This document shows positions 1 through 64,000 of a stretch of 64,000 bases of DNA, in pieces. How positions within the stretch are numbered: the stretch's first letter is position 1; each line of letters begins with the position of its first letter. The notes under the pieces are model-generated. The model did no database searches and was not told the DNA's origin. It was given only the letters and a program-made list of their open reading frames with translations. The DNA is taken from positions 496,001 through 560,000 of the forward strand of contig NZ_JBEWXT010000001.1 of the NCBI RefSeq assembly GCF_040538665.1. The letters are read 5' to 3'. Source of the stretch: Aureibaculum sp. 2308TA14-22. Its GTDB lineage: Bacteria > Bacteroidota > Bacteroidia > Flavobacteriales > Flavobacteriaceae. Both the position numbers and the translations under genes were made by a program.

Positions 1-439
1 TCAATAAAGACTTAAAACTTCTAGAATCAACCCGGCTAAGACCTTGGTGTCCAGATTTTCCAATTCCGACTTTAATAGCGTCACTAAATTTATATTCTGC
101 ATATAAATCAAGGACTTTAAACTGAAAAGTTTTATCAGTATTATAATTCAAATTGTTACCGCCAAACGAAGATACTATTAATAGTTTTGGAGTTAATTGA
201 GCTGAAATCCCAATACGCAGTCTTCGCATAGAAACTTCATAAGTATTCTTAATTTCAGCGTCATTTATTGTAGTACCCGGATTCATTTCGGCATATCTCA
301 ACCACAGTTGACTCGCAATATTGGCTTTGATATAAGAGTTGCCAGATTCGTCAAAATTGAGTTTTAACTTATTGTTGGATTGTGCATATAATAGTATAGA
401 TGAAAAAGTGAAAAGTAAAAATGTAATTACCGGCTTCAT
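1..439 (-). CDS. Porin-like outer membrane protein, 5' part only
   Basis: The reading frame starts at ATG 439-437 and stays open to the window edge, so only the first 146 residues are visible. They begin with a signal peptide (MKPVITFLLFTFSSILLYAQ), so the protein is exported. What follows alternates polar and hydrophobic residues as in beta strands and includes SMRRLRIGISAQL and a GKSGHQGLSR segment; this resembles the N-terminal part of phosphate-selective (OprO/OprP-like) porins of Bacteroidota. A TACTTTTG box lies just upstream on the same strand. The substrate cannot be inferred. The porin call is a family-level resemblance from memory; the barrel itself lies outside the window. Confidence 0.6.
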   Translation of the reverse strand, partial: MKPVITFLLFTFSSILLYAQSNNKLKLNFDESGNSYIKANIASQLWLRYAEMNPGTTINDAEIKNTYEVSMRRLRIGISAQLTPKLLIVSSFGGNNLNYNTDKTFQFKVLDLYAEYKFSDAIKVGIGKSGHQGLSRVDSRSFKSLL

Positions 440-464
440 ATTCTTTGACTCTTAAATTAGAGCA

Positions 465-472
465 CAAAAGTA
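465..472 (-). promoter_or_regulatory. -7 box of the porin gene
   Basis: On the minus strand the sequence is TACTTTTG, an exact match to the Bacteroidota TAnnTTTG -7 element, about 25 bases before the porin start codon. No clear TTG -33 element is seen at 17-21 bases upstream. Confidence 0.45.
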
Positions 473-518
473 AAATGAAAGCAAACTTTAAATCCTGATA
501 AAAATCATGGGAAAAGAG

Positions 519-841
519 TTATTTAAAAAAATCTAATCCAGGTATATTTGGCATGCCATCTTTTGCGGCGGCGGCCATTTCTGCTTCATTAATGTCATTT
601 GCCTTTTTAAGAGCATCATTTAATGCAATGATTAAGAAATCTTCTAATTCTTCCTTGTCATTCAATAGACTATTTTCTATAGCAATATCTTTTACGGTTC
701 TATTTGCGGTAACCGTTACTTTAATTTTTTCTTGATTAGAAGTGCCTTCAACCAAAACGGTATCTAGTCGTTTTTTGTTTCTTCTATTTTTTGTTGGGTT
801 TCTTTAAGTTTTCCCATCATTCCCTGTAAATCTCCGAACAT
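519..841 (-). CDS. ybaB: YbaB/EbfC nucleoid-associated protein, interrupted by a -1 shift
   Basis: YbaB/EbfC is a small dimeric DNA-binding protein of the nucleoid. From ATG 841 the first frame reads 24 codons ([18 protein letters not shown], ending EETKN), then GAC and a TAG stop at 766-764. The rest of the protein ([15 protein letters not shown] through [10 protein letters not shown]) is in the -1 frame to the stop at 519. The join falls in the heptamer A AAA AAC at 776-770, a classic -1 slippery site; one more A would restore the usual ETKKRLD sequence of the family. With the shift the product is about 107 residues, the normal length. Alternatives are a homopolymer sequencing error, a real inactivating deletion, or a shorter product from TTG 755. 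The region after the shift keeps a good family sequence. Confidence 0.8.
770..776 (-). other. A AAA AAC slippery heptamer in ybaB
   Basis: On the minus strand the zero-frame codons are aca aaa aac gac tag. The heptamer A AAA AAC fits the X XXY YYZ rule for -1 ribosomal slippage and is followed two codons later by a zero-frame stop. Slippage would join the two halves of YbaB exactly where the family sequence requires. Confidence 0.5.
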
Positions 842-866
842 GTTTTAGTAGTTAACTGGTTAGTTG

Positions 867-874
867 CAAATTTA
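867..874 (-). promoter_or_regulatory. -7 box of ybaB
   Basis: The minus strand carries TAAATTTG, an exact TAnnTTTG match, 25 bases upstream of the ybaB ATG; a TTA lies 19 bases further upstream in the -33 position. Confidence 0.45.
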
Positions 875-906
875 CTATTTTAGTAGAAAATAATAAAACA
901 CATAAA

Positions 907-3072
907 ATGAAAAAATTAGCCTTTATTTTAACAATAGTTTCACTTACTTTTGCCACTTCATGCAAAAAAGATAAGATGCAAGCAGAAGAGATTAATGCAC
1001 CTATTGCGGATGTGGTTCCTAAAGAGATGGAAATTCATGGTGATACTAGAACAGACAATTATTATTGGATGCGGTTATCAGATGAACAGAAAAATTCAGA
1101 AAATCCAGATGAGCATACTCAGAAAGTATTAGACTATCTTAATGCTGAAAATGACTATTTTGAAAAAAAGATGGGACATACCAAAGAGTTTCGTGAGGAA
1201 TTGTTCCAAGAAATGAAATCTAGAATTAAAGAAGATGATGAGTCTGTACCCTATAAAGATAATGGTTACTACTATATAACTCGATATGTAAAAGATGGGC
1301 AATATCCAATCTACGCTCGTAAAAAAGGAAATTTAGATGCTGATGAAGAATTGTTGTTCGATGTCAATAAATTGGCAGAAGGGCATGAATACTATCGATT
1401 GGGCGGATTAAATGTTAGTCCTGATAACAAAATTGCTGCCTTTGCGGTAGATACCATAAGTCGTCGTCAGTATGTTTTACAATTTAAAAACTTGGAAACT
1501 GGCGAGTTTTATCCAGAAAAGATTGAAAACACATCTGGTTCATCAGTTTGGGCAAATGATAACAAGACGGTTTTTTATACCAAAAAAAATCCTACAACTT
1601 TAAGGGCGGAAAGAATTTTTAAACATATTTTAGGTACCGATCCTTCTAAAGATGTTGAGATATTTTATGAGGCAGATAATACGTATAGCACCTATGTTTT
1701 TAAAACAAAATCAAATCAATTTATAGCTATTGGATCTAGTAGTACGTTAACTACGGAATATCAAGTGCTAAATGCAAATACACCTAATGAGAAGTTTAAA
1801 ATTATACAGCCAAGAGTTAAAGAACTTGAGTATCATATTTCTCATTTTGGCGATCACTTTTATATCTATACCAATAAGGATGGAGCGTCAAATTTTAAAT
1901 TAATGAAAACACCAGTTGATAAAACTGGTTCTGATAATTGGGTTGATGTAATTCCCCATAGAGAAGATGTGTTATTGGAAGATATTTCAATATTTAAAAA
2001 TTATTTGGTGCTGGAAGAACGTTCAAACGGGTTGAGTAAAATCCGCATAAAACGATGGGACGGAACTGCCGATGAGTACCTGCCGTTTGATGAAGAAACT
2101 TATTCCGTACGGGTAAACAACAACCCTGAATTTGATACCGACATTATCCGTTATAGCTACAATTCGTTTACCACACCGGCATCCGTTATTGATTATAACA
2201 TGAAGGACAAGTCCAAGGAAATAAAAAAAGAACAAGAAGTACTTGGCGGAAAATTCGATAAGAACAATTACACCAGTAAACGCATTTGGGTACCGGCACG
2301 CGACGGGAAAAAAGTTGCGGTTTCCATTGTGCATAGAAAAGATACCGAATTGGGCAAAGACACCCCATTGCTATTGTACGCTTATGGCTCTTACGGAAAC
2401 ACCATTCCCGATGGGTTTAGCACCACACGCTTAAGTTTGTTGGATCGCGGTTTTGTATATGCTTTGGCACACATCCGCGGAAGTCAATATCTGGGCAGGC
2501 AATGGTACGAGGATGGTAAATTGTTCAATAAAATGAACACGTTTACCGATTTTATAGATTGTTCAAAATACTTAATTGAAAATAATTATACTTCTGCTGA
2601 TCATTTATATGCTATGGGCGGATCAGCTGGTGGTTTATTAATGGGTGCCGTAGTAAACATGAACCCAGAGTTATATAATGGTGTAGTTGCCGCTGTACCA
2701 TTTGTTGATGTGGTTACTACAATGTTAGATGAAACCATTCCGTTGACTACATTCGAATATGACGAATGGGGGAACCCCAACGAAAAAGAGTATTACGATT
2801 ATATGCTGTCGTATTCACCCTATGATAATGTTACAAAGCAAGAGTATCCAAACATGCTAATCACAACTGGATTGCATGATAGCCAAGTACAATATTATGA
2901 ACCTGCAAAATGGTTGGCCAAATTAAGAGCTCATAAAACGGATAATAATTTGTTGGTAATGCATACCGATATGGAATCTGGACATGGTGGTGCATCGGGT
3001 AGATTTAATGCTTTAAAGGATACAGCAAGAGACTACGGGTTTCTACTAGAAATGGAAGGAATTAAAGAGTAA
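907..3072 (+). CDS. ptrB: Oligopeptidase B-like S9 serine peptidase, lipoprotein
   Basis: This is a 721-residue prolyl-oligopeptidase family (S9A) enzyme that cleaves short peptides, probably after basic residues as oligopeptidase B does. A lipoprotein signal ends in a lipobox at Cys19 (FATSC), placing it in the periplasm or on the outer membrane. The N-terminal two thirds are the beta-propeller (GDTRTDNYYWMRL at about 45-57 is the usual N-terminal motif). The catalytic triad is visible: Ser573 in GGSAGG, Asp658 in TGLHDSQV and His693 in SGHGG. A hairpin terminator follows, so it is probably monocistronic. The stretch at about 2030-2540 has clearly higher GC (roughly 40-53 percent per line) than the rest of the gene (about 27-37 percent), suggesting a recombined segment, while the frame and domain stay intact. 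Confidence 0.9.
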   Translation: MKKLAFILTIVSLTFATSCKKDKMQAEEINAPIADVVPKEMEIHGDTRTDNYYWMRLSDEQKNSENPDEHTQKVLDYLNAENDYFEKKMGHTKEFREELFQEMKSRIKEDDESVPYKDNGYYYITRYVKDGQYPIYARKKGNLDADEELLFDVNKLAEGHEYYRLGGLNVSPDNKIAAFAVDTISRRQYVLQFKNLETGEFYPEKIENTSGSSVWANDNKTVFYTKKNPTTLRAERIFKHILGTDPSKDVEIFYEADNTYSTYVFKTKSNQFIAIGSSSTLTTEYQVLNANTPNEKFKIIQPRVKELEYHISHFGDHFYIYTNKDGASNFKLMKTPVDKTGSDNWVDVIPHREDVLLEDISIFKNYLVLEERSNGLSKIRIKRWDGTADEYLPFDEETYSVRVNNNPEFDTDIIRYSYNSFTTPASVIDYNMKDKSKEIKKEQEVLGGKFDKNNYTSKRIWVPARDGKKVAVSIVHRKDTELGKDTPLLLYAYGSYGNTIPDGFSTTRLSLLDRGFVYALAHIRGSQYLGRQWYEDGKLFNKMNTFTDFIDCSKYLIENNYTSADHLYAMGGSAGGLLMGAVVNMNPELYNGVVAAVPFVDVVTTMLDETIPLTTFEYDEWGNPNEKEYYDYMLSYSPYDNVTKQEYPNMLITTGLHDSQVQYYEPAKWLAKLRAHKTDNNLLVMHTDMESGHGGASGRFNALKDTARDYGFLLEMEGIKE

Positions 3073-3091
3073 GTTTTGTGAAATCTAATTT

Positions 3092-3120
3092 AAAAAGTGC
3101 CGCTAGTTGGCACTTTTTTT
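3092..3120 (+). terminator. Intrinsic terminator after the S9 peptidase
   Basis: Stem aaaagtgcc / ggcactttt with a 7-base loop, followed by a T run, 20 bases after the stop codon. Confidence 0.8.
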
Positions 3121-3135
3121 ATTCTTAACATTATT

Positions 3136-3167
3136 TTGTTTAATATATTTTTATTAAAGTTAAACAA
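3136..3167. promoter_or_regulatory. Inverted repeat, candidate operator of the TetR-like regulator
   Basis: TTGTTTAA at 3136-3143 and its exact reverse complement TTAAACAA at 3160-3167 flank 16 bases, directly over the -33 region of the promoter for the downstream operon. The geometry suits a dimeric TetR-type repressor controlling its own operon; this is inference from position only. Confidence 0.35.
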
Positions 3168-3179
3168 TTAGTATCTTTA
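3151..3179 (+). promoter_or_regulatory. Promoter of the TetR/ABC1 operon
   Basis: TTA at 3151-3153, an 18-base spacer, then TATCTTTA at 3172-3179, close to TTG-N19-TAnnTTTG. Transcription would begin about a dozen bases before the ATG at 3198. Confidence 0.45.
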
Positions 3180-3197
3180 CACTTTAAATTATAAATC

Positions 3198-3851
3198 ATG
3201 GCAAAAAAGAAAAATATTACCTCAAATCAACTGTTGTCCTTTTATATGGATTATGTTTTAGAGCATAATGATAAACCAAAATCTGTCTATGCATTTGCAA
3301 AACAGAATAATTTTGATGAAGCACAATTTTATAATTTCTATGGTACTTTTGAGGCTATTGAAAAAGACGTTTTTAAAACATTTTTTGATAATACACTAAC
3401 GACATTGAATAAAAGTGAGGAGTATGAATCATACGAATCTAGAGATAAACTATTATGTTTTTATTTTACGTTTTTCGAAAACTTAACAGCCAATAGAAGC
3501 TATGTGCTACAAGCTCTTAGTGCAGATAAAAATAAGCTGAAAAACATTTCTAAACTATCAGAACTAAAGAAAGTCTTTACTGATTATGTTGATGGGCTTG
3601 AAATTGAAATGTTGGATATAAAAGAGGAAAAAATCACAAAATTCCAACAAAAGACTTTAAAAGAGTCGGCTTGGTTGCAACTGATTGTAACTATGAAATT
3701 TTGGATGGATGACACATCTAAGAATTTTGAAAAAACAGATATTTTTATTGAAAAAAGTGTTAACACAAGTTTTGATTTAATTGATACACAACCCATAAAA
3801 AGTATTATCGATTTTGGTAAGTTTTTATATAAAGAAAAGGTAAAAATATAA
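3198..3851 (+). CDS. TetR-family-like transcriptional regulator
   Basis: A 217-residue protein with the size and layout of TetR regulators. Residues about 8-45 (QLLSFYMDYVLEHN, SVYAFAKQNNFDEAQFYNFYG) look like the helix-turn-helix domain, with the recognition helix near DEAQFYNFYG; the remainder is the helical ligand and dimer domain (TetR C-terminal type typical of Flavobacteriia). It heads a four-gene same-strand run: the ABC1-like kinase gene starts 5 bases after its stop, then a flavin reductase and an unknown gene. A palindrome over the promoter suggests autoregulation. The ligand is unknown. The N-terminus is divergent, so a weak DNA-binding domain or non-repressor role is possible. Confidence 0.7.
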   Translation: MAKKKNITSNQLLSFYMDYVLEHNDKPKSVYAFAKQNNFDEAQFYNFYGTFEAIEKDVFKTFFDNTLTTLNKSEEYESYESRDKLLCFYFTFFENLTANRSYVLQALSADKNKLKNISKLSELKKVFTDYVDGLEIEMLDIKEEKITKFQQKTLKESAWLQLIVTMKFWMDDTSKNFEKTDIFIEKSVNTSFDLIDTQPIKSIIDFGKFLYKEKVKI

Positions 3852-3856
3852 AGCTA

Positions 3857-5167
3857 ATGAAGACTATAGATAGTATTCCAATTTCTAAAATGCAACGTGC
3901 CTCAAAGTTGGTAAAAACAGGAGCCAAGGTTGGTGTTAATTACCTGAAATATTATGGTGATAAAATTATTAATACTGAAGTAGTTGCAAAGGAAAAATTA
4001 AATCAGAATAACGCTAATGATATTTATAATGGCCTCAAACAATTAAAAGGTAGTGCTTTAAAAGTAGCTCAAATGTTGAGCATGGAAAAGAATATTTTAC
4101 CAAGAGCATACGTAGAGAAATTTTCATTGGCTCAGTTTTCTGTACCACCATTATCACCGCCATTAGTTATTAAAACGTTTAAGCAGTATTTTGGCAAACA
4201 TCCTAATGAAATTTTTGATGAATTTAATGCTACTTCTGTGAATGCAGCGAGTATTGGTCAAGTCCATAAAGCAGTGAAAGATAATAAAGAATTGGCCATA
4301 AAAATCCAGTATCCTGGTGTAGCTCAAAGCATTAGCTCAGATTTAACTATGGTCAAACCTATAGCAATGAGCATGTTTAATATAAAGGGTAAAGATTCTG
4401 ATAAGTATTTCAAGGAGGTTGAAGATAAGTTAATTGAAGAAACGGACTACACATTAGAAGTAAAACAGAGTAAAGCTATGGTTAATGCGTGTAAACATAT
4501 ACCAAATTTGCTTTTTCCTAATTATTATGAAAAATATTCTTCACAGAGAATTATTACAATGGATTGGATGCATGGTGAGCATTTGTCGGAATTTGTAGCT
4601 CATAATACTAACCAAGCAATATCTAATCAATTAGGGCAAGCCTTATGGGATTTTTATATGTTTCAAATCCATAAATTGAAAAAAGTACATGCAGATCCAC
4701 ATCCAGGTAATTTTTTAATTAATAAACAAGGGCAATTAATTGTAATTGATTTTGGTTGTATAAAAGAAATTCCTCAAGAGTTTTATATTCCTTATTTTGA
4801 GTTAGCTGAAAAAGAGAATATTAACAATCCGATCTTATTCAAGGAAAAACTTTTTGAATTAGAAATTTTGAGAGAAGATGATTCAGAAGAAGAAATTGAA
4901 TTTTTTACGCAAATGTTTCATGAAATGTTGAGTCTGTTTACGCAACCTTTACATCAAGAGGTGTTTGATTTTTCTAATTCTGAATTTTTTGAAAAGATAG
5001 GACAATTAGGCGAACGATACTCTAAAAGTACTGAATTAAGAAAAATGAATGGAAACAGAGGGTCTAAACATTTTATTTATATAAACAGGACATTTTTTGG
5101 CTTATATAATTTAATGTTCGATTTAAAGTCGAAAGATGTAAAAATTTTTAATTTCGAAAATTTATAA
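3857..5167 (+). CDS. AarF/ABC1/UbiB kinase-like protein
   Basis: A 436-residue member of the ABC1 (UbiB/COQ8/AarF) atypical kinase family; members support quinone or isoprenoid lipid metabolism. Visible motifs in order: an altered KxGQ motif (ALKVAQML, Gly replaced by Ala), an Ala/Ser-rich loop NAASIGQVHKA, the ATP-binding Lys in AIKIQYPGV, the Glu-containing EETDYTLEV, the catalytic HADPHPGN and the metal-binding DFG in VIDFGCIKEI. The C-terminal transmembrane segments found in UbiB are not evident. It shares an operon with a TetR-like regulator and a flavin reductase (the next gene's ATG overlaps its TAA as TAATG), which suggests a redox or quinone-linked role. The actual substrate is unknown. 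Confidence 0.85.
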   Translation: MKTIDSIPISKMQRASKLVKTGAKVGVNYLKYYGDKIINTEVVAKEKLNQNNANDIYNGLKQLKGSALKVAQMLSMEKNILPRAYVEKFSLAQFSVPPLSPPLVIKTFKQYFGKHPNEIFDEFNATSVNAASIGQVHKAVKDNKELAIKIQYPGVAQSISSDLTMVKPIAMSMFNIKGKDSDKYFKEVEDKLIEETDYTLEVKQSKAMVNACKHIPNLLFPNYYEKYSSQRIITMDWMHGEHLSEFVAHNTNQAISNQLGQALWDFYMFQIHKLKKVHADPHPGNFLINKQGQLIVIDFGCIKEIPQEFYIPYFELAEKENINNPILFKEKLFELEILREDDSEEEIEFFTQMFHEMLSLFTQPLHQEVFDFSNSEFFEKIGQLGERYSKSTELRKMNGNRGSKHFIYINRTFFGLYNLMFDLKSKDVKIFNFENL

Positions 5168-5781
5168 TGATACATTTTAGTAGAGCAGACATTAACAATT
5201 TTCACCATCTTTATCGTATAAATCTAATCAATAGTTGTTCAGGTTATAAATCGGCTAATTTAATTGGCACAAAGTCCCCTGAGGGTATAGAAAATGTAGC
5301 AGTATTTAGTTCAGTTACTCATATGGGTTCAAATCCGCCATTATTGGGTGTCTTTTTTCGGCCAACGACGGTACTCAGAAACACGTACGAAAATATAAAA
5401 AGGACAGGGACATTTACTATTAATCATATTTATGATACTATTTTAAAAGATGCTCATCATACTTCGGCAAAATATGACAAGTCAATATCAGAATTTGAAA
5501 AGACAAATTTAAAACCTGAATATTTAAATAATTTTCCAGCTCCTTTTGTTGAGGGTGCTCCTATTAAGTTAGGAATGAAATTTGTAGAAGAATATCACAT
5601 AAAAAGTAACGATATAATTTTAGTTATCGGTGAAATTATTGACTTATATATAAAAGATGATATGCTACAGGAAGATGGATTTATAAATCTGTCTTTAGGT
5701 AAAGTAGCCTCAATAAATGGCTTAGATGGATACACTATTCCTAATTTAGAAAAGCGATTAGGTTATCAAAGACCTAAATAA
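5167..5781 (+). CDS. Flavin reductase-like (FMN-binding split barrel) protein
   Basis: A 204-residue protein of the flavin reductase/DIM6-NTAB family, which binds FMN in a split barrel and reduces flavin with NAD(P)H or acts as an FMN oxidoreductase. Characteristic parts are NLIGTKSPEGIENVAVFSSVTHMGSNPPLLGVFFRP-type strands (seen at about 33-70), then TFTINHI, the ITxxA-like DAHHTSAKY and the FVEEYHIKSNDIILVIGEI core. The start codon overlaps the ABC1 gene stop (TAATG), so the two are translationally coupled. It could supply reduced flavin for a reaction connected with its operon partners, but no monooxygenase gene is adjacent. Confidence 0.8.
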   Translation: MIHFSRADINNFHHLYRINLINSCSGYKSANLIGTKSPEGIENVAVFSSVTHMGSNPPLLGVFFRPTTVLRNTYENIKRTGTFTINHIYDTILKDAHHTSAKYDKSISEFEKTNLKPEYLNNFPAPFVEGAPIKLGMKFVEEYHIKSNDIILVIGEIIDLYIKDDMLQEDGFINLSLGKVASINGLDGYTIPNLEKRLGYQRPK

Positions 5782-5793
5782 AAAATATAAAAA

Positions 5794-6219
5794 GTGGTTT
5801 TAGAAACTACATACCACAATAAAAAAGATGAAATACTGATTAATGATTTAGTTGGTAAGTCATTTACTTTTTGGCAGATTTTAAAATTAAAGGGAATAGG
5901 TTCAAAACGTATGATAGTTAATACGGTAAGCACTAATATGAAAGAATATATTAATAAAGTTGCTGATATAACCTATGCCAACATAGAATTAAGACCTAAA
6001 GGTATTTTGGTTTTGATAAATAAAGGTCTTAGAAATTTTACTTGGGTAATACCTTATTACCAGTTGGTTATATACAAATCAGATGGTTTTAGTATTCATG
6101 CACAAGGAAAATTTGTTAGTTTTAAAGAGGATAGGTTGTTTAAAGAGAATAAAAAATTCATCAATAAGTTATTAACACTAAGGATAGCTTTCTTAAATAA
6201 GTTGTTTGAGTTGTCTTAA
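5794..6219 (+). CDS. Conserved hypothetical protein in the ABC1 operon
   Basis: A 141-residue protein with no signal peptide and no family I recognise. It starts with GTG (5794), 12 bases after the flavin reductase stop; no ATG is available nearby in frame. The sequence is basic, with a central strand-rich part (ELRPKGILVLINKGLRNF, WVIPYYQLVIYKSDGF) that resembles a compact PH-like beta fold, and a helical Lys/Leu-rich tail. It ends just before a hairpin terminator, so it is the last gene of the TetR/ABC1/flavin reductase operon. It may be a soluble or membrane-surface partner of those proteins; that is inference from position. Confidence 0.6.
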   Translation: MVLETTYHNKKDEILINDLVGKSFTFWQILKLKGIGSKRMIVNTVSTNMKEYINKVADITYANIELRPKGILVLINKGLRNFTWVIPYYQLVIYKSDGFSIHAQGKFVSFKEDRLFKENKKFINKLLTLRIAFLNKLFELS

Positions 6220-6226
6220 GCTATAT

Positions 6227-6272
6227 AACCTACCATTTAATATTGCATTGTTAAAAGTGGCAGGTTTTTTTG
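6227..6272 (+). terminator. Terminator of the TetR/ABC1 operon
   Basis: Imperfect stem aacctaccatttaa / ttaaaagtggcaggtt followed by a run of seven T, starting 7 bases after the last stop codon. Confidence 0.65.
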
Positions 6273-6392
6273 AATAACTCAGTTGGGGTTTTTACTGTTA
6301 TTTGTAAAAAGTTTCTGTTTAAAAACTTTTAAAAAAATTACTTCTTTTGGTCATTTTTAGATGATATTTAAAAGTGATTTAAAAAAAAACAG

Positions 6393-6400
6393 TAAATTTG
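6393..6400 (+). promoter_or_regulatory. -7 box upstream of the cysteate synthase-like gene
   Basis: TAAATTTG, exact TAnnTTTG match, leaving a leader of about 25-30 bases before ATG 6435. No TTG is seen at the usual spacing. Confidence 0.4.
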
Positions 6401-6434
6401 CCCGTTAGTTAATAATAATTAGAACTGATTTTTT

Positions 6435-7472
6435 ATGAGTTATAAATTAGGTATTAACCAAAACATTTTAGAGCTTATTGGTAGTACACCAATGATTAAA
6501 TTAAACAAAATTACCAACAAATTAGAAGGTAAGTTCTATACAAAGTTTGAAGGTTACAACCCAGGTCATTCAACTAAAGACAGAATTGCCTTACATATTA
6601 TCGAACAAGCTGAAAAGCAAGGCTTAATCAAAAAAGGGACAACAATTATAGAAACTACATCAGGTAATACTGGCTTTAGTATTGCTATGGTTAGTGTTAT
6701 TAAAGGTTACGATTGTATTTTAGCAGTATCTTCTAAATCCTCAAATGATAAAATTGACATGTTAAAGGCAATGGGTGCTAAAGTGTACGTTTGCCCAGCT
6801 CATGTTAGTGCTGATGATCCTCGTTCTTATTACAATGTTGCTAAAAAATTGCACTCTGAAATTGCAGATTCGGTTTATATCAATCAATATTTTAATCAAT
6901 TAAATATTGATGCACATTACAACACTACAGGTCCTGAAATTTGGGAACAAACTGAAGGCAAAATAACGCATTTAGTAGCTGCAAGTGGTACAGGCGGAAC
7001 AATATCTGGAGCTTCAAAATACTTAAAAGAACAAAATCCAAATATTAAAATCATTGGTGTTGATGCTTATGGGTCTGTATTGAAAAAATTTCATGAAACA
7101 GGAGAGTTAGATACCAAAGAAAGCTACCCATACCGGATAGAAGGTCTGGGTAAAAATTTAATTCCTACCGCTACAGATTTTGATGTGATTGACAAATTTG
7201 AAAAGGTAAATGATGAGGATAGTGCACATAGAGCAAGAGAAATAGCACTAACTGAAGGTGTTTTTGCAGGATATACAAGTGGTGCGGCTATGCAGGCCGT
7301 TTTTCAATTAGCAAAAAAAGGTGAATTTGATCAAAATAGTAATGTTGTTGTTATCTTTCCTGATCATGGTTCAAGGTACATGAGCAAAGTATATAGTGAT
7401 GATTGGATGAGAGAACAAGGCTTTTTTGATACTGAAAAATTTGTACAATCAGAAATTGAATATATTAAATAA
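6435..7472 (+). CDS. PLP-dependent cysteine synthase-family enzyme, probable L-cysteate synthase
   Basis: A 345-residue fold-type II PLP enzyme of the cysteine synthase/cystathionine beta-synthase family, without a CBS domain. PLP Lys48 sits in HSTKDR, the substrate loop is TSGNTG, and the phosphate-binding loop is GTGGT ([10 protein letters not shown]). The sequence is not that of housekeeping CysK: the active-site loop lacks PSxSVKDR and the C-terminal part ends in a [13 protein letters not shown] tail. Directly downstream is an SPT-like acyltransferase. In capnine-making Bacteroidota a PLP enzyme of this family makes L-cysteate from O-phosphoserine and sulfite, and an SPT-like enzyme condenses it with acyl-CoA. 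I infer that role from the pairing. Cystathionine beta-synthase or O-acetylserine sulfhydrylase activity remains possible. Confidence 0.75.
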
Positions 7473-7495
7473 AATACTTAAATAAACTAATATTC

Positions 7496-7522
7496 AGGCT
7501 TCATTTTTGAAGCCTTTTTTTA
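7496..7522 (+). terminator. Terminator between the two PLP-enzyme genes
   Basis: Stem aggcttc / gaagcct with a T-rich loop followed by TTTTTT. It separates the two genes of the presumed sulfonolipid pathway into independent transcripts or allows partial read-through. Confidence 0.75.
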
Positions 7523-7634
7523 TGGTTTTTATTGTATTTTTAGTTACTTAATAAGTATCTTGTTGAAAAAGAGTGATATCGTACCTTTAAATAAGCTAAA
7601 ATTTTAGTTACTTTGCAGTATTAAATTTGAAAAT

Positions 7635-8882
7635 GTGAAAGATTTATTTGAAAGAATAATTAAAGATAAAGGCCCGTTAGGTAAATGGGCCGAACAAGCA
7701 GAAGGATATTATGTTTTTCCTAAATTAGAAGGGCCTATCTCAAACAGAATGGGCTTTAACGGAAAAAAGGTTATTACTTGGAGTATTAATGATTATTTAG
7801 GTTTAGCTAATCATCCTGAGGTTATAAAAGCAGATGCAGAAGCAGCAGCCGAACATGGTATGGCCTACCCAATGGGTGCCAGAATGATGTCAGGTCACAC
7901 TCCTTTTCACGAGCAATTAGAGCAAGAATGTGCAGATTTTGTTAATAAAGAAGCAGCATATTTGGTTAATTTTGGCTATCAAGGTATGGTTTCTGCCATA
8001 GACGCCCTAGTAACCAAGCACGACGTTATTGTTTATGATATTGATACTCATGCATGTATTATTGATGGTGTTCGTTTGCATGCGGGCAAACGCTTTGTAT
8101 ATAAGCACAATGATGTAGAAAGTTTAGAAAAAAACTTAAAAAGGGCAACTAAAATGGCAACTGAAAATGGTGGCGGAATTTTAGTAATATCTGAGGGTGT
8201 TTTTGGTATGCGGGGTGAGCAAGGTAAACTGAAAGAAATAGCAGCTCTTAAGAAAAAATACAATTTCAGATTTTTAGTGGATGATGCTCACGGATTTGGC
8301 ACCTTAGGTGAAGGTGGTAGAGGTGCAGGTGTTGAGCAAGGCGTACAAGATGATATAGATGTTTATTTTGCCACATTTGCAAAATCAATGGCAGGCATTG
8401 GTGCATTTTTTGCTGCTGATAAAGATATTATTCAATTTTTACAATATAATATGCGTTCGCAAATGTTTGCAAAATCATTGCCAATGGCAATGGTTAAAGG
8501 AGCATTAAAACGTTTAGATATGTTACGTACAATGCCAGAGCTTAAAGAAAAACTTTGGGAAAATGTAAATGCATTGCAATCAGGTCTTAAAGAGCAAGGT
8601 TTTGATATTGGTAATACAAACACATGTGTAACACCAGTATTTTTAAAAGGTGACATACCTGAAGCCATGGCTATGGTCAACGATTTAAGAGAAAATCATG
8701 GTATTTTCTGTTCTATTGTAGTGTATCCAGTTATTCCAAAAGGAATGATTTTACTTAGAATGATTCCTACAGCGGCACATACTTTAGAAGATGTAAAAGA
8801 AACCATTATTGCATTTTCTGCTATAAGAGAAAAATTAAGAGATGGTGTTTATAAAAAGATTGCCGAGGCCATGCTAGGATAG
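7635..8882 (+). CDS. SPT-like alpha-oxoamine synthase, probable cysteate fatty acyltransferase
   Basis: A 415-residue PLP enzyme of the alpha-oxoamine synthase family (serine palmitoyltransferase, KBL, BioF). Visible features are WSINDYLGLANHP near the N-terminus, GARMMSGHTPFHEQLE, the DDAHGFGTLGEGGRG loop with the PLP-ring Asp, and the Schiff-base Lys250 in FAKSMAG. The start is GTG 7635; the overlapping ATG at 7633 runs into a stop. Flavobacterial proteins of this type were assigned as cysteate-C-fatty acyltransferases, the committed step of the sulfonolipid capnine that supports gliding motility; the cysteate synthase-like gene just upstream fits. Serine palmitoyltransferase for ordinary sphingolipids is the main alternative, because substrate choice cannot be read from sequence by eye. 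Confidence 0.8.
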   Translation: MKDLFERIIKDKGPLGKWAEQAEGYYVFPKLEGPISNRMGFNGKKVITWSINDYLGLANHPEVIKADAEAAAEHGMAYPMGARMMSGHTPFHEQLEQECADFVNKEAAYLVNFGYQGMVSAIDALVTKHDVIVYDIDTHACIIDGVRLHAGKRFVYKHNDVESLEKNLKRATKMATENGGGILVISEGVFGMRGEQGKLKEIAALKKKYNFRFLVDDAHGFGTLGEGGRGAGVEQGVQDDIDVYFATFAKSMAGIGAFFAADKDIIQFLQYNMRSQMFAKSLPMAMVKGALKRLDMLRTMPELKEKLWENVNALQSGLKEQGFDIGNTNTCVTPVFLKGDIPEAMAMVNDLRENHGIFCSIVVYPVIPKGMILLRMIPTAAHTLEDVKETIIAFSAIREKLRDGVYKKIAEAMLG

Positions 8883-8900
8883 AAAATACAAATTTCAATA

Positions 8901-8942
8901 AAAAATCCCAAATTCCAATTGCTAGAGTTTGGGATTTTTTTT
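8901..8942 (+). terminator. Terminator after the SPT-like gene
   Basis: Stem aaaaatcccaaa / tttgggattttt separated by 15 bases, with a continuing T run, 20 bases after the stop codon. Confidence 0.75.
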
Positions 8943-8993
8943 GTTTATAATTTTCTAATATAATTGTATCTTAGGGATTTAAATAATCAATAA

Positions 8994-9338
8994 ATGGCAT
9001 ACGATGAACACTTAGGAGAAAGAATAAGTGCAATTATAAAATCTAAAAATGTAGCGTTTTGCAGTAAAAAAATGATGGGCGGGCTGGTTTTTATGGTCAA
9101 CGATAAAATGACTTGTGGTATTCATATCGACAAAAAATATGGAGATAGTTTGTTAATGGCAAAAATTGGAACGGAAGCTTATGAAAAAGAAATAACAAAA
9201 GAAGTTAGCTTACCTATGGATTTTACAGGCAGACCCATGAAAGGGTATATTTTTGTTACTCCTAAAGGTTTTGACTTGGAATCTGATTTAGAATATTGGA
9301 TAGATAAAGCCTTGGATTTTAATAAAACGTTGAAATAA
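8994..9338 (+). CDS. TfoX/Sxy N-terminal domain protein
   Basis: A 114-residue protein matching the stand-alone TfoX N-terminal domain: it opens with AYDEHLGERI, then KKMMGGLVFMVNDKM (the family's K-x-M-F/M-G-G core), a central GDSLLMAKIG and the C-terminal W-x-x-KALDF helix. In gammaproteobacteria TfoX regulates competence; the stand-alone domain in Bacteroidota is a small soluble protein of unknown role. The VOC gene begins 9 bases after its stop, so the two are likely co-transcribed. Confidence 0.8.
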   Translation: MAYDEHLGERISAIIKSKNVAFCSKKMMGGLVFMVNDKMTCGIHIDKKYGDSLLMAKIGTEAYEKEITKEVSLPMDFTGRPMKGYIFVTPKGFDLESDLEYWIDKALDFNKTLK

Positions 9339-9347
9339 TCACTTCAA

Positions 9348-9722
9348 ATGCAATACACCCCAAAATCAATCAGGCCGTTTATTGGTGCTATAGATTTCAC
9401 AATTTCCAGAAATTTCTATTTAGATCTTGGATTTGAAGAATTTAAAATCTCACCTAAAATGGCGTATTTTAAAATGGGCGATTTTGGGTTTTATTTACAA
9501 GATGCTTATGTAAAAGATTGGGTAGATAATACCATGCTGTTTTTGGAAGTAGAAAATTTAGAAAAGCACTTAGAAGTAATAACAAATCTAAATTTAACCA
9601 AGAAGTATCCAACTGTGCGGATATCCAATATTGCAGAAAACGATTGGGGAAATGAATTTTTTATACATGACCCATCAGGAATATTATGGCATATCGGCGA
9701 ATTTAAAATGGAAAAGCAGTAA
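9348..9722 (+). CDS. VOC (glyoxalase/bleomycin resistance-type) family protein
   Basis: A 124-residue single-chain VOC protein with paired beta-alpha-beta-beta-beta modules: SIRPFIGAIDFTISRNFYLDLGF at the start (seen around residues 7-29), DFGFYLQDAY, then DNTMLFLEVENLE and a C-terminal FFIHDPSGILWHIGEF. The usual metal Glu of glyoxalases may be the Glu in HIGEF, while the N-terminal His is not clear. It follows the TfoX-like gene by 9 bases and ends 1 base before the tsaD stop on the other strand. The ligand is unknown. Confidence 0.8.
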   Translation: MQYTPKSIRPFIGAIDFTISRNFYLDLGFEEFKISPKMAYFKMGDFGFYLQDAYVKDWVDNTMLFLEVENLEKHLEVITNLNLTKKYPTVRISNIAENDWGNEFFIHDPSGILWHIGEFKMEKQ

Positions 9723-9723
9723 A

Positions 9724-10752
9724 CTACATTTTCATTCTGGCATTCGCGGTTACATCTAAACCATCAAACTGTCCATCTAAAAATTTGTAATAGCCTACAA
9801 TACCTATCATAGCTGCATTATCCATGGTATATTCAAATTTTGGAATGTACGTAGTCCAATCATATTTATTTTCAGCTTCTTTTAGTACTTTCCGTATTTC
9901 AGAATTTGCAGAAACACCTCCAGCAATGGCAATATGTTTAATTCCAGTTTGTTTTACGGCTTTTTTTAATTTATCCATTAAAATTGAAGTAATTGTAAAT
10001 TGAATAGATGCACAAATATCATTCAGGTTTTCTTCTATAAAATTGGAATTCTCTTTTACATTTTTTTGAATAAAATATAAAATAGCCGTTTTTAATCCAC
10101 TAAAACTAAAATCTAATGGGTTTTTAGTTTTTGGTTTTGTAAAGACGTAAGCATTTGGGTTTCCTAATTGTGCATATTTATCTACCAAAGGGCCTCCTGG
10201 ATATGGCAATCCCAATATTTTAGCGGATTTGTCAAAAGCTTCACCAACGGCATCATCGAGGGTTTCACCAATAACTTCCATAGAAAAAAAATCAGTTATT
10301 TTAACTATTTGAGTATGTCCACCACTTATGGTTAAACATAAAAAAGGGAAAGGTGGTTTTTGTTGACTTTCGTCATCAATAAAATGAGCTAAAATATGTG
10401 CTCGCATATGGTTTACTCCAATCAGCGGAATATTTAAGGCCAAAGACATTGATTTGGCAAACGAACTTCCAACTAGTAATGACCCCATCAATCCTGGACC
10501 TTTAGTAAAGGCTATAGCATTTAATTGTTTTTTGTCAATTCTAGCTTTTTTAAGAGCTTGATGTACAACAGGTACAATATGTTGCTGATGTGCTCTTGAA
10601 GCCAATTCAGGAACTACACCTCCATATTGCGAATGAATTTCTTGATTTGCCACAACATTACACAACACTTTGTCGTTGTGTAAGATAGCAACCCCTGTAT
10701 CATCGCAAGATGATTCTATCGCTAAAATATATGTTGAATTATTTGTTGTCAA
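9724..10752 (-). CDS. tsaD: tRNA N6-adenosine threonylcarbamoyltransferase TsaD
   Basis: A 342-residue Kae1/TsaD protein that transfers threonylcarbamoyl from TC-AMP to A37 of ANN-decoding tRNAs with TsaB and TsaE. It shows AIESSCDDTG at 11-20, the metal-binding His115 and His119 in NHMRAHILAH, LTISGGHTQIV, GEAFDKSAKILGLPYPGGP, and the C-terminal DNAAMIG. Length is normal. It is divergent from tamB with 127 bases between start codons, an arrangement I recall as conserved in Flavobacteriia. It is a housekeeping, usually essential gene. Confidence 0.95.
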   Translation of the reverse strand: MTTNNSTYILAIESSCDDTGVAILHNDKVLCNVVANQEIHSQYGGVVPELASRAHQQHIVPVVHQALKKARIDKKQLNAIAFTKGPGLMGSLLVGSSFAKSMSLALNIPLIGVNHMRAHILAHFIDDESQQKPPFPFLCLTISGGHTQIVKITDFFSMEVIGETLDDAVGEAFDKSAKILGLPYPGGPLVDKYAQLGNPNAYVFTKPKTKNPLDFSFSGLKTAILYFIQKNVKENSNFIEENLNDICASIQFTITSILMDKLKKAVKQTGIKHIAIAGGVSANSEIRKVLKEAENKYDWTTYIPKFEYTMDNAAMIGIVGYYKFLDGQFDGLDVTANARMKM

Positions 10753-10879
10753 GTTTATCAGTAAGGCACAAAATTTGTACCTCTAATTATTGTATTTTTA
10801 ACACGGCAAATTTATAACATTTAAAACTATCAAAAGAGCAAAAAAAATAATACTAAGAATACTAATAATTTTACTGTTA

Positions 10880-13800
10880 TTGGTTGTAGTATCTGTTGCT
10901 CTATTCTCTTTACCTGCAGTTCAAACTAAAATTGCCAAAGTAGTTACAAACAATCTAAATAAGACTTACAACACTAATATTCTTGTTCAAAAAGTAGATT
11001 TATCTTATTTAGGAAACGTTAAACTTAAGGGTGTTAGCATTAACGATCACCATAACGATTCTTTAATTTATGTAAACCAACTTACAACATCAGTTTTTAG
11101 TTATAAAAATATTATAGATAACAAATTGGAGTTTGGCGAAATTGATGTTGAAGGACTCTATCTGTATATGAAAACGTACAAGGGCGAAGAAAACGATAAC
11201 CTATCTATTTTTATTGATAAGTTTGATGATGGAGATGATACACCATCAGAAACACCATTTCTATTAACCTCGTCAAAACTAAATATTGACAATGGGAATT
11301 TTTACCTTTTTGATAAAAATAAACAGGAGGAAGCTATTGTCTATTACAAAAAAATAACAGGAATTGTAGATAATTTTAAAATTGAAGGGCCGCAGGTTTA
11401 TGCAAATGTAAGAAGGGTTTCTTTAGTTGAAAACCATGGTATTGAAGTTACACAGTTAACTTCAAATTTTATTTATACCAAAACCAAAATGACATTTGAT
11501 TCTACTTATTTGGCTACACAAAATTCTAAAATAAGTGCTGATTTCACATTTAGTTATAACAGAGAAGATTTAGCAGATTTTAATAATAAAGTATTAATTA
11601 ATGCCAAAGTTAGTAAAGCTGAAGTGTCATTAATTGATTTGAATAAATTTTATAATGAGTTGGGTTTAAATGATAAGGTGAATTTTACTGCTGATTTAGA
11701 TGGAACGTTAAACGATTTTAAACTGAACAATCTTGAGTTGGAATCTAACAGGAATTCGATTATCAATGGACACTTTCATTTTAAAAATACAATTAACAAC
11801 GAAAACGGGTTTTCGATGACGGCTAATATTAATGAGCTAACTTCTAATTATGAAAATTTAAAAATAATATTGCCTAACCTTTTAGGTAAAAATTTACCGC
11901 CATCCGTTAGTAGGTTAGGTAGATTTAGTGTTACCGGACAATCTTATGTTACTACTGAATTAATGAATGCTGATGTTATTATTAGAACAGATCTTGGCAA
12001 AATTATTACCGATCTAAAAATGACAAATATAGATGATGTAAACAATGCTAGGTACGCTGGTGAAATTGAATTTGTAGATCTAGAATTCGGTAAAATTATA
12101 CAAGATAGTTTAGTTGGCAAATTATCTTTAATAGCAGACGTAAAGGGTAAAGGATTTACAATAGATAATATTAACACTACACTAAACGGTAATATTTTTA
12201 AACATCAATATAAAGGGTATACTTATAACGATATTGATATAAATGGTGTATTTAAAAATAAACACTTTAACGGAAGCTTGGTATCCAAAGACGAAAATCT
12301 GCAGATGAGTTTTACGGGATTGGCAGATTTATCCAAAAAAGTTTATGATTTTGATTTTATTGCAGATGTAACCTATTCTGATTTTAATAAATTGAACCTC
12401 TTTAAAAGAGACTCTATATCCATCCTCAAAGGGAAAATAGATATAAAATTACAAGGAAATACCTTAGATAATATGGCTGGTGAAATTAACTTTTCAGATG
12501 CTTCATATACCAATCAAAACGACGATTACTTTTTTACAGATTTTAAAATCACTTCAGAGTTCCAAGACAGTATTAGAGTTGTAACTATGAATTCTACCGA
12601 TATAATAGAAGGAAGAATAAAAGGTATATTTAAATATGATGAAATAGGAAAATTAGCAACAAATTCATTTGCGGGTGTTTATGCAAACTATACACCAGAG
12701 TTGGTTACTAAAGGCCAATTTGTAGATTTTAATTTTAAAATCTACAATAAAATTGTTGATGTATTTTTTCCTAAAGTAAAAATTGGAGCTAACTCAACTA
12801 TTAAAGGAACCATAAGTTCAGATTTGGATAAATTTGAATTGACAGTAAGATCGCCACAAATAGACGCTTACAATAACCTAATTGAAAACATTAGGTTACA
12901 AATTGATAATAAAAATCCAATCTATAATACACTATTGAGCGTTGACAAGATTAATTCTAAATATTATAATATAGCTGATGTTAATTTGGTTAACGTAACT
13001 TTAAATGACACCTTGTTTTTCAGAACCGATTTTGTTGGAGGTAAAGATCTAAAAGAAAAATTTGACTTAAGTTTTTATCATACTATTAATGAAAACAATA
13101 AATCGGTTGTTGGAATGAAAAGATCTGATATTATTTTTAAAGAAAACAACTGGGCAGTAAACCCTAATAATAACGATCAAAATAAAATAGTATTTGACAA
13201 GGCCTTAAACACCTTTGCTTTTGATAAGTTTACAATTTCTCATGAAGACCAAGTCATAGACATGGCGGGAATAATCAGCGGGAAAAATAACAAAGATCTC
13301 ACTCTAAATCTAAAAAATGTCGATCTTAACGGAATAACACCATACATTGATGGTTTTGAAATGACAGGTCTGGTGAACGGAAGAGTTAATTATAAACAAA
13401 TGAATGGCGAAACGTTTCCTTTGGCCAATGTTTCAATAAATAACTTTTATATAAATAATATAAAACAAGGCAATCTTTTTTTAACGGCACAAGGGGATAA
13501 CTCTATAGAGCAATACCAAATAGCGGCAAGATTAACAAATGACGAATATGATGTTTTTGTTGCAGATGGTGAGGTGGACTTTTCTGCAGAGCAACCAACA
13601 ATTCTTGCTAATTATAATTTTTACGAGTTTGATGTTAGTTCTTTTAGTGCTTTAGGTAAAGATGTTATAACTGATATAAGGGGTAGGGTAAAAGGTTATG
13701 GAACAGTATCGGGTTTATTAGAAAACCCCGATTTTAACGGAGAACTAACCCTAGATAATGCTGGAATAAAAATTCCATATTTAAATGTAGATTATGCACT

Positions 13801-15316
13801 TGCCAATAACTCTAAAGTAGAATTAAACAATCGTACTTTCAAATTCCTTCCAACAGAAATTACTGATACAGATAGGAATACAAAAGGGAGTTTATTTGGT
13901 AGTATTATCCATTATAAATTTAAAAAATGGTACTTAAATTTAAATATTGATACTGATAATTTACTGGTTTTAAACACCTTAGAAGATGAGGAAGTGCAAT
14001 ACTACGGAACAGCTTTTATGGATGGAAATGCCCAAATAAGAGGTTATACGGATCAGTTAACTATCAATGTGGAAGGTGCTACAATGCCTGGCACTGAATT
14101 TATTGTGCCATTAAGTGACGTTTCTACTATTGGAGATTCGGGCTTAATTAATTTTGTAACCCTAGCTGAAAATGGTGTTGATAAAAACAAACGTGAAGAA
14201 ATTATTTTTGACAAACTTAAAGGGTTGAGCTTAAACTTTGACTTAGAAGTAAGGGATAATGCCATTGCCGAAATTGTAATTGATAAAAATACTGGTAGTA
14301 TTTTAAGAGGTAGTGGTAATGGGTATATGGGTATTGAAATCAATACAAATGGTAAATTTGAAATTAATGGTGTGTATGTTATTTCTGATGGTATTTATGA
14401 ATTTAGAAATATAGTTAACAAAGACTTTATTGTTCAGCCTGGTGGCCAGGTAATTTGGAACGGTAATCCGTTTGATGCATTTTTAAATATAAAAGCCATT
14501 TATAAAACAAAAGCAAACCCTTCCATTCTACTAGATAACATAGACCAAAGATCTAATAGAAAAATAGATGTAAACTTAATTGCAAATATTACAGGTCAAT
14601 TATTAAATTCGGATATAGATTTTGATATAGAGCTACTGAACCAAAATTCGAGTATCAATTCAGAACTGGATTTTAAATTGAGTAATGAAGATGCTAAAAT
14701 GACACAGTTTTTCTCTTTGTTAATGGCTAATTCATTTATGCCATTAGATCAAGGGAATTTGAATTTTGATGGTAACGCTGCCCTAACCGGAAATCTCTCA
14801 GAAAAAATAACCAAGGTGCTTTCGGGTATTTTAAAATCAAAAGGAGATAAGTTTGAATTGGGAGTAACTTATGATATTGCCAGTAGAAACGATGTGAGAT
14901 CCTATGACCTGAGCGATCAATTAGGTGTTTCGTTTTCCAGTACTATTGCAGATAAACTTATAGTAAATGGTAAAGTTGGTGTGCCTGTGAGTACCAACAC
15001 ACAACAAAATAACATTGTAGGGGAAGTTGAAGTTGAACTTCCTTTAAACGAAGAAGGTACATTAAGAGCTAAAGCATACACCAGACAGAATGATATAGAA
15101 TATGATGTTACTGATGTAGAAGGATATACCCATGGTATTGGTTTATCTTGGCGAGTAGATTATGATAATACCAAAGAATTAATGGATAAATTGTTCCAAA
15201 GAAGTGACAAAAAGAAGCTCAAGAAAAAAGTTAAAGATAGTTTAAGAGCTGAAAAAAAGTTAATAAATTTCGGATCAAGAAAAAAAGATTCTATACCTCG
15301 TTCAGTAAAAAAGTGA
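10880..15316 (+). CDS. tamB: Translocation and assembly module protein TamB
   Basis: TamB is an inner-membrane-anchored periplasmic bridge between the membranes, linked with outer membrane biogenesis and lipid transport. From TTG 10880 the protein has 1478 residues. It has an N-terminal hydrophobic segment, then PAVQTKIAKVVTNNLN typical of AsmA-like proteins, a long repetitive beta-rich body, and the C-terminal DUF490 region (about 1050-1450, including GIYEFRNIVNKDF and DAFLNIKAIYKTKA). The real N-terminus is probably longer: the frame is open from 10802 and reads TIKRAKKIILRILIILLLLVVV, a basic stretch plus a full membrane helix, but has no ATG, GTG or TTG before 10880. The start may be non-canonical (ATA 10814, ATC 10829 or CTG 10874). 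Confidence 0.9.
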   Translation: MVVVSVALFSLPAVQTKIAKVVTNNLNKTYNTNILVQKVDLSYLGNVKLKGVSINDHHNDSLIYVNQLTTSVFSYKNIIDNKLEFGEIDVEGLYLYMKTYKGEENDNLSIFIDKFDDGDDTPSETPFLLTSSKLNIDNGNFYLFDKNKQEEAIVYYKKITGIVDNFKIEGPQVYANVRRVSLVENHGIEVTQLTSNFIYTKTKMTFDSTYLATQNSKISADFTFSYNREDLADFNNKVLINAKVSKAEVSLIDLNKFYNELGLNDKVNFTADLDGTLNDFKLNNLELESNRNSIINGHFHFKNTINNENGFSMTANINELTSNYENLKIILPNLLGKNLPPSVSRLGRFSVTGQSYVTTELMNADVIIRTDLGKIITDLKMTNIDDVNNARYAGEIEFVDLEFGKIIQDSLVGKLSLIADVKGKGFTIDNINTTLNGNIFKHQYKGYTYNDIDINGVFKNKHFNGSLVSKDENLQMSFTGLADLSKKVYDFDFIADVTYSDFNKLNLFKRDSISILKGKIDIKLQGNTLDNMAGEINFSDASYTNQNDDYFFTDFKITSEFQDSIRVVTMNSTDIIEGRIKGIFKYDEIGKLATNSFAGVYANYTPELVTKGQFVDFNFKIYNKIVDVFFPKVKIGANSTIKGTISSDLDKFELTVRSPQIDAYNNLIENIRLQIDNKNPIYNTLLSVDKINSKYYNIADVNLVNVTLNDTLFFRTDFVGGKDLKEKFDLSFYHTINENNKSVVGMKRSDIIFKENNWAVNPNNNDQNKIVFDKALNTFAFDKFTISHEDQVIDMAGIISGKNNKDLTLNLKNVDLNGITPYIDGFEMTGLVNGRVNYKQMNGETFPLANVSINNFYINNIKQGNLFLTAQGDNSIEQYQIAARLTNDEYDVFVADGEVDFSAEQPTILANYNFYEFDVSSFSALGKDVITDIRGRVKGYGTVSGLLENPDFNGELTLDNAGIKIPYLNVDYALANNSKVELNNRTFKFLPTEITDTDRNTKGSLFGSIIHYKFKKWYLNLNIDTDNLLVLNTLEDEEVQYYGTAFMDGNAQIRGYTDQLTINVEGATMPGTEFIVPLSDVSTIGDSGLINFVTLAENGVDKNKREEIIFDKLKGLSLNFDLEVRDNAIAEIVIDKNTGSILRGSGNGYMGIEINTNGKFEINGVYVISDGIYEFRNIVNKDFIVQPGGQVIWNGNPFDAFLNIKAIYKTKANPSILLDNIDQRSNRKIDVNLIANITGQLLNSDIDFDIELLNQNSSINSELDFKLSNEDAKMTQFFSLLMANSFMPLDQGNLNFDGNAALTGNLSEKITKVLSGILKSKGDKFELGVTYDIASRNDVRSYDLSDQLGVSFSSTIADKLIVNGKVGVPVSTNTQQNNIVGEVEVELPLNEEGTLRAKAYTRQNDIEYDVTDVEGYTHGIGLSWRVDYDNTKELMDKLFQRSDKKKLKKKVKDSLRAEKKLINFGSRKKDSIPRSVKK

Positions 15317-15451
15317 TAAAATAAGTTACTTTTAATTTTACGTTTTTTTACACTTCATTTATACGATAACGATTTCGTACAAAAATTCTAAAAAGAACAG
15401 AAATTACCTTTATTATTCTTAATTTTACGCTGCTTTAAATAAGTGCAATCT

Positions 15452-17445
<1,994 letters not shown>

Positions 17446-17470
17446 CTTGCATAAAACACATAAGAATACT

Positions 17471-17499
17471 AAAAATCCTGTTTCGGCAGGATTTTTTTT
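17471..17499 (+). terminator. Terminator of the pfkA-gapA operon
   Basis: Stem aaatcctg / caggattt with a 6-base loop tttcgg followed by eight T residues. Confidence 0.9.
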
Positions 17500-17580
17500 G
17501 CCTTAAATTGTAATTTAGCATCGAGTTTTAATAGTTCAGAGCTAAAGTCAAATAACAAGCAACTAATTAACTAATACAAC

Positions 17581-18195
17581 TTGGAAATAATTCTCTCTTT
17601 TATAGCAGCGACTGCATTATTAGCAATTTCTCCAGGCCCAGATAATATCTATGTATTAATACAAAGTATTACCAATGGTGTAAAATATGGACTGGCGACT
17701 GTTTTTGGTTTAATATCAGGATGTATTGTTCATACTACTTTAGTCGCTTTTGGAGTGTCGGTCATTATTAAAGAGAATGAAAATTTATTTTTGGCTTTAA
17801 AGATTTTTGGAGCAAGTTATTTAGTATTCTTAGCCTATAAAGTGTATAAGAGTTCTTCACAAATTGAGTTGACTTCCGACAATAAACCTCAGAAAAGTAC
17901 AAGTCAATTATTTAAACAAGGATTTATAATGAATGTGCTAAACCCTAAGGTTTCAATCTTCTTTTTGGCATTTTTTCCAGCATTTTTATTTAGTGAAACT
18001 TTAAGTACAGTATCTCAATTTTTTATTTTGGGTTTTGTTTTTATGGCAGTTTCCCTAATTATTTTTTCTTTGTTTGCGATATTAGCTGGTAAAATTTCAG
18101 ATTATTTACGGCAAAATAAAAAAATAGGTAGATTTTTAAAATGGCTCCAAATATTGGTTTTTGTGGGAATTGCAATTTTTATTTTATTTTCTTAA
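17581..18195 (+). CDS. LysE/RhtB family amino acid exporter
   Basis: A 204-residue inner membrane protein with about six hydrophobic segments. The N-terminus TALLAISPGPDNIYVLIQS carries the SPGPD signature of LysE/RhtB exporters, followed by NGVKYGLATVFGL and, at about 118-128, NVLNPKVSIFF, the second family motif (LNPKxxLFF). These carriers export amino acids or similar small molecules; the substrate is unknown. The start codon is TTG 17581, giving SPGPD its usual position. The HMG-CoA lyase promoter lies over its last codons. Confidence 0.85.
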   Translation: MEIILSFIAATALLAISPGPDNIYVLIQSITNGVKYGLATVFGLISGCIVHTTLVAFGVSVIIKENENLFLALKIFGASYLVFLAYKVYKSSSQIELTSDNKPQKSTSQLFKQGFIMNVLNPKVSIFFLAFFPAFLFSETLSTVSQFFILGFVFMAVSLIIFSLFAILAGKISDYLRQNKKIGRFLKWLQILVFVGIAIFILFS

Positions 18196-18221
18196 TAAAG
18201 TTATTTCAAGTCGTATCTTTG
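18192..18221 (+). promoter_or_regulatory. Promoter of HMG-CoA lyase, giving a near-leaderless mRNA
   Basis: TTA at 18192-18194, a 19-base spacer and TATCTTTG at 18214-18221, an excellent -7 element. The ATG is only 5 bases further on (18227), so the transcript would start at or next to the start codon. Confidence 0.55.
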
Positions 18222-18226
18222 ATATA

Positions 18227-19081
18227 ATGAGCCAACCAAAAATAATAGAATGTCCTAGAGACGCTATGCAAGGTATTAAACCGTTTATAGAGACGGATAC
18301 CAAGGCAACTTATATCAATCAACTACTAAAAGTTGGCTTTGATACTGTTGATTTTGGCAGTTTTGTTTCGCCGAAAGCTATTCCGCAAATGCGTGATACG
18401 GCTGAGGTACTTTCCAAATTGGAACTAAGTAAAACCAAAAGTAAGTTGTTAGCCATCGTGGCCAATGTAAGAGGAGCAAATGACGCTTCTCAATTTGAAG
18501 AAATTGATTATTTAGGTTATCCATTTTCCATTTCTGAAAATTTTCAAATGCGGAATACAGGTAAAACTATAGCTGAATCAGTTTTGATTTTAGAAGAAAT
18601 TTTAAGCATTGCACATAAAACCAATAAAGAAGTGGTGGCTTATCTATCAATGGGATTTGGAAATCCTTACGGAGACCCGTGGAATGTTGATATTGTGGCA
18701 GATTGGACTCAAAAAATGGCGAAAATGGGCGTCAAAATAATTTCCTTGTCGGATACAATTGGTAGTTCTACGCCAGATATTATTGAGTATTTATTTTCGA
18801 ATTTAATACCGATATATCCCAAAATAGAATTTGGAGCTCATCTGCATACCACTCCTACAACTTGGAAAGAAAAAGTGCATGCGGCTTATATTTCAGGATG
18901 TAACCGATTTGATAGTGCCATCAAAGGTTATGGTGGTTGCCCTATGGCAAAAGATGAATTGACCGGTAATATGCCAACCGAAAAATTAGTATCTTATTTT
19001 AAAGGACAAAATGTTGATTTGGGTTTGAACAATAACGAATTTAAAGCGGCTTACAACCGATCTGGAAAAGTATTTTTATAA
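18227..19081 (+). CDS. Hydroxymethylglutaryl-CoA lyase
   Basis: A 284-residue DRE-TIM metallolyase that splits HMG-CoA into acetoacetate and acetyl-CoA at the end of leucine breakdown. The active-site CPRDAMQG (Arg11-Asp12) replaces the usual GPRDGLQ; the metal-binding GAHLHTT has His205 and His207; the flexible loop with catalytic Cys238 is GGCPMAKDELTGN. I start at ATG 18227 (MSQPKIIECP); the longer frame from 18161 overlaps lysE and the promoter. No other leucine-degradation genes are adjacent. Confidence 0.88.
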   Translation: MSQPKIIECPRDAMQGIKPFIETDTKATYINQLLKVGFDTVDFGSFVSPKAIPQMRDTAEVLSKLELSKTKSKLLAIVANVRGANDASQFEEIDYLGYPFSISENFQMRNTGKTIAESVLILEEILSIAHKTNKEVVAYLSMGFGNPYGDPWNVDIVADWTQKMAKMGVKIISLSDTIGSSTPDIIEYLFSNLIPIYPKIEFGAHLHTTPTTWKEKVHAAYISGCNRFDSAIKGYGGCPMAKDELTGNMPTEKLVSYFKGQNVDLGLNNNEFKAAYNRSGKVFL

Positions 19082-19178
19082 CTACTATGTCCTAATTATT
19101 TTTCGAACTAAAGGTGTTATTGTCTAAATGGCCTATCTAAAAAAACATAGAAAATCAAGGAAGCAGTATTGGGCATGC

Positions 19179-19229
19179 GATGAAAAGCTGTTTGAGGGCT
19201 ACCGATAGGCAGCCAGAGTTCTTTTCATC
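19179..19229. repeat. Structured intergenic palindrome downstream of HMG-CoA lyase
   Basis: gatgaaaag at 19179-19187 and its exact reverse complement cttttcatc at 19221-19229 enclose an inner ggct / agcc pair around accgataggc. This gives an imperfect nested stem-loop of 51 bases in an otherwise gene-poor 269-base gap. No T run follows directly, so it is not a plain terminator. Confidence 0.45.
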
Positions 19230-19317
19230 GGTGGCTGGGGTTTCCGTAGTATTTTCTCATATTTTTTTAGTAAGCCTAGATTTTTTTGGTTCGTTTTTTC
19301 ATCAATGGAAAAAATGA
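19180..19317 (+). CDS. Candidate 45-codon small ORF in the intergenic element
   Basis: ATG 19180 opens 45 codons (MKSCLRATDRQPEFFSS at the N-terminus, then a hydrophobic VAGVSVVFSHIFLVS stretch, ending HQWKK) closed by TGA 19315-19317. Its start lies in the stem described at 19179-19229. I recognise no family, and the frame may be incidental to a conserved nucleic-acid element. A second frame from ATG 19128 (MAYLKKHRKSRKQYW, stop 19207-19209) also reads across the element. I have a recollection, which I cannot verify here, of near-identical intergenic text in other Flavobacteriaceae. Confidence 0.25.
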   Translation: MKSCLRATDRQPEFFSSVAGVSVVFSHIFLVSLDFFGSFFHQWKK

Positions 19318-19350
19318 ACAAAGTTTTTTAGGATATTACCATTTTTATAC

Positions 19351-19929
19351 TTATTGCCAAGTATTACGTGTTTTTATATTTTTCTCACAAAATTGAATAA
19401 TTTGCTCAATTCTTTTTTCGCGTGTCTGCTTTCGTTTAGCCTGATTTAACCAATACAAATAACTCTTGCGATAACTAGGTGCAAAGTTTTTGTAGTTTTC
19501 AAACGCCAATGAATTCTTATCAAAAGCCAGTCGTAATTCTTCGGGAATAATTAAATTTTCAACATCATCTAAGGCTGTCCAAGAACCATTTTTCTTCGCA
19601 ATTCTTATTTTTTCTATGCCACTTTTATGTATTAAGCCATTTTTAGTTAACTCTTTTATATAGGTTTTATTTAACTTACTCCAAACACTTTTTGCGTTTC
19701 TTGGGCAAAAATATTGCCGTCTGCGTTCATCATCTAGTTTTTTAACGGTGGAATCTATCCAACCAAAGCATAACGCAACTTTAACGGCTTCTTCCCAACG
19801 CATACTCGGCTTTTTACTTTCTACTTTATAAAAGATAAGATAAACTCCCTTAACCGAAGAATGATTTTCTGCTAACCATTTTCGCCATTCAATATCTGTT
19901 TTAAAATAAAGCTCAGAGAGTTCAGTCAT
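19351..19929 (-). CDS. YdeI/OmpD-associated family protein
   Basis: A 192-residue soluble protein of the YdeI/OmpD-associated family. The family core is visible: the N-terminal FKTDIEWRKWLAENH, GVYLIFYKVESKKPS, MRWEEAVKVALCFGWIDS (about 44-61), the DDERRRQYFCPRNAKSVWS block, and the C-terminal AFDKNSLAFENYKNFAPSYRK with a basic RKQTREKRIE tail. Members have been linked to tolerance of antimicrobial peptides, but the mechanism is unknown. Its ATG follows the ypdA stop codon directly, so the pair is co-transcribed. Confidence 0.85.
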   Translation of the reverse strand: MTELSELYFKTDIEWRKWLAENHSSVKGVYLIFYKVESKKPSMRWEEAVKVALCFGWIDSTVKKLDDERRRQYFCPRNAKSVWSKLNKTYIKELTKNGLIHKSGIEKIRIAKKNGSWTALDDVENLIIPEELRLAFDKNSLAFENYKNFAPSYRKSYLYWLNQAKRKQTREKRIEQIIQFCEKNIKTRNTWQ

Positions 19930-20895
19930 TTATTTTGTAATAGTATTAATAATTAGTTGAGCATGAATTCTTGAATTCTCAATAAACCATTTATGTGTTT
20001 CAATACCACCGCAAATCACTCCAGCCAAATAGACTCCTTTTAAATTACTTTCCATAGTTTTAGGATTGTAAACCGGTTTTTGAAGACCGTCATTAGATAA
20101 ATTTATACCAATATTCTTTAAGAATTTAAAATTTGGGCGATAACCTGTTAAAGCAATTACAAAATCATTTTTCAATGTAATTTCTTTTCCTTGTTTTGTG
20201 GAAACAATTACTTTGTCCTCTTGTATTTCTTTAATTTCAGCTTCGTAATAGGCTTTGATACTACCTTCTTCAATTCTATTTACAATATCGGGCCTGACCC
20301 AATATTTTACCCTTTCGCCAATTGCTTTTCCTCGGATAACCATAGTTACCCTTCCACCTTTTCTATAAATTTCTAAAGCTGCATCAACGGCAGAATTGCT
20401 TGCACCCACAACTATCACATCTTGTTCAGAAAAATAATGTGGGTCATTGTAATAATGAAAAACTTTCGGCAAATCCTCACCTGGGACATTTATATAATTT
20501 GGAATATCATAAAATCCGGTTGCGATAATAATATTCTCTGCCTGATAATTATTTTTGTTTGTTTTTACTTTGTAAATACCGTTTTTTGAATTTACCGTTT
20601 CTACTTTCTCAAATAAATTTACATTGAGTTTGTTTGAAGATACTATGCGTCTGTAATATTCTAACGCCTCCTTTTTGTTAGGTTTTGGGTTACTGCTTAT
20701 AAATGGTATTTCGTCAATTTCTAATTTTTCAGAGGTTGAAAAAAATGTCATGTTACTGGGGTAGTGATACAATGAATTCACTAAAACGCCTTTTTCAATA
20801 ATAGTATAGGTCAATTGTTTTTTCTTTGCTTCTAAACCGCAAGCAATTCCGATTGGACCCGCCCCGATAATTAAAACGTCCAAAGTCTTTTTCAT
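19930..20895 (-). CDS. ypdA: YpdA-family thiol disulfide oxidoreductase
   Basis: A 321-residue flavoprotein of the YpdA (putative bacillithiol disulfide reductase) family. It has an N-terminal FAD-binding GAGPIG (11-16), a second NADPH-binding VVGASNSAVD (about 172-181) and a C-terminal LAGVICGG FAD motif, and lacks a CxxC redox pair, as is typical for YpdA. In Firmicutes YpdA reduces bacillithiol disulfide. It precedes the YdeI-like gene without a gap and is divergent from a secreted DinB-like gene. Whether this organism makes bacillithiol is not shown by this window. Confidence 0.82.
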   Translation of the reverse strand: MKKTLDVLIIGAGPIGIACGLEAKKKQLTYTIIEKGVLVNSLYHYPSNMTFFSTSEKLEIDEIPFISSNPKPNKKEALEYYRRIVSSNKLNVNLFEKVETVNSKNGIYKVKTNKNNYQAENIIIATGFYDIPNYINVPGEDLPKVFHYYNDPHYFSEQDVIVVGASNSAVDAALEIYRKGGRVTMVIRGKAIGERVKYWVRPDIVNRIEEGSIKAYYEAEIKEIQEDKVIVSTKQGKEITLKNDFVIALTGYRPNFKFLKNIGINLSNDGLQKPVYNPKTMESNLKGVYLAGVICGGIETHKWFIENSRIHAQLIINTITK

Positions 20896-20923
20896 ATAAT
20901 AATTTAACCTTACTTTTAAAAAA

Positions 20924-20931
20924 CAAATTTA
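20924..20931 (-). promoter_or_regulatory. -7 box of the ypdA operon
   Basis: The minus strand reads TAAATTTG, an exact TAnnTTTG match, 28 bases before the ypdA ATG. Confidence 0.45.
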
Positions 20932-20942
20932 ATCATTTAATA

Positions 20943-21530
20943 ATGAAACAATTCTTAGTTACACTACTACTTTTTACTTACATATTTACAAATGCTCAAG
21001 AGATGAAAACTTCAGAATTACCCTATGCAGAAATCCCTGACTATCCTGAAAAATACACGGCAACAACGGTCGCTGCAAGAATGATTGATGGTTTGGGTTT
21101 TAGATACTACTGGGCAACCGAAGGTTTGCGAGCAGAAGATTTGGCTTATAAACCAAGCGAAAAAGGAAGAACTAGCAGACAAACTATAGATCATATTTAT
21201 GATTTGTCTAAAGTAATTGTAAATGCTACTACAAAAACTCCCAATGGTGATTCTGAAAAAGACACATTAAGTTTTGACGAAATACGAAAAGCCACGTTGT
21301 TAAACTTAAAAAAGGCTAGCGATATTTTACTGGAAGCCGAATCACTGGAAGATTTTAAAATCATTTTTAAAAATGATTATGGCACTTCCGAATATCCATT
21401 TTGGAACAATATTAATGGACCAATAGAAGACGCTGTTTGGCATGCTGGACAAATTGTGGTATTGAGAAGAGCATCTGGAAACCCTTTTAATTCGAAGGTC
21501 AGTGTTTTTAGTGGTAAGGTTAGGAAGTAA
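20943..21530 (+). CDS. Secreted DinB-like protein
   Basis: A 195-residue protein with a Sec signal peptide (KQFLVTLLLFTYIFTNAQ, cleavage near residue 18) followed by a four-helix DinB/YfiT-like domain. The family features are MIDGLGFRYYWATEGL, the His in RQTIDHIYDLSK and the C-terminal DAVWHAGQIVVLRR with the second metal-type His. DinB-like domains often bind a metal and act on thiols; a periplasmic version next to YpdA is suggestive but unproven. It is transcribed away from ypdA. Confidence 0.72.
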   Translation: MKQFLVTLLLFTYIFTNAQEMKTSELPYAEIPDYPEKYTATTVAARMIDGLGFRYYWATEGLRAEDLAYKPSEKGRTSRQTIDHIYDLSKVIVNATTKTPNGDSEKDTLSFDEIRKATLLNLKKASDILLEAESLEDFKIIFKNDYGTSEYPFWNNINGPIEDAVWHAGQIVVLRRASGNPFNSKVSVFSGKVRK

Positions 21531-21742
21531 TTCTAAACTGTTACATTTTTTCTTCACGTTCCGTTAGCTATCGGGATTGCATGTTCCTCTTTGCATCCTT
21601 TGGGTGAAATAATTCGCCTGATATTCCTCTTTTGGACTTTTTATATTATATATTTCTAAAAATTTTGATTTTGTAACTATCAATTTAACAGATGTTTATA
21701 ATTGAATAACAATTTTTTTTCAAAATAATCCACATTTTTAAA

Positions 21743-21766
21743 AACCGCCCTTTTCATTTTTCCGTA
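21743..21766 (+). promoter_or_regulatory. ECF sigma-type promoter of the DUF4331 operon
   Basis: AACC at 21743-21746 and CGTA at 21763-21766 are separated by exactly 16 bases, the classic AAC-N16-CGT layout of ECF sigma promoters, unlike the TAnnTTTG elements elsewhere here. Transcription would start about 40 bases before ATG 21815. The ECF sigma gene at 31264-31800 is a candidate activator. Confidence 0.5.
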
Positions 21767-21814
21767 GGTATAGCAGAGAACATAAAATAATTAATAACGA
21801 AATCTCAAACTATT

Positions 21815-22465
21815 ATGAAAAAAATGAAAATTAGTATTGGAATTGGAGTACTGGCAGTGGTCGGACTTCTAACAATTGCGGCGGATCATATCGATGCTCC
21901 AGACGTAAAAGGTGGTACAAGTGATATCACAGATTTTTATGCCTTTCAAGGGCAAGACACCGACAATGTTGTATTTGTGGCGAATGTACAAGGATTATTA
22001 AGTCCAAGTGCTACTGGAAATGCCTCATTTGATGAAAATGTATTGGTTGAATTTAACATTGATACCAATGCAGACAATGTTGAGGATATGGTAATACAAG
22101 CAATACCAAGAGACGGTAAAATGTACTTTTTTGGCCCCATGGCACCTAGTGCCCCTGGTTTAAACAGTACTATTTTAACAAACGCAACGCAATCTTCTGT
22201 TGACATTACGCCTTACGGTTCAAGTGCCATTACAGCAACGAATGCAGGAATGACTTATTTCGCGGGACCTCGTGACGATCCTTTCTTTATGGATTTTGCT
22301 CAATACGGTGAAATCATCGCGGGTAATGCTACATCTTTTAATGACCCTGGAGCGGATACTTTTGCCGGTACCAATGTAATGTCTATTGTGGTAGAAGTAC
22401 CTAAATCGGCCGTTGGCGGTTCAGGTTCTATTAATACATGGGTAGAATCTAAAAGAAAACAATAA
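21815..22465 (+). CDS. DUF4331 family exported protein, first copy
   Basis: A 216-residue protein with an N-terminal signal or anchor (ISIGIGVLAVVGLLTIAAD) followed by the DUF4331 start HIDAPDVKGGTSDITDFYAFQG. Other family features are the VLVEFNIDTNADNVED strand pair, QAIPRDGKMYFFGP, FAGPRDDPFF and the closing VVEVPKSAVGG. Members are exported proteins of unknown function. Together with the next gene it covers what in many bacteria is one longer DUF4331 chain. It is the first gene after an ECF-type promoter; the second copy begins 24 bases later. Confidence 0.85.
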   Translation: MKKMKISIGIGVLAVVGLLTIAADHIDAPDVKGGTSDITDFYAFQGQDTDNVVFVANVQGLLSPSATGNASFDENVLVEFNIDTNADNVEDMVIQAIPRDGKMYFFGPMAPSAPGLNSTILTNATQSSVDITPYGSSAITATNAGMTYFAGPRDDPFFMDFAQYGEIIAGNATSFNDPGADTFAGTNVMSIVVEVPKSAVGGSGSINTWVESKRKQ

Positions 22466-22489
22466 TATAAACTTTTTAAACTTAAAATT

Positions 22490-23137
22490 ATGAAACGAGC
22501 ATATATGCAAATACAAAATTTTATGGAAACTCTAAATGCGAGTTCTATGAGACTAAATAATAAAAATAAAAATTCACGAATAAAATTTAATATAAAATTA
22601 ATGACCATCGCGTTGTTATCAAGCGTTGTTTTTATTAGCTGTGATAATGGTGATGATGATATGAAAGAACCGATGGGCCCTGATTTTTCAGGAACGTATG
22701 TACAAGCAGACCAGATGGCAAGACCTGCAATTAATACAGTTTTTGTTAGTGCGGCCGAAAAAGACATGTTTAATACAACAGCACCAAAAGATCAAGGAGC
22801 TGCCTTTGCATCAAAATTTGAAGCTGGGTTAAAAGCATTAAGCCCTGCTTATGCCAATGATGGAGATAAAAATGCATTAGGGTTAGATGCTCCTTCTTTT
22901 GCAGGAGTGTTGGCAACGGATGTTTTGACCTTATCGTTAGATGGTACAACTACCTTTTACGATGGTACAAATGTGCTTACAGGTAGAGCCCTAGCCGATG
23001 ACGTAATTACCGTAGAGTTATTACTGATTTTTGGAGGAGAAGACTTTTCTGAGAATCCTAATTTATCCGATGACCATGTGGATGCTAATGACAAAGCATT
23101 TTTAACATCTTTCCCTTACTTGGCTTCGCCATGGTAA
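22490..23137 (+). CDS. DUF4331 family lipoprotein, second copy
   Basis: A 215-residue protein whose lipoprotein signal (MTIALLSSVVFISC) sits about 37 residues after the first Met, so the true start is uncertain; ATG 22547 (MRLNNKNKN) would still leave a long n-region. The mature part carries the DUF4331 C-terminal half: FSGTYVQADQMARPAINTVFV, FNTTAPKDQ, LSLDGTTTFYDG, GRALADDVITVEL and the ending DHVDANDKAFLTSFPYL. It lies between the first DUF4331 gene and a TPR lipoprotein in one transcription direction. Function unknown; probably a surface or periplasmic partner of the first copy. Confidence 0.82.
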   Translation: MKRAYMQIQNFMETLNASSMRLNNKNKNSRIKFNIKLMTIALLSSVVFISCDNGDDDMKEPMGPDFSGTYVQADQMARPAINTVFVSAAEKDMFNTTAPKDQGAAFASKFEAGLKALSPAYANDGDKNALGLDAPSFAGVLATDVLTLSLDGTTTFYDGTNVLTGRALADDVITVELLLIFGGEDFSENPNLSDDHVDANDKAFLTSFPYLASPW

Positions 23138-23157
23138 GATTATAAACAATACCCACT

Positions 23158-23197
23158 AAGGGTGTGCCTGCTATGACATGCCCTTATATTTTTTAAT
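23158..23197 (+). terminator. Hairpin after the second DUF4331 gene
   Basis: Stem aagggtgtg / catgccctt (two G-U pairs, 10-base loop) followed by atattttttaatt. It could terminate or attenuate transcription before the TPR gene, or protect the DUF4331 mRNA end. Confidence 0.5.
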
Positions 23198-23231
23198 TAC
23201 GCATACATAAAACATAAAAATTTAACATATT

Positions 23232-24524
23232 ATGAACTCAAAACATATATTAACAGCTATTCTAACGTTGACCATTTTAATTGGCTGTACAAAATCAAAC
23301 GATAAAATTACAGATACTAAAGACTACAATAGCTATTTAGAAACCAAAGAAAATACTGCGTTGGCATTAGCCAACAGAGAATATAAATTTTGGACTGAAA
23401 AACTGGAAAAAACCCCAAATCAATATCCATACTTAGGGAAAATTGCAAGTGCCAATGCACAACTTTTCTCGACTACTGGCGAAATAAACTACTTAATTGA
23501 AGCCGAAAAGAAATTACTATTGGCTAATGAAAGAACAAATTACAATAATGCGAGTTACTTAAGGGGCTTAGCAAGAAACTATATTTCACAACACAGATTT
23601 AAAGAAGCGTTAGAGCAGTTGTTAAAGGCAGAAGAAAACGGTGAAAAATTGATCCAAACGCAACAAATGTTATTCGATGTGTACTTAGAATTTGGGAATG
23701 CGAAAAAAGCAAAGTACTATTTAAACGAAGTAAAAGACCTTGGCGATTTCGGTTATTTAATTCGCCTATCAAAATGGAGTGACCATGAAGGAGATTTAGA
23801 TGCTGCAATCAAATACATGGAAAAAGCAAAGGACATTGCAGAATCTTCTAAAAATAAAGGATTGATGCAATGGTCATATACCAACTTGGGAGATTATTAC
23901 GGTCATGCCAATCGTATTGAAGATTCTTATCAAATGTATTTAAAAACATTGGCAATGAATCCCAATGAGGCATACGCAAAAAAAGGAATTGCTTGGATTG
24001 TGTATTCATATGAAAGAAATCCTGAAGAAGCATTGCGAATTTTAGACGCCATAAGCACACAGCATAAATCACCCGATTATTATTTGCTCAAAGCAGAAAT
24101 TGCTGAATTTCAAAATGATAATGACAAAAAGGAAGAAAATATCAAGGCTTATTTAGGTGCAGTTCAAAACAAACAGTACGGAGCGATGTACAACAAATAC
24201 AATGCACTATTGTTTGCGGAGGAATTGGACAACGTTGATTCTGCCTTACAAATTGCAAAAAAAGAAATTGAAAACAGGCCAACACCTCAATCGTATGATC
24301 TATTAGCTTGGTCATATTATCATAAAGGTGAAGCTAAAAAAGCTTTAGAAATTGTAGAACAACACATTGCCAATAAAACGTTTGAGCCAGAAGCTCAATA
24401 CCACATGGCTGCCATTTACAAGGCGAACGGATTGGGAAAAGATGCTAACCAATTGAAAAAGGAATTATTAGAAAGTGCCTATGAGTTAGGCCCAGTTTTA
24501 GAGCAAAGCATTAAAAATTTATAA
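23232..24524 (+). CDS. Tetratricopeptide repeat lipoprotein
   Basis: A 430-residue lipoprotein (lipobox LIGC with Cys19) made almost wholly of TPR-like helical pairs, for example ASYLRGLARNYISQHRFKEA, QMLFDVYLEFGNAKKAKYY, GDLDAAIKYMEKAKDIA, SYTNLGDYYGHANRIEDS and YDLLAWSYYHKGEAKKALEI. It probably acts as a periplasm-facing scaffold. It belongs to the DUF4331 cluster by orientation; the next gene starts 3 bases after its stop. TPR lipoproteins next to DUF4331 pairs seem a recurring arrangement in Flavobacteriia, from memory. Confidence 0.8.
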   Translation: MNSKHILTAILTLTILIGCTKSNDKITDTKDYNSYLETKENTALALANREYKFWTEKLEKTPNQYPYLGKIASANAQLFSTTGEINYLIEAEKKLLLANERTNYNNASYLRGLARNYISQHRFKEALEQLLKAEENGEKLIQTQQMLFDVYLEFGNAKKAKYYLNEVKDLGDFGYLIRLSKWSDHEGDLDAAIKYMEKAKDIAESSKNKGLMQWSYTNLGDYYGHANRIEDSYQMYLKTLAMNPNEAYAKKGIAWIVYSYERNPEEALRILDAISTQHKSPDYYLLKAEIAEFQNDNDKKEENIKAYLGAVQNKQYGAMYNKYNALLFAEELDNVDSALQIAKKEIENRPTPQSYDLLAWSYYHKGEAKKALEIVEQHIANKTFEPEAQYHMAAIYKANGLGKDANQLKKELLESAYELGPVLEQSIKNL

Positions 24525-24527
24525 ACC

Positions 24528-24989
24528 ATGAAACCAATCATAAATAAATGTATAATAAATTTTGTGATGATGGTTTGTTGTGTAACAAATTGGGCTCAAA
24601 ATAATATTGGTGCTGAATTTTTAGAAACACAAGAAAATAAAAGAAGTATTTCTTTTTACCAAAATGATGCCGATGATGAGTTTAATGTTGGAATAACTTT
24701 TGAAGGAAAAAAGAATATTGGTTTTGACTTGAAAATCTTATATGATGCTGATTTTGCCAATGATTTTGAAACCTATAGTTTAAGGGACCTTTTTGTTTTG
24801 GATTTTAACCTAGTAAAAAGCATTGGTAGTTTTGACATCATATTGTCTATAGAAAACGCTATCAATTATGGTGATACCGAAGTAACCAATGAACCTGTAC
24901 TTGCACAAAATAATGACATTACGTATTTGAGTGAATTTGAACATGAGGCTGGTTTTGTAGCCCTATTAGGTATCAGCTATACCTTTTAA
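24528..24989 (+). CDS. Hypothetical exported protein, possible small beta-barrel
   Basis: A 153-residue protein with a signal peptide (NKCIINFVMMVCCVTNWAQ) and a beta-rich body ending in GISYTF. A C-terminal aromatic residue preceded by alternating hydrophobics is typical of outer membrane barrels, and strands such as DEFNVGITFEGKKNIGFDLKI fit. The length allows only about eight short strands. I recognise no family. It is the last intact gene of the DUF4331 cluster, 3 bases after the TPR gene. Downstream an ATG at 25009 opens only 11 codons (MKKQKGNKLLC), possibly the stub of a lost gene. Confidence 0.6.
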   Translation: MKPIINKCIINFVMMVCCVTNWAQNNIGAEFLETQENKRSISFYQNDADDEFNVGITFEGKKNIGFDLKILYDADFANDFETYSLRDLFVLDFNLVKSIGSFDIILSIENAINYGDTEVTNEPVLAQNNDITYLSEFEHEAGFVALLGISYTF

Positions 24990-25069
24990 AAACTAATATA
25001 AATAAAATGAAAAAGCAAAAAGGAAATAAATTATTATGTTGATGTTTTGAGTTTTATGTTAGTAATGGG

Positions 25070-25104
25070 AAGGTGTCCGTCTTAATTGATGGACATTTTC
25101 TTTT
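25070..25104. terminator. Hairpin between the DUF4331 cluster and the sulfatase
   Basis: gtccgtc / gatggac stem with a 6-base loop followed by attttctttt, positioned between two convergent genes. Confidence 0.6.
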
Positions 25105-25115
25105 GGGTATGGTAA

Positions 25116-26525
25116 TCACTTTATGCTACTTTCTAGATTCTCAGATTTGCTCCTCATTTTTTCAAGAACTACTTTATAATCAGGATTGTTTTTTAAATTT
25201 TCTAATTGATTAGGGTCTTTTTGTAAATCATATAAATACTCATATGGCGGATTTTGTTCATAATAATTGGCATATACATACTGTTGCCCATGAATTCCAA
25301 CATATTTTGGTAGTTTATCATGTTCCATTCTATGTTCGATAAGAAAACTATCTCGCCAAGTTTCAATTTTTTCATCTTTTAAAATAGGTAGAAGACTTTC
25401 TCCTTGATAATGTTGAGGTATAGAAACTCCAGCAAAGTCAAGTATAGTTGCCGGAATATCAATATTGAGGGCTGTTTTATTAGATTTCTTTAAAATAACA
25501 TTAGTCGGCATTCTCGGATCATAAATTATTAAAGGAACTCTTAATGATTCTTCGTAATGCGTCCATTTACCTGCAAAACCTCTGTTACCCATATAATAAC
25601 CATTATCTGAAGAGTAAATAATTACAGTATTTTCATCTAGATTTTTTTCTTTTAAAGTTGCAATTACCCTATTCATTACATTGTCATATCCACTAATCAT
25701 GCGGAAATATGCTCTTAAATTAGATTGGTATTTTTCTTCGGTATCCCACCGCCAAAAATAACGTTCTCTGTTTAACGAATTTTTTAAAAATTCAGGATGA
25801 TTTTCATAAATTTCTGAATCTGATAATTTAGGTTTTGGCATTTCTACTTTTTCATACAGTTCAGAAACCGCTTTTGGGTATGGGTAATGCCCTTCGTTAC
25901 CGGGAGTTAAATTTCCATCAACTGCATGTACAGCATTAAAACTTATGGAGAGACAAAAAGGTTTTTCAGACGTTTGATTTTTAATAAATGTTACGGCATC
26001 ATCACCACGAATTTCAGCTGAGTGTCGCATACTTCCATCAGCAAGTTTTTGAAAATGTGGTGTGTTTTTAAATGTAGGCTTAAAAAAATCAAACATTTCT
26101 GAAATTTTCTGGTCTTGCATTTCTAGTTTTACGCCAAGTTTGCCTGTAAAACCAGTAACGTATCCTGATTTTTTCAGCAAATAAGGATATGAATTATTGA
26201 TAAACTCTTTTTTGAGTGGATTTTTACCGAACGTATAATTATGTTTACTTTCATATAATCCTGTAAGAATAGAAGCTCTACTTGCTGCACAGATAGAAGT
26301 GGTTACATATGCATTTGTAAATGTAATTCCACCTTTAGCAAGTTTGTCAACTGTTGGCGTTTTTACAATGGGATGACCTGCAGATGAAATAACATCATTG
26401 CGTTGGTCGTCAACTAATACAAATAAAATATTGGGTCTTTCTTCTTTATTTGTAGTATTCTTTTTGCATTGACTAGATACTACCAGTAGTATTGAATAAA
26501 AGAGTATTCTAAATGTATTTTTCAT
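25116..26525 (-). CDS. Sulfatase lipoprotein
   Basis: A 469-residue family S1 sulfatase. A lipobox ends at Cys20 (VVSSQC). The metal-binding NILFVLVDDQR has Asp39-Asp40, and the formylglycine motif is Cys79 in CAASR, which fits the C-x-[P/A]-x-R rule and therefore needs a maturase encoded elsewhere. Further motifs are GYVTGFTGKLGV, AVHAVDG and VIIYSSDNGYYMG with GKWTHYEESLRVPLIIYDP. The C-terminal RHS-like EYLYDLQKDPNQLENL is typical of enzymes acting on carbohydrate sulfates. No SusC/SusD, glycosidase or lyase gene is adjacent, so the substrate is open. A repeat-like palindrome lies just upstream of its start. Confidence 0.88.
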   Translation of the reverse strand: MKNTFRILFYSILLVVSSQCKKNTTNKEERPNILFVLVDDQRNDVISSAGHPIVKTPTVDKLAKGGITFTNAYVTTSICAASRASILTGLYESKHNYTFGKNPLKKEFINNSYPYLLKKSGYVTGFTGKLGVKLEMQDQKISEMFDFFKPTFKNTPHFQKLADGSMRHSAEIRGDDAVTFIKNQTSEKPFCLSISFNAVHAVDGNLTPGNEGHYPYPKAVSELYEKVEMPKPKLSDSEIYENHPEFLKNSLNRERYFWRWDTEEKYQSNLRAYFRMISGYDNVMNRVIATLKEKNLDENTVIIYSSDNGYYMGNRGFAGKWTHYEESLRVPLIIYDPRMPTNVILKKSNKTALNIDIPATILDFAGVSIPQHYQGESLLPILKDEKIETWRDSFLIEHRMEHDKLPKYVGIHGQQYVYANYYEQNPPYEYLYDLQKDPNQLENLKNNPDYKVVLEKMRSKSENLESSIK

Positions 26526-26529
26526 ATTT

Positions 26530-26642
26530 GGTCACTTGTCATAGCAACTTTAGTCAGCGATAGCTGAATGAATTCCAACGGTTAGTGTATGCGTCGTGGT
26601 GACCGAATGGGAGCCATAATCGACATACACATTGTTCACCAC
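26530..26642. repeat. Degenerate palindromic element between sulfatase and corA
   Basis: GTGTATG (26585-26591) pairs with CATACAC (26624-26630), and GTGGTG (26596-26601) pairs with CACCAC (26637-26642), a crossing arrangement. GGTCAC (26530-26535) also mirrors GTGACC (26599-26604). The GTGTATG ... CATACACATTGTT ends resemble those of the two 130-bp elements near 28.7 and 29.5 kb, so it may be a reduced relative. Confidence 0.35.
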
Positions 26643-26654
26643 TCGCCTTTTTTA

Positions 26655-27710
26655 TCATAGCCATTTCTTTCTCTTAAAGTAAATTAACAAACCGACAAAA
26701 ATAACGACTATAAATCCCCAGAATGCAAAGTATCCATACTTCCATCGAAGTTCAGGAATGTTTTCAAAATTCATTCCGTAAATCCCTGCTAAAAAAGTTA
26801 AAGGGATAAAAATCGTTGCTACCAGTGTAAGCATTTGCATGACTTGATTCATTTTAAAACTCACCTCTGAAATGTAGAGATCTTGTAAGCCGTTCAACAA
26901 ATCCCGAAAAGACTCCACCGTATCCATTACTTGAATAGTGTGATCATACAAATCTCTAATAAATACAGGAGTATCTTTTTCAACTAATGGGCTATCTGTT
27001 TTAGCAAACCGCCCTATGGCTTCTCTCAGAGGAGCAATTGATTTTCGTATGGTTAGCAACTCTTTTTTGAGTCGGTGAATTGCGGATTTATTATTTGAAT
27101 CTTGGTTGTCAAGCATGCGATCTTCAAGTGATTCAATTTCTTCACCTATATCTTCCAGCAAAAGAAAGTAATTGTCTACAATTACATCTATGAGTGAATA
27201 AGCAAGGTAGTCCGCACCTTTTTGTCTTATTCTACCTTTCTTACTTTGAATCCGTTTTCTTACAGCTTCAAATAAATCACTTTCAGTTTCTTGAAATGAA
27301 ATCACGAAACCCTTTCGAAAACATATTGCAACCTGCTCAATGGTTATCTTTGTTTCAGTTTTGTCAAAGGCTAAAGCTTTGATAATTATAAAAATACCAT
27401 TCTCATATTCTTCACATTTTGGTCGCTGGTATGTATTAGATACATCTTCGAGAATTAAAGGATGGATATTGAAGGTGTGGCCAAGTTTTTCAATTAAGAC
27501 TGTATCATGAACTCCCCGTATGTCATACCAATCAACTTCCTCTTCAGGAGATTGGTGTAAGATGATTTTGTCATGATTACTAAGTGTTTTTTCTTCGAAT
27601 AATTCATTATCATATTGGATATAATGAATTTGGACTTTTTCCATTTTTTTATTTCCAGTAAACACAACAGAACCAGGAGGTAATCCGATTTTATTTCTTT
27701 TTTTGCTCAT
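26655..27710 (-). CDS. corA: CorA-type magnesium/cobalt transporter
   Basis: A 351-residue inner membrane transporter. The cytoplasmic alpha/beta N-domain and long stalk helices are followed by two C-terminal membrane helices (MLTLVATIFIPLTFLAGI and YFAFWGFIVVIFVGLLIYF) separated by the signature YGMN. I take ATG 27710 (MSKKRNKIGLPPGS) as the start, leaving 10 bases after the MscS stop; a longer frame would overlap mscS by 32 bases. It forms an operon with the upstream mscS, both envelope ion channels. The pair is bounded by palindromic elements on each side. Confidence 0.92.
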   Translation of the reverse strand: MSKKRNKIGLPPGSVVFTGNKKMEKVQIHYIQYDNELFEEKTLSNHDKIILHQSPEEEVDWYDIRGVHDTVLIEKLGHTFNIHPLILEDVSNTYQRPKCEEYENGIFIIIKALAFDKTETKITIEQVAICFRKGFVISFQETESDLFEAVRKRIQSKKGRIRQKGADYLAYSLIDVIVDNYFLLLEDIGEEIESLEDRMLDNQDSNNKSAIHRLKKELLTIRKSIAPLREAIGRFAKTDSPLVEKDTPVFIRDLYDHTIQVMDTVESFRDLLNGLQDLYISEVSFKMNQVMQMLTLVATIFIPLTFLAGIYGMNFENIPELRWKYGYFAFWGFIVVIFVGLLIYFKRKKWL

Positions 27711-27720
27711 AGAATTCAAT

Positions 27721-28575
27721 TCAGATATTAGTAGGATTATTCTTGTACACAAGGGTTCTATGCGGGAACGGTATCTCTATTCCTTCATTATCAAATCTCT
27801 TTTTAATAAGCTCAAATAATTCACATTCCATTTTAAAAGCATCTACCGGATCTTTAGCCCAGGCCCAAGCTCTTAGATTAACTGATGATTCTCCAAAACC
27901 TATAATTCTAACTGGAGCTAATTCCTCGCCCTCCATCAATTGTTCCTCTGTTCTTGGGTCAATATGAAGGGGGTGTTTTAGTACTTCTTCTTTGAAGATG
28001 GCCTTTGCTTTTTTAAAATCTGAATCATAGCTTATTCCTATTTCAATCAATTTACAAATTCTCTCATCCCCATAATTTGAATTCACTAATATTTCATCAC
28101 TTATTAATGAATTTGGAATGATAATCCTTTTGTTTTCAAAATCCCGAATAACGGTATGTCTCAAAGTAATATCTTCCACGACGCCCCTCAGTTCTCTTAG
28201 GTTTACTCTGTCATTTACTCTGAACGGTTTAAAGATAATTATAAAAACACCACTAATAATATTACTCAGAGCATGCTGAGAAGCAAAGCCTACGGAAACT
28301 GCCAAGATGCCCGCACCTGCTAAAAGAGAACTTGCTAGTGCTCGCAAATTTGGCATTGAGTAAATAGCTATACTAAACCCGATGATATAAATTATTGCAT
28401 TGATTGCATGACGCAAGAATTTATAATTTGTTGGATCGTTTTTCATTTCTTCCGTCGAACGACGAATTAGTCGTTTGAAAAATCGATTGATCAAAAAAGC
28501 TACAACAATTGTTATCAGTAGGATACAAATAAAAATTCCGATGTATTCAATGCTGCTTAGTATTTGTTCTTTCAT
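27721..28575 (-). CDS. MscS-family mechanosensitive channel
   Basis: A 284-residue small-conductance mechanosensitive channel. There is an N-terminal membrane helix (YIGIFICILLITIVVAFLI), a second at about 53-70, and the pore-lining helix with small residues (ASSLLAGAGILAVSVGFASQ) leading into the beta domain start SGVFIIIFKPFRVNDRV. The C-terminal alpha/beta vestibule ends EGIEIPFPHRTL. It opens under membrane tension to release solutes in osmotic downshock. It precedes corA by 10 bases. A second MscS paralogue lies at 47.8 kb. Confidence 0.9.
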   Translation of the reverse strand: MKEQILSSIEYIGIFICILLITIVVAFLINRFFKRLIRRSTEEMKNDPTNYKFLRHAINAIIYIIGFSIAIYSMPNLRALASSLLAGAGILAVSVGFASQHALSNIISGVFIIIFKPFRVNDRVNLRELRGVVEDITLRHTVIRDFENKRIIIPNSLISDEILVNSNYGDERICKLIEIGISYDSDFKKAKAIFKEEVLKHPLHIDPRTEEQLMEGEELAPVRIIGFGESSVNLRAWAWAKDPVDAFKMECELFELIKKRFDNEGIEIPFPHRTLVYKNNPTNI

Positions 28576-28620
28576 TGTTGATTATTTATCTAACTTTTTT
28601 TGGTGGTGCGGAACGGTTTT

Positions 28621-28751
28621 GTGTATGGTTAGTTCCGTGTTTCAGCAACTAATTTAGTAAACAAAAACGAACGCGAGAAAATTCCGAAGGAATTTTCCAA
28701 ATAAACAACGACCAAAGCAATTAATTATACACGTTGTTGTAGCACGTTTTT
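28621..28751. repeat. 130-bp palindromic element, copy A
   Basis: The copy begins GTGTATGG (28621) and ends TTATACACGTTGTTGT (28725-28740) plus AGCACGTTTTT. The outer GTGTAT (28621-28626) is complementary to ATACAC (28727-28732). A central stem GAAAATTCC-GAA-GGAATTTTC occupies 28677-28697, 56 bases from the left end. Copy B at 29467 has the same ends, length and stem position, with compensating base changes in the stem. It lies between mscS and a pair of small genes. No open reading frame is present. Confidence 0.8.
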
Positions 28752-28754
28752 ATT

Positions 28755-29045
28755 TTACGCAACACTCAAAATATTTATCAATCCTCCAATGACAATTAAA
28801 AACAACATTGTCAAGTAACTTCGCTTGATTGAAATTTTTCCATTTATTAATTTTATTCCAAAATATAAGTTAATACAACTTAATGTAATATTTGAAAATA
28901 TAACCCAGTTCGGATAGATAAAGAGGAAAGCGATGTTTGGATTTTGATAATCTATGTAAAGGGAAATTATATGATATAGCCAATAAAGAGATAAAGAAGA
29001 TTGAATTAAGCCCAGAATTATGTGTATATTCTTTTTCATCTCCAA
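28755..29045 (-). CDS. Hypothetical small membrane protein
   Basis: A 96-residue protein with three hydrophobic segments (IHIILGLIQSSLSLYWLYHII; FLFIYPNWVIFSNITLSC region; SYLTMLFLIVIGGLINIL), so it should be an integral inner membrane protein. No family recognised. It starts 3 bases after the stop of the 129-residue gene and ends 4 bases from the right end of element A, so the two genes travel as one unit between elements A and B. Its composition is very AT-rich. Confidence 0.6.
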   Translation of the reverse strand: MEMKKNIHIILGLIQSSLSLYWLYHIISLYIDYQNPNIAFLFIYPNWVIFSNITLSCINLYFGIKLINGKISIKRSYLTMLFLIVIGGLINILSVA

Positions 29046-29048
29046 TTC

Positions 29049-29438
29049 TTAACTCAACTTTTCATTTTCTAATTCCGAAAATTTTTGTTTGTCAGTTGGA
29101 TTTACATCAATCAATTCAAATCGGTTTTTATCCAAAACATTGAAATCAACCAGACTTAAATAAAGGTCAACAACATTTCGGTCAATCATAATTTTTCCAC
29201 CACCAGCCCAATGTCGGTCAGTTCCATTTTTCTTAATTCCAGAAACCCAATATTCCTCTCCAGTCTCAATATCATAATGATTACCACCTTCAATTCCCAT
29301 TGCATTGGCGTTTTTCAAGGCCTTGCCATTAAAATACACAGTTCTTCCAGATTTAGAGAATTCCGCTATTCCAATCCAAGCTGGTCCATTGTCTCCAAAA
29401 CCGCTTTTCAATTCAATATATTTTAATTCAGGTTTCAT
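29049..29438 (-). CDS. Conserved hypothetical protein (often misnamed DXP synthase)
   Basis: A 129-residue soluble protein, KPELKYIELKSGFGDNGPAW at the N-terminus, then IGIAEFSKSGRTVYFNGKAL, YDIETGEEYWVSGIKKNGTDRH and WAGGGKIMIDRNVV. I recall close relatives scattered through Bacteroidota, frequently carrying the misleading label 1-deoxy-D-xylulose-5-phosphate synthase; nothing in it resembles that much larger thiamine enzyme. Many WxG and polar motifs suggest a small globular domain. The start codon lies beside the left end of element B and the gene pairs with the small membrane protein downstream. Confidence 0.65.
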   Translation of the reverse strand: MKPELKYIELKSGFGDNGPAWIGIAEFSKSGRTVYFNGKALKNANAMGIEGGNHYDIETGEEYWVSGIKKNGTDRHWAGGGKIMIDRNVVDLYLSLVDFNVLDKNRFELIDVNPTDKQKFSELENEKLS

Positions 29439-29466
29439 AGTTCCTCAAATGTGCTACAACGTGTTC

Positions 29467-29596
29467 GTGTATGGCTTGTTGCGTTGGCGAGAACTAAGTT
29501 AACAAAAGAAACCGAACCAGTAGGAAAATCCGCTAGGATTTTCCGAGTACACACAAAACAAGCAATTGGTTATACACGTTGTTGTACAACGTTTTT
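29467..29596. repeat. 130-bp palindromic element, copy B
   Basis: Same ends as copy A: GTGTATGG at 29467-29474 and TTATACACGTTGTTGT at 29570-29585, finished by ACAACGTTTTT. GTGTAT pairs with ATACAC (29572-29577), GCTTGTT (29474-29480) with AACAAGC (29557-29563), and the central stem GGAAAATCC-GCTA-GGATTTTCC is at 29523-29544, again 56 bases from the left end. ACAAC just outside the left end (29456-29460) matches GTTGT at the right end. No open reading frame belongs to it. Confidence 0.8.
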
Positions 29597-29610
29597 AATC
29601 AGTTTCTTTG

Positions 29611-30354
29611 TTAGAAAGCTCCTGTATGTATTGCTTTTCTATATATCCATTTAGAATTCTCTTTATAAAAAATAACATAGCAGGTATATCCGCAATTAGG
29701 ATCTCCTAAATATGTATAATGAAATATACCAGTATTATACTTCTCAGAGAATACAACTCTTGAAAAGCCCATAAATCCAATGTTTAAAATTGTGTCTTTT
29801 TTTCCATAACTTAATGGGTTGAAACCTCTTTTTCTTGCAGAAAATTTGGTTAGAAATTCTATTCCATCTTGTTCTATTAATTCCGTTTTTAGTTTTTTAG
29901 AATTTAATTCCGTTTTAAGATTTTTGATAAAATTGAACTCATTAGATAGAGTATCAAGATATTTTAAAATATAACCTCTATTATTCTCAATATTAAGAGA
30001 AGTTAATGAATCAGGAATCGTTACGAATTTCTTTATTGTATCTCTGTCTCTTTCAGATACAAGATAACGTTTTTCCATTCTATCGATTAGGACTGAATCC
30101 GCTTTTTTAGGTATTTTTCTAATTGGATGACAGTAATCTACTTTATAAATACTATCCAACATATTACTTATAATGTTATGTTCATCATCATAAGTTATAT
30201 TGCTTTCTAGTCTCGGTTCTAAAACCATTGCAATATTTTCTGGACTTTCTGAATATTTATTTTGGACATGAAAAAACAAAAAAATCACATAAGCCATTGC
30301 AGCAATTACAGCGAATGCGAAAACAAATATTAATATGTCTTTAGTTTTTCTCAA
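29611..30354 (-). CDS. Hypothetical membrane-anchored protein
   Basis: A 247-residue protein with one N-terminal membrane helix (ILIFVFAFAVIAAMAYVIFLFF) and a long polar, probably periplasmic domain. That domain holds a conserved-looking C-terminal block: GFMGFSRVVFSEKYNTGIF, YTYLGDPNCGYTCYVIF with two Cys, and WIYRKAIHTG. No family recognised. The start is TTG 30354, which abuts the palindrome of element C (CAACATTTGAG on the minus strand); no ATG is better placed. The gene is bounded by element B downstream and element C upstream. Confidence 0.6.
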   Translation of the reverse strand: MRKTKDILIFVFAFAVIAAMAYVIFLFFHVQNKYSESPENIAMVLEPRLESNITYDDEHNIISNMLDSIYKVDYCHPIRKIPKKADSVLIDRMEKRYLVSERDRDTIKKFVTIPDSLTSLNIENNRGYILKYLDTLSNEFNFIKNLKTELNSKKLKTELIEQDGIEFLTKFSARKRGFNPLSYGKKDTILNIGFMGFSRVVFSEKYNTGIFHYTYLGDPNCGYTCYVIFYKENSKWIYRKAIHTGAF

Positions 30355-30400
30355 ATGTTGTACAACATATGTATAACCGCATTGCGGTTATATCCGTTAT
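30352..30400. repeat. Short palindromic element, copy C
   Basis: Contains the perfect 14-base palindrome ATGTTGTACAACAT (30355-30368) and a 9-bp stem TATAACCGC-ATT-GCGGTTATA (30372-30392), followed by TCCG. CTCAAATG next to it is shared with the left flank of copy B (ctcaaatgtgctacaac). A near-copy of the second stem recurs at 54976-54996. Confidence 0.75.
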
Positions 30401-30454
30401 AGTTGCAATATACAAATTCTGAATAATTGTTAAAAAAAAGTAAAAAAATTAAAG

Positions 30455-31261
30455 TTACGGTGCAGCATTTACAACCCCTAATGTATACAACTGTTCTAAC
30501 GTAGGTACTTCACTACCGCCTTCAGGTTCAAGAGTAATACCAAAAGCTTCTGACTCATTATTGTTGCCTAAGGCAAATACTTTGTTTTCGTCTTCGGTAA
30601 ATTGGTCTAATACACCAATGCTTGTTGGGGTAAGCGGATCCAATTTTAAAGACCAAACTTGATAGACCTTACCAGCGGGAGGGTCAGGTAGGCCTTGAAC
30701 ATCTACATATACTTGGTTGTCAGATTTGTTCCAATAGACCTTGGCATACGAATTTGGTGAAACGGTTTGCCCACCCAACGGAACTGCTAAAATGTCTTTA
30801 TCTCTAAGAATGGTATTTAGCTTTTTTGTCTCAGCCAAACTGGAATTGGCTTTAAAAATCTGTTCTTCTAATTGTTGTTTTTCTAGTTCAGCAGATTTTA
30901 ACTGTGTACTCAAATTGTTGTTTTGTACCATGGTCCAAATAAAACCACCTAATAACAGTACCGCAGCTGCCCAACCAGTGTAAGATAACCAGTTTGTAGA
31001 TTTTTTGGCTAACTGAACAACTTTGGGTTCGTTGGTATTTGCATCACTTATTTTGGCTTTAATTTTTTGAAATGAAGTGTTAGAAGTAGGGGCTGTTGCT
31101 GCGGTCAATTTTAGAACAGCAGCTTCTATCTCGGCAACTTCCTTGGCAATTTCAGGATGTTTTTGAACCATAGCAAATACCTCTCGGTTTTCTTTTTCAG
31201 AAAGTACACCAGCTACATAAAGCTCTAAAATTCCGGACGCTATGTATTCTTTAATTTCCAT
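30455..31261 (-). CDS. Anti-sigma factor (RskA-like)
   Basis: A 268-residue single-pass membrane protein. The cytoplasmic N-domain (about 1-75: EYIASGILELYVAGVLSEKE, EVFAMVQKHPEIAKEVAEIE) resembles the zinc-less anti-sigma domain of RskA-type proteins, followed by a membrane helix near 91-112 (YTGWAAAVLLLGGFIWTM), a coiled coil (STQLKSAELEKQQLEEQIF) and an extracytoplasmic RskA domain (LPDPPAGKVYQVWSLK, FGITLEPEGGSEVPT). It lies 2 bases after the ECF sigma gene, the standard pairing in which it holds the sigma factor until a signal releases it. Confidence 0.85.
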   Translation of the reverse strand: MEIKEYIASGILELYVAGVLSEKENREVFAMVQKHPEIAKEVAEIEAAVLKLTAATAPTSNTSFQKIKAKISDANTNEPKVVQLAKKSTNWLSYTGWAAAVLLLGGFIWTMVQNNNLSTQLKSAELEKQQLEEQIFKANSSLAETKKLNTILRDKDILAVPLGGQTVSPNSYAKVYWNKSDNQVYVDVQGLPDPPAGKVYQVWSLKLDPLTPTSIGVLDQFTEDENKVFALGNNNESEAFGITLEPEGGSEVPTLEQLYTLGVVNAAP

Positions 31262-31263
31262 TT

Positions 31264-31800
31264 CTAATTCAAAACTATAACTCTTAGTTCATTAATGCAG
31301 TTTCTGTTGCGTGTTTTAACCGTACCAATTGGCATTTTTAATGTTTCTGCCGCTTCTTTTTGGGTATATCCTTTAAAATATAATAGGTTAATTACTTCTT
31401 TACATTTTTCAGCCAGTTTATCTACAAATTTTTTAATCCCAATGCTATTTGTGGTAACATCAAGATTGTCATAAGTCTCCAATATATCTACGAAATTATC
31501 GGTACTTTGGTTTTTTTGACTGTTCTTAAAATTTTTGGATCTTGTTTTGTCAATAGCAGCATTTCTGGCAATATTTAACATCCAAGTAAAAAACCTGCCC
31601 TTACTTGAGCTGTAGGTATCTGAATTGTGCCAAGCTTTTATAAAAACATCTTGTAGTATTTCTTCAGCAATAGCATCGTCTTTAACAATTGAAAAAATAA
31701 CACCTAAAAGACTTTGCTTATAATTATCATAGAGATATTCGAAAGCCTTTACATCTTTTTTCTGAAATTTTAGTACAGATTCTTCTAAGGTCATTGCCAT
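31264..31800 (-). CDS. ECF RNA polymerase sigma factor
   Basis: A 178-residue sigma-70 family ECF protein with region 2 (EYLYDNYKQSLLGVIFSIV, EILQDVFIKAWHNSDTY, RFFTWMLNIARNAAIDKTR) and region 4 (CKEVINLLYFKGYTQKEAAETLKMPIGTVKTRN). There is no C-terminal extension. It is followed after 2 bases by its anti-sigma factor. The AACC-N16-CGTA promoter at 21743 in front of the DUF4331 operon is a plausible target in the neighbourhood; no such motif is seen upstream of the sigma gene itself. Confidence 0.9.
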   Translation of the reverse strand: MAMTLEESVLKFQKKDVKAFEYLYDNYKQSLLGVIFSIVKDDAIAEEILQDVFIKAWHNSDTYSSSKGRFFTWMLNIARNAAIDKTRSKNFKNSQKNQSTDNFVDILETYDNLDVTTNSIGIKKFVDKLAEKCKEVINLLYFKGYTQKEAAETLKMPIGTVKTRNRNCINELRVIVLN

Positions 31801-31855
31801 TTTTTGGAGCTGTAATATAGCTATTTAAACTAAAACATCGACTATCTTATTTTTT

Positions 31856-33313
31856 CTATTCTTTTAGTGGTAAAGCCGTTGGCGGTCTAAATTCAGTCAA
31901 CCCTTTTTCTTTAATAGTTTTTTCAACATCTTTAATACTTGATGGAACAAAAGCACTCATGTTTTCCACTCCCGTTTTGGTGACCACAGCCATATCTTCA
32001 ATACGAATATAAAGTCTTTCATCTCGAAGCCAAATCATAGGGTCTATGGTAAAAACCATACCTGGTCTTAGTTTTACATTACCTCTTACCCTACCAACAT
32101 CATGCACCGCCATACCCACAGGATGTTGAAAATGCCCACGAAATACCAAACCTTCTTGTACTGCTTTTAAATGAGATGGCTTTACAAATTTTGCACTTGC
32201 TACATATTTCTTCATGTCTTCTGCCGCTTTATCAAGTACTTCATTTGCAGTTACGCCCGGTTTAATATACTTGAAAAGAGCATCGCGATAAGCAACAATA
32301 AAATTATACAGTGCGGTTTGAGCTTTGTCAAATTTTCCGTTTACGGGCCAAATTCTTGTAACATCACTAGTATAATAGCGATAATCAGGTGCGTAATCCA
32401 TCAGAACTAAATCACCATTTTTGAGCACATCTTTTTTATGGAAATAATGACCAAAGTAGGCATTAGTTCCTCCACCGATTATTGAGGCATAGCCATCGCC
32501 TCTGGCTCCATTTAAATAATATACATACTTAGCTGCTGCATCCAATTGATATTCATAAAGACCGGGTTTGGTAGATTTCATTGCCTCAATAATACCTAGA
32601 CCAGCAATTTGGGTGGCTTTACGGATAAGGTCAATTTCTTCAGGACTTTTAATCAATCGCATGGCATCTAAAATAGGTGAGAGATCCCTGATTTCTACTT
32701 GCGGGAAGCGTTCTTTAATTTTTTGTTTAAATCTAGATTCTCTAGATTGTTCTCCATCCCATGGATCCGCAGCTTTTCGTGCTTGTCCGAATAGTAATTC
32801 ATCACGACTGTCATTTCCGGTTTCAGCAGGACTTAATGGCGTGTAAAGAACTGCACCAGGTGGTCTGATTAAACCCGTACCAACAATATCCCTCGCTAAA
32901 AATTCAATTCCACGTACGCTATCAACTCCAGTTAATTTTTTAACGAGTTCGGCATCTTCAGCAGATAATACTTTTCCTTCTCCTTTTTCTCTACCTTCGT
33001 CTCTATGGGGTAGATAAAGTGTTGCTGTTTTATTTTTTCCATTTAACAATAAATAGGAATGAGCAGTTTCGAGTCCACAGAGGTAGTAAAAACTATTGGA
33101 TTGCCTAAATACACTAAAGCCTGGTACGCCAGCAGACCCTTGTATTAATGCAACTGCATTGTCTCCAATTTCGGTGAATATTTTAAATCTTCTTTCGTTA
33201 AAATTTTCAACTGAAAAATCTGTTTGATAGTGATGTTTTTCTTGAGCTGTAGCTACAGAACTTAAAGTTATTAACAGTAAGGCTGATAAAAAGAGTGTTT
33301 TAAAATGTGTCAT
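31856..33313 (-). CDS. Exported Xaa-Pro aminopeptidase (M24B)
   Basis: A 485-residue aminopeptidase P-like metallopeptidase with a signal peptide (LFLSALLLITLSSVATAQ), hence periplasmic. The N-terminal creatinase-like domain (about 30-190) is followed by the pita-bread catalytic domain. Metal ligands can be placed: the Asp of LMDYAP, the Asp of TSDVTRIWPVNG, the His of QHPVGMAVHDVG, and the Glu of IRIEDMAV. The fourth position, usually Glu in the TVEPGLY motif, is Asp here (TIDPMIW). It removes N-terminal residues preceding proline. It ends 55 bases from the start of the ECF sigma gene. Confidence 0.88.
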   Translation of the reverse strand: MTHFKTLFLSALLLITLSSVATAQEKHHYQTDFSVENFNERRFKIFTEIGDNAVALIQGSAGVPGFSVFRQSNSFYYLCGLETAHSYLLLNGKNKTATLYLPHRDEGREKGEGKVLSAEDAELVKKLTGVDSVRGIEFLARDIVGTGLIRPPGAVLYTPLSPAETGNDSRDELLFGQARKAADPWDGEQSRESRFKQKIKERFPQVEIRDLSPILDAMRLIKSPEEIDLIRKATQIAGLGIIEAMKSTKPGLYEYQLDAAAKYVYYLNGARGDGYASIIGGGTNAYFGHYFHKKDVLKNGDLVLMDYAPDYRYYTSDVTRIWPVNGKFDKAQTALYNFIVAYRDALFKYIKPGVTANEVLDKAAEDMKKYVASAKFVKPSHLKAVQEGLVFRGHFQHPVGMAVHDVGRVRGNVKLRPGMVFTIDPMIWLRDERLYIRIEDMAVVTKTGVENMSAFVPSSIKDVEKTIKEKGLTEFRPPTALPLKE

Positions 33314-33409
33314 AGATTGGTGTGGTTATTAAAAAGAAAAAGCTGATTGTCTGCAATTTACAAATTTTAATAGATGTAAATGGACTGTATCTTACAGATT
33401 TTATTATCG

Positions 33410-33417
33410 TATCTTTA
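33410..33417 (+). promoter_or_regulatory. -7 box of the NYN gene
   Basis: TATCTTTA lies 5 bases before ATG 33423, implying a leaderless or nearly leaderless transcript. No TTG is seen at the usual spacing upstream. Confidence 0.4.
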
Positions 33418-33422
33418 CACAC

Positions 33423-34151
33423 ATGATAAAAGACATAAAATTAGCCGTTTTGATTGATGGCGATAATATTCCATCAAAGTATATAAAAGAAATGATGGAG
33501 GAAATTACCAAATACGGAACACCTACCATTAAACGTATATATGGCGATTGGACTAAACCGCACTTGAATAAATGGAAAAATGTGTTATTAGAAAATGCAA
33601 TTAATCCGATACAACAATACGGATATACTACAGGTAAAAATGCTACCGATTCTGCTATGATTATTGATGCTATGGATATTTTATATTCAAAAAATATTGA
33701 TGGTTTTTGCTTGGTTTCTTCGGACAGTGACTTTACAAAACTGGCAACCAGGTTACGAGAATCAGGTATGCAAGTAATCGGAATAGGCGAAAAGAAAACA
33801 CCGGATCCGTTTATTGTAGCATGTGATAAATTTATTTACCTCGAAATTTTAGAGACATATACCGAACAACATGATGGTAAAAAAGATGCTAAAAAACCAA
33901 GTTTAGATAAAATAACCCCGAAAACAATCCGACTATTAAGACAGTCTGTAGATGATGCTGCCGATGAAGATGGATGGGCATTTTTAGGTGATGTAGGTTC
34001 GCTAATTATTAAAAAACAACCGAATTTTGACGCTCGGAATTTTGGTTTTGAAAAATTAACGCCACTTTTTAACTCCCTTAATCAATTTGAAATTGAACAA
34101 AGAGATCAGGGTAATAAACGCTTTAAACTGATTTATGTGAGGAATAAATAG
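33423..34151 (+). CDS. NYN-domain protein with C-terminal OST-HTH/LOTUS domain
   Basis: A 242-residue protein. The N-terminal NYN (PIN-like, DUF88) nuclease domain shows AVLIDGDNIP with Asp12 and Asp14, the ATDSAMIIDAMDILY acidic patch (about 77-91) and CLVSSDSDFTKLATRLRE, giving a complete set of metal-binding Asp residues. The C-terminal part (about 155-240: TIRLLRQSVDDAADEDGWAF, LGDVGSLI, RDQGNKRFKLIYV) is an OST-HTH/LOTUS domain, thought to bind RNA including G-quadruplexes. The protein is therefore a likely RNA nuclease or RNA-binding factor. It is convergent with the PD40-amidohydrolase gene. Confidence 0.85.
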   Translation: MIKDIKLAVLIDGDNIPSKYIKEMMEEITKYGTPTIKRIYGDWTKPHLNKWKNVLLENAINPIQQYGYTTGKNATDSAMIIDAMDILYSKNIDGFCLVSSDSDFTKLATRLRESGMQVIGIGEKKTPDPFIVACDKFIYLEILETYTEQHDGKKDAKKPSLDKITPKTIRLLRQSVDDAADEDGWAFLGDVGSLIIKKQPNFDARNFGFEKLTPLFNSLNQFEIEQRDQGNKRFKLIYVRNK

Positions 34152-34181
34152 ATTCTTCTTGATTTGTTATAAAGCTTGTCC

Positions 34182-34246
34182 GTTCGAGCGGAGTCGAAAC
34201 CTATTTATTATGTTCTGACCAATTAGTTCTCGAATCCGCTCGAACT
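34182..34246. repeat. REP-like inverted repeat, copy 1
   Basis: gttcgagcggagtcgaa (34182-34198) and ctcgaatccgctcgaac (34230-34246) form an inverted pair with one mismatch. The same GC-rich unit occurs at 38728-38793, each time in an intergenic gap downstream of genes. Confidence 0.7.
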
Positions 34247-34293
34247 GACAATATGGTTTAACCAATTCAAAGTCTAGATTCTAACATCTAAAA

Positions 34294-34315
34294 GTCCCCG
34301 CCAACAAGCGGGGAC
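34294..34315. terminator. Strong GC hairpin between convergent genes
   Basis: GTCCCCGC / GCGGGGAC perfect 8-bp stem with a 6-base loop, flanked by ggtctagcgtctttttaa. It probably terminates one or both convergent transcripts. Confidence 0.65.
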
Positions 34316-34329
34316 GGTCTAGCGTCTTT

Positions 34330-37300
34330 TTAATTATGCCCCACCACACACCCACACCCTGGTTGTGAAAAACTTTGAGCCGCTTCGTGCCATGGGAAAG
34401 CTTGGTTATAGTTGTTGTTTTCCCAATAGAATTTAGTTCTGTTTTTAATAGTATTACCAATTTCATTCATGGTTTCGGTATCGTATAACCTTCCATTTAC
34501 CATAGTATATTTTACACTATTGGTGTTCTGAATATCCTCTAACGGATTTTTATCTAACACAATTAAATCAGCCAATTTACCTACTTTTAAAGAACCGATG
34601 TCGTTCCCCAATCCTATATATTCTGCTCCATTTATTGTCGCCGCTTGTAGAGCTTCATGATTGGTCATTCCACCTTGTTGTAGCATCCACAATTCCCAAT
34701 GGGCACCTAAACCTTGTAATTGACCATGAGCTCCTAAATTCACTTTAACTCCGGCATCCGTCAAAGCTTTACAGGTTTTGGAAGTCAAGATGTGTCCATT
34801 GTCATATTCTTCCATAGGTACCATGGTTCTGTGTCTAGATCTGGCATCAACAATACTTCTTGGGGTATATTTTAACAGTTTTTCATTTTCCCAAACATTA
34901 GTAGTCTGATACCAATAATATTCGCCGCTCATTCCTGCATAATTTACAATAAGTGTTGGCGTATAGCCCGTTTTGCTATTGCTCCATAAAGTAACTACAT
35001 CTTTGTAAACTGGAGCGATGGGAATATTATGTTCAATGCCCGTATGCCCATCCATAATCATAGTCATATTATGGTAGAATGTTGAGCCACCTTCAGGGAC
35101 AACAAAAATACCTTCCTCACGAGCAGCTTGTAAAATTTGCTGTCGTTGTTCTCTTCTAGGTTGATTATAACTTTTCACCGATGTTGCACCAAATGCTTTC
35201 GTCCTTCTTATCGAGGATCTTGCATCTTCTAAATTGTTAACTACAGCTTTAAAATCGCCATCTGCTCCATACAGAATAAAACCAGTAGAGTATAGGCGAG
35301 GACCGACCATTTCACCACTTTTAATCATTTCGGCCAAAGTAAAAACAGTTTCGGTATTGGCAGAAGGATCATGTGCCGTAGTAACACCAAAGGCTAAATT
35401 TGCATAAAATTGCCAGTGTTTTTGATTGTTGAGACCATATCTAAATCCACCAATATGTGCATGAGCATCCACAATACCTGGCATAATAGTTTTACCAGAA
35501 ACATCATAAACTCTGGTATTTGAATCAAGCTCTATATCAGCAGTTTTACCTAGAGCGGTAATTTTATTTTCTTGAATAACTATAGTTCCACTTTCAATAA
35601 CTTCATTGCCTTCCATAGTAATAATTCTAGCATTGGTAAAAGCAATTTTTCCTTTTGGTTTGTCCATTTTTGAAACCAAATTAATACTCATACCTTTCTC
35701 TTTAGGAGGAGCAATACTATCTGGAGCATTTTCTAAGAATTTGAATCGTTCATTAATTTTATTGCTAAAGTACTCTTCTCCCATGGTAAAATGTATGGTT
35801 TTGCTATCTTCAGACCAATGTAAATTTGTGCCTGCATCTTTAGAAATTTGAGATACAGGAACCACTTTGGTTTTATTATCTAAGTCAAGTGTTTTACCAG
35901 TGATAGGCATAGGTGCTAAATACACTTTGTGTAGGTTGCTAAACGCTAACCACTTATTGTCAGGACTTGGCACTAATCTATTTGCATATTTTGAGGTAAT
36001 TAGTGTTTTTTCATGTTGTCCGTTTAAATCAACACTTTTTAAAGATTTGGTTAAATTGCCAAAGTAGGTACCTCCAGTTTGATACAATATTTTTTTATCA
36101 TTGGCTGAGAATTGCGGATATTCACCACCAACTTTTAACCATTTAGTATTTGAACCGTCTTTATTAGTAACATAAAGACCTGACTTTTTTGAAAACGTTC
36201 TGCCTTGTTCATTATTTCCTCCTTCTTTTACATAAACAATTTTACGACCATCATTACTAAACGAAGGCATTCTGTAAATGCCTTTTTGGTTGGTTATTTT
36301 AGTAGATTTCCCTCCTTTAGTTGGTATGATATGAATTGCTCCTAAATTTTCGTCATTCCAAGTTACATACACAATTTCTTTTCCATTGGTTGAAAATTGT
36401 GGTTCAGCTTCTAAGTCAGAACCTTTTGTTAATCTTTTTGGTTTGCCATTTGGTAATTTTTTAGTGTAGATATGTCCCAAAGCATTAAAAGCTATCATTT
36501 TTCCATCAGGTGAAGTAACCGCATTTCTAATTGCTTTAGCCGTAAAGTTTTCTGTAAAAGCAGGATATTCAAATTCCACCGTTTCAGCAATTTTTATATT
36601 AGCCTCTGCTTCGAAAGGAATATTAGTAACCGCTAATGTTTCAATATTTAGCTTATTAATTTTTCCGCCCGACCAAAACACTAATTCTTTATTATTGGGC
36701 ATCCAGCTGAAACGTGTATAAACACCAAAAACAGCCCAAGCTTCCTGTTGGTCTTTGTTTAATTTATCATAAACAGGATATTCTTCACCAGTTTCTAAGT
36801 TATGAATGTAGAGCACTGATTTTGTTCGTACACGCTTTACAAAAGCTAGCTTCTTCCCGTCAGGAGAAATTTGAGGTCGAGCTGCTCCACCTGGCCCACC
36901 AGTAATAGTTTGGTTGCTGCCATCTTCAAAGCTATATCTTTTTATGACATAAATTTGGCTGTTTGGATCTTTGTTATATTGAAAAAAACCACCGGGATAA
37001 ACATCTTCACTGTAATATAAATGCTTTCCGTCAGGTGAAATAGTAGGTTCATTTACATCTTGCTGGTCGTTTTTTCGTTTGGTCAATTGTGTTCCAGAAC
37101 CTCCCGTTTTATGATACATCCATAGTTCCCCAGCTCCTAAAGAACGACCAGATGTAAAATGTTTTCTGGCCACAATATAATTTCCGTCGGGCATCCAAAT
37201 AGCATTGTTTAATAATCTAAAACTTTCTTTAGTAATCTGCTTTGCTTCAGAACCATCAGTGTTCATTGTCCAAATATTATCACCACCTCCTGCATCACTT

Positions 37301-37617
37301 GTAAAAAGTATTTTCTTTCCGTCTGGACTAAATTGCGGTTGAATTTCAAAAGGTAGTCCTTCCCTTAAAAGTGTAGCTTTTCCACCAGAAATTGGCATTT
37401 TATAAATATCTCCCAATAGATCAAAAACAATGGTTTTGCCATCGGGACTTATATCTAAATTCATCCAAGTACCCTCATCGGTAGTGAGTTTTACTTCTTT
37501 AAAATTCCAATCGCCTTCAGGGTTTGAAACGTCCCATTTTTTAGATTTTTTGTCTTGGGCGATTAGGTTCAGTGAAATTAAAATACAAAGAATAAGGGAT
37601 AGGTTAATTTTAGACAT
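34330..37617 (-). CDS. Exported PD40 beta-propeller/amidohydrolase fusion
   Basis: A 1095-residue protein with a signal peptide (INLSLILCILISLNLIAQ). Residues about 40-640 contain many WD40-like PD40/TolB repeats of the form SPDGKxIxF (ISPDGKTIVFDLLGDIY, FSPDGKKILFTSDAGG, ISPDGKKLAFVKRV). Residues about 660-1070 are an amidohydrolase: GKTIMPGIVDAHAHIGG with metal His719 and His721, later GIEHNIPIAP, NLGAHGQLQGLGAH and LKVGKLADLIVLDKNPLED. It resembles periplasmic amidohydrolase-propeller fusions of Bacteroidota, possibly acting on peptides or cyclic amides. It ends QPGCGCVVGHN, an unusual Cys-rich tail. The substrate is unknown. Confidence 0.88.
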   Translation of the reverse strand: MSKINLSLILCILISLNLIAQDKKSKKWDVSNPEGDWNFKEVKLTTDEGTWMNLDISPDGKTIVFDLLGDIYKMPISGGKATLLREGLPFEIQPQFSPDGKKILFTSDAGGGDNIWTMNTDGSEAKQITKESFRLLNNAIWMPDGNYIVARKHFTSGRSLGAGELWMYHKTGGSGTQLTKRKNDQQDVNEPTISPDGKHLYYSEDVYPGGFFQYNKDPNSQIYVIKRYSFEDGSNQTITGGPGGAARPQISPDGKKLAFVKRVRTKSVLYIHNLETGEEYPVYDKLNKDQQEAWAVFGVYTRFSWMPNNKELVFWSGGKINKLNIETLAVTNIPFEAEANIKIAETVEFEYPAFTENFTAKAIRNAVTSPDGKMIAFNALGHIYTKKLPNGKPKRLTKGSDLEAEPQFSTNGKEIVYVTWNDENLGAIHIIPTKGGKSTKITNQKGIYRMPSFSNDGRKIVYVKEGGNNEQGRTFSKKSGLYVTNKDGSNTKWLKVGGEYPQFSANDKKILYQTGGTYFGNLTKSLKSVDLNGQHEKTLITSKYANRLVPSPDNKWLAFSNLHKVYLAPMPITGKTLDLDNKTKVVPVSQISKDAGTNLHWSEDSKTIHFTMGEEYFSNKINERFKFLENAPDSIAPPKEKGMSINLVSKMDKPKGKIAFTNARIITMEGNEVIESGTIVIQENKITALGKTADIELDSNTRVYDVSGKTIMPGIVDAHAHIGGFRYGLNNQKHWQFYANLAFGVTTAHDPSANTETVFTLAEMIKSGEMVGPRLYSTGFILYGADGDFKAVVNNLEDARSSIRRTKAFGATSVKSYNQPRREQRQQILQAAREEGIFVVPEGGSTFYHNMTMIMDGHTGIEHNIPIAPVYKDVVTLWSNSKTGYTPTLIVNYAGMSGEYYWYQTTNVWENEKLLKYTPRSIVDARSRHRTMVPMEEYDNGHILTSKTCKALTDAGVKVNLGAHGQLQGLGAHWELWMLQQGGMTNHEALQAATINGAEYIGLGNDIGSLKVGKLADLIVLDKNPLEDIQNTNSVKYTMVNGRLYDTETMNEIGNTIKNRTKFYWENNNYNQAFPWHEAAQSFSQPGCGCVVGHN

Positions 37618-37745
37618 TTTGGAAAGTTTAAATTAGAAATGCTAATATAATTATAATCCACAGATTAAAAAACAATAGTACTGAAAGGCTTGTTTTGGGT
37701 AAAATTATTACTTTTGATAAAACGCAACAATCAAAACTTTATATT

Positions 37746-38204
37746 ATGGATTTCCCTAATATTTTCACCAAAGAAATTTCGAACCAAGTTATAGGCCGAA
37801 TTAATAATCTAACACCAGAAACAAAAGGACAATGGGGAACCATGAATGTGGGTCAAATGTTAGCCCATTGCAGTGTAGCTTATGAATTGCATTATGATAA
37901 TAAACACCCTAAACCTAATGCTTTCACAAAGTTTATGATTAAACTGTTTGCAAAGAAAATAGTAACGGGTCCTGCACCATATAAACGAAACTCCAGAACG
38001 GCCCCCATGTTTGTGATGAAAGAGGATAAAGATTTTGAAAAAGAAAAAAAGCGATTGGTTGATTACATTCAAAAAACTCAGGAATTGGGCGAAGCTCATT
38101 TTGATGGGAAAGAGAACCTTTCTTTTGGAAAATTAACTAAAAACGAATGGAATAATTTGTTTTATAAACATTTAGATCATCATTTGAATCAATTTGGGGT
38201 TTAG
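37746..38204 (+). CDS. DUF1569 (DinB-like) protein
   Basis: A 152-residue soluble protein of the DUF1569/DinB-like type: NQVIGRINNLTPETKGQWGTM, then MNVGQMLAHCSVAYEL with the first metal-type His, a long basic middle (FMIKLFAKKIVTGPAPYKRNS) and the C-terminal LTKNEWNNLFYKHLDHHLNQFG with a His cluster. I start at ATG 37746 (MDFPNIFTKE); an upstream TTG at 37695 would add an unconserved 17-residue leader. Function unknown; the fold may bind a divalent metal. It converges on the pyridoxamine oxidase-like gene. Confidence 0.75.
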   Translation: MDFPNIFTKEISNQVIGRINNLTPETKGQWGTMNVGQMLAHCSVAYELHYDNKHPKPNAFTKFMIKLFAKKIVTGPAPYKRNSRTAPMFVMKEDKDFEKEKKRLVDYIQKTQELGEAHFDGKENLSFGKLTKNEWNNLFYKHLDHHLNQFGV

Positions 38205-38211
38205 AAATCGT

Positions 38212-38697
38212 TTACAAATAGGAGGTCATTTTGCCAATATTCACTTTTTCTGCTTTGGTAAAACAAATTTCTCGTACATATTCCATATCTCCCCAAAGGT
38301 ATTTATTGCCTTTTAGACTATTGGTGGTTTTCATTCTACGTTTTAGTCTGCTGATTTCAATTTCGGTAGCTTTTCTTCTATGACCCAGTTCGCCGTATAG
38401 TTTTAGTGCGGGATACTTGTCAAATTTTACTTTAAACAAAGATTTCAGCCAAAACCACTTATTACTATTTACCCCTAAAACACATATATTATTATTGGAG
38501 TTTATGTTTTTAGGAAGTTTAGTTGGATATTTTTCAAAATAAAATCCAGTTTGATCTCCATTTAAAAAGAATGTACCAATTGGTGTTACTGTTGGATTAT
38601 TTTCGGCATCAACAGAGGCAATGGATACGTGTAAATTTGAACGAAAACTCTTGTTGAAATGTGTTCTTATTGTTGACCAATTTTTTATAATATCCAT
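38212..38697 (-). CDS. Pyridoxamine 5'-phosphate oxidase-like FMN-binding protein
   Basis: A 161-residue split-barrel protein: HVSIASVDAENNPTVTPIGTFFL at the start (residues about 23-45), then GFYFEKYPTKLPKNINSNNN and ICVLGVNSNKWFWLKSLF, typical of PPOX-type FMN-binding proteins. The C-terminal WGDMEYVREICFTKAEKVNIG is also familiar in the group. It is too short and lacks the PLP-binding pattern of true PdxH. Probably a flavin- or F420-type reductase of unknown substrate. Confidence 0.75.
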   Translation of the reverse strand: MDIIKNWSTIRTHFNKSFRSNLHVSIASVDAENNPTVTPIGTFFLNGDQTGFYFEKYPTKLPKNINSNNNICVLGVNSNKWFWLKSLFKVKFDKYPALKLYGELGHRRKATEIEISRLKRRMKTTNSLKGNKYLWGDMEYVREICFTKAEKVNIGKMTSYL

Positions 38698-38727
38698 AGA
38701 AATAAATTTAATACAGTAATTTGTCAG

Positions 38728-38793
38728 GTCGAGCGGAGTCGAAACCTAATGGATGCAAGTATAATTTAATAACCTCTCGACTCCGCTCGAGCT
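38728..38793. repeat. REP-like inverted repeat, copy 2
   Basis: gtcgagcggagtcgaaacc (38728-38746) and ctctcgactccgctcgagc (38775-38793) form an inverted pair around 28 bases. The unit TCGAGCGGAGTCGA is shared with copy 1 at 34182. Confidence 0.75.
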
Positions 38794-38832
38794 AACATTT
38801 AGATCAGTTAAGAATATTATACATCTACATTA

Positions 38833-38885
38833 AAAAACCGTTTTCACTACCCAAAATAGATGTGGTATTTAGAAAACGGCTTTAA
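38833..38885. terminator. Hairpin downstream of the small membrane protein gene
   Basis: aaaccgttttc (38835-38845) pairs with gaaaacggcttt (38872-38883) with one bulge. A competing ACATCTA / TAGATGT pairing overlaps it. On the minus strand it ends in a T-rich run, suitable for terminating the gene at 38949-39350. Confidence 0.5.
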
Positions 38886-38948
38886 TCCACTAAACTTAAA
38901 AATTATTTGAGTGTACTATTTTTAAACAATATTATTAATGGTTGTCGA

Positions 38949-39350
38949 TTAATTTCCTAACAGTAATAATACCCCAATTAACAATAAAACTATCCATCCT
39001 GGATGTTTGCCTTTAGTGCCCATTAACACCAATAATGCACCTACAAACATGGTATAAATGGATGATTGGATTAAAAAATTGACTATTCCAGAGTTTGGTT
39101 TAACTAATCCAAACGAAATTTTTATATATACTGCTCCAAGACACCAACCAAAAACAGAGGTTAAGTGCCATGTTGCCCAAATTATTCTTAGATGCCGTTC
39201 TTTTATATCTTCTACCGTCATTGACGGAACTAAGTTCCCTTTTTTTCTGAATTTATGGAAAATTAAATATTCACCCAAAAATGAGTGAATCAATCCCAAA
39301 AGGATTGCTAAGATTCCAGCAACGAGAAAATAAGGATTTATCATTCCCAA
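38949..39350 (-). CDS. Hypothetical four-helix membrane protein
   Basis: A 133-residue integral membrane protein with four hydrophobic segments (YFLVAGILAILLGLIHSFLG, IIWATWHLTSVFGWCLGAVY, IQSSIYTMFVGALLVLMG, IVLLLIGVLLLLGN). The N-terminal G-x-x-H-S-x-x-G-E-Y and the central HLRIIWATWHL with His residues are the distinctive parts. I know no function. It stands alone, about 100 bases after the acyl-CoA dehydrogenase stop on the same strand, so it is not obviously part of the beta-oxidation operon. Confidence 0.65.
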   Translation of the reverse strand: MGMINPYFLVAGILAILLGLIHSFLGEYLIFHKFRKKGNLVPSMTVEDIKERHLRIIWATWHLTSVFGWCLGAVYIKISFGLVKPNSGIVNFLIQSSIYTMFVGALLVLMGTKGKHPGWIVLLLIGVLLLLGN

Positions 39351-39450
39351 TTGAGATTAGATTTTATGTTTACTAAATTTGTTTTCAAAAAACATCATCC
39401 GTATAAATGTAATTTATAAAATCAAGATTGATAATTAAACATAACAAACC

Positions 39451-41259
39451 CTAAAAACAATACTTGTTTTTCTCTGTTACTTTGTCCGCAATAATGTTTC
39501 GCAATTCGATAATATTAGGCATGTTGACATACTTGATATAACGTTTTAATCCCATTAACATCATACGTTGTTCATCACCTTCGGTAAAGGAAATTATGGA
39601 ATGCTTTCCAGCTGTTTCAATAACATCAATGGCATGGAACAAATTCAGTTTTGCCATTGCAATTTGTTCTTTTACTTTGGCTTCTCCGTCTTTTTTCGCC
39701 ATTTTTTCTGCACGTAAAATAGCAGATTCTGCCAGATAAATTTGAATTAAAATGTCTGATGATGCTAACATTAGTTGTTGATGCTTTTCAATTTTTTCAC
39801 CATACTTTTGTAAAGCAGCACCCGCAACCATTAAAAATAACTTTTTAAGGTTAACAATTATTTGTTTTTCTTCTGCAAATAGAACTGAAGCATCAGGTGA
39901 ATCAAAAGAAGGGATTCCTGTTAATTCATTAGCAACAGCTGTTGCTGGAGTTAATAAATCTACATGACCTTTCATTGCTTTTTTAATCAACATACCTATG
40001 GATAACATTCTGTTGATTTCATTTGTGCCTTCATAAATTCTAGAAATACGAGCATCACGCCAAGCCGATTCCATTGGTGTTTCTTCAGAAAAGCCCATGC
40101 CGCCAAAAATCTGAATACCCTCATCCGTACATTTTTGGATATGTTCAGAAACGGCAACTTTTAAAATTGAACATTCGATGGCATACTCTTCAACAGATTT
40201 TAACTCAGCTTCTTGATGTGTGTCTTTACCGTTATTTCTTCTAAGTTCAATTCTATCTTCAATGTTTTTAGCGGCTCTATAACACGCAGCTTCACCTACC
40301 CAACAATTGGTTGCCATTTCCGCAATTTTTTGACGGATAGCTCCAAATTTAGCAATTGGTGTTTTAAATTGAATACGTTCGTTTGCATATTTAATGGATT
40401 CAGTAACGGTTCTTCGTTGTGCATCTAAACAAGCTACCGCTAATTTTATACGACCAACGTTTAAAGCGTTCATTGCAATTTTAAATCCGTTACCACGAGT
40501 TGATAACATATTCTCTACGGGAACTTTAGTTTCATTATAAAATACCTGACGTGTGGAAGAAGCTCTAATTCCCAACTTATGTTCTTCTTCACCCATTGTA
40601 ATACCGTTAGGATTATCTTTATCATATTCAACAATAAATCCTGTAATGTTTTTATCATCTTCAATTCTGGCAAAAACAATCATCAGTTTACAGAATCCTG
40701 CATTTGAAATCCACATTTTCTGTCCTGTGATACTGTAATATTTACCGTCATCAGATAACACTGCTTTTGTTTTTCCAGAATTGGCATCACTACCCGCACT
40801 TGGTTCAGTCAAACAATAGGATCCAAACCATTCTCCAGACGCTAATTTCGGAACATATTTTTTCTTTTGTTCTTCAGTTCCATATAGCGTAATTGGCATG
40901 GTGCCAATACCAGTATGAGCACCAAAGGCAGTACTAAAAGAACCTGTAGCTCCTGAAATATAATCACAAACTAACATAGTAGAAACAAAGCCCATACCCA
41001 TGCCTTCATATTCTTCAGGAACAGAAACACTTAAAAAGCCTAAGTCGCCTGCTTTACGCATACACTCTTCTGTTAAAGCATAATCTTTATTTTCAAAATT
41101 TGGTTTATTAGGCCAAAGTTCACGGTCAACAAATTCGGTAACCGATTCTTTCATCATTTGCTGCTCTTCATTAAAATCTTCTGGAGTGAATATTTCATCG
41201 CTACTTATTTCCCTTACAAGGAATTGACCACCTCTTAGTAAATTATTTTCAGTACTCAT
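39451..41259 (-). CDS. Acyl-CoA dehydrogenase
   Basis: A 602-residue FAD-dependent acyl-CoA dehydrogenase with the extended C-terminus of the 600-residue bacterial type. Visible are YCLTEPSAGSDANSG and KMWISNAGF of the middle domain, LNVGRIKLAVACLDAQRR, QIFGGMGFSEETPMESAWRDARI and YEGTNEINRML in the C-terminal helical domain. It catalyses the first step of fatty acid beta-oxidation. It is the last gene of the MarR/FadB-like/thiolase operon, 46 bases after the thiolase stop. Confidence 0.93.
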   Translation of the reverse strand: MSTENNLLRGGQFLVREISSDEIFTPEDFNEEQQMMKESVTEFVDRELWPNKPNFENKDYALTEECMRKAGDLGFLSVSVPEEYEGMGMGFVSTMLVCDYISGATGSFSTAFGAHTGIGTMPITLYGTEEQKKKYVPKLASGEWFGSYCLTEPSAGSDANSGKTKAVLSDDGKYYSITGQKMWISNAGFCKLMIVFARIEDDKNITGFIVEYDKDNPNGITMGEEEHKLGIRASSTRQVFYNETKVPVENMLSTRGNGFKIAMNALNVGRIKLAVACLDAQRRTVTESIKYANERIQFKTPIAKFGAIRQKIAEMATNCWVGEAACYRAAKNIEDRIELRRNNGKDTHQEAELKSVEEYAIECSILKVAVSEHIQKCTDEGIQIFGGMGFSEETPMESAWRDARISRIYEGTNEINRMLSIGMLIKKAMKGHVDLLTPATAVANELTGIPSFDSPDASVLFAEEKQIIVNLKKLFLMVAGAALQKYGEKIEKHQQLMLASSDILIQIYLAESAILRAEKMAKKDGEAKVKEQIAMAKLNLFHAIDVIETAGKHSIISFTEGDEQRMMLMGLKRYIKYVNMPNIIELRNIIADKVTEKNKYCF

Positions 41260-41305
41260 TTTATTATTTTCTAAGTTATTTTAATCTTTTATTTCTAATA
41301 TAATT

Positions 41306-42490
41306 CTAATTCAAAAATTCAAAAATTCCAGCCGCACCTTGTCCCGTACCTACGCACATCGTAACCATACCATATTTATTTTTACGTCTTCTCATTTCAT
41401 TGAACAGTTGAACGGATAATTTTGCCCCGGTACAACCTAAAGGATGCCCTAAAGAAATGGCTCCACCATTTACATTAACAATATCTTTGTTCAATCCTAA
41501 TTCTCGTATTACAGCTAATGATTGTGAGGCAAATGCTTCATTCAATTCAATTAAATCAATATCATTTTGCTTTAATCCAGCTTGTTCAATAGCTTTTGGA
41601 ATAGCCTTTACTGGACCAATACCCATAATTTTAGGATCAACACCCGCCGCAGCAAAAGAAACCATTCTGGCAACAGGTTCAAGATTCAATTCTTTAACCA
41701 TATCTTCATCCATTATCAAGACAAAAGCAGCACCGTCACTCATTTGTGAAGAATTACCAGCAGTTACACTTCCACCTTGTGCAAAAACGGGACGTAGTTT
41801 TGCAAGTGCATCAATTGAAGTTCCTCTTCGAGGACCTTGATCTTTAGCTACTGTATATTTTTTTGATTGTTTTTTACCGTCTTCACCAACAAAAACTTCT
41901 TCAATTTCAATAGGAACGATATCATCTTTAAATGTGTCATTGCCCTGAGCTCTTAATGATTTTTCGTGAGAGTTAAATGCAAACTCATCTTGATCTTCAC
42001 GCGATACGTTGAATTGGTGAGCAACAGCTTCTGCTGTTAAACCCATTCCCCAATAATAATCTTCATTACCATTTTTGGCTTCTTTATAATTTGGTGTAGG
42101 TCTATAACCTCCCATAGGGATATAACTCATACTTTCTACACCGCCAGCGATAACACAATTAGCCATTCCTGACTGGATTTTAGCAACACCAATGCTAATG
42201 GTCTCTAATCCCGAAGCACAATATCTGTTGACTGTTACACCAGGCACATCTTCAATTTTTAATCCCATTAAAGAAATTAAACGTCCAATATTTAAGCCTT
42301 GTTCTGCTTCGGGCATTGCGTTACCCACAATAACATCATCAATTCTCGTTTTATCAAGACTTGGCACCTCTTTCAAAAGATGTTCGATAGTTTCTGCAGC
42401 CAATTCATCAGGTCTTTTAAATCTAAATACACCTCTTGGTGCTTTGCCAACTGCCGTTCTGTATCCTTTTACTATATATGCTGTTTTCAT
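41306..42490 (-). CDS. fadA: Acetyl-CoA C-acyltransferase (thiolase)
   Basis: A 394-residue thiolase, the last step of beta-oxidation. The nucleophilic Cys91 is in NRYCASGLE, the NEAF motif in ELNEAFASQ, GHPLGCTGAK near 350 and the second catalytic Cys in MCVGTGQGAAG. It starts 5 bases after the stop of the FadB-like gene and is therefore a co-transcribed partner, as in the classic FadA-FadB complex. Confidence 0.94.
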   Translation of the reverse strand: MKTAYIVKGYRTAVGKAPRGVFRFKRPDELAAETIEHLLKEVPSLDKTRIDDVIVGNAMPEAEQGLNIGRLISLMGLKIEDVPGVTVNRYCASGLETISIGVAKIQSGMANCVIAGGVESMSYIPMGGYRPTPNYKEAKNGNEDYYWGMGLTAEAVAHQFNVSREDQDEFAFNSHEKSLRAQGNDTFKDDIVPIEIEEVFVGEDGKKQSKKYTVAKDQGPRRGTSIDALAKLRPVFAQGGSVTAGNSSQMSDGAAFVLIMDEDMVKELNLEPVARMVSFAAAGVDPKIMGIGPVKAIPKAIEQAGLKQNDIDLIELNEAFASQSLAVIRELGLNKDIVNVNGGAISLGHPLGCTGAKLSVQLFNEMRRRKNKYGMVTMCVGTGQGAAGIFEFLN

Positions 42491-42495
42491 TTTTT

Positions 42496-44886
42496 TTAGT
42501 TTCTTAAAGGTTTCCCCGTTTTTAACATATGTTCTATTCTTTCTAAGGTTTTACGCTCAGTAGTCAACGACATAAAAGCTTCGCGTTCTAAATCTAGTAA
42601 GTATCTTTCCGATACATAAGTAGGTTCAGATAAGTCGCCACCCGCTAATACATAACCTAATTTATTTGCTATTTTTTTATCGTGTTCAGAAGCATAATGT
42701 CCTTTCTCTAAACTATCAGTTCCAACCAAAAACATACCTAGAGCTTGTTGTCCCATTACGTAGGCTTTTTTTGGTGTAGGTTGCGTGTAGCCATCTTCCA
42801 ATAGTTGAATGGCATGACGTTTGGCTGTAGCTATTTGTCTATTTTTATTAACTACAACAATATCTTTATGCTCCTTAAAGAACCCAAGGTCAAAAGCTTC
42901 GTAAGCTGAGGTTGCCACTTTTGCCATCGCTACATTAATAAAGTAATCTCTTAATTTGTTGAGTTTTACATCGTCTTTTAGCACACCTTCAGTGGCACGT
43001 AATGCCATTTCTTTGGAGCCTGCACCACCAGGAATAATACCAACACCAAATTCAACTAAACCAATATAAGTTTCAGCAGCAGCAACAACTTTATCGGCAT
43101 GTAGTGAAAGTTCACATCCACCTCCAAGTGTCATTCCATAGGGAGCGACAATAGTTGGGCAAGCTGAATAACGTAAACGCATTACGGTATCTTGAAAATA
43201 TTTTACGGCGTAGTTGAGTTCGTCATATTCCTGTTCAACCGCCATCATAAACATCATGGCAAGGTTGGCACCAACAGTAAAATTAGCATCTTGATTTCCT
43301 AAAATTACGGCATCATACTCTGTTTCGGCCAAATCAATACCTTTATTAATAGCTTGTAAAACGCCACTTCCTAATGTATTCATTTTCGATTGGAACTCTA
43401 CATTCAGTACACCTTCACCTAAATGCTGAATGGAAGCATCGCTATTTTTCCAAACCGTTTTAGCTTCACGGATATTATCCAAAATGATAAATGCATCTTG
43501 ACCTGGAATTTGGGTGTGTTTCTTGGTGGGAATATCGTAGTAATGTTTTGCACCATCCTTTACAGTATAAAAAGAAGAATTTCCACTTGCCAACATTTCA
43601 GAAACCCATGTTGCAGGTTCATGGCCTTCGGCTTTCATCAATTCGATTCCTTTTTCTACACCAACTGCATCCCAAATTTGGAACGGGCCGTGTTCCCAAC
43701 CAAAACCGGCTTTCATGGCATCGTCTATGCGGTAAAGTTCATCGGAAATTTCAGGAATTCTGTTCTGTACATAAGCAAACATCGCTGCGAAATTTTTTCT
43801 GTAAAACTCGCCAGCCTTATCTTTCCCGCCTACTAATATTTTAAAACGATCAATTACCTTGTCTACTGTTTTAGTCAATTCTAAGGTAGCAAATTTTGCT
43901 CTTTTCTTTTCTCGATATTCTAACGCATTTAAATCGAGCGTTAAAATTTGTTTACCTTCTTTTTTATAAAAACCTTTTTTAGTTTTACTACCCAGCATTT
44001 TGTTTTCCATCATAGTATTGATGAAATCAGGCAATTTAAAAAGGTCGTGTGCCTCGTCTTTGGGACAGTTTTCGTAAATGCCATTGGCTACATGTACTAA
44101 GGTATCTAATCCAACAACATCAACGGTTCTGAAAGTTGCTGACTTTGGACGGCCAATTACTGGTCCTGTTAATTTATCAACTTCCTCAACTGTCAAGTCC
44201 AATTCCTTCACTTGATGGAAGAGACTCATAATACCAAAAATACCGATACGATTTCCTATAAATGCTGGTGTGTCTTTAGCTAAAACCGAAGTTTTACCCA
44301 AGAATTTTTCACCATAATTCATAAGGAAATCGGTAACTTCTTGTTTACAATCAGGACCAGGAACAACTTCAAAAAGTTGTAAATACCTTGGTGGATTAAA
44401 AAAGTGGGTTACCGCAAAATGTTTTTGAAAATCTTCGCTTCTTCCCTTGTTCATAAACTGAATAGGAATACCTGAAGTATTAGAGGTAATTAATGTGCCC
44501 AGTTTTCTGTGTTTTTCAACTTGTTCAAAAACCTTTTGCTTAATATCTAAGCGTTCTACAACTACTTCTAGTACCCAATCTACATCTGCTATTTTGTGCA
44601 AATCATCTTCAATATTTCCTGTAGAAATACGATCTGCAAATTTTTGATTGTAAATAGGAGAAGGTTTAGATTTTAAAGAAGCCTTTAAGCTATCATTTAC
44701 CAACCTATTTCTAACATGTTTGTTTTCGAGTGTAAGTCCCTTTGCTTTTTCGACATCGGTCAATTCTCTTGGAACAATATCAAGTAACAACACCTCAACG
44801 CCGATATTTGCAAAATGACAGGCAATACCTGATCCCATTATACCGGAACCTATAACGGCTACTTTTTTAATATGTCTTTTGTCCAT
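42496..44886 (-). CDS. 3-Hydroxyacyl-CoA dehydrogenase/enoyl-CoA hydratase fusion
   Basis: A 796-residue bifunctional beta-oxidation enzyme. The NAD-binding 3-hydroxyacyl-CoA dehydrogenase is N-terminal (AVIGSGIMGSGIA with GxGxxG at 13-18, ITSNTSGIPI, HFFNPPRYLQLFEVV, KDTPAFIGNRIG). The enoyl-CoA hydratase part is C-terminal (about 490-700: DAVILGNQDANFTVGANL and YGMTLGGGCELSLHAD, LVEFGVGIIPGGAGSKEMALR). This order is the reverse of E. coli FadB, where the hydratase comes first. Its start overlaps the marR stop by 20 bases, so translation is coupled to the regulator. Confidence 0.94.
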   Translation of the reverse strand: MDKRHIKKVAVIGSGIMGSGIACHFANIGVEVLLLDIVPRELTDVEKAKGLTLENKHVRNRLVNDSLKASLKSKPSPIYNQKFADRISTGNIEDDLHKIADVDWVLEVVVERLDIKQKVFEQVEKHRKLGTLITSNTSGIPIQFMNKGRSEDFQKHFAVTHFFNPPRYLQLFEVVPGPDCKQEVTDFLMNYGEKFLGKTSVLAKDTPAFIGNRIGIFGIMSLFHQVKELDLTVEEVDKLTGPVIGRPKSATFRTVDVVGLDTLVHVANGIYENCPKDEAHDLFKLPDFINTMMENKMLGSKTKKGFYKKEGKQILTLDLNALEYREKKRAKFATLELTKTVDKVIDRFKILVGGKDKAGEFYRKNFAAMFAYVQNRIPEISDELYRIDDAMKAGFGWEHGPFQIWDAVGVEKGIELMKAEGHEPATWVSEMLASGNSSFYTVKDGAKHYYDIPTKKHTQIPGQDAFIILDNIREAKTVWKNSDASIQHLGEGVLNVEFQSKMNTLGSGVLQAINKGIDLAETEYDAVILGNQDANFTVGANLAMMFMMAVEQEYDELNYAVKYFQDTVMRLRYSACPTIVAPYGMTLGGGCELSLHADKVVAAAETYIGLVEFGVGIIPGGAGSKEMALRATEGVLKDDVKLNKLRDYFINVAMAKVATSAYEAFDLGFFKEHKDIVVVNKNRQIATAKRHAIQLLEDGYTQPTPKKAYVMGQQALGMFLVGTDSLEKGHYASEHDKKIANKLGYVLAGGDLSEPTYVSERYLLDLEREAFMSLTTERKTLERIEHMLKTGKPLRN

Positions 44887-45355
44887 TTAACTTATTTTTT
44901 TGTTGCTTTACGTCAACTTTCTTAAAGATTTCACGCTCGGCTATTAATTGATTTATTTTTTCGGTCACTTCAAAAAAGTGATTTAATTTTTCTTCAGATA
45001 TTTTACCTTTTACTTTTTCATTAAAAGCAATAACTGTTGCTCTAGAAACTTTACGCATCTCTTTTCCATAATCGGTTAATTTTATCAGTACGCTTCGCCC
45101 ATCTTCCGGATTTTTCTCTCTATAAATTGCACCTTTTTCTTCCATCGTTTTTAAAATTCTGGATAGACTAGTGGGTTCCATTCCCATTTGCGGTCCCAAA
45201 GAGGTTGATGGTGTTCCGTTTTCAAAATCTATGTTTAATAACACAAATGCTGTGGCCATTGTACTACCATGTTTGGCAGCTTGTTCATTGTACATTTTTG
45301 CAACAGCTTGCCAAGTTGCCCTGAGTGCATGGTCAATGGTAGTTTCTTTTTGCAT
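44867..45355 (-). CDS. MarR-family regulator of the beta-oxidation operon
   Basis: A 162-residue winged-helix regulator: AKHGSTMATAFVLLNIDFENG, then TSLGPQMGMEPTSLSRILKTMEEKGAIYREKNPEDGRSVLIKLT, the recognition helix and wing. It heads the FadB-like/thiolase/acyl-CoA dehydrogenase operon, overlapping the second gene by 20 bases, and probably represses it until an acyl-CoA binds. A TATATTTG box ends only 4 bases before the ATG, and a 28-bp palindrome covers the region just upstream. Confidence 0.9.
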   Translation of the reverse strand: MQKETTIDHALRATWQAVAKMYNEQAAKHGSTMATAFVLLNIDFENGTPSTSLGPQMGMEPTSLSRILKTMEEKGAIYREKNPEDGRSVLIKLTDYGKEMRKVSRATVIAFNEKVKGKISEEKLNHFFEVTEKINQLIAEREIFKKVDVKQQKNKLNGQKTY

Positions 45356-45359
45356 TTTA

Positions 45360-45367
45360 CAAATATA
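45360..45367 (-). promoter_or_regulatory. -7 box of the beta-oxidation operon
   Basis: The minus strand reads TATATTTG, an exact match to TAnnTTTG, 4 bases before the marR ATG, so the mRNA should be leaderless or nearly so. Confidence 0.5.
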
Positions 45368-45371
45368 ATAA

Positions 45372-45399
45372 AAATTTGTTATGCACGCATAATAAATTT
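45372..45399. promoter_or_regulatory. 28-bp palindrome, candidate MarR operator
   Basis: AAATTT-g-TTATGC-ac-GCATAA-t-AAATTT is symmetrical over 28 bases; only the single base after each AAATTT arm and the central pair break it. It lies immediately upstream of the -7 box of the marR-led operon and between it and the divergent ABC transporter, the usual place for an autoregulatory MarR site. Confidence 0.55.
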
Positions 45400-45485
45400 T
45401 TATTTATTAATTTTGACTTCAAATGGTTTATGAACCGGATTTTTTTGTTGCACAAGGTTATTTGAAAATTTGTTGTAACAAATAG

Positions 45486-45513
45486 TTAAAATAGCGTCAA
45501 ATCAATATCTTTG
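45486..45513 (+). promoter_or_regulatory. Promoter of the ABC transporter operon
   Basis: TTA at 45486-45488, 17-base spacer, TATCTTTG at 45506-45513 matching TAnnTTTG, 18 bases before ATG 45532. Confidence 0.5.
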
Positions 45514-45531
45514 AAAAAATTTAATTAAAAT

Positions 45532-46458
45532 ATGAGCAACTTACTTATTGCCGAAAATATTGTTAAGAACTTTGGTGATTATAAAGCATTAAATAATGTT
45601 TCAATTAATGTTTCTGAAGGAAGTATATTTGGGTTATTAGGTCCAAATGGTGCAGGGAAAACAACGTTAATCAGAATCATCAATCAAATTACAATGCCAG
45701 ATGAAGGTTTGGTAACCTTAGATGGTGAACCCTTAAAACCTGAACATATAAAAGATATTGGTTACTTGCCCGAAGAACGTGGTTTATATAAATCGATGAA
45801 AGTAGGTGAACAAGCTCTCTATTTAGCACAATTAAAAGGTTTGAGCAAAGCCGAAGCCAAAAAGCGACTAAAGCATTGGTTTGATAAATTTGAAATTGGC
45901 GATTGGTGGGATAAAAAAATTCAAGAATTATCTAAAGGGATGGCTCAAAAAATCCAGTTTATTGTGACCGTACTGCACCAACCTAAATTATTGATTTTTG
46001 ACGAGCCTTTTAGCGGATTTGATCCTATAAACGCGAATTTAATAAAAGATGAAATTCTAAAATTAAGAGACGAAGGAGCTACTGTTATTTTTTCTACACA
46101 TAGAATGGAATCCGTTGAGGAATTGTGCGATGATATTGCACTTATTCATAAAGCAAATAAAATTTTAGAAGGTAAATTAATTGATATTAAGCGTAATTAT
46201 AAAGCAAATATATTTGAGGTAGGCTTGCTAACACCAAATAAAGCAGAAGTAACCCAAAATTTGAAGGAGAATTTTGAGCTTTCTGATGCTACTTTTAAAA
46301 GTTTAAATGAAGAGCTGCAGTTCAATATTAAAATTGATGATAAGACTCCAGCTAATCAATTAATTTCTCATTTAATGGCAACAGGAGAGCTTACTCATTT
46401 TGTAGAAGTAATTCCGAGTGTAAACGATATTTTTATTCAAACTGTTCAAAATAATTAA
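45532..46458 (+). CDS. ABC transporter ATP-binding protein
   Basis: A 308-residue ABC ATPase. Walker A is GPNGAGKTT (37-45), the signature is LSKGMAQKIQ, Walker B is LLIFDEPFSGFDP and the switch His is in FSTHRME. A C-terminal extension of about 80 residues resembles the domain often seen in ABC-2 type exporters such as NatA. The permease gene starts 3 bases after its stop, so the two form one exporter, perhaps for sodium or a drug-like compound as in NatAB; the substrate is not shown. Confidence 0.9.
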   Translation: MSNLLIAENIVKNFGDYKALNNVSINVSEGSIFGLLGPNGAGKTTLIRIINQITMPDEGLVTLDGEPLKPEHIKDIGYLPEERGLYKSMKVGEQALYLAQLKGLSKAEAKKRLKHWFDKFEIGDWWDKKIQELSKGMAQKIQFIVTVLHQPKLLIFDEPFSGFDPINANLIKDEILKLRDEGATVIFSTHRMESVEELCDDIALIHKANKILEGKLIDIKRNYKANIFEVGLLTPNKAEVTQNLKENFELSDATFKSLNEELQFNIKIDDKTPANQLISHLMATGELTHFVEVIPSVNDIFIQTVQNN

Positions 46459-46461
46459 TAT

Positions 46462-47778
46462 ATGAACCATTTATCTCTAATCACAAAAAGAGAATATCTT
46501 AATAAAGTAAAGAATAAGTCTTTTATAATAATGACTTTTTTAAGTCCGCTAATTTTTGTAGCTATTTTTGCTTTGATTGGTTTCTTAAGCCAATTGAATA
46601 ATGAGGGTGTTAGAACTATATCAGTTTTAGATGAGAGTAATTTATTTGCGGCTGAGTTCGAAAATACCGAAAATACAAAATATGATATTTTAACAGGGGT
46701 TGACTTGGAAGCCGCAAAGAAATTAGTGCAAGAGGCTGAGAATTACGGTTTACTCTATATCCCGCCAGCTACTAATGTGGATGATGTAGCAGATAAGATT
46801 AAATTTTATTCAGAAGAATCACCATCACTTGTAGTAATGGACAATATCGAAGATAAAATTGAAGAAAAGGCAAGAGCAATTAAGCTAAAAAATTCAGGTC
46901 TAGATCCATTAATTGTAAATCAATTACGTGTTAGAGTAAGAGCCAATTTAGAAACTTTTGATGGTCAAAAAACATCTAAGGTGGGCAGTTATATGAAGTT
47001 AATTTTTGGGGGAGTTGCTGGTTACTTATTATTCATGTTTATCATAGTTTATGGTAATATGATTATGCGGAGCGTTATAGAAGAAAAGACAAGTAGGATT
47101 ATTGAAATTATTATATCCTCTGTAAAACCGATAAAATTATTATTAGGGAAAATATTTGGTACTTCATTAGCTGGATTAACTCAATTTTTGGTGTGGATAA
47201 TTATAGGTTCCATTTTAATGTTTGGGGTATCTGCCTTTTTTGGTGTTAACATGGCCGAAGATAGAATGGCACAACAACAGGAAATGATTCAGCAAGCAAC
47301 TGGGAATAGTGAAGCTCAAGAAATGGCAACAACCGTAATTCAAGAGATTTTGAATTTGCCTTTAGCCAATCTTACTATAATGTTTATTTTATTTTTTATT
47401 GGCGGTTATTTATTATATGCTTCGTTGTATGCGGCGATCGGTGCGGCTGTTGATAATGAAACAGATACCCAGCAATTTATGATGCCGATTATTTTACCGC
47501 TCATGCTGGCTATTTATGTTGGTTTTTTTACGGTTATCGAAAACCCACACGGAATGGTTTCACAAATTTTTTCATATATTCCATTCACATCACCAGTGGT
47601 AATGTTAATGCGTATTCCTTTTGGGGTGCCTATTTGGCAGCAGTTATTATCCGTTTTAATATTATTTGTAACATTTTATGTTATGGTACTATTTGCTGCT
47701 AAAATTTACAGAGTGGGTATTTTAATGTATGGAAAAAAGCCTACGTATAAAGAATTATACAAATGGTTAAAGTACTAA
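46462..47778 (+). CDS. ABC-2 type transporter permease
   Basis: A 438-residue membrane protein with the NatB/ABC-2 layout: one N-terminal helix (FIIMTFLSPLIFVAIFALIGFL), a large extracytoplasmic domain (about 45-175), then five or six C-terminal helices beginning LIFGGVAGYLLFMFIIVYGNMI. The coupling segment RSVIEEKTSRIIEIIISSVKPIKLLLGKI is the family's hallmark. It partners the upstream ATPase (3-base gap). The MscS gene follows within 30 bases and may be part of the transcript. Confidence 0.9.
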   Translation: MNHLSLITKREYLNKVKNKSFIIMTFLSPLIFVAIFALIGFLSQLNNEGVRTISVLDESNLFAAEFENTENTKYDILTGVDLEAAKKLVQEAENYGLLYIPPATNVDDVADKIKFYSEESPSLVVMDNIEDKIEEKARAIKLKNSGLDPLIVNQLRVRVRANLETFDGQKTSKVGSYMKLIFGGVAGYLLFMFIIVYGNMIMRSVIEEKTSRIIEIIISSVKPIKLLLGKIFGTSLAGLTQFLVWIIIGSILMFGVSAFFGVNMAEDRMAQQQEMIQQATGNSEAQEMATTVIQEILNLPLANLTIMFILFFIGGYLLYASLYAAIGAAVDNETDTQQFMMPIILPLMLAIYVGFFTVIENPHGMVSQIFSYIPFTSPVVMLMRIPFGVPIWQQLLSVLILFVTFYVMVLFAAKIYRVGILMYGKKPTYKELYKWLKY

Positions 47779-47805
47779 TTTTATAAAAGTTATGTGCATA
47801 ATTTT

Positions 47806-48651
47806 ATGGAAGAAATTTCTAACATTTTAAACTATACATTTAAGTTTTCTGATGTCATACAAATTACGGTAAAGGGACTTTTAACTGTTGTTTTAGCTCT
47901 CTTAATCACTTCTGTACTATTAAGGGTGGTAAGAAAGTTAATTACAAGAAAACTCCCAAGACAAGATAAAGTAAAATTTATTTCTCTGTTTTCTTACAGT
48001 AGATGGTTTATTTATGTCATTATTTTATTAGTCACTTTTCATAATATTGGTGTTAATGTAACGGCAATTTTTGCAGCATCAGCGGCACTTCTAGTAGGTG
48101 TAGGTTTAGCATTGCAAACTTTGTTTCAAGATATTATTTCGGGAGTATTTATTTTAGTGGATCAATCCGTACATGTAGGAGATATAATAGAATTGGATGG
48201 AAAAGTTGGCAGAGTTGAAGAAATTAAATTACGTACAACTAGGGCAGTTACGATTGATAATAAAGTATTAGTTATACCTAATCATCTATATTTAACAAAT
48301 AGTTTGTACAATTGGACTGAAAATGGAACGGAAACTAGAGAAAGTGTTGGTGTTGGTGTGGCTTACGGGAGCGATGTGCAACTGGTAAAAAAACTACTTT
48401 TAAAAGCTGCAGTTCATCCTGCTGTATTATCAAAACCTAAACCAACAGTTTTGTTTCAAAATTTTGGTGATAGTTCTCTCGACTTTAAACTGATATTTAC
48501 TTTAAACAATAGTTTTGAAGCAATGATACCCAAAAGTGATATTCGTTTTAAAATTGATGAATTATTTAGAGAACATGATATTAGTATTCCATTTCCTCAA
48601 AGAGATATTCATATATATAATACTGAAGGAAAGAACGCAATAACGGAATAA
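47806..48651 (+). CDS. MscS-family mechanosensitive channel
   Basis: A 281-residue small mechanosensitive channel with helices near residues 18-42 and 60-75, the pore helix TAIFAASAALLVGVGLALQ, the beta-domain start DIISGVFILVDQSVHVGD and a C-terminal EHDISIPFPQRDIHI. I start at ATG 47806 (MEEISNIL); a GTG 12 bases upstream is also possible. It lies close behind the ABC permease, suggesting an envelope-stress or osmotic context. It is a paralogue of the gene at 27721-28575, with a different N-terminal half. Confidence 0.9.
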   Translation: MEEISNILNYTFKFSDVIQITVKGLLTVVLALLITSVLLRVVRKLITRKLPRQDKVKFISLFSYSRWFIYVIILLVTFHNIGVNVTAIFAASAALLVGVGLALQTLFQDIISGVFILVDQSVHVGDIIELDGKVGRVEEIKLRTTRAVTIDNKVLVIPNHLYLTNSLYNWTENGTETRESVGVGVAYGSDVQLVKKLLLKAAVHPAVLSKPKPTVLFQNFGDSSLDFKLIFTLNNSFEAMIPKSDIRFKIDELFREHDISIPFPQRDIHIYNTEGKNAITE

Positions 48652-48730
48652 TAGTTGCTCATGGTTTAATAAAAAATATTAAAAATAACTTCAGACTTCT
48701 AACTTGGACTTCTGATCTAAATTATAAAAA

Positions 48731-49894
48731 ATGCCGAAAATACTAATAATAGAAGATGAAGCGGCTATCCGCAGAGTATTAAAAAAGATTATTTCTGAAG
48801 AAAATTCAACCTATGAAGTCGAAGAAGCAGAAGATGGTCTTTCTGGAATGGAATTGATAAAAAACAACGATTATGACTTGGTGTTGTGCGATATTAAAAT
48901 GCCAAAAATGGATGGTGTTGAGGTATTAGAAAAAACCCAAAAAATAAAACCTGAAATACCGATGCTGATGATTTCTGGGCATGGCGATTTAGACACAGCT
49001 GTACAAACTATGCGAATGGGTGCATTTGATTATATATCTAAGCCACCAGATTTGAACCGATTGTTAAATGCTGTTCGCAATGCTTTGGATAAAAAGAATT
49101 TAGTTGTAGAAAACAAACAACTGAAAAAGAAAGTTAGTAAAAATTACGAAATGGTAGGGGAGAGCAAGGCCATTTCACATATTAAAGATATCATAGAAAA
49201 AGTAGCCACTACTGATGCCAGGGTTTTGATTACTGGACCTAACGGAACGGGTAAGGAATTGGTTGCCCATTGGTTGCACGAAAAAAGTGAACGCTCAAAG
49301 TCACCAATGGTTGAGGTAAATTGTGCTGCAATTCCATCAGAATTAATAGAGAGCGAATTGTTTGGGCATGTAAAGGGTTCGTTTACAGGAGCCAATAAAG
49401 ACAGAGCAGGTAAATTTGAAGCGGCAAATGGAGGTACTATCTTTTTAGATGAAATTGGCGATATGAGCCTTTCTGCTCAGGCCAAAGTTTTACGTGCCTT
49501 GCAAGAAAATAAAATTAGTAGAGTAGGAAGTGACAAAGACATAAAAGTTAATGTTCGTGTAGTTGCAGCAACCAATAAAGACTTAAAAAAAGAGATAGCA
49601 GAAGGGAAATTTAGAGAAGATTTATACCATAGATTGGCAGTTATTTTAATTCAAGTTCCGGCATTGAATGATAGACGCGAGGATATTCCTTTGTTGGTAG
49701 ATTTCTTTGCTGATAAAATTGCTGAAGAGCAAGGTAACGCTAAAAAGTCTTTTACTGCTAAAGCCATAAAAAAACTTCAAGAATATGATTGGACTGGTAA
49801 TATCCGTGAATTACGTAATGTCGTAGAACGCTTAATTATTTTAGGTGGAGGTGAAGTTTCAGAAGATGATGTTAAGTTGTTTGCAAGTAAGTAA
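48731..49894 (+). CDS. Sigma-54-dependent response regulator without a DNA-binding domain
   Basis: A 387-residue NtrC-like protein. The receiver domain (1-120) has acidic pocket residues in IEDE and phospho-acceptor Asp54 in LCDIKMPKMDG. The AAA+ domain (about 145-375) has Walker A GPNGTGKE, the sigma-54 contact loop as GSFTGA (usually GAFTGA), Walker B FLDEIGDM and the R-finger region DLYHRLAV. The chain ends right after the AAA+ lid (IRELRNVVERLIILGG, then EVSEDDVKLFASK) and so lacks the C-terminal Fis-type helix-turn-helix that enhancer-binding regulators need. It may activate from solution. No histidine kinase gene is adjacent. Confidence 0.9.
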   Translation: MPKILIIEDEAAIRRVLKKIISEENSTYEVEEAEDGLSGMELIKNNDYDLVLCDIKMPKMDGVEVLEKTQKIKPEIPMLMISGHGDLDTAVQTMRMGAFDYISKPPDLNRLLNAVRNALDKKNLVVENKQLKKKVSKNYEMVGESKAISHIKDIIEKVATTDARVLITGPNGTGKELVAHWLHEKSERSKSPMVEVNCAAIPSELIESELFGHVKGSFTGANKDRAGKFEAANGGTIFLDEIGDMSLSAQAKVLRALQENKISRVGSDKDIKVNVRVVAATNKDLKKEIAEGKFREDLYHRLAVILIQVPALNDRREDIPLLVDFFADKIAEEQGNAKKSFTAKAIKKLQEYDWTGNIRELRNVVERLIILGGGEVSEDDVKLFASK

Positions 49895-49904
49895 ATCTTT
49901 TGCC

Positions 49905-50345
49905 TTATTTCTTTTCGGAAAATTCTTTAAATTGTCTTAACCATTTTTCAGCGGGCTTACTGTACATACTTGGGAAAAGAATAGATATGAGTTTTGGCAT
50001 AAACCAATTGATACGCGTGTATTCATATTCGTAATGGTATCTGGTCAATTTGTCATCAAGAGCTTCAAAGGTGCATTTCATGGTATTGCCCATATGGATA
50101 TGATGAAAACTGGCTTCAAACGAATTTGGAAGATTATTTTTAGTTACGGTTTCAATCAATTCCATTTCGTTTTTCCCATGCCTATAATACATTTTGGAAA
50201 CTGCTCCAACTTCTCCTTCTTTACCACTTACCAATTCCTTTCTGATAAACCCATCTTGGTATTCCTTTAGGTTGTTGGGGTCTGCAAAAAGTTCAGCTAC
50301 TATATTTAAAGATTGATTAATGTCAATAAAACCTTTATGTAACAT
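49905..50345 (-). CDS. SRPBCC-family protein
   Basis: A 146-residue START/SRPBCC-like protein with a helix-grip layout: N-terminal SLNIVAELFADPNNLKEYQDGF, strands around SKMYYRHGKNEMELIETV, SFEASFHHIHMGNTMKCTF and LTRYHYEYEYTRINWFMPK, and the C-terminal helix WLRQFKEFSEKK. Such domains bind hydrophobic ligands; no more precise role is visible. It is convergent with the response regulator gene, 10 bases between stops, with no terminator evident. Confidence 0.75.
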   Translation of the reverse strand: MLHKGFIDINQSLNIVAELFADPNNLKEYQDGFIRKELVSGKEGEVGAVSKMYYRHGKNEMELIETVTKNNLPNSFEASFHHIHMGNTMKCTFEALDDKLTRYHYEYEYTRINWFMPKLISILFPSMYSKPAEKWLRQFKEFSEKK

Positions 50346-50499
50346 AATTATTTCATATTTAGCATGTTACGAATCTAATTATTTTTCTTCAATAAGTCAA
50401 GAATAATTAATTATTAGTGTTGTATTTGGCTATAAAAAAATCTTATAATTTTATAGAAAAATTACATACTTATCATTATGATTTGAATCTTTTGCATGG

Positions 50500-50507
50500 T
50501 AAATTTG
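50500..50507 (+). promoter_or_regulatory. -7 box of the peroxiredoxin gene
   Basis: TAAATTTG, exact TAnnTTTG, inside a small inverted repeat ATGGT-aaatttgc-ACCAT (50497-50514). The symmetry over the -7 box could be a binding site for a redox regulator; that is inference. ATG follows at 50545. Confidence 0.4.
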
Positions 50508-50544
50508 CACCATTGAAAATAACTAATAAAAAAACAATAAAAAA

Positions 50545-51189
50545 ATGACATTAGTAGGTAAAAAATTTCCAGATTTAAATGTAGATGCAATGAATGAAAT
50601 GGGCGATACATTTAAACTTAATGTATTAGAAGAAGCAAAAAATAATAACAAGAAAATTGTATTGTTTTGGTATCCAAAAGATTTCACTTTTGTATGTCCA
50701 ACAGAATTACATGCTTTTCAAGAAGCTATGGCTGAGTTTGAAAAGAGAAATACAATTGTTATTGGAGCCTCTTGCGATACTCCTGAAGTTCATTTTGCTT
50801 GGTTAAATACTGCAAAAGATAACGGTGGAATAGAAGGGGTTACCTATCCTTTGTTAGCGGACAGCAATCGTAACTTGTCAAGTATGTTGGGTATTTTAGA
50901 CATAACCAATGAAAAGTATGATGAGGCTACAGGAACAGTTCAAGTTGAAGGTGATAATGTAACTTACAGAGCTACATACTTAATAGATGAAGAAGGTACT
51001 GTTTTTCACGAAGGTATTAACCATATGCCATTGGGTAGAAACGTAAAAGAGTATTTACGTTTGATAGATGCTTATACACACGTTCAAGAAAAAGGTGAGG
51101 TTTGCCCTGCAAACTGGGAAGAAGGCAAAGATGCCATGAAAGCTGATTCTAAAAGTACCGCAGAATATTTAGCGGCTCACATGAATTAA
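50545..51189 (+). CDS. Typical 2-Cys peroxiredoxin (AhpC/Prx1 type)
   Basis: A 214-residue peroxiredoxin that reduces hydroperoxides. Peroxidatic Cys51 is in FTFVCPTE, with FWYPKDFTFVCP as the active-site loop; the resolving Cys187 lies in GEVCPANWEEGKDAM near the C-terminus, which makes it a typical 2-Cys enzyme. The thioredoxin-like gene just downstream could recycle it; a hairpin separates the two. KatG lies in the same neighbourhood, so this block is a peroxide defence region. Confidence 0.93.
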   Translation: MTLVGKKFPDLNVDAMNEMGDTFKLNVLEEAKNNNKKIVLFWYPKDFTFVCPTELHAFQEAMAEFEKRNTIVIGASCDTPEVHFAWLNTAKDNGGIEGVTYPLLADSNRNLSSMLGILDITNEKYDEATGTVQVEGDNVTYRATYLIDEEGTVFHEGINHMPLGRNVKEYLRLIDAYTHVQEKGEVCPANWEEGKDAMKADSKSTAEYLAAHMN

Positions 51190-51210
51190 TGAAATTTAAC
51201 AATTAATTTA

Positions 51211-51256
51211 TAAGCACCAAATTCCAAATTTTACTTTGGAAATTGGTGCTTAAAAT
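51211..51256 (+). terminator. Long hairpin after the peroxiredoxin gene
   Basis: taagcaccaaattccaaa (51211-51228) pairs over about 18 bases with tttggaaattggtgctta (51235-51252), one mismatch, with a 6-base loop. It ends in AAAATTTG rather than a T run, so it may stabilise mRNA or attenuate read-through into the thioredoxin gene. Confidence 0.6.
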
Positions 51257-51275
51257 TTGAAAACAATTTAGAATT

Positions 51276-51590
51276 ATGGTTCAAGAATTAAGTAAAGATA
51301 ATTTACAAGAAATTATTGAAAATGAAGATACAGTTGTTGTGCAGTATTCTGCATCATGGTGTGGAAATTGTAGAATTATGAAGCCAAAAGTTAAAAAGTT
51401 GGCCTCTGAAATGGAAGATATTACTTTCGTTATAGCTGATGCTGAAAAATTTCCAGAGTCTAGAAAGTTAGCTACGGTTGATAACTTACCGACTTTCGCA
51501 GCTTTTAAAAAAGGAACCTTTGTAAACCAAACACAAACGAATAAGTTTGATGTACTAAAAGATTTAGTTAATGAAGTTGCCAGTAATTAA
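51276..51590 (+). CDS. Thioredoxin-family protein
   Basis: A 104-residue cytoplasmic thioredoxin fold with the redox motif WCGNC (Cys29, Cys32), unlike the WCGPC of TrxA, and the cis-proline NLPTFAAFKKG. It follows the peroxiredoxin gene after an 86-base gap containing a hairpin and overlaps the next gene by 20 bases. It may be a dedicated reductant of the peroxiredoxin. Confidence 0.9.
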   Translation: MVQELSKDNLQEIIENEDTVVVQYSASWCGNCRIMKPKVKKLASEMEDITFVIADAEKFPESRKLATVDNLPTFAAFKKGTFVNQTQTNKFDVLKDLVNEVASN

Positions 51591-51831
51591 ACAGTTGTCT
51601 CAATTTATTGAAGACAATGACGAAGATTTTCTTGTTGAAACTATAGAAACTTTGGAAAATCTAACAGAAGTTCCTTCATTAAAAGATGAAGAGCTAGACG
51701 TAATTGGAGAATTAATTTCTAATATGTATGGTGCTTTAGAAGTCAATAAAATGATTAAAAACGGGACGCCAAAAAAGGAAGCATTAAATGCTTTTATGCA
51801 ACGGGTTATGGGATCTATCGATGCTAACTAG
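51571..51831 (+). CDS. Small acidic conserved protein (DUF6952-like)
   Basis: An 86-residue acidic, helix-rich protein (LPVIKQLSQFIEDNDEDFLV, ETLENLTEVPSLKDEELDVIGELIS, MYGALEVNKMIKNGTPKKEALNAFMQRVMG). Its start overlaps the thioredoxin gene end by 20 bases, so translation is coupled. The peroxiredoxin, thioredoxin-like and small-protein order recurs in Flavobacteriia as I recall it, and the label DUF6952 is from memory. Function unknown; possibly a partner of the thioredoxin-like protein. Confidence 0.7.
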   Translation: MKLPVIKQLSQFIEDNDEDFLVETIETLENLTEVPSLKDEELDVIGELISNMYGALEVNKMIKNGTPKKEALNAFMQRVMGSIDAN

Positions 51832-51856
51832 TATGGTAATGAAATACTAAGAATAA

Positions 51857-51891
51857 AAAAAGGCAGTTTAAAATTTTAAACTGCCTTTTTA
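51857..51891. terminator. Bidirectional terminator between the thioredoxin operon and katG
   Basis: AGGCAGTTTAAAA / TTTTAAACTGCCT is a perfect 26-base palindrome (51861-51886) flanked by an A run on the left and a T run on the right, so it can end both converging transcripts. Confidence 0.9.
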
Positions 51892-51910
51892 TTTAATTTA
51901 TTATGAATGA

Positions 51911-54133
<2,223 letters not shown>

Positions 54134-54293
54134 TTATCAATTCTATAAAGTTACTAATTACAAATTAATAAACACCTTTACCACATTTTAATAATTTATT
54201 TAATGATAGATAAAACTTATTTTAATTACAATAGATTAAGAAATTCTTATAAAGTAACGATTTAAAGCTATTTTTATAAGATTTTATGTAATT

Positions 54294-54986
54294 CTAATTA
54301 CCGTTGTAGTCTTCATTTGCCCACTTTATTGTTGGTTTAATCCAATCATCTAAGGGTTTAAATAAAAATCCGTGACCCATACCTGTATTTAATTCAACCT
54401 CTTTGAAGTTCTCAATCTTGCAAGTCGAGTTTTGTTTTCTCTCGATAGCAGAAACTCCGTAAGGGTCAGATTTTTCATATATGTTTAGTATACTTCCGCA
54501 GTAGTTTATTTCAGGAATATTTTCAATATCGATATCTCTAAAACTTGCAATAAACACAAAATTCAGTTTGGGATTATTGGCTAGAGTCGAAACATATTGA
54601 GCAATATATCCACCTTTTGATGTTCCAACAACTGTTATTTTGTTTGGTTTAATTCCAATGGAAGTCAAGCTGTCAATTTGATTAACAACTCCTTGAGCGT
54701 ATTCTCTAGCATTTACATTACCATTTCTTTTTTCGCTGATAACTTCAAAGCCATTTTTTTCAAATGCATTTATTATTTCTAAATATTCAGTCCGTCCAAA
54801 TTCTGGATGCACTTCATTAAGTTCGTGCTCTTCAATAAAACGATTGTGAAGAAAGAAAATAAACCGATGATTATTTTTGTTTCCGCACGCAAATAAATTA
54901 GAAAACAATAGAATTCCGATTAGTAAGTTTGTTTTTATTGATTTAAGATTTTTCTCTAATAGCGGCCAACAACTGTATAACTGCAT
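54294..54986 (-). CDS. Alpha/beta-hydrolase-like lipoprotein
   Basis: A 230-residue protein with a hydrophobic segment ending in a lipobox at Cys34 (LLFSNLFAC), then an alpha/beta hydrolase fold: the nucleophile elbow is VVGTSKGGY (G-x-S-x-G), followed by FVFIASFRD, a possible acid in YEKSDPYGVS, and the His of TGMGHGFLFKP. The only usable start, ATG 54986, lies in the loop of the palindrome at 54976-54996, so the first dozen residues (MQLYSCWPLLEK) are coded by repeat sequence. The n-region is unusually long as a result. It is probably an esterase of unknown substrate and looks like a late arrival between katG and yqgE. Confidence 0.7.
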   Translation of the reverse strand: MQLYSCWPLLEKNLKSIKTNLLIGILLFSNLFACGNKNNHRFIFFLHNRFIEEHELNEVHPEFGRTEYLEIINAFEKNGFEVISEKRNGNVNAREYAQGVVNQIDSLTSIGIKPNKITVVGTSKGGYIAQYVSTLANNPKLNFVFIASFRDIDIENIPEINYCGSILNIYEKSDPYGVSAIERKQNSTCKIENFKEVELNTGMGHGFLFKPLDDWIKPTIKWANEDYNGN

Positions 54987-55000
54987 TGCGGTTATATCCT
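54962..55000. repeat. Short palindromic element, second copy of type C
   Basis: TATAACTGC-ATT-GCGGTTATA (54976-54996) plus TCC matches the element at 30372-30395 with one base changed (giving a G-T pair). It overlaps the 5' end of the hydrolase gene, whose ATG is in the stem loop on the minus strand. Confidence 0.7.
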
Positions 55001-55013
55001 TAATAATTATATC

Positions 55014-55571
55014 TTAATTCAAACTCGGATTTTCTGGGGCATTTGCCCATAGTCTGTATTCACCACCAAATTTCATCAATTGGTCTTTCCAAAAAGACTG
55101 GTCAGAAATACCAAAAATATTTTGGTATTGGTTTTCAATAACTATCCACGATGTAGTTTCTAATTCACCTTGAAGTTGGTCTTTGCTCCAACCAGAATAA
55201 CCTAAAAAAAAGCGAATATCATCTTTTTCAAGATCATTGTTTGCCAATAGTTTCTGTACCGCATCAAAATCACCTCCCCAAAAAATACCATCAGCTATTT
55301 CAATGCTATCAGGAATTAAATGTGGTAAGCGATGCACAAAGTATAGATTTTCTTCAGAAACAGGGCCACCTTTGTATATGATAAGATCAGATTCAATTTC
55401 GGGCAACAGGTCGCCCAACACATAGGTTGAAGGTTTGTTGATTATAAAACCGATGGAACCTTCATCATTATGTTCAGATAGCAAAATTACAGACCTGTTG
55501 AATGAAGTGTCATTTAAAATGGAGGGTTCTGCAATTAGTAATTTGCCCTTAGTTAATTTTGTTTGTTCCAT
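55014..55571 (-). CDS. YqgE/AlgH family protein
   Basis: A 185-residue YqgE/AlgH protein: KGKLLIAEPSILNDTSFNRSVILLSEHNDEGSIGFIINKP-type N-terminus (seen at about 8-48), IYKGGPVSEENLYFVHRL, and RFFLGYSGWSKDQLQGEL in the C-terminal half are the family's hallmarks. In Pseudomonas AlgH was tied to alginate regulation, but the molecular role is unresolved. It stands about 110 bases downstream of the HU gene on the same strand. Confidence 0.9.
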   Translation of the reverse strand: MEQTKLTKGKLLIAEPSILNDTSFNRSVILLSEHNDEGSIGFIINKPSTYVLGDLLPEIESDLIIYKGGPVSEENLYFVHRLPHLIPDSIEIADGIFWGGDFDAVQKLLANNDLEKDDIRFFLGYSGWSKDQLQGELETTSWIVIENQYQNIFGISDQSFWKDQLMKFGGEYRLWANAPENPSLN

Positions 55572-55626
55572 AAGTTATTTAATTACTCAATAAATATAGT
55601 AATTTTTATTAGAAATTGACCAAACA

Positions 55627-55658
55627 AAAAAACTCTCATTTTTCAATGAGAGTTTTTA
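55627..55658 (-). terminator. Terminator of the HU gene
   Basis: aactctcatt / aatgagagtt (10 bp, 4-base loop) flanked by A and T runs on both sides, 23 bases beyond the HU stop codon. Confidence 0.85.
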
Positions 55659-55680
55659 AAAATTTTAAGCTAATTTAAAA

Positions 55681-55953
55681 TTAGTTTACAGAATTTTTTA
55701 ATTCAGCACCTGGCTTAAATTTCACTACATTTTTAGCAGCAATTTTGATAGTTTTTCCAGTTTGAGGATTTCTTCCGTCTCTAGCAGCTCTTTTAGAAAC
55801 TGACCAAGAACCAAAACCTACTAAAGAAACTCTTCCACCTTTCTTTAATGTTTTTTCAACATTGCCCATAACAGAGTCTAATGCTTTTTTTGCAGCTGCT
55901 TTAGAAATTCCTGCATCTGCAGCCATAGATTCTACTAATTCTGATTTGTTCAT
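55681..55953 (-). CDS. hup: HU-family DNA-binding protein
   Basis: A 90-residue HU protein with the standard fold: MNKSELVESMAADAGISKAAAKKALDSV in the N-terminal helices, VSLVGFGSWSVSKRAARDGRNPQTGKTI (about 43-70) forming the DNA-clasping arm with the conserved GRNPQTG tip, and KFKPGAELKNSVN at the end. It compacts and bends DNA. It is a separate unit with its own consensus promoter and terminator. Confidence 0.96.
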   Translation of the reverse strand: MNKSELVESMAADAGISKAAAKKALDSVMGNVEKTLKKGGRVSLVGFGSWSVSKRAARDGRNPQTGKTIKIAAKNVVKFKPGAELKNSVN

Positions 55954-56004
55954 AATTTTTAAATTTAAAATTGATTAATATTTATTTGCTTGTTTAAAGC
56001 TGAA

Positions 56005-56034
56005 CAAATATAGATTTTATAAGGCTTAACGCAA
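56005..56034 (-). promoter_or_regulatory. Consensus promoter of the HU gene
   Basis: On the minus strand TTG (56034-56032), a 19-base spacer, then TATATTTG (56012-56005), a perfect match to the Bacteroidota TTG-N19-TAnnTTTG promoter, about 50 bases upstream of the HU ATG. Confidence 0.8.
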
Positions 56035-56182
56035 GTTTTAGCACTTAAAATGTGCATTTTTGTTGATAAAATGGGTGCAATTGTTAATAACCAAGGTTTT
56101 TTTACCTTTAAAATTTGTATAAAGCCAATGAATATGGGCGTTCCTGTTAAATATTTGTTAATCTATACTTATATACACAATA

Positions 56183-57136
56183 TTAGTTGACATAGGCTTT
56201 TTTGTCAATTTTATATCCGTTTAACAAATCTCCAATTTTCATTTTGCGTTTGCCTGGTAATTGTAATTCTTCAATTACAATATATCCATTAATCACAGCT
56301 ATTTTTAAATCAGCTTTACCTACTATTAATTTTCCAATAGCATATTGGTGGTGTTCTTTTTCTTTTTTAACATTATAAATTTTCATTTCTACCGATTCGC
56401 CATTATTATGTAAAACTGTCCAAGCCCCAGGATATGGATTTAATCCTCTAATCATATTGTAAATGTCATCTATAGATTGGTTCCAATCTATCTGGCAAGT
56501 TTCTTTAAAAATTTTTGGAGCATCTTTCAATTGATTGTCTTCAAGTAAATCTTGTTTTGTAGTTTCTGCTTTTCCTTTTTCAATTAAAGCTACGGTTTTA
56601 ATTACCAAAGTACTTCCAAGCTCCATTAGTTTATCATGTAGTGTTCCAGCAGTATCATTTTCATCGATGGAGATTTCCTCCTTTAATATAATAGCACCAG
56701 TATCAATTTTTTCATCAATAAAGAAAGTGGTAACACCAGTTTTGGTTTCACCATTAATAATAGCCCAATTAATAGGTGCAGCACCTCTATAGTTGGGCAG
56801 TAAAGAAGCATGTAAATTAAAAGTACCCAATTGGGGCATTTTCCATACCACTTTTGGTAACATTCTAAAAGCTACAACGATTTGCAAATTGGCTTTGAGC
56901 TCTCTTAACTCAGCTAAAAATGATTCACTTTTTAGATTAGTAGGTTGCAAAATAGGCAGACTTTGTGCTAAAGCATATTTTTTTACAGCCGATTGATTTA
57001 ATTTTCTCCCTCTCCCTGATGGTCTATCAGGAGCAGTTATAACCCCAACCACATTATAATTATTTTCAATTAAAGCTTTTAATACACCTACAGCAAAATC
57101 TGGCGTACCCATAAACACTATGCTAACATCGTTCAT
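56183..57136 (-). CDS. fmt: Methionyl-tRNA formyltransferase
   Basis: A 317-residue enzyme that formylates initiator Met-tRNA. It has VFMGTPDFAVGVL at the N-terminus, the RPSGRGRKL loop, the catalytic FNLHASLLPNYRGAAP (His109) and KIDTGAIILKEEI with the catalytic Asp, followed by the OB-like C-terminal domain. Its ATG overlaps the recQ stop (ATGA), so it is translated with the recQ/AAA operon. Confidence 0.95.
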   Translation of the reverse strand: MNDVSIVFMGTPDFAVGVLKALIENNYNVVGVITAPDRPSGRGRKLNQSAVKKYALAQSLPILQPTNLKSESFLAELRELKANLQIVVAFRMLPKVVWKMPQLGTFNLHASLLPNYRGAAPINWAIINGETKTGVTTFFIDEKIDTGAIILKEEISIDENDTAGTLHDKLMELGSTLVIKTVALIEKGKAETTKQDLLEDNQLKDAPKIFKETCQIDWNQSIDDIYNMIRGLNPYPGAWTVLHNNGESVEMKIYNVKKEKEHHQYAIGKLIVGKADLKIAVINGYIVIEELQLPGKRKMKIGDLLNGYKIDKKAYVN

Positions 57137-59022
57137 TTTCTTTCTAATTTATTTTGCGAATTTAAATTTATTTTATCAGTATTCAATAGGTTTTGTAGGG
57201 TCTTTAACAAGGTTGAGGAAGGTATGTTTAATTGAGAAGCTATTTCTTTGCTAGACAATTGCTTGTTTTTCTCTAATAGATCTAAAATTTGATTTGATAG
57301 ACCGGAATGGGTTGCGAAACTGTTATTTGAAGACAAACAAATATCACATATTCCACAATTTTGAGTTAATTTTTCATCAAAATAATCAAGTAGTAATTTA
57401 CTTCTGCAAACAGAATTGTTAGTTGCATAATTTATTATCGAATCAACTTTTTCTAATTTTACACTATTATATTGTTTGATATCCTTAGCAATACTATTGA
57501 TAGTTCTGTCGTCTTCTCTGGGTACTAAAAATTGTAGTTGACTTGTATTTTTATTGTTTTTATAACTGAGCAGGCCATCTTTTTCAAGTTTAATCATTAA
57601 GCTTTTAACTTTTGGAGGTTTAGTATTTAGTTTTTGTGCTAAAAGAGATTCATTAATTTTTATAAAATGATCAAAAATACCTCCATGGGTTCTCAAAATT
57701 ATTTTGATGAGGTCATTATTAGTTCTTTCGGCATAATCTAACACTTTATCTGGTGGCATTGTAAATTTTAGTGCAGATTGTTTGTTAAAACCTTCACTAA
57801 ATAATAGAATCTGCTCTCGTTCTAACAACTTTAGGGTATTGTATGTTTTTAGGATGTTGGTTTTATAGGTATTGCAAAAAGTGGCCAAGTCAAATTCAAA
57901 TAATTGTTCTGACTTTTCGCCATAGGATATGTAAAAATATTGATTTAGATTCTTATATATTTCTTTAGCAAAATCAACCGTTACAACGCCCTTTTCAAAT
58001 TGTTTTTTTAGGTTGTTGATTGTATGGTTATTTGCAAAAATGATTGAACTTGCTTTGTTTCCATCTCTTCCAGCTCTACCGGCTTCTTGCATGTAATTTT
58101 CCAAACTAAAAGGAATGTCAATATGAACAATAAGCTCAACATTATCTTTATCTATTCCCATACCAAATGCATTAGTAGCAACTATTATGGGTGTTTTTTC
58201 TTCCATCCAATTAAAAAAAGAGCGTTGTTTTTCTTCATTGGATAATCCCGCATGATAATATGAACTTTTAAAATTATTTTTGTTCAAATAATTGCTGATT
58301 TCTTGCACTCTTCGTCTGCTATTAACATAGATAATAGCTGTGTTTTTAATAGCGTTAAGCTGTTTTTTAAGCTCAAAATAAACATCTTCATGCCTAGAAA
58401 TAATAAGGGAAAGATTTTTCCTAACCAAAGATTTTTTAAAAACGACAGCATCTTGTATTTGCAGATTTTGCATCATGTCTTCTAAAACACGATTTGTTGC
58501 CGTAGCGGTTAAGGCTAATATCGGAGCTTTAATGCCCAACTCCTTTAATATCGGAATTTTTAAGTAAGCTGGCCTAAAATCATGACCCCATTCCGAAATG
58601 CAATGAGCCTCATCAACGGCAATTAAATTTATATCTAATTGTTTTAATTTTTGCTGAATAAATTCTGATTGTAATTTTTCAGGAGATAGATATAAAAACT
58701 TATAATTACCAAACTGTAAATTATCAAAAGCCTGAATTGCTTGTTCTTGATTTAAATTTGATGTTATGGCGACCGATTTTATTCCTTTTTCTTTTAGGTT
58801 GCTTACCTGATCGTTCATTAATGCAATAAGAGGCGAAACAACTAAACAAACGCCTTTTTTTAATAAGCTTGGTACCTGATAGCAAATAGATTTTCCTCCG
58901 CCCGTGGGTAAAATAGCAACTGTGTTTTTACCTGCTTTTATACTATTGATAATCTGTTCTTGAGAAGCTCTAAAATCAAAATATCCCCAATACTTTTTTA
59001 AAATAGATTTGGCAGTATCCAT
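57133..59022 (-). CDS. recQ: RecQ-family ATP-dependent DNA helicase
   Basis: A 629-residue superfamily 2 helicase. Walker A is PTGGGKS (39-45), the DEAH box is at 137-140 followed by CISEWGHDFRPAY, the arginine-finger motif VI is QEAGRAGRDG, and the zinc-binding region carries Cys residues in NSVCRSKL and NCGICDIC. After the winged-helix region the chain ends in a short helix-turn-helix-like tail (SSKEIASQLNIPSSTLLKTL) and no HRDC domain is evident, so it is a short RecQ. It overlaps fmt (ATGA) and shares one base with the upstream ATPase gene. Confidence 0.93.
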   Translation of the reverse strand: MDTAKSILKKYWGYFDFRASQEQIINSIKAGKNTVAILPTGGGKSICYQVPSLLKKGVCLVVSPLIALMNDQVSNLKEKGIKSVAITSNLNQEQAIQAFDNLQFGNYKFLYLSPEKLQSEFIQQKLKQLDINLIAVDEAHCISEWGHDFRPAYLKIPILKELGIKAPILALTATATNRVLEDMMQNLQIQDAVVFKKSLVRKNLSLIISRHEDVYFELKKQLNAIKNTAIIYVNSRRRVQEISNYLNKNNFKSSYYHAGLSNEEKQRSFFNWMEEKTPIIVATNAFGMGIDKDNVELIVHIDIPFSLENYMQEAGRAGRDGNKASSIIFANNHTINNLKKQFEKGVVTVDFAKEIYKNLNQYFYISYGEKSEQLFEFDLATFCNTYKTNILKTYNTLKLLEREQILLFSEGFNKQSALKFTMPPDKVLDYAERTNNDLIKIILRTHGGIFDHFIKINESLLAQKLNTKPPKVKSLMIKLEKDGLLSYKNNKNTSQLQFLVPREDDRTINSIAKDIKQYNSVKLEKVDSIINYATNNSVCRSKLLLDYFDEKLTQNCGICDICLSSNNSFATHSGLSNQILDLLEKNKQLSSKEIASQLNIPSSTLLKTLQNLLNTDKINLNSQNKLERK

Positions 59023-59582
59023 TAGTTGTTTTCTATATTTTTGATAATAAAATCAATCCTAAAATTAATTTCGCCAACGGGTACTTCTAAAGGCTTATAA
59101 CCCAATTCGGTATAAGCATTTTTTAAATGCTGATGCAATTCAACGGCCATATCAAAACTTTCGTAACGTTCGTTATCGGTTGTATAAATTTCTTTCCATG
59201 GCGGTAGTATAAAAACACCGTCATATGTATACGTTGCACTTTTTTGGAGGTAGATGTTTGGATATTCGGTATTTGTGTGATTCATGTAGGCATGAATATC
59301 AGGAATTCCTCTATCAAAAAAGGCAAAGTTTGTATCTAAAGCTGATGCCTCCAAAAATTGTTTTTCTCTACGTTCCAACAACATTTCACTAAACAGTAAC
59401 GGGTCTTTTAAAAACAAGTATTCTATTCCGTTAGCTCTTGCTTCTAAAGTTATTTGCCTTGAAATTTCAGGTATACAAGTAAAATTTCTATGCTCTAATT
59501 CTTTTATTAAAGTCGTTTTTCCAGTGCCCGGCCCTCCAGTGATTACAATTTTTTTTGGAGATTTATTTTGATTACCTTCCAT
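59022..59582 (-). CDS. AAA_28-type P-loop ATPase/kinase
   Basis: A 186-residue protein with Walker A GGPGTGKTT (16-24) and the AAA_28 (NadR C-terminal/Ttd14-like) pattern: CIPEISRQITLEARANG, LERREKQFLEA, FFDRGIPDIHAYM and VFILPPWKEIYTTDNERYES. Such proteins are small nucleotide-binding kinases or GTP/ATP-binding regulators of uncertain substrate. Its stop codon overlaps the recQ start, so it leads the operon with recQ and fmt. It is divergent from the DUF493 gene. Confidence 0.82.
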   Translation of the reverse strand: MEGNQNKSPKKIVITGGPGTGKTTLIKELEHRNFTCIPEISRQITLEARANGIEYLFLKDPLLFSEMLLERREKQFLEASALDTNFAFFDRGIPDIHAYMNHTNTEYPNIYLQKSATYTYDGVFILPPWKEIYTTDNERYESFDMAVELHQHLKNAYTELGYKPLEVPVGEINFRIDFIIKNIENN

Positions 59583-59677
59583 ATAACAAAGAAACTAAAT
59601 ATTATCTGTATTTTTGTCAGCTAACCGTCATTTTTCTAAATTGGTATATTAATTGTTTTATAAGTTTAAAAAAAATA

Positions 59678-59959
59678 ATGAGCGAACAAATTGAATTTTA
59701 TAAAAAATTAAAACTTAGTTTAGAAGAAACTACTGAATTTCCAACAAAATATATGTTCAAGTTTATTATTCCTACTGATGACAGTAAGGTGTTACAAATA
59801 GAAAATATATTTAATTACACTGGAGCCGTAATTGATAAGAAATCTTCAAAAACAGGTAAGTACATAAGTTTGACTGTTTTAGTGCAAATGGCTGATGCTG
59901 ATTCAATTATTGTTAAATACAAAGAAGTTTCTAAAGTTGAAGGTGTTATTTCTTTGTGA
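59678..59959 (+). CDS. DUF493 (YbeD-like) protein
   Basis: A 93-residue cytoplasmic protein of the DUF493/YbeD family: FYKKLKLSLEETTEFPTKYMFKFIIP, then SSKTGKYISLTVLVQMADADSI and KYKEVSKVEGVISL, the ferredoxin-like ACT-type fold of the family. The start is ATG 59678 (MSEQIEFYKK); an upstream ATG at 59555 would add a hydrophobic, unconserved leader reaching over the divergent ATPase gene. Function unknown in the family. Confidence 0.88.
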   Translation: MSEQIEFYKKLKLSLEETTEFPTKYMFKFIIPTDDSKVLQIENIFNYTGAVIDKKSSKTGKYISLTVLVQMADADSIIVKYKEVSKVEGVISL

Positions 59960-60042
59960 TATTTTTAACAGGATTATAGAGAAATATAAAATATTTTTGG
60001 GCGTTCTAAAAAATGATCAAAATACACAATAGCACACTTTTT

Positions 60043-61941
60043 ATGAATTTTAAGAACTTGTTGATTTGTCTATTCCTAGTAAACTTCATTTATATAGGTG
60101 CACAAACCAAAAAAGATATACTATTTACCGTTGCTGAACAACCCGTTTACAAGGGGGAGTTTATGCGGGTTTTTAACAAAAACAGAGATATTGTTGCAGA
60201 AGAACATAAAAAATCTGTTGAGGAGTATTTGGAACTGTACATAAACTATAAGCTAAAATTAAAACAGGCTTATGATCTTAAATATGATACTATTTCGTCA
60301 TTTAAAAATGAATTGAATTCATATAGAGAGCAGTTGGTTATTCCTTTTTTAACCGATAGTAAAATTACAGAAGCATTGGTGCAAGAGGCATTTAACAGGA
60401 GTAAGTTGGAAGTAAATGCCAATCATATTTTAGTAGGGGTTCCAGTAAAAGCATCTCCAGCTGATACGTTAAAAGCGTATAAAAAAATAATTGAAGCAAG
60501 AATGAAGGTTTTGAACGGGCAACCTTTCGAAGAAGTTGCCAAACAATATTCTGAAGATCCATCAGCTCAACAGAATGGAGGTAATTTAGGGTATTTTACA
60601 GTTTTTGATATGGTTTATGACTTTGAAAATGCTGCTTACAATACCAAAATTGGTAAAGTGTCAATGCCGTTTAGAACGCAATTTGGTTATCATATAGTAA
60701 AAGTTAATGATAAAAAAGAAGCACAAGGTGAAGTAGAAGTTGCTCATATAATGATAAAAGAAAATCCAACTGATTCATTGTACGCAAAGACTAAAATTGA
60801 AGAAGTTTATGCGAAAGTAACACAAGGAAGCCCCTTTCACTTTATGGCCAATTTGCATTCAGATGATAAAACCTCTGCATTAAATGGTGGTGCTTTGCCA
60901 AAGTTTAATGCTAATAGAATGATAAAACCGTTCTCTGATGTAGCTTTTTCCTTAAAAGAAGTAGATGATATTTCTAAACCTTTTAAGACCAATTACGGTT
61001 GGCATATTGTAAAATTATTAAAAAAACATCCTATAACCGATTTGGAAAGTAGGAGAGAAGAACTGGTTCAAAAAATTGAAAAAAATGAACGTTCAAAAAG
61101 AGCAGGTAAGTCTGTTGTAAATAAGTTAATGAACAAATATGCTATTGATATAGATCAGAATTTAAAGAATATATTTTTAAAAAATGATACAGTTCAGCTC
61201 AATAAAAATTTAGATAATACAATTTTTACGATTAATGAAGAAAAAACGAGTTTATCTGATTTAGTTGAATACAGTAAAGGTAAAACCAATAGCCAAACAG
61301 TTATTTTTAATAATTTTTTAGAAACTAAGGTGCTGGATTATTTTAAAGCTAATTTGGATAAAACAGACACTGAATTTGCTTTTACCATGCAAGAGTATAA
61401 AGATGGCTTATTGCTTTTTGATTTGTTACAAGATAAAGTTTGGAAAAAGGCTGAAAGCGACACTATTGCCTTAAAAGTATATTTCAATAAAAATTCTGAT
61501 AAATATATATTGAAAAAAAGAGGCAATGTTATAATAGCATCTTGCACACAAAAAGAGAAAGCTGAATTGGTAAAAGCGATGCTAAAAGAAAACAAAAGTA
61601 TTGAAGAAATAAAAACTGCTGTAAATGAAGATCCTATTATCCATGTAATATTTACTAAAGGAGTTTTGGAAGAAAATCACAAAAAGTTTCCAAAAGAATT
61701 TGTTTTAAATAAAATAGGTGTTTCTAATGTATTTGAAAAAGGTACTAATAATTTTGTAGTTATTAAAACTATAAAAATAGTACCACCGGAACCTATGGAA
61801 TTTAAAAAAGCACGTGGTATGGTAATCAACGATTTTCAAGAACAACTAGAAAAAGATTGGATAGCAGATTTAAAAAATCAATACTCAGTTAATATCAATA
61901 AAAAGCTATTGAAGAAAATAATTAAAGAAAATCAGAATTAA
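60043..61941 (+). CDS. Periplasmic peptidyl-prolyl isomerase with two PpiC domains
   Basis: A 632-residue parvulin-type foldase/chaperone with a signal peptide (NLLICLFLVNFIYIGAQ). After an N-terminal helical SurA-like part (to about 110), two parvulin domains follow: the first around residues 118-222 (EVNANHILVGVPVKA, QYSEDPSAQQNGGNLGYFTVFDMVYDFE, TQFGYHIVKV) and the second around 228-325 (EVAHIMIKENPTDS, NGGALPKFNANRMIKPF, NYGWHIVKLL). The long C-terminal region is of no known fold. I prefer ATG 60043; ATG 60013 would add 10 residues. It starts a run of three PPIase genes (1-base gap to the next). Confidence 0.88.
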   Translation: MNFKNLLICLFLVNFIYIGAQTKKDILFTVAEQPVYKGEFMRVFNKNRDIVAEEHKKSVEEYLELYINYKLKLKQAYDLKYDTISSFKNELNSYREQLVIPFLTDSKITEALVQEAFNRSKLEVNANHILVGVPVKASPADTLKAYKKIIEARMKVLNGQPFEEVAKQYSEDPSAQQNGGNLGYFTVFDMVYDFENAAYNTKIGKVSMPFRTQFGYHIVKVNDKKEAQGEVEVAHIMIKENPTDSLYAKTKIEEVYAKVTQGSPFHFMANLHSDDKTSALNGGALPKFNANRMIKPFSDVAFSLKEVDDISKPFKTNYGWHIVKLLKKHPITDLESRREELVQKIEKNERSKRAGKSVVNKLMNKYAIDIDQNLKNIFLKNDTVQLNKNLDNTIFTINEEKTSLSDLVEYSKGKTNSQTVIFNNFLETKVLDYFKANLDKTDTEFAFTMQEYKDGLLLFDLLQDKVWKKAESDTIALKVYFNKNSDKYILKKRGNVIIASCTQKEKAELVKAMLKENKSIEEIKTAVNEDPIIHVIFTKGVLEENHKKFPKEFVLNKIGVSNVFEKGTNNFVVIKTIKIVPPEPMEFKKARGMVINDFQEQLEKDWIADLKNQYSVNINKKLLKKIIKENQN

Positions 61942-61942
61942 T

Positions 61943-62782
61943 TTGCGTAATGTATTCACATATATTATACTAATTTTCGTCATTTTTTCATGCAAACGGG
62001 CGGAAGATGAAGGTAAGCCTATTGCTAAAGTTTATGAAGCGTTTTTATACGAAAAAGATATTGAAGAAATATTACCTGAAAATATTTCAAAAGAAGATAG
62101 TATAATCTTCACTAAAAATTATATTAATAAATGGGCTAAAGAGCAATTGTTGGTTCAAAAAGCTAAAATTAATCTGCAAGAAGAAAAGGAGGAAATTAAT
62201 GCATTGATAAATCAGTATCATCAAGATTTATTGATAAATAAATATAAGGAAGCTGTTGTAAAGCAAGAATTAGATACTTTAGTGACAACAGCCGATATCG
62301 AAAATTTTTATGAAGAAAATAAACAGATTTTCAAATTAAATGAAGAATTAATCAAATTCAGATATATTTATTTTGATAATGATATTAACAACGCCAAGGA
62401 ATTTATTTCTTTGTTTAGAGAAAATGATTATGCTTCTGATAATGCCATTATGAAGCAGGAATTACAATTAAAATCACATAACTTAAACGATTCCATTTGG
62501 ATAAAGTATGATGATGTATTAAAGAATGCATCCTTTTTAAAAAATCATAACAAGAATGATTTTTTGCAAAAAAGTAAATTTATACATAAAGAAGATTCAG
62601 CGGGTGTTTACCTAGTTAAAATTAAAGATGTATTATTGCGGAACGATACGGCTCCTATGAGCTATGCAATGCCTACTATAAAACAAATGATTTTACACAA
62701 GCGAAAGCTTGAATTATTAAAGAAAATTGAAGAAACATTAACCGAAGATGCTATTAAAAATAAAGACTTTCAAATTTATTAA
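61943..62782 (+). CDS. SurA/PpiD-like lipoprotein, parvulin core degenerate
   Basis: A 279-residue lipoprotein (Cys17 in VIFSC) that begins at TTG 61943, one base after the previous stop. Its N-terminal helical part (LYEKDIEEILPENISKEDS, INKWAKEQLLVQKAKINLQEEK) is like the chaperone domain of SurA/PpiD, but the middle lacks an obvious parvulin catalytic pattern. It is probably a holdase-type chaperone of the outer membrane pathway. The next gene starts one base after its stop, so the three are translationally linked. Confidence 0.8.
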   Translation: MRNVFTYIILIFVIFSCKRAEDEGKPIAKVYEAFLYEKDIEEILPENISKEDSIIFTKNYINKWAKEQLLVQKAKINLQEEKEEINALINQYHQDLLINKYKEAVVKQELDTLVTTADIENFYEENKQIFKLNEELIKFRYIYFDNDINNAKEFISLFRENDYASDNAIMKQELQLKSHNLNDSIWIKYDDVLKNASFLKNHNKNDFLQKSKFIHKEDSAGVYLVKIKDVLLRNDTAPMSYAMPTIKQMILHKRKLELLKKIEETLTEDAIKNKDFQIY

Positions 62783-62783
62783 G

Positions 62784-64000
62784 ATGTTAAAAAAACTTAC
62801 ATTACTCATACTATTAGGATTTGTATTTACAACTCAAGCACAAGATTCTACTCAAACTCAAAAAAGAGTAAAATTAGATGGAGTTGCAACGGTAGTTGGA
62901 AAAAATATTGTACTCGATTCTGAAATTGCAGCGTATAAATTAGAATTTGAACAGCAAAGTGAAGGTAAATTGGAAATTTCTGACTGTGAAATGTTAGAGC
63001 AAATCATGGAAAGAAAATTGTTGTCTCATCATGCTGTAATAGATAGTGTTACGGTAACTGAAGCTGAGGTAAATGGTCGTGTGGAAGAAAAAATTGCTTT
63101 TTTTTTACAACAATTAGGTTCTGAAGAAAAGGTTTATACCTACTATGGGTTTAGTGATATGGCTGATTTGAGAAAAGAATTTAATGAAGTAGAAAGAGAA
63201 GCTTTTATGGTTCAAAGAATGCAACAGAAACTAACTGAAGAAGTTGATGTAACACCAGAAGAGGTTAGAAATTATTATAAAAGTTTAGAAGACGAAAATA
63301 TTCTGCCCGAAATAGGTGCGGAAATTGAATTGCAACAGATTGTTTTATATGTTGAGCCCTCGGAAACTGAGACCGAGAGAGTTGTAAACAAACTGAAGGA
63401 AATTAAAAAAGATGTTGAAAACGGTAGTAATTTTAAAATGAAAGCTATATTGTTTTCACAAGATCCTGGCGTTACGCAAAACAGTGGTTTATATACCATA
63501 ACTCGTGAAAGTCAAATGGTTACGGAATTTAAAGAGGCAGGTTTTAGTATGGATGAAGGTGAAATATCAGATCCATTCATATCTGATTTTGGCTATCATA
63601 TTTTGCAGGTTGAAAAGATAAAAGGGAAGCAACGTGATGTAAGACATTTATTAATGCAACCAGAAGTTACCAAAGAACAAGAGAACAAAGTTAAAGACTC
63701 TTTAGAGCAAATAAGAAAGGATATTTTAACATTAAAATTAACTTTTGATGAAGCTGTGCAAAAATATTCAGAAGAGAAAGTAACAAGAGCTAACAAGGGT
63801 TTAATAATGAACCCTGAAACTAACGATTCTAAGTTTGATTTGACAAGAATGTCGGATCCCACATTTTATGCCAGAGTTAGCACTCTAAAAGAAGGTGAAA
63901 TTACTGATGTATTTTACGATGTAACCAGAGAAGGAAAAAAAATGTACAAAATTATTTTAATGAAATCTAAAACTGAAGCCCATACAGCTGATTTGGTTAA
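62784..64000 (+). CDS. SurA-like peptidyl-prolyl isomerase, 3' end outside the window
   Basis: ATG 62784 opens a frame that runs past the window edge (405 complete codons seen). A signal peptide (LKKLTLLILLGFVFTTQAQ) is followed by DGVATVVGKNIVLDSEIAAY, the N-terminal SurA helices, then a parvulin domain (AEIELQQIVLYVEPSE, ILFSQDPGVTQNSGLYTI, SDFGYHILQVEKIKG) and the start of a second (RDVRHLLMQPEVTKEQ, VTRANKGLIMNPE). SurA-type proteins escort outer membrane barrels through the periplasm. It closes the PPIase trio within the window. Confidence 0.9.
   Translation, partial: MLKKLTLLILLGFVFTTQAQDSTQTQKRVKLDGVATVVGKNIVLDSEIAAYKLEFEQQSEGKLEISDCEMLEQIMERKLLSHHAVIDSVTVTEAEVNGRVEEKIAFFLQQLGSEEKVYTYYGFSDMADLRKEFNEVEREAFMVQRMQQKLTEEVDVTPEEVRNYYKSLEDENILPEIGAEIELQQIVLYVEPSETETERVVNKLKEIKKDVENGSNFKMKAILFSQDPGVTQNSGLYTITRESQMVTEFKEAGFSMDEGEISDPFISDFGYHILQVEKIKGKQRDVRHLLMQPEVTKEQENKVKDSLEQIRKDILTLKLTFDEAVQKYSEEKVTRANKGLIMNPETNDSKFDLTRMSDPTFYARVSTLKEGEITDVFYDVTREGKKMYKIILMKSKTEAHTADLV

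Follow-up and report, generated by a model that had tools for sequence, protein, structure and literature searches.

The window, i.e. the whole stretch of 64,000 nucleotides of the marine bacterium Aureibaculum sp. 2308TA14-22 analysed here, carries a minus-strand array in which folded elements separate units of one or two genes. Its parts, from the head of the array onwards, and one further site are as follows.

30364 to 30412, minus strand: attI-like docking site D at the array head, whose 31-base pattern recurs immediately behind the integrase at G000:C1:2369788; the crossover would fall at GTT (30366-30364)
29611 to 30354, minus strand: gene of cassette 1 (247 aa), without a match in Pfam or PADLOC at the thresholds applied
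about 29458 to 29583, minus strand: attC-like element B, measured from AAC to GTT and closing cassette 1, 121.1 bits, high by construction since B is model input
29049 to 29438, minus strand: first gene of cassette 2 (129 aa), unmatched in Pfam; in other genera its relatives lie between elements
28755 to 29045, minus strand: second gene of cassette 2, 96 aa, no Pfam match
about 28612 to 28738, minus strand: attC-like element A (AAC to GTT), end of cassette 2, 133.7 bits, likewise high by construction as model input
27721 to 28575, minus strand: mscS-type channel gene of unit 3, Pfam MS_channel
26655 to 27752, minus strand: corA-type transporter gene of unit 3, Pfam CorA, listed reading frame with a TTG start
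26577 to 26636 (model match 26567-26644), minus strand: element C, attC-like but short (AAC to GTT, 60 nt), outside the model, 23.2 bits, E 0.001 with filters off
54968 to 54998, minus strand: second attI-like site, one mismatch to the pattern, no element found downstream; possibly an empty or decayed port

The first-pass annotation of this DNA had described A and B; element C, site D, the second attI-like copy and the integrase elsewhere in the genome were left unnamed. The outer GTGTAT/ATACAC pairing and the central hairpins that it reported for A and B are present as described, and both elements lie on the minus strand, which is the gene-sense strand. Folded alone as DNA, element A is modestly more stable than its shuffles (z -1.7 on the gene-sense and -2.3 on the opposite strand) and element B performs better (z -3.1 and -2.8), whereas C is not clearly above them (z -1.0 and -0.8). 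The remaining model matches in the window have E values of 0.45 or worse with filters off.

Cassette 1, the first after site D, starts with bases complementary to its own end over 10 positions, and the start of unit 2, GTTGTAGCAC, is fully complementary to its end, GTGCTACAAC. A comparison of the two ends of unit 3 (mscS-corA) yielded no complementarity, and the best homologues of its corA-type gene elsewhere are 44-47% identical (E 1e-100 or better). The proposal that all units are cassettes thus fits those with complementary ends, but the corA-mscS unit is a putative cassette at most.

A covariance model built from 16 sequences, A and B among them, detected 31 elements in the own genome and copies in 43 of 60 relatives, including arrays of 59 and 50 elements in a single one (G030). 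A and B are real and part of a large recombination system. The 31-base pattern of site D occurs nine times in the own genome (reversed-pattern control: 0). Besides the integrase's own copy, eight attI-like sites lie behind other genes, and seven of them, the one at 30364-30412 included, head small arrays. A same-strand element follows 747-1753 bp downstream of eight of the nine sites, and in six of eight first cassettes the attI side is complementary to the end of that cassette; five of the 30 own-genome elements examined are without an upstream attI-like site. Within the window's genus the same site is located behind the integrase in G000, in G009 and twice in G010. Four integrase-less ports have an upstream motif in common with the upstream regions of integrase genes, and at a port in G012 the model detected no element.

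The initial statement that the array has no integrase is correct for the window but not for the genome, where a tyrosine recombinase gene at about 2.369 Mb stands at the head of one array and is followed immediately by an attI-like hairpin. The complete arrangement is seen at locus L029, where the recombinase gene (8676-9770), an attI-like site and eight model-detected elements lie side by side in the layout of an integron, and the site would be expected to work as attI. Across 56 integrase loci of named genomes, 80 of 82 model matches are located downstream on the integrase strand, one upstream and one overlapping, with more than twice as much upstream as downstream DNA examined. Galbibacter orientalis DSM 19592 carries two integrase loci of this type. 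No match was obtained at 11 of the 33 integrase loci with at least 1.5 kb of downstream sequence. Outside the genus, an inverted repeat reached by 3.5% of shuffles or fewer was found at six of 18 integrase loci, one of them farther downstream than the attI-like position, and the presence of an attI-like hairpin is uncertain there. Among the divergent integrase loci, repeat finding revealed GC-rich elements of the same layout at L154, only one short two-copy repeat each at L153 and L165, and no repeat behind the integrase at L151.

The recombinase heading these arrays in several genera is, judged by its sequence, not an IntI. Its two catalytic motifs are 64-67 residues apart in 31 of 35 array-type proteins (some of which, e.g. 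at L151, are encoded away from any detected array) compared with 106 in 20 of 20 canonical IntI, so the IntI-specific domain (I2 region) is missing. The other four comprise three Kordia rows, where the motif was picked up farther on (29), and one row masked in this region; in the alignment they are equally short. Residues 210-245 of 2A3V are unmatched in the array-type recombinase, and four array-head proteins score 174-203 bits with TIGR02249, below its curated cut-off of 265 bits. The recombinase's model is closest to XerA. At the N-terminus it carries an extra domain of about 80 residues, which has no PDB sequence match at E 0.1 and for which Pfam and fold comparison with the HARP/XPB type are suggestive, not significant.

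It is nevertheless conceivable that these are true integron cassettes, moved by a canonical IntI that other bacteria or a mobile element supply, and that the array-head recombinase has another job. A class 1 IntI is reported to have recombined one site of Polaribacter phage P12002L as bottom strand but not as top strand, a second site of the phage having failed (PMC9892861); this phage has model-matched sites beside methyltransferase genes, and the tested site may or may not be among them. Moreover, 105 of 395 genomes of the phylum hold a canonical IntI over the cut-off, some together with model matches. However, none of the 60 relatives and, among the 395 genomes, none of the window's family has one, the model found no match in seven stretches from six genomes at canonical IntI genes, and the arrays sit behind the I2-less recombinase in several genera. 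Canonical IntI was rejected as the moving enzyme for lack of any over the cut-off in relatives, and we regard this explanation as unlikely.

The complementarity between the start of a unit (after GTT) and its own end (before AAC) extends far beyond the window. At least 8 contiguous complementary bases are present in 156 of 171 and 97 of 115 units of two separate locus sets, compared with 2-3% in a mispaired control; the exceptions (15 of 171 and 18 of 115) are joined by unit 3 of the window. This pattern is indicative of circular cassettes with a crossover at GTT, as in integrons, which are known for spreading resistance genes. The longest reading frame lies on the opposite strand in 13 of 180 units, and 35 of 180 have none of 60 aa. 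The elements display the layout R''-L''...L'-R' with GTT at the presumed crossover. Only five of 115 unit starts fit GTTRRRY, in line with the reported misfit to the attC consensus, but GTT itself is retained.

Compensating stem changes, first noticed between A and B, were recovered in the stems nearer the element ends, which have 97.3% of cells paired and 221 double-change cells versus a shuffled mean of 47.9 (0 of 500 shuffles reach 221), in a count that took in 150 of 211 matches and an alignment fitted to the model. The central hairpin is variable across the family. On the bottom strand, 183 of 236 elements form an unbroken helix of at least 12 bp, on the top strand none of 236, and the bottom strand is the more stable one in 219 of 236, counts that are not independent as the elements share ancestry. 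Extrahelical bases in the L-box arm are absent from these 183 elements, to which the assessment is confined. The helix test allows variable spacers, unlike an L-box test at one fixed offset, which gave a weak signal (45 distinct pairs; mean 2.76 versus 2.26 after permutation, with the top value of 2,000 permutations also at 2.76).

These data also bear on the question of whether the recombinase works on duplex sites, as Xer and Cre do, with hairpin potential as a by-product of inverted binding sites. Dyad symmetry is usual for recombinases of this kind and, like an enzyme that lacks the IntI-specific domain and resembles XerA most closely, counts for duplex action. Such sites should have conserved bases, yet those of the R box differ between cassettes while remaining complementary within each, and the wobble asymmetry of the strands has no evident meaning for duplex DNA; action on duplex sites is accordingly improbable. 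It is very hard to uphold a reading of the elements as RNA structures such as terminators or small RNAs, or as a MITE-like repeat, for although they are intergenic, hairpin-forming and multi-copy, Rfam gave no match (gathering threshold on the whole window, permissive on 26400-30600), G-T pairs of the bottom strand correspond to A-C mismatches in the sense RNA, 210 of 211 model matches share the strand of the other matches of their locus, and the ends that match are those of a unit lying between elements, not those of a target-site duplication around one.

Relatives differ in the DNA next to one port. Two congeners are 94.8% identical there over an alignment of 7,060 bp, which stops 10 bases beyond the attI-like GTT; the DNA that comes next is different, and farther on the two again share a distal stretch, in which one unit is extra. 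Within the variable part, one congener repeats 306 bp of the flank (90.5%) and the other has a similar piece, so the history of this port is more than a simple swap, and a hybrid element in one indel could stem from homologous recombination. In relatives, the block found in the window is either missing or different. The 129-aa gene of unit 2 is present in nine of 299 genomes of the family, the own one included, and six of the ten other places found lie between two elements. The cassette interpretation of the first-pass annotation is supported by checks that it had suggested, namely, copies in relatives, compensatory stems and differing DNA behind one docking site.

From the computed anatomy, the complementarity of a unit's own ends, the covariation, the difference between strands, the position of arrays behind the integrase and the differing DNA at one port, we consider it probable that the window contains one loaded port of an integron-type system that has several docking sites, an integrase other than IntI and predicted activity. 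A cassette would consist of one or two genes followed by a folded site. After excision as a circle, it would restore an R box of about 10 bp by pairing of its two ends, the sequence pattern suggesting a crossover at GTT. The tyrosine recombinase at about 2.369 Mb is the most likely enzyme; it would join the folded bottom strand of an element, presumably single-stranded, with attI-like sites, next to which incoming cassettes would insert. Strand choice may be encoded as G-T wobbles that pair solely on the bottom strand. The eight dispersed attI-like sites behind ordinary genes, seven of them heading arrays, would be served in trans, and an integrase-type upstream region kept at some ports may drive expression.

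Whether this extends to a separate integron lineage, widespread in Bacteroidota, we judge to be close to an even bet. Such a lineage would combine an I2-less recombinase, folded bottom strands, strand choice coded by wobbles in place of extrahelical bases, an N-terminal domain that may replace I2 and is possibly a HARP/XPB-type reader of branched DNA, and one integrase for many attI ports, with cassettes stored and expressed at many chromosomal addresses. The published view of the I2 helix as the feature that enabled the use of single-stranded hairpins becomes directly testable with an I2-less recombinase heading large cassette arrays. If the proposal is true, surveys may have missed a large cassette pool in Bacteroidota, and dispersed ports under one integrase add a genome-wide layout to the integron idea.

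We recognised no publication describing this flavobacterial system, an absence of little weight given that the openly licensed literature was covered at abstract level, and found no paper in it on several or solitary attI sites. The "MAR" repeats on a Microscilla plasmid are given no evidential weight here. For Bacteroidetes proper, the IntegronFinder 2.0 report lists earlier In0 elements only and one complete integron, in Salinibacter ruber (PMC9024848). The I2 helix has been described as the innovation that enables integron integrases to use single-stranded hairpins and as present in no other protein (PMC7790495). Conservation of the insertion is incomplete in the "Integron-like" subgroup of tyrosine recombinases, where members without it have been noted; the insertion is called essential for integron function, and the available text ties no insertion-less member to cassette arrays (PMC8138268). 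The present recombinases share the missing insertion with those members. XerA, XerC and XerD differ from the present recombinases, which have the N-terminal extra domain and are associated with cassette arrays. Archaeal integrons likewise have attI directly downstream of the integrase gene, but their integrases carry the additional domain of IntI (PMC9668308). The window's array resembles a CALIN in having no nearby integrase, but is headed by an attI-like site, and the genome has an integrase elsewhere. The closest parallels are with the integron array as described in PMC2727003 and PMC9024848, namely, mostly one cassette orientation, a folded site ending each cassette, the GTT crossover, about 9-11 nt of complementarity between a cassette's own ends, an array headed by an attI-like site and a better-folded bottom strand. 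In contrast to it, the integrase is without the IntI-specific domain, the R box is not GTTRRRY (5/115), a continuous L helix with wobbles replaces the extrahelical bases, integrase and array point in the same direction, and several attI-like sites accompany a single array-head integrase in the own genome.

The array runs along the minus strand of the window, and the first-pass annotation of its elements A and B proved correct. We take the genes ahead of the attI-like hairpin D to be sigma- and anti-sigma-like.

Features of the window array, in minus-strand order
Sigma-like and anti-sigma-like genes (named from recognition), minus strand, first in order
30412-30364, minus strand, attI-like hairpin D, after the sigma/anti-sigma-like genes
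247-aa gene (unit 1), minus strand, between D and element B
Element B, minus strand, between the 247-aa and 129-aa genes
129-aa gene, then 96-aa gene (unit 2), minus strand, between B and A
Element A, minus strand, between the 96-aa gene and mscS
mscS gene, then corA gene (unit 3), minus strand, between A and C
Short element C, minus strand, between corA and the sulfatase gene
Sulfatase gene, minus strand, last in order, beyond C

In the source genome (G000) one stretch, starting GTTGGAATTCATTCAGCTATCGCTGACTAAAG, recurs behind different elements: at window ~26548-26579 (minus) it follows C, and at ~4348-4379 (plus) of the extracted locus L033 it follows the element at G000:C1:2194219.

Each element extends from AAC to GTT, and the bases after the preceding GTT were compared with those before a unit's own AAC. 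In the first locus set, which left out an uncounted number of pairs separated by over 5 kb or lacking a locatable AAC or GTT, at least eight contiguous bases are complementary in 156 of 171 units (mean run 9.2) versus 2.9% of mispaired ends, and the matched positions (6.42) exceed the maximum of 2,000 permutations (2.96). Within a single element the ends belong to adjacent cassettes and show little matching (7.4% of 189). The second set comprised 131 pairs, 16 of which were dropped for an unlocated end, and 97 of the 115 tested units are complementary versus 2.3% when mispaired. Judged by their ends, the units are cassettes. The cassette array proposed by the first-pass annotation stands for units 1 and 2 of the window, whose own ends pair over 10 bases; the mscS-corA unit, whose ends are not complementary, may or may not be a cassette. 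In 132 of 180 units the longest ATG reading frame lies on the array strand and in 13 on the opposite one; the remaining 35 lack a frame of 60 aa. From stop to AAC the median distance is 14 nt. The arrays of one relative (G030, L091-L097) contain several copies of a 558-bp unit, all with the same ends, which resemble the repeated cassettes of large chromosomal integrons.

With one mismatch permitted, a 31-base attI-like pattern has nine sites in the source genome (reversed control: 0) and is present in five of 12 congeners; it was found in none of eight genomes from other families of the same order. One site lies behind the putative integrase, a tyrosine recombinase encoded elsewhere in the genome that lacks the IntI-specific domain I2, and eight follow other genes, whose stops are 15-192 bp away; these genes presumably include gcvP-, murB-, yqgE- and asd-like ones. 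A same-strand element is located 747-1753 bp downstream of eight of the nine sites. In six of the first cassettes behind these eight, the end next to attI is complementary to the cassette's other end; in the window this match covers 10 bases. Two places that lack an attI-like site account for five of the 30 elements examined in this genome. Four integrase-less ports (attI-like docking sites) have an upstream motif in common with the regions upstream of integrases, suggesting that they may be remnants after loss of the integrase gene. A second attI-like site of the window (54968-54998, minus) is positioned 15 bp behind a gene that we take to be YqgE/AlgH-like; no element was found downstream, thus indicating an empty or decayed port.

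The first-pass annotation had read the compensating stem changes as selected folding, and the larger element set bears this out. The L box, one of the paired arms, occurs as GTGTAT/ATACAC, GTATAA/TTATAC, GGCTAT/ATAGCC, GTATAT/ATATAC and GTGTAA/TTACAC. It was located in 255 of 285 matches, of which 175 pair at six of six positions at one fixed offset. At that offset the mean for the 45 distinct L pairs is 2.76 versus 2.26 after permutation, a modest excess that the top of 2,000 permutations equals; the excess is small because spacer length varies. In a 150-match alignment fitted to the covariance model 97.3% of cells are paired, compared with 83.7% after shuffling and no more than 41.5% when the alignment is slid. 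Allowing G-T pairs on the bottom strand only (opposite to gene sense), with free offsets, gives an unbroken helix of at least 12 bp inward from the L box in 183 of 236 distinct elements, versus 0 of 236 for the top strand. At the best offset per strand the bottom helix is longer in 218, shorter in five and equal in 13 elements, and DNA folding energy favors the bottom strand in 219 and the top strand in 15 of the 236; given the common descent of the elements, strand and pairing counts are not independent trials. Both strands of element B fold equally well, and the margin of a single element can hence be nil. The overall pattern argues that the fold is selected, and on the bottom strand. A role at the transcript level is unlikely, because the mRNA has the mismatched version.

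With B as query, blastn located 13 places in the source genome including B itself, and the covariance model, built from 16 of its own copies, 31 elements. The proposed search of relatives retrieved copies in 43 of 60 (E 0.001 or better), with 53 candidates scored per genome, so that large per-genome counts are lower bounds. Across the phylum, 73 of 395 genomes have matches at E 1e-5 or better when eight candidates are scored in each. Among named genomes, the closest relative encountered was Flavobacteriaceae bacterium F08102 (L112). Model-matched arrays also occur in another family of the phylum (L222 in G371, L229 in G379); G371 has a canonical IntI on a different contig. In Bacteroidetes bacterium RI_132 (L154) a 584-aa integrase relative is followed by GC-rich elements that have the same AAC...GTT layout but differ in stem sequence. 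An A-like element on the Tenacibaculum finnmarkense plasmid CP116296.1 (L274) is located beside a pair annotated as IS91-type transposase and tyrosine recombinase; genes annotated as tssD and toxin-antitoxin follow. Less than 1.5 kb of contig follows the integrase in 23 of 56 integrase loci (L111-L167), perhaps since assemblies break at arrays.

Gain or loss of enclosed genes, which the first-pass annotation had proposed to look for, is suggested by differences between relatives. The left flank of the window locus is common to G007 up to 30375, a position within D; at this point G007 seems to carry D in decayed form. The right flank is common to G008 from 24523, and between the flanks both relatives carry different DNA with a few model matches. 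In G002 the two genes that flank the block enclose just ~600 bp, which means that the block was either gained elsewhere or lost in G002. At another port, behind a presumed proline dehydrogenase gene, a 7,060-bp alignment of G007 with G010 shows 94.8% identity and stops 10 bases beyond the attI-like GTT. Mostly different DNA follows (~3.3 kb in G007, ~7.7 kb in G010), and then a common distal stretch (97.7-98.2%) with one extra unit in G010. Within its variable stretch G007 has a 306-bp copy of the flank, and G010 has a related piece in its own, which indicates more than one event. Flank copies comprising gene plus port lie inside the arrays that two congeners have at one port (L260 7563-8070, L261 14534-15006), as if a port had been duplicated into the array. 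The 129-aa cassette gene is present in nine of 299 family genomes, own included, and lies between two elements in six of 10 other places (L172, L173, L174, L177, L178 and L180).

As far as the portions of the sources cited here go, IntI is defined by an extra domain (PMC9024848, PMC9668308), I2 was found in no other protein (PMC7790495), and the insertion is not fully conserved in an 'integron-like' recombinase subgroup (PMC8138268); attC R boxes pair over 9-11 nt, and extrahelical bases determine the choice of the bottom strand (PMC2727003). In the same portions, IntegronFinder 2.0 reports one complete integron for Bacteroidetes proper, in Salinibacter ruber (PMC9024848). Canonical IntI genes are common elsewhere in the phylum: 105 of 395 genomes have them, nearly all of these being outside the window's class, and some of the 105 also carry model matches. 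We recognised no description of this cassette system in the openly licensed literature searched. According to the portion of PMC9892861 used here, class 1 IntI recombined the bottom, not the top, strand of one site of Polaribacter phage P12002L and failed on the other tested site. The model finds elements beside methyltransferase genes of this phage, so that IntI may be able to act on sites of this broad kind, and the tested site may differ from the elements found. Two defining tests for IntI and two for attC place the system outside the canonical definition, and the integrase is assigned by position and association only. In the comparison of genomes the system looks and behaves like an integron, and we treat it as a variant of that class.
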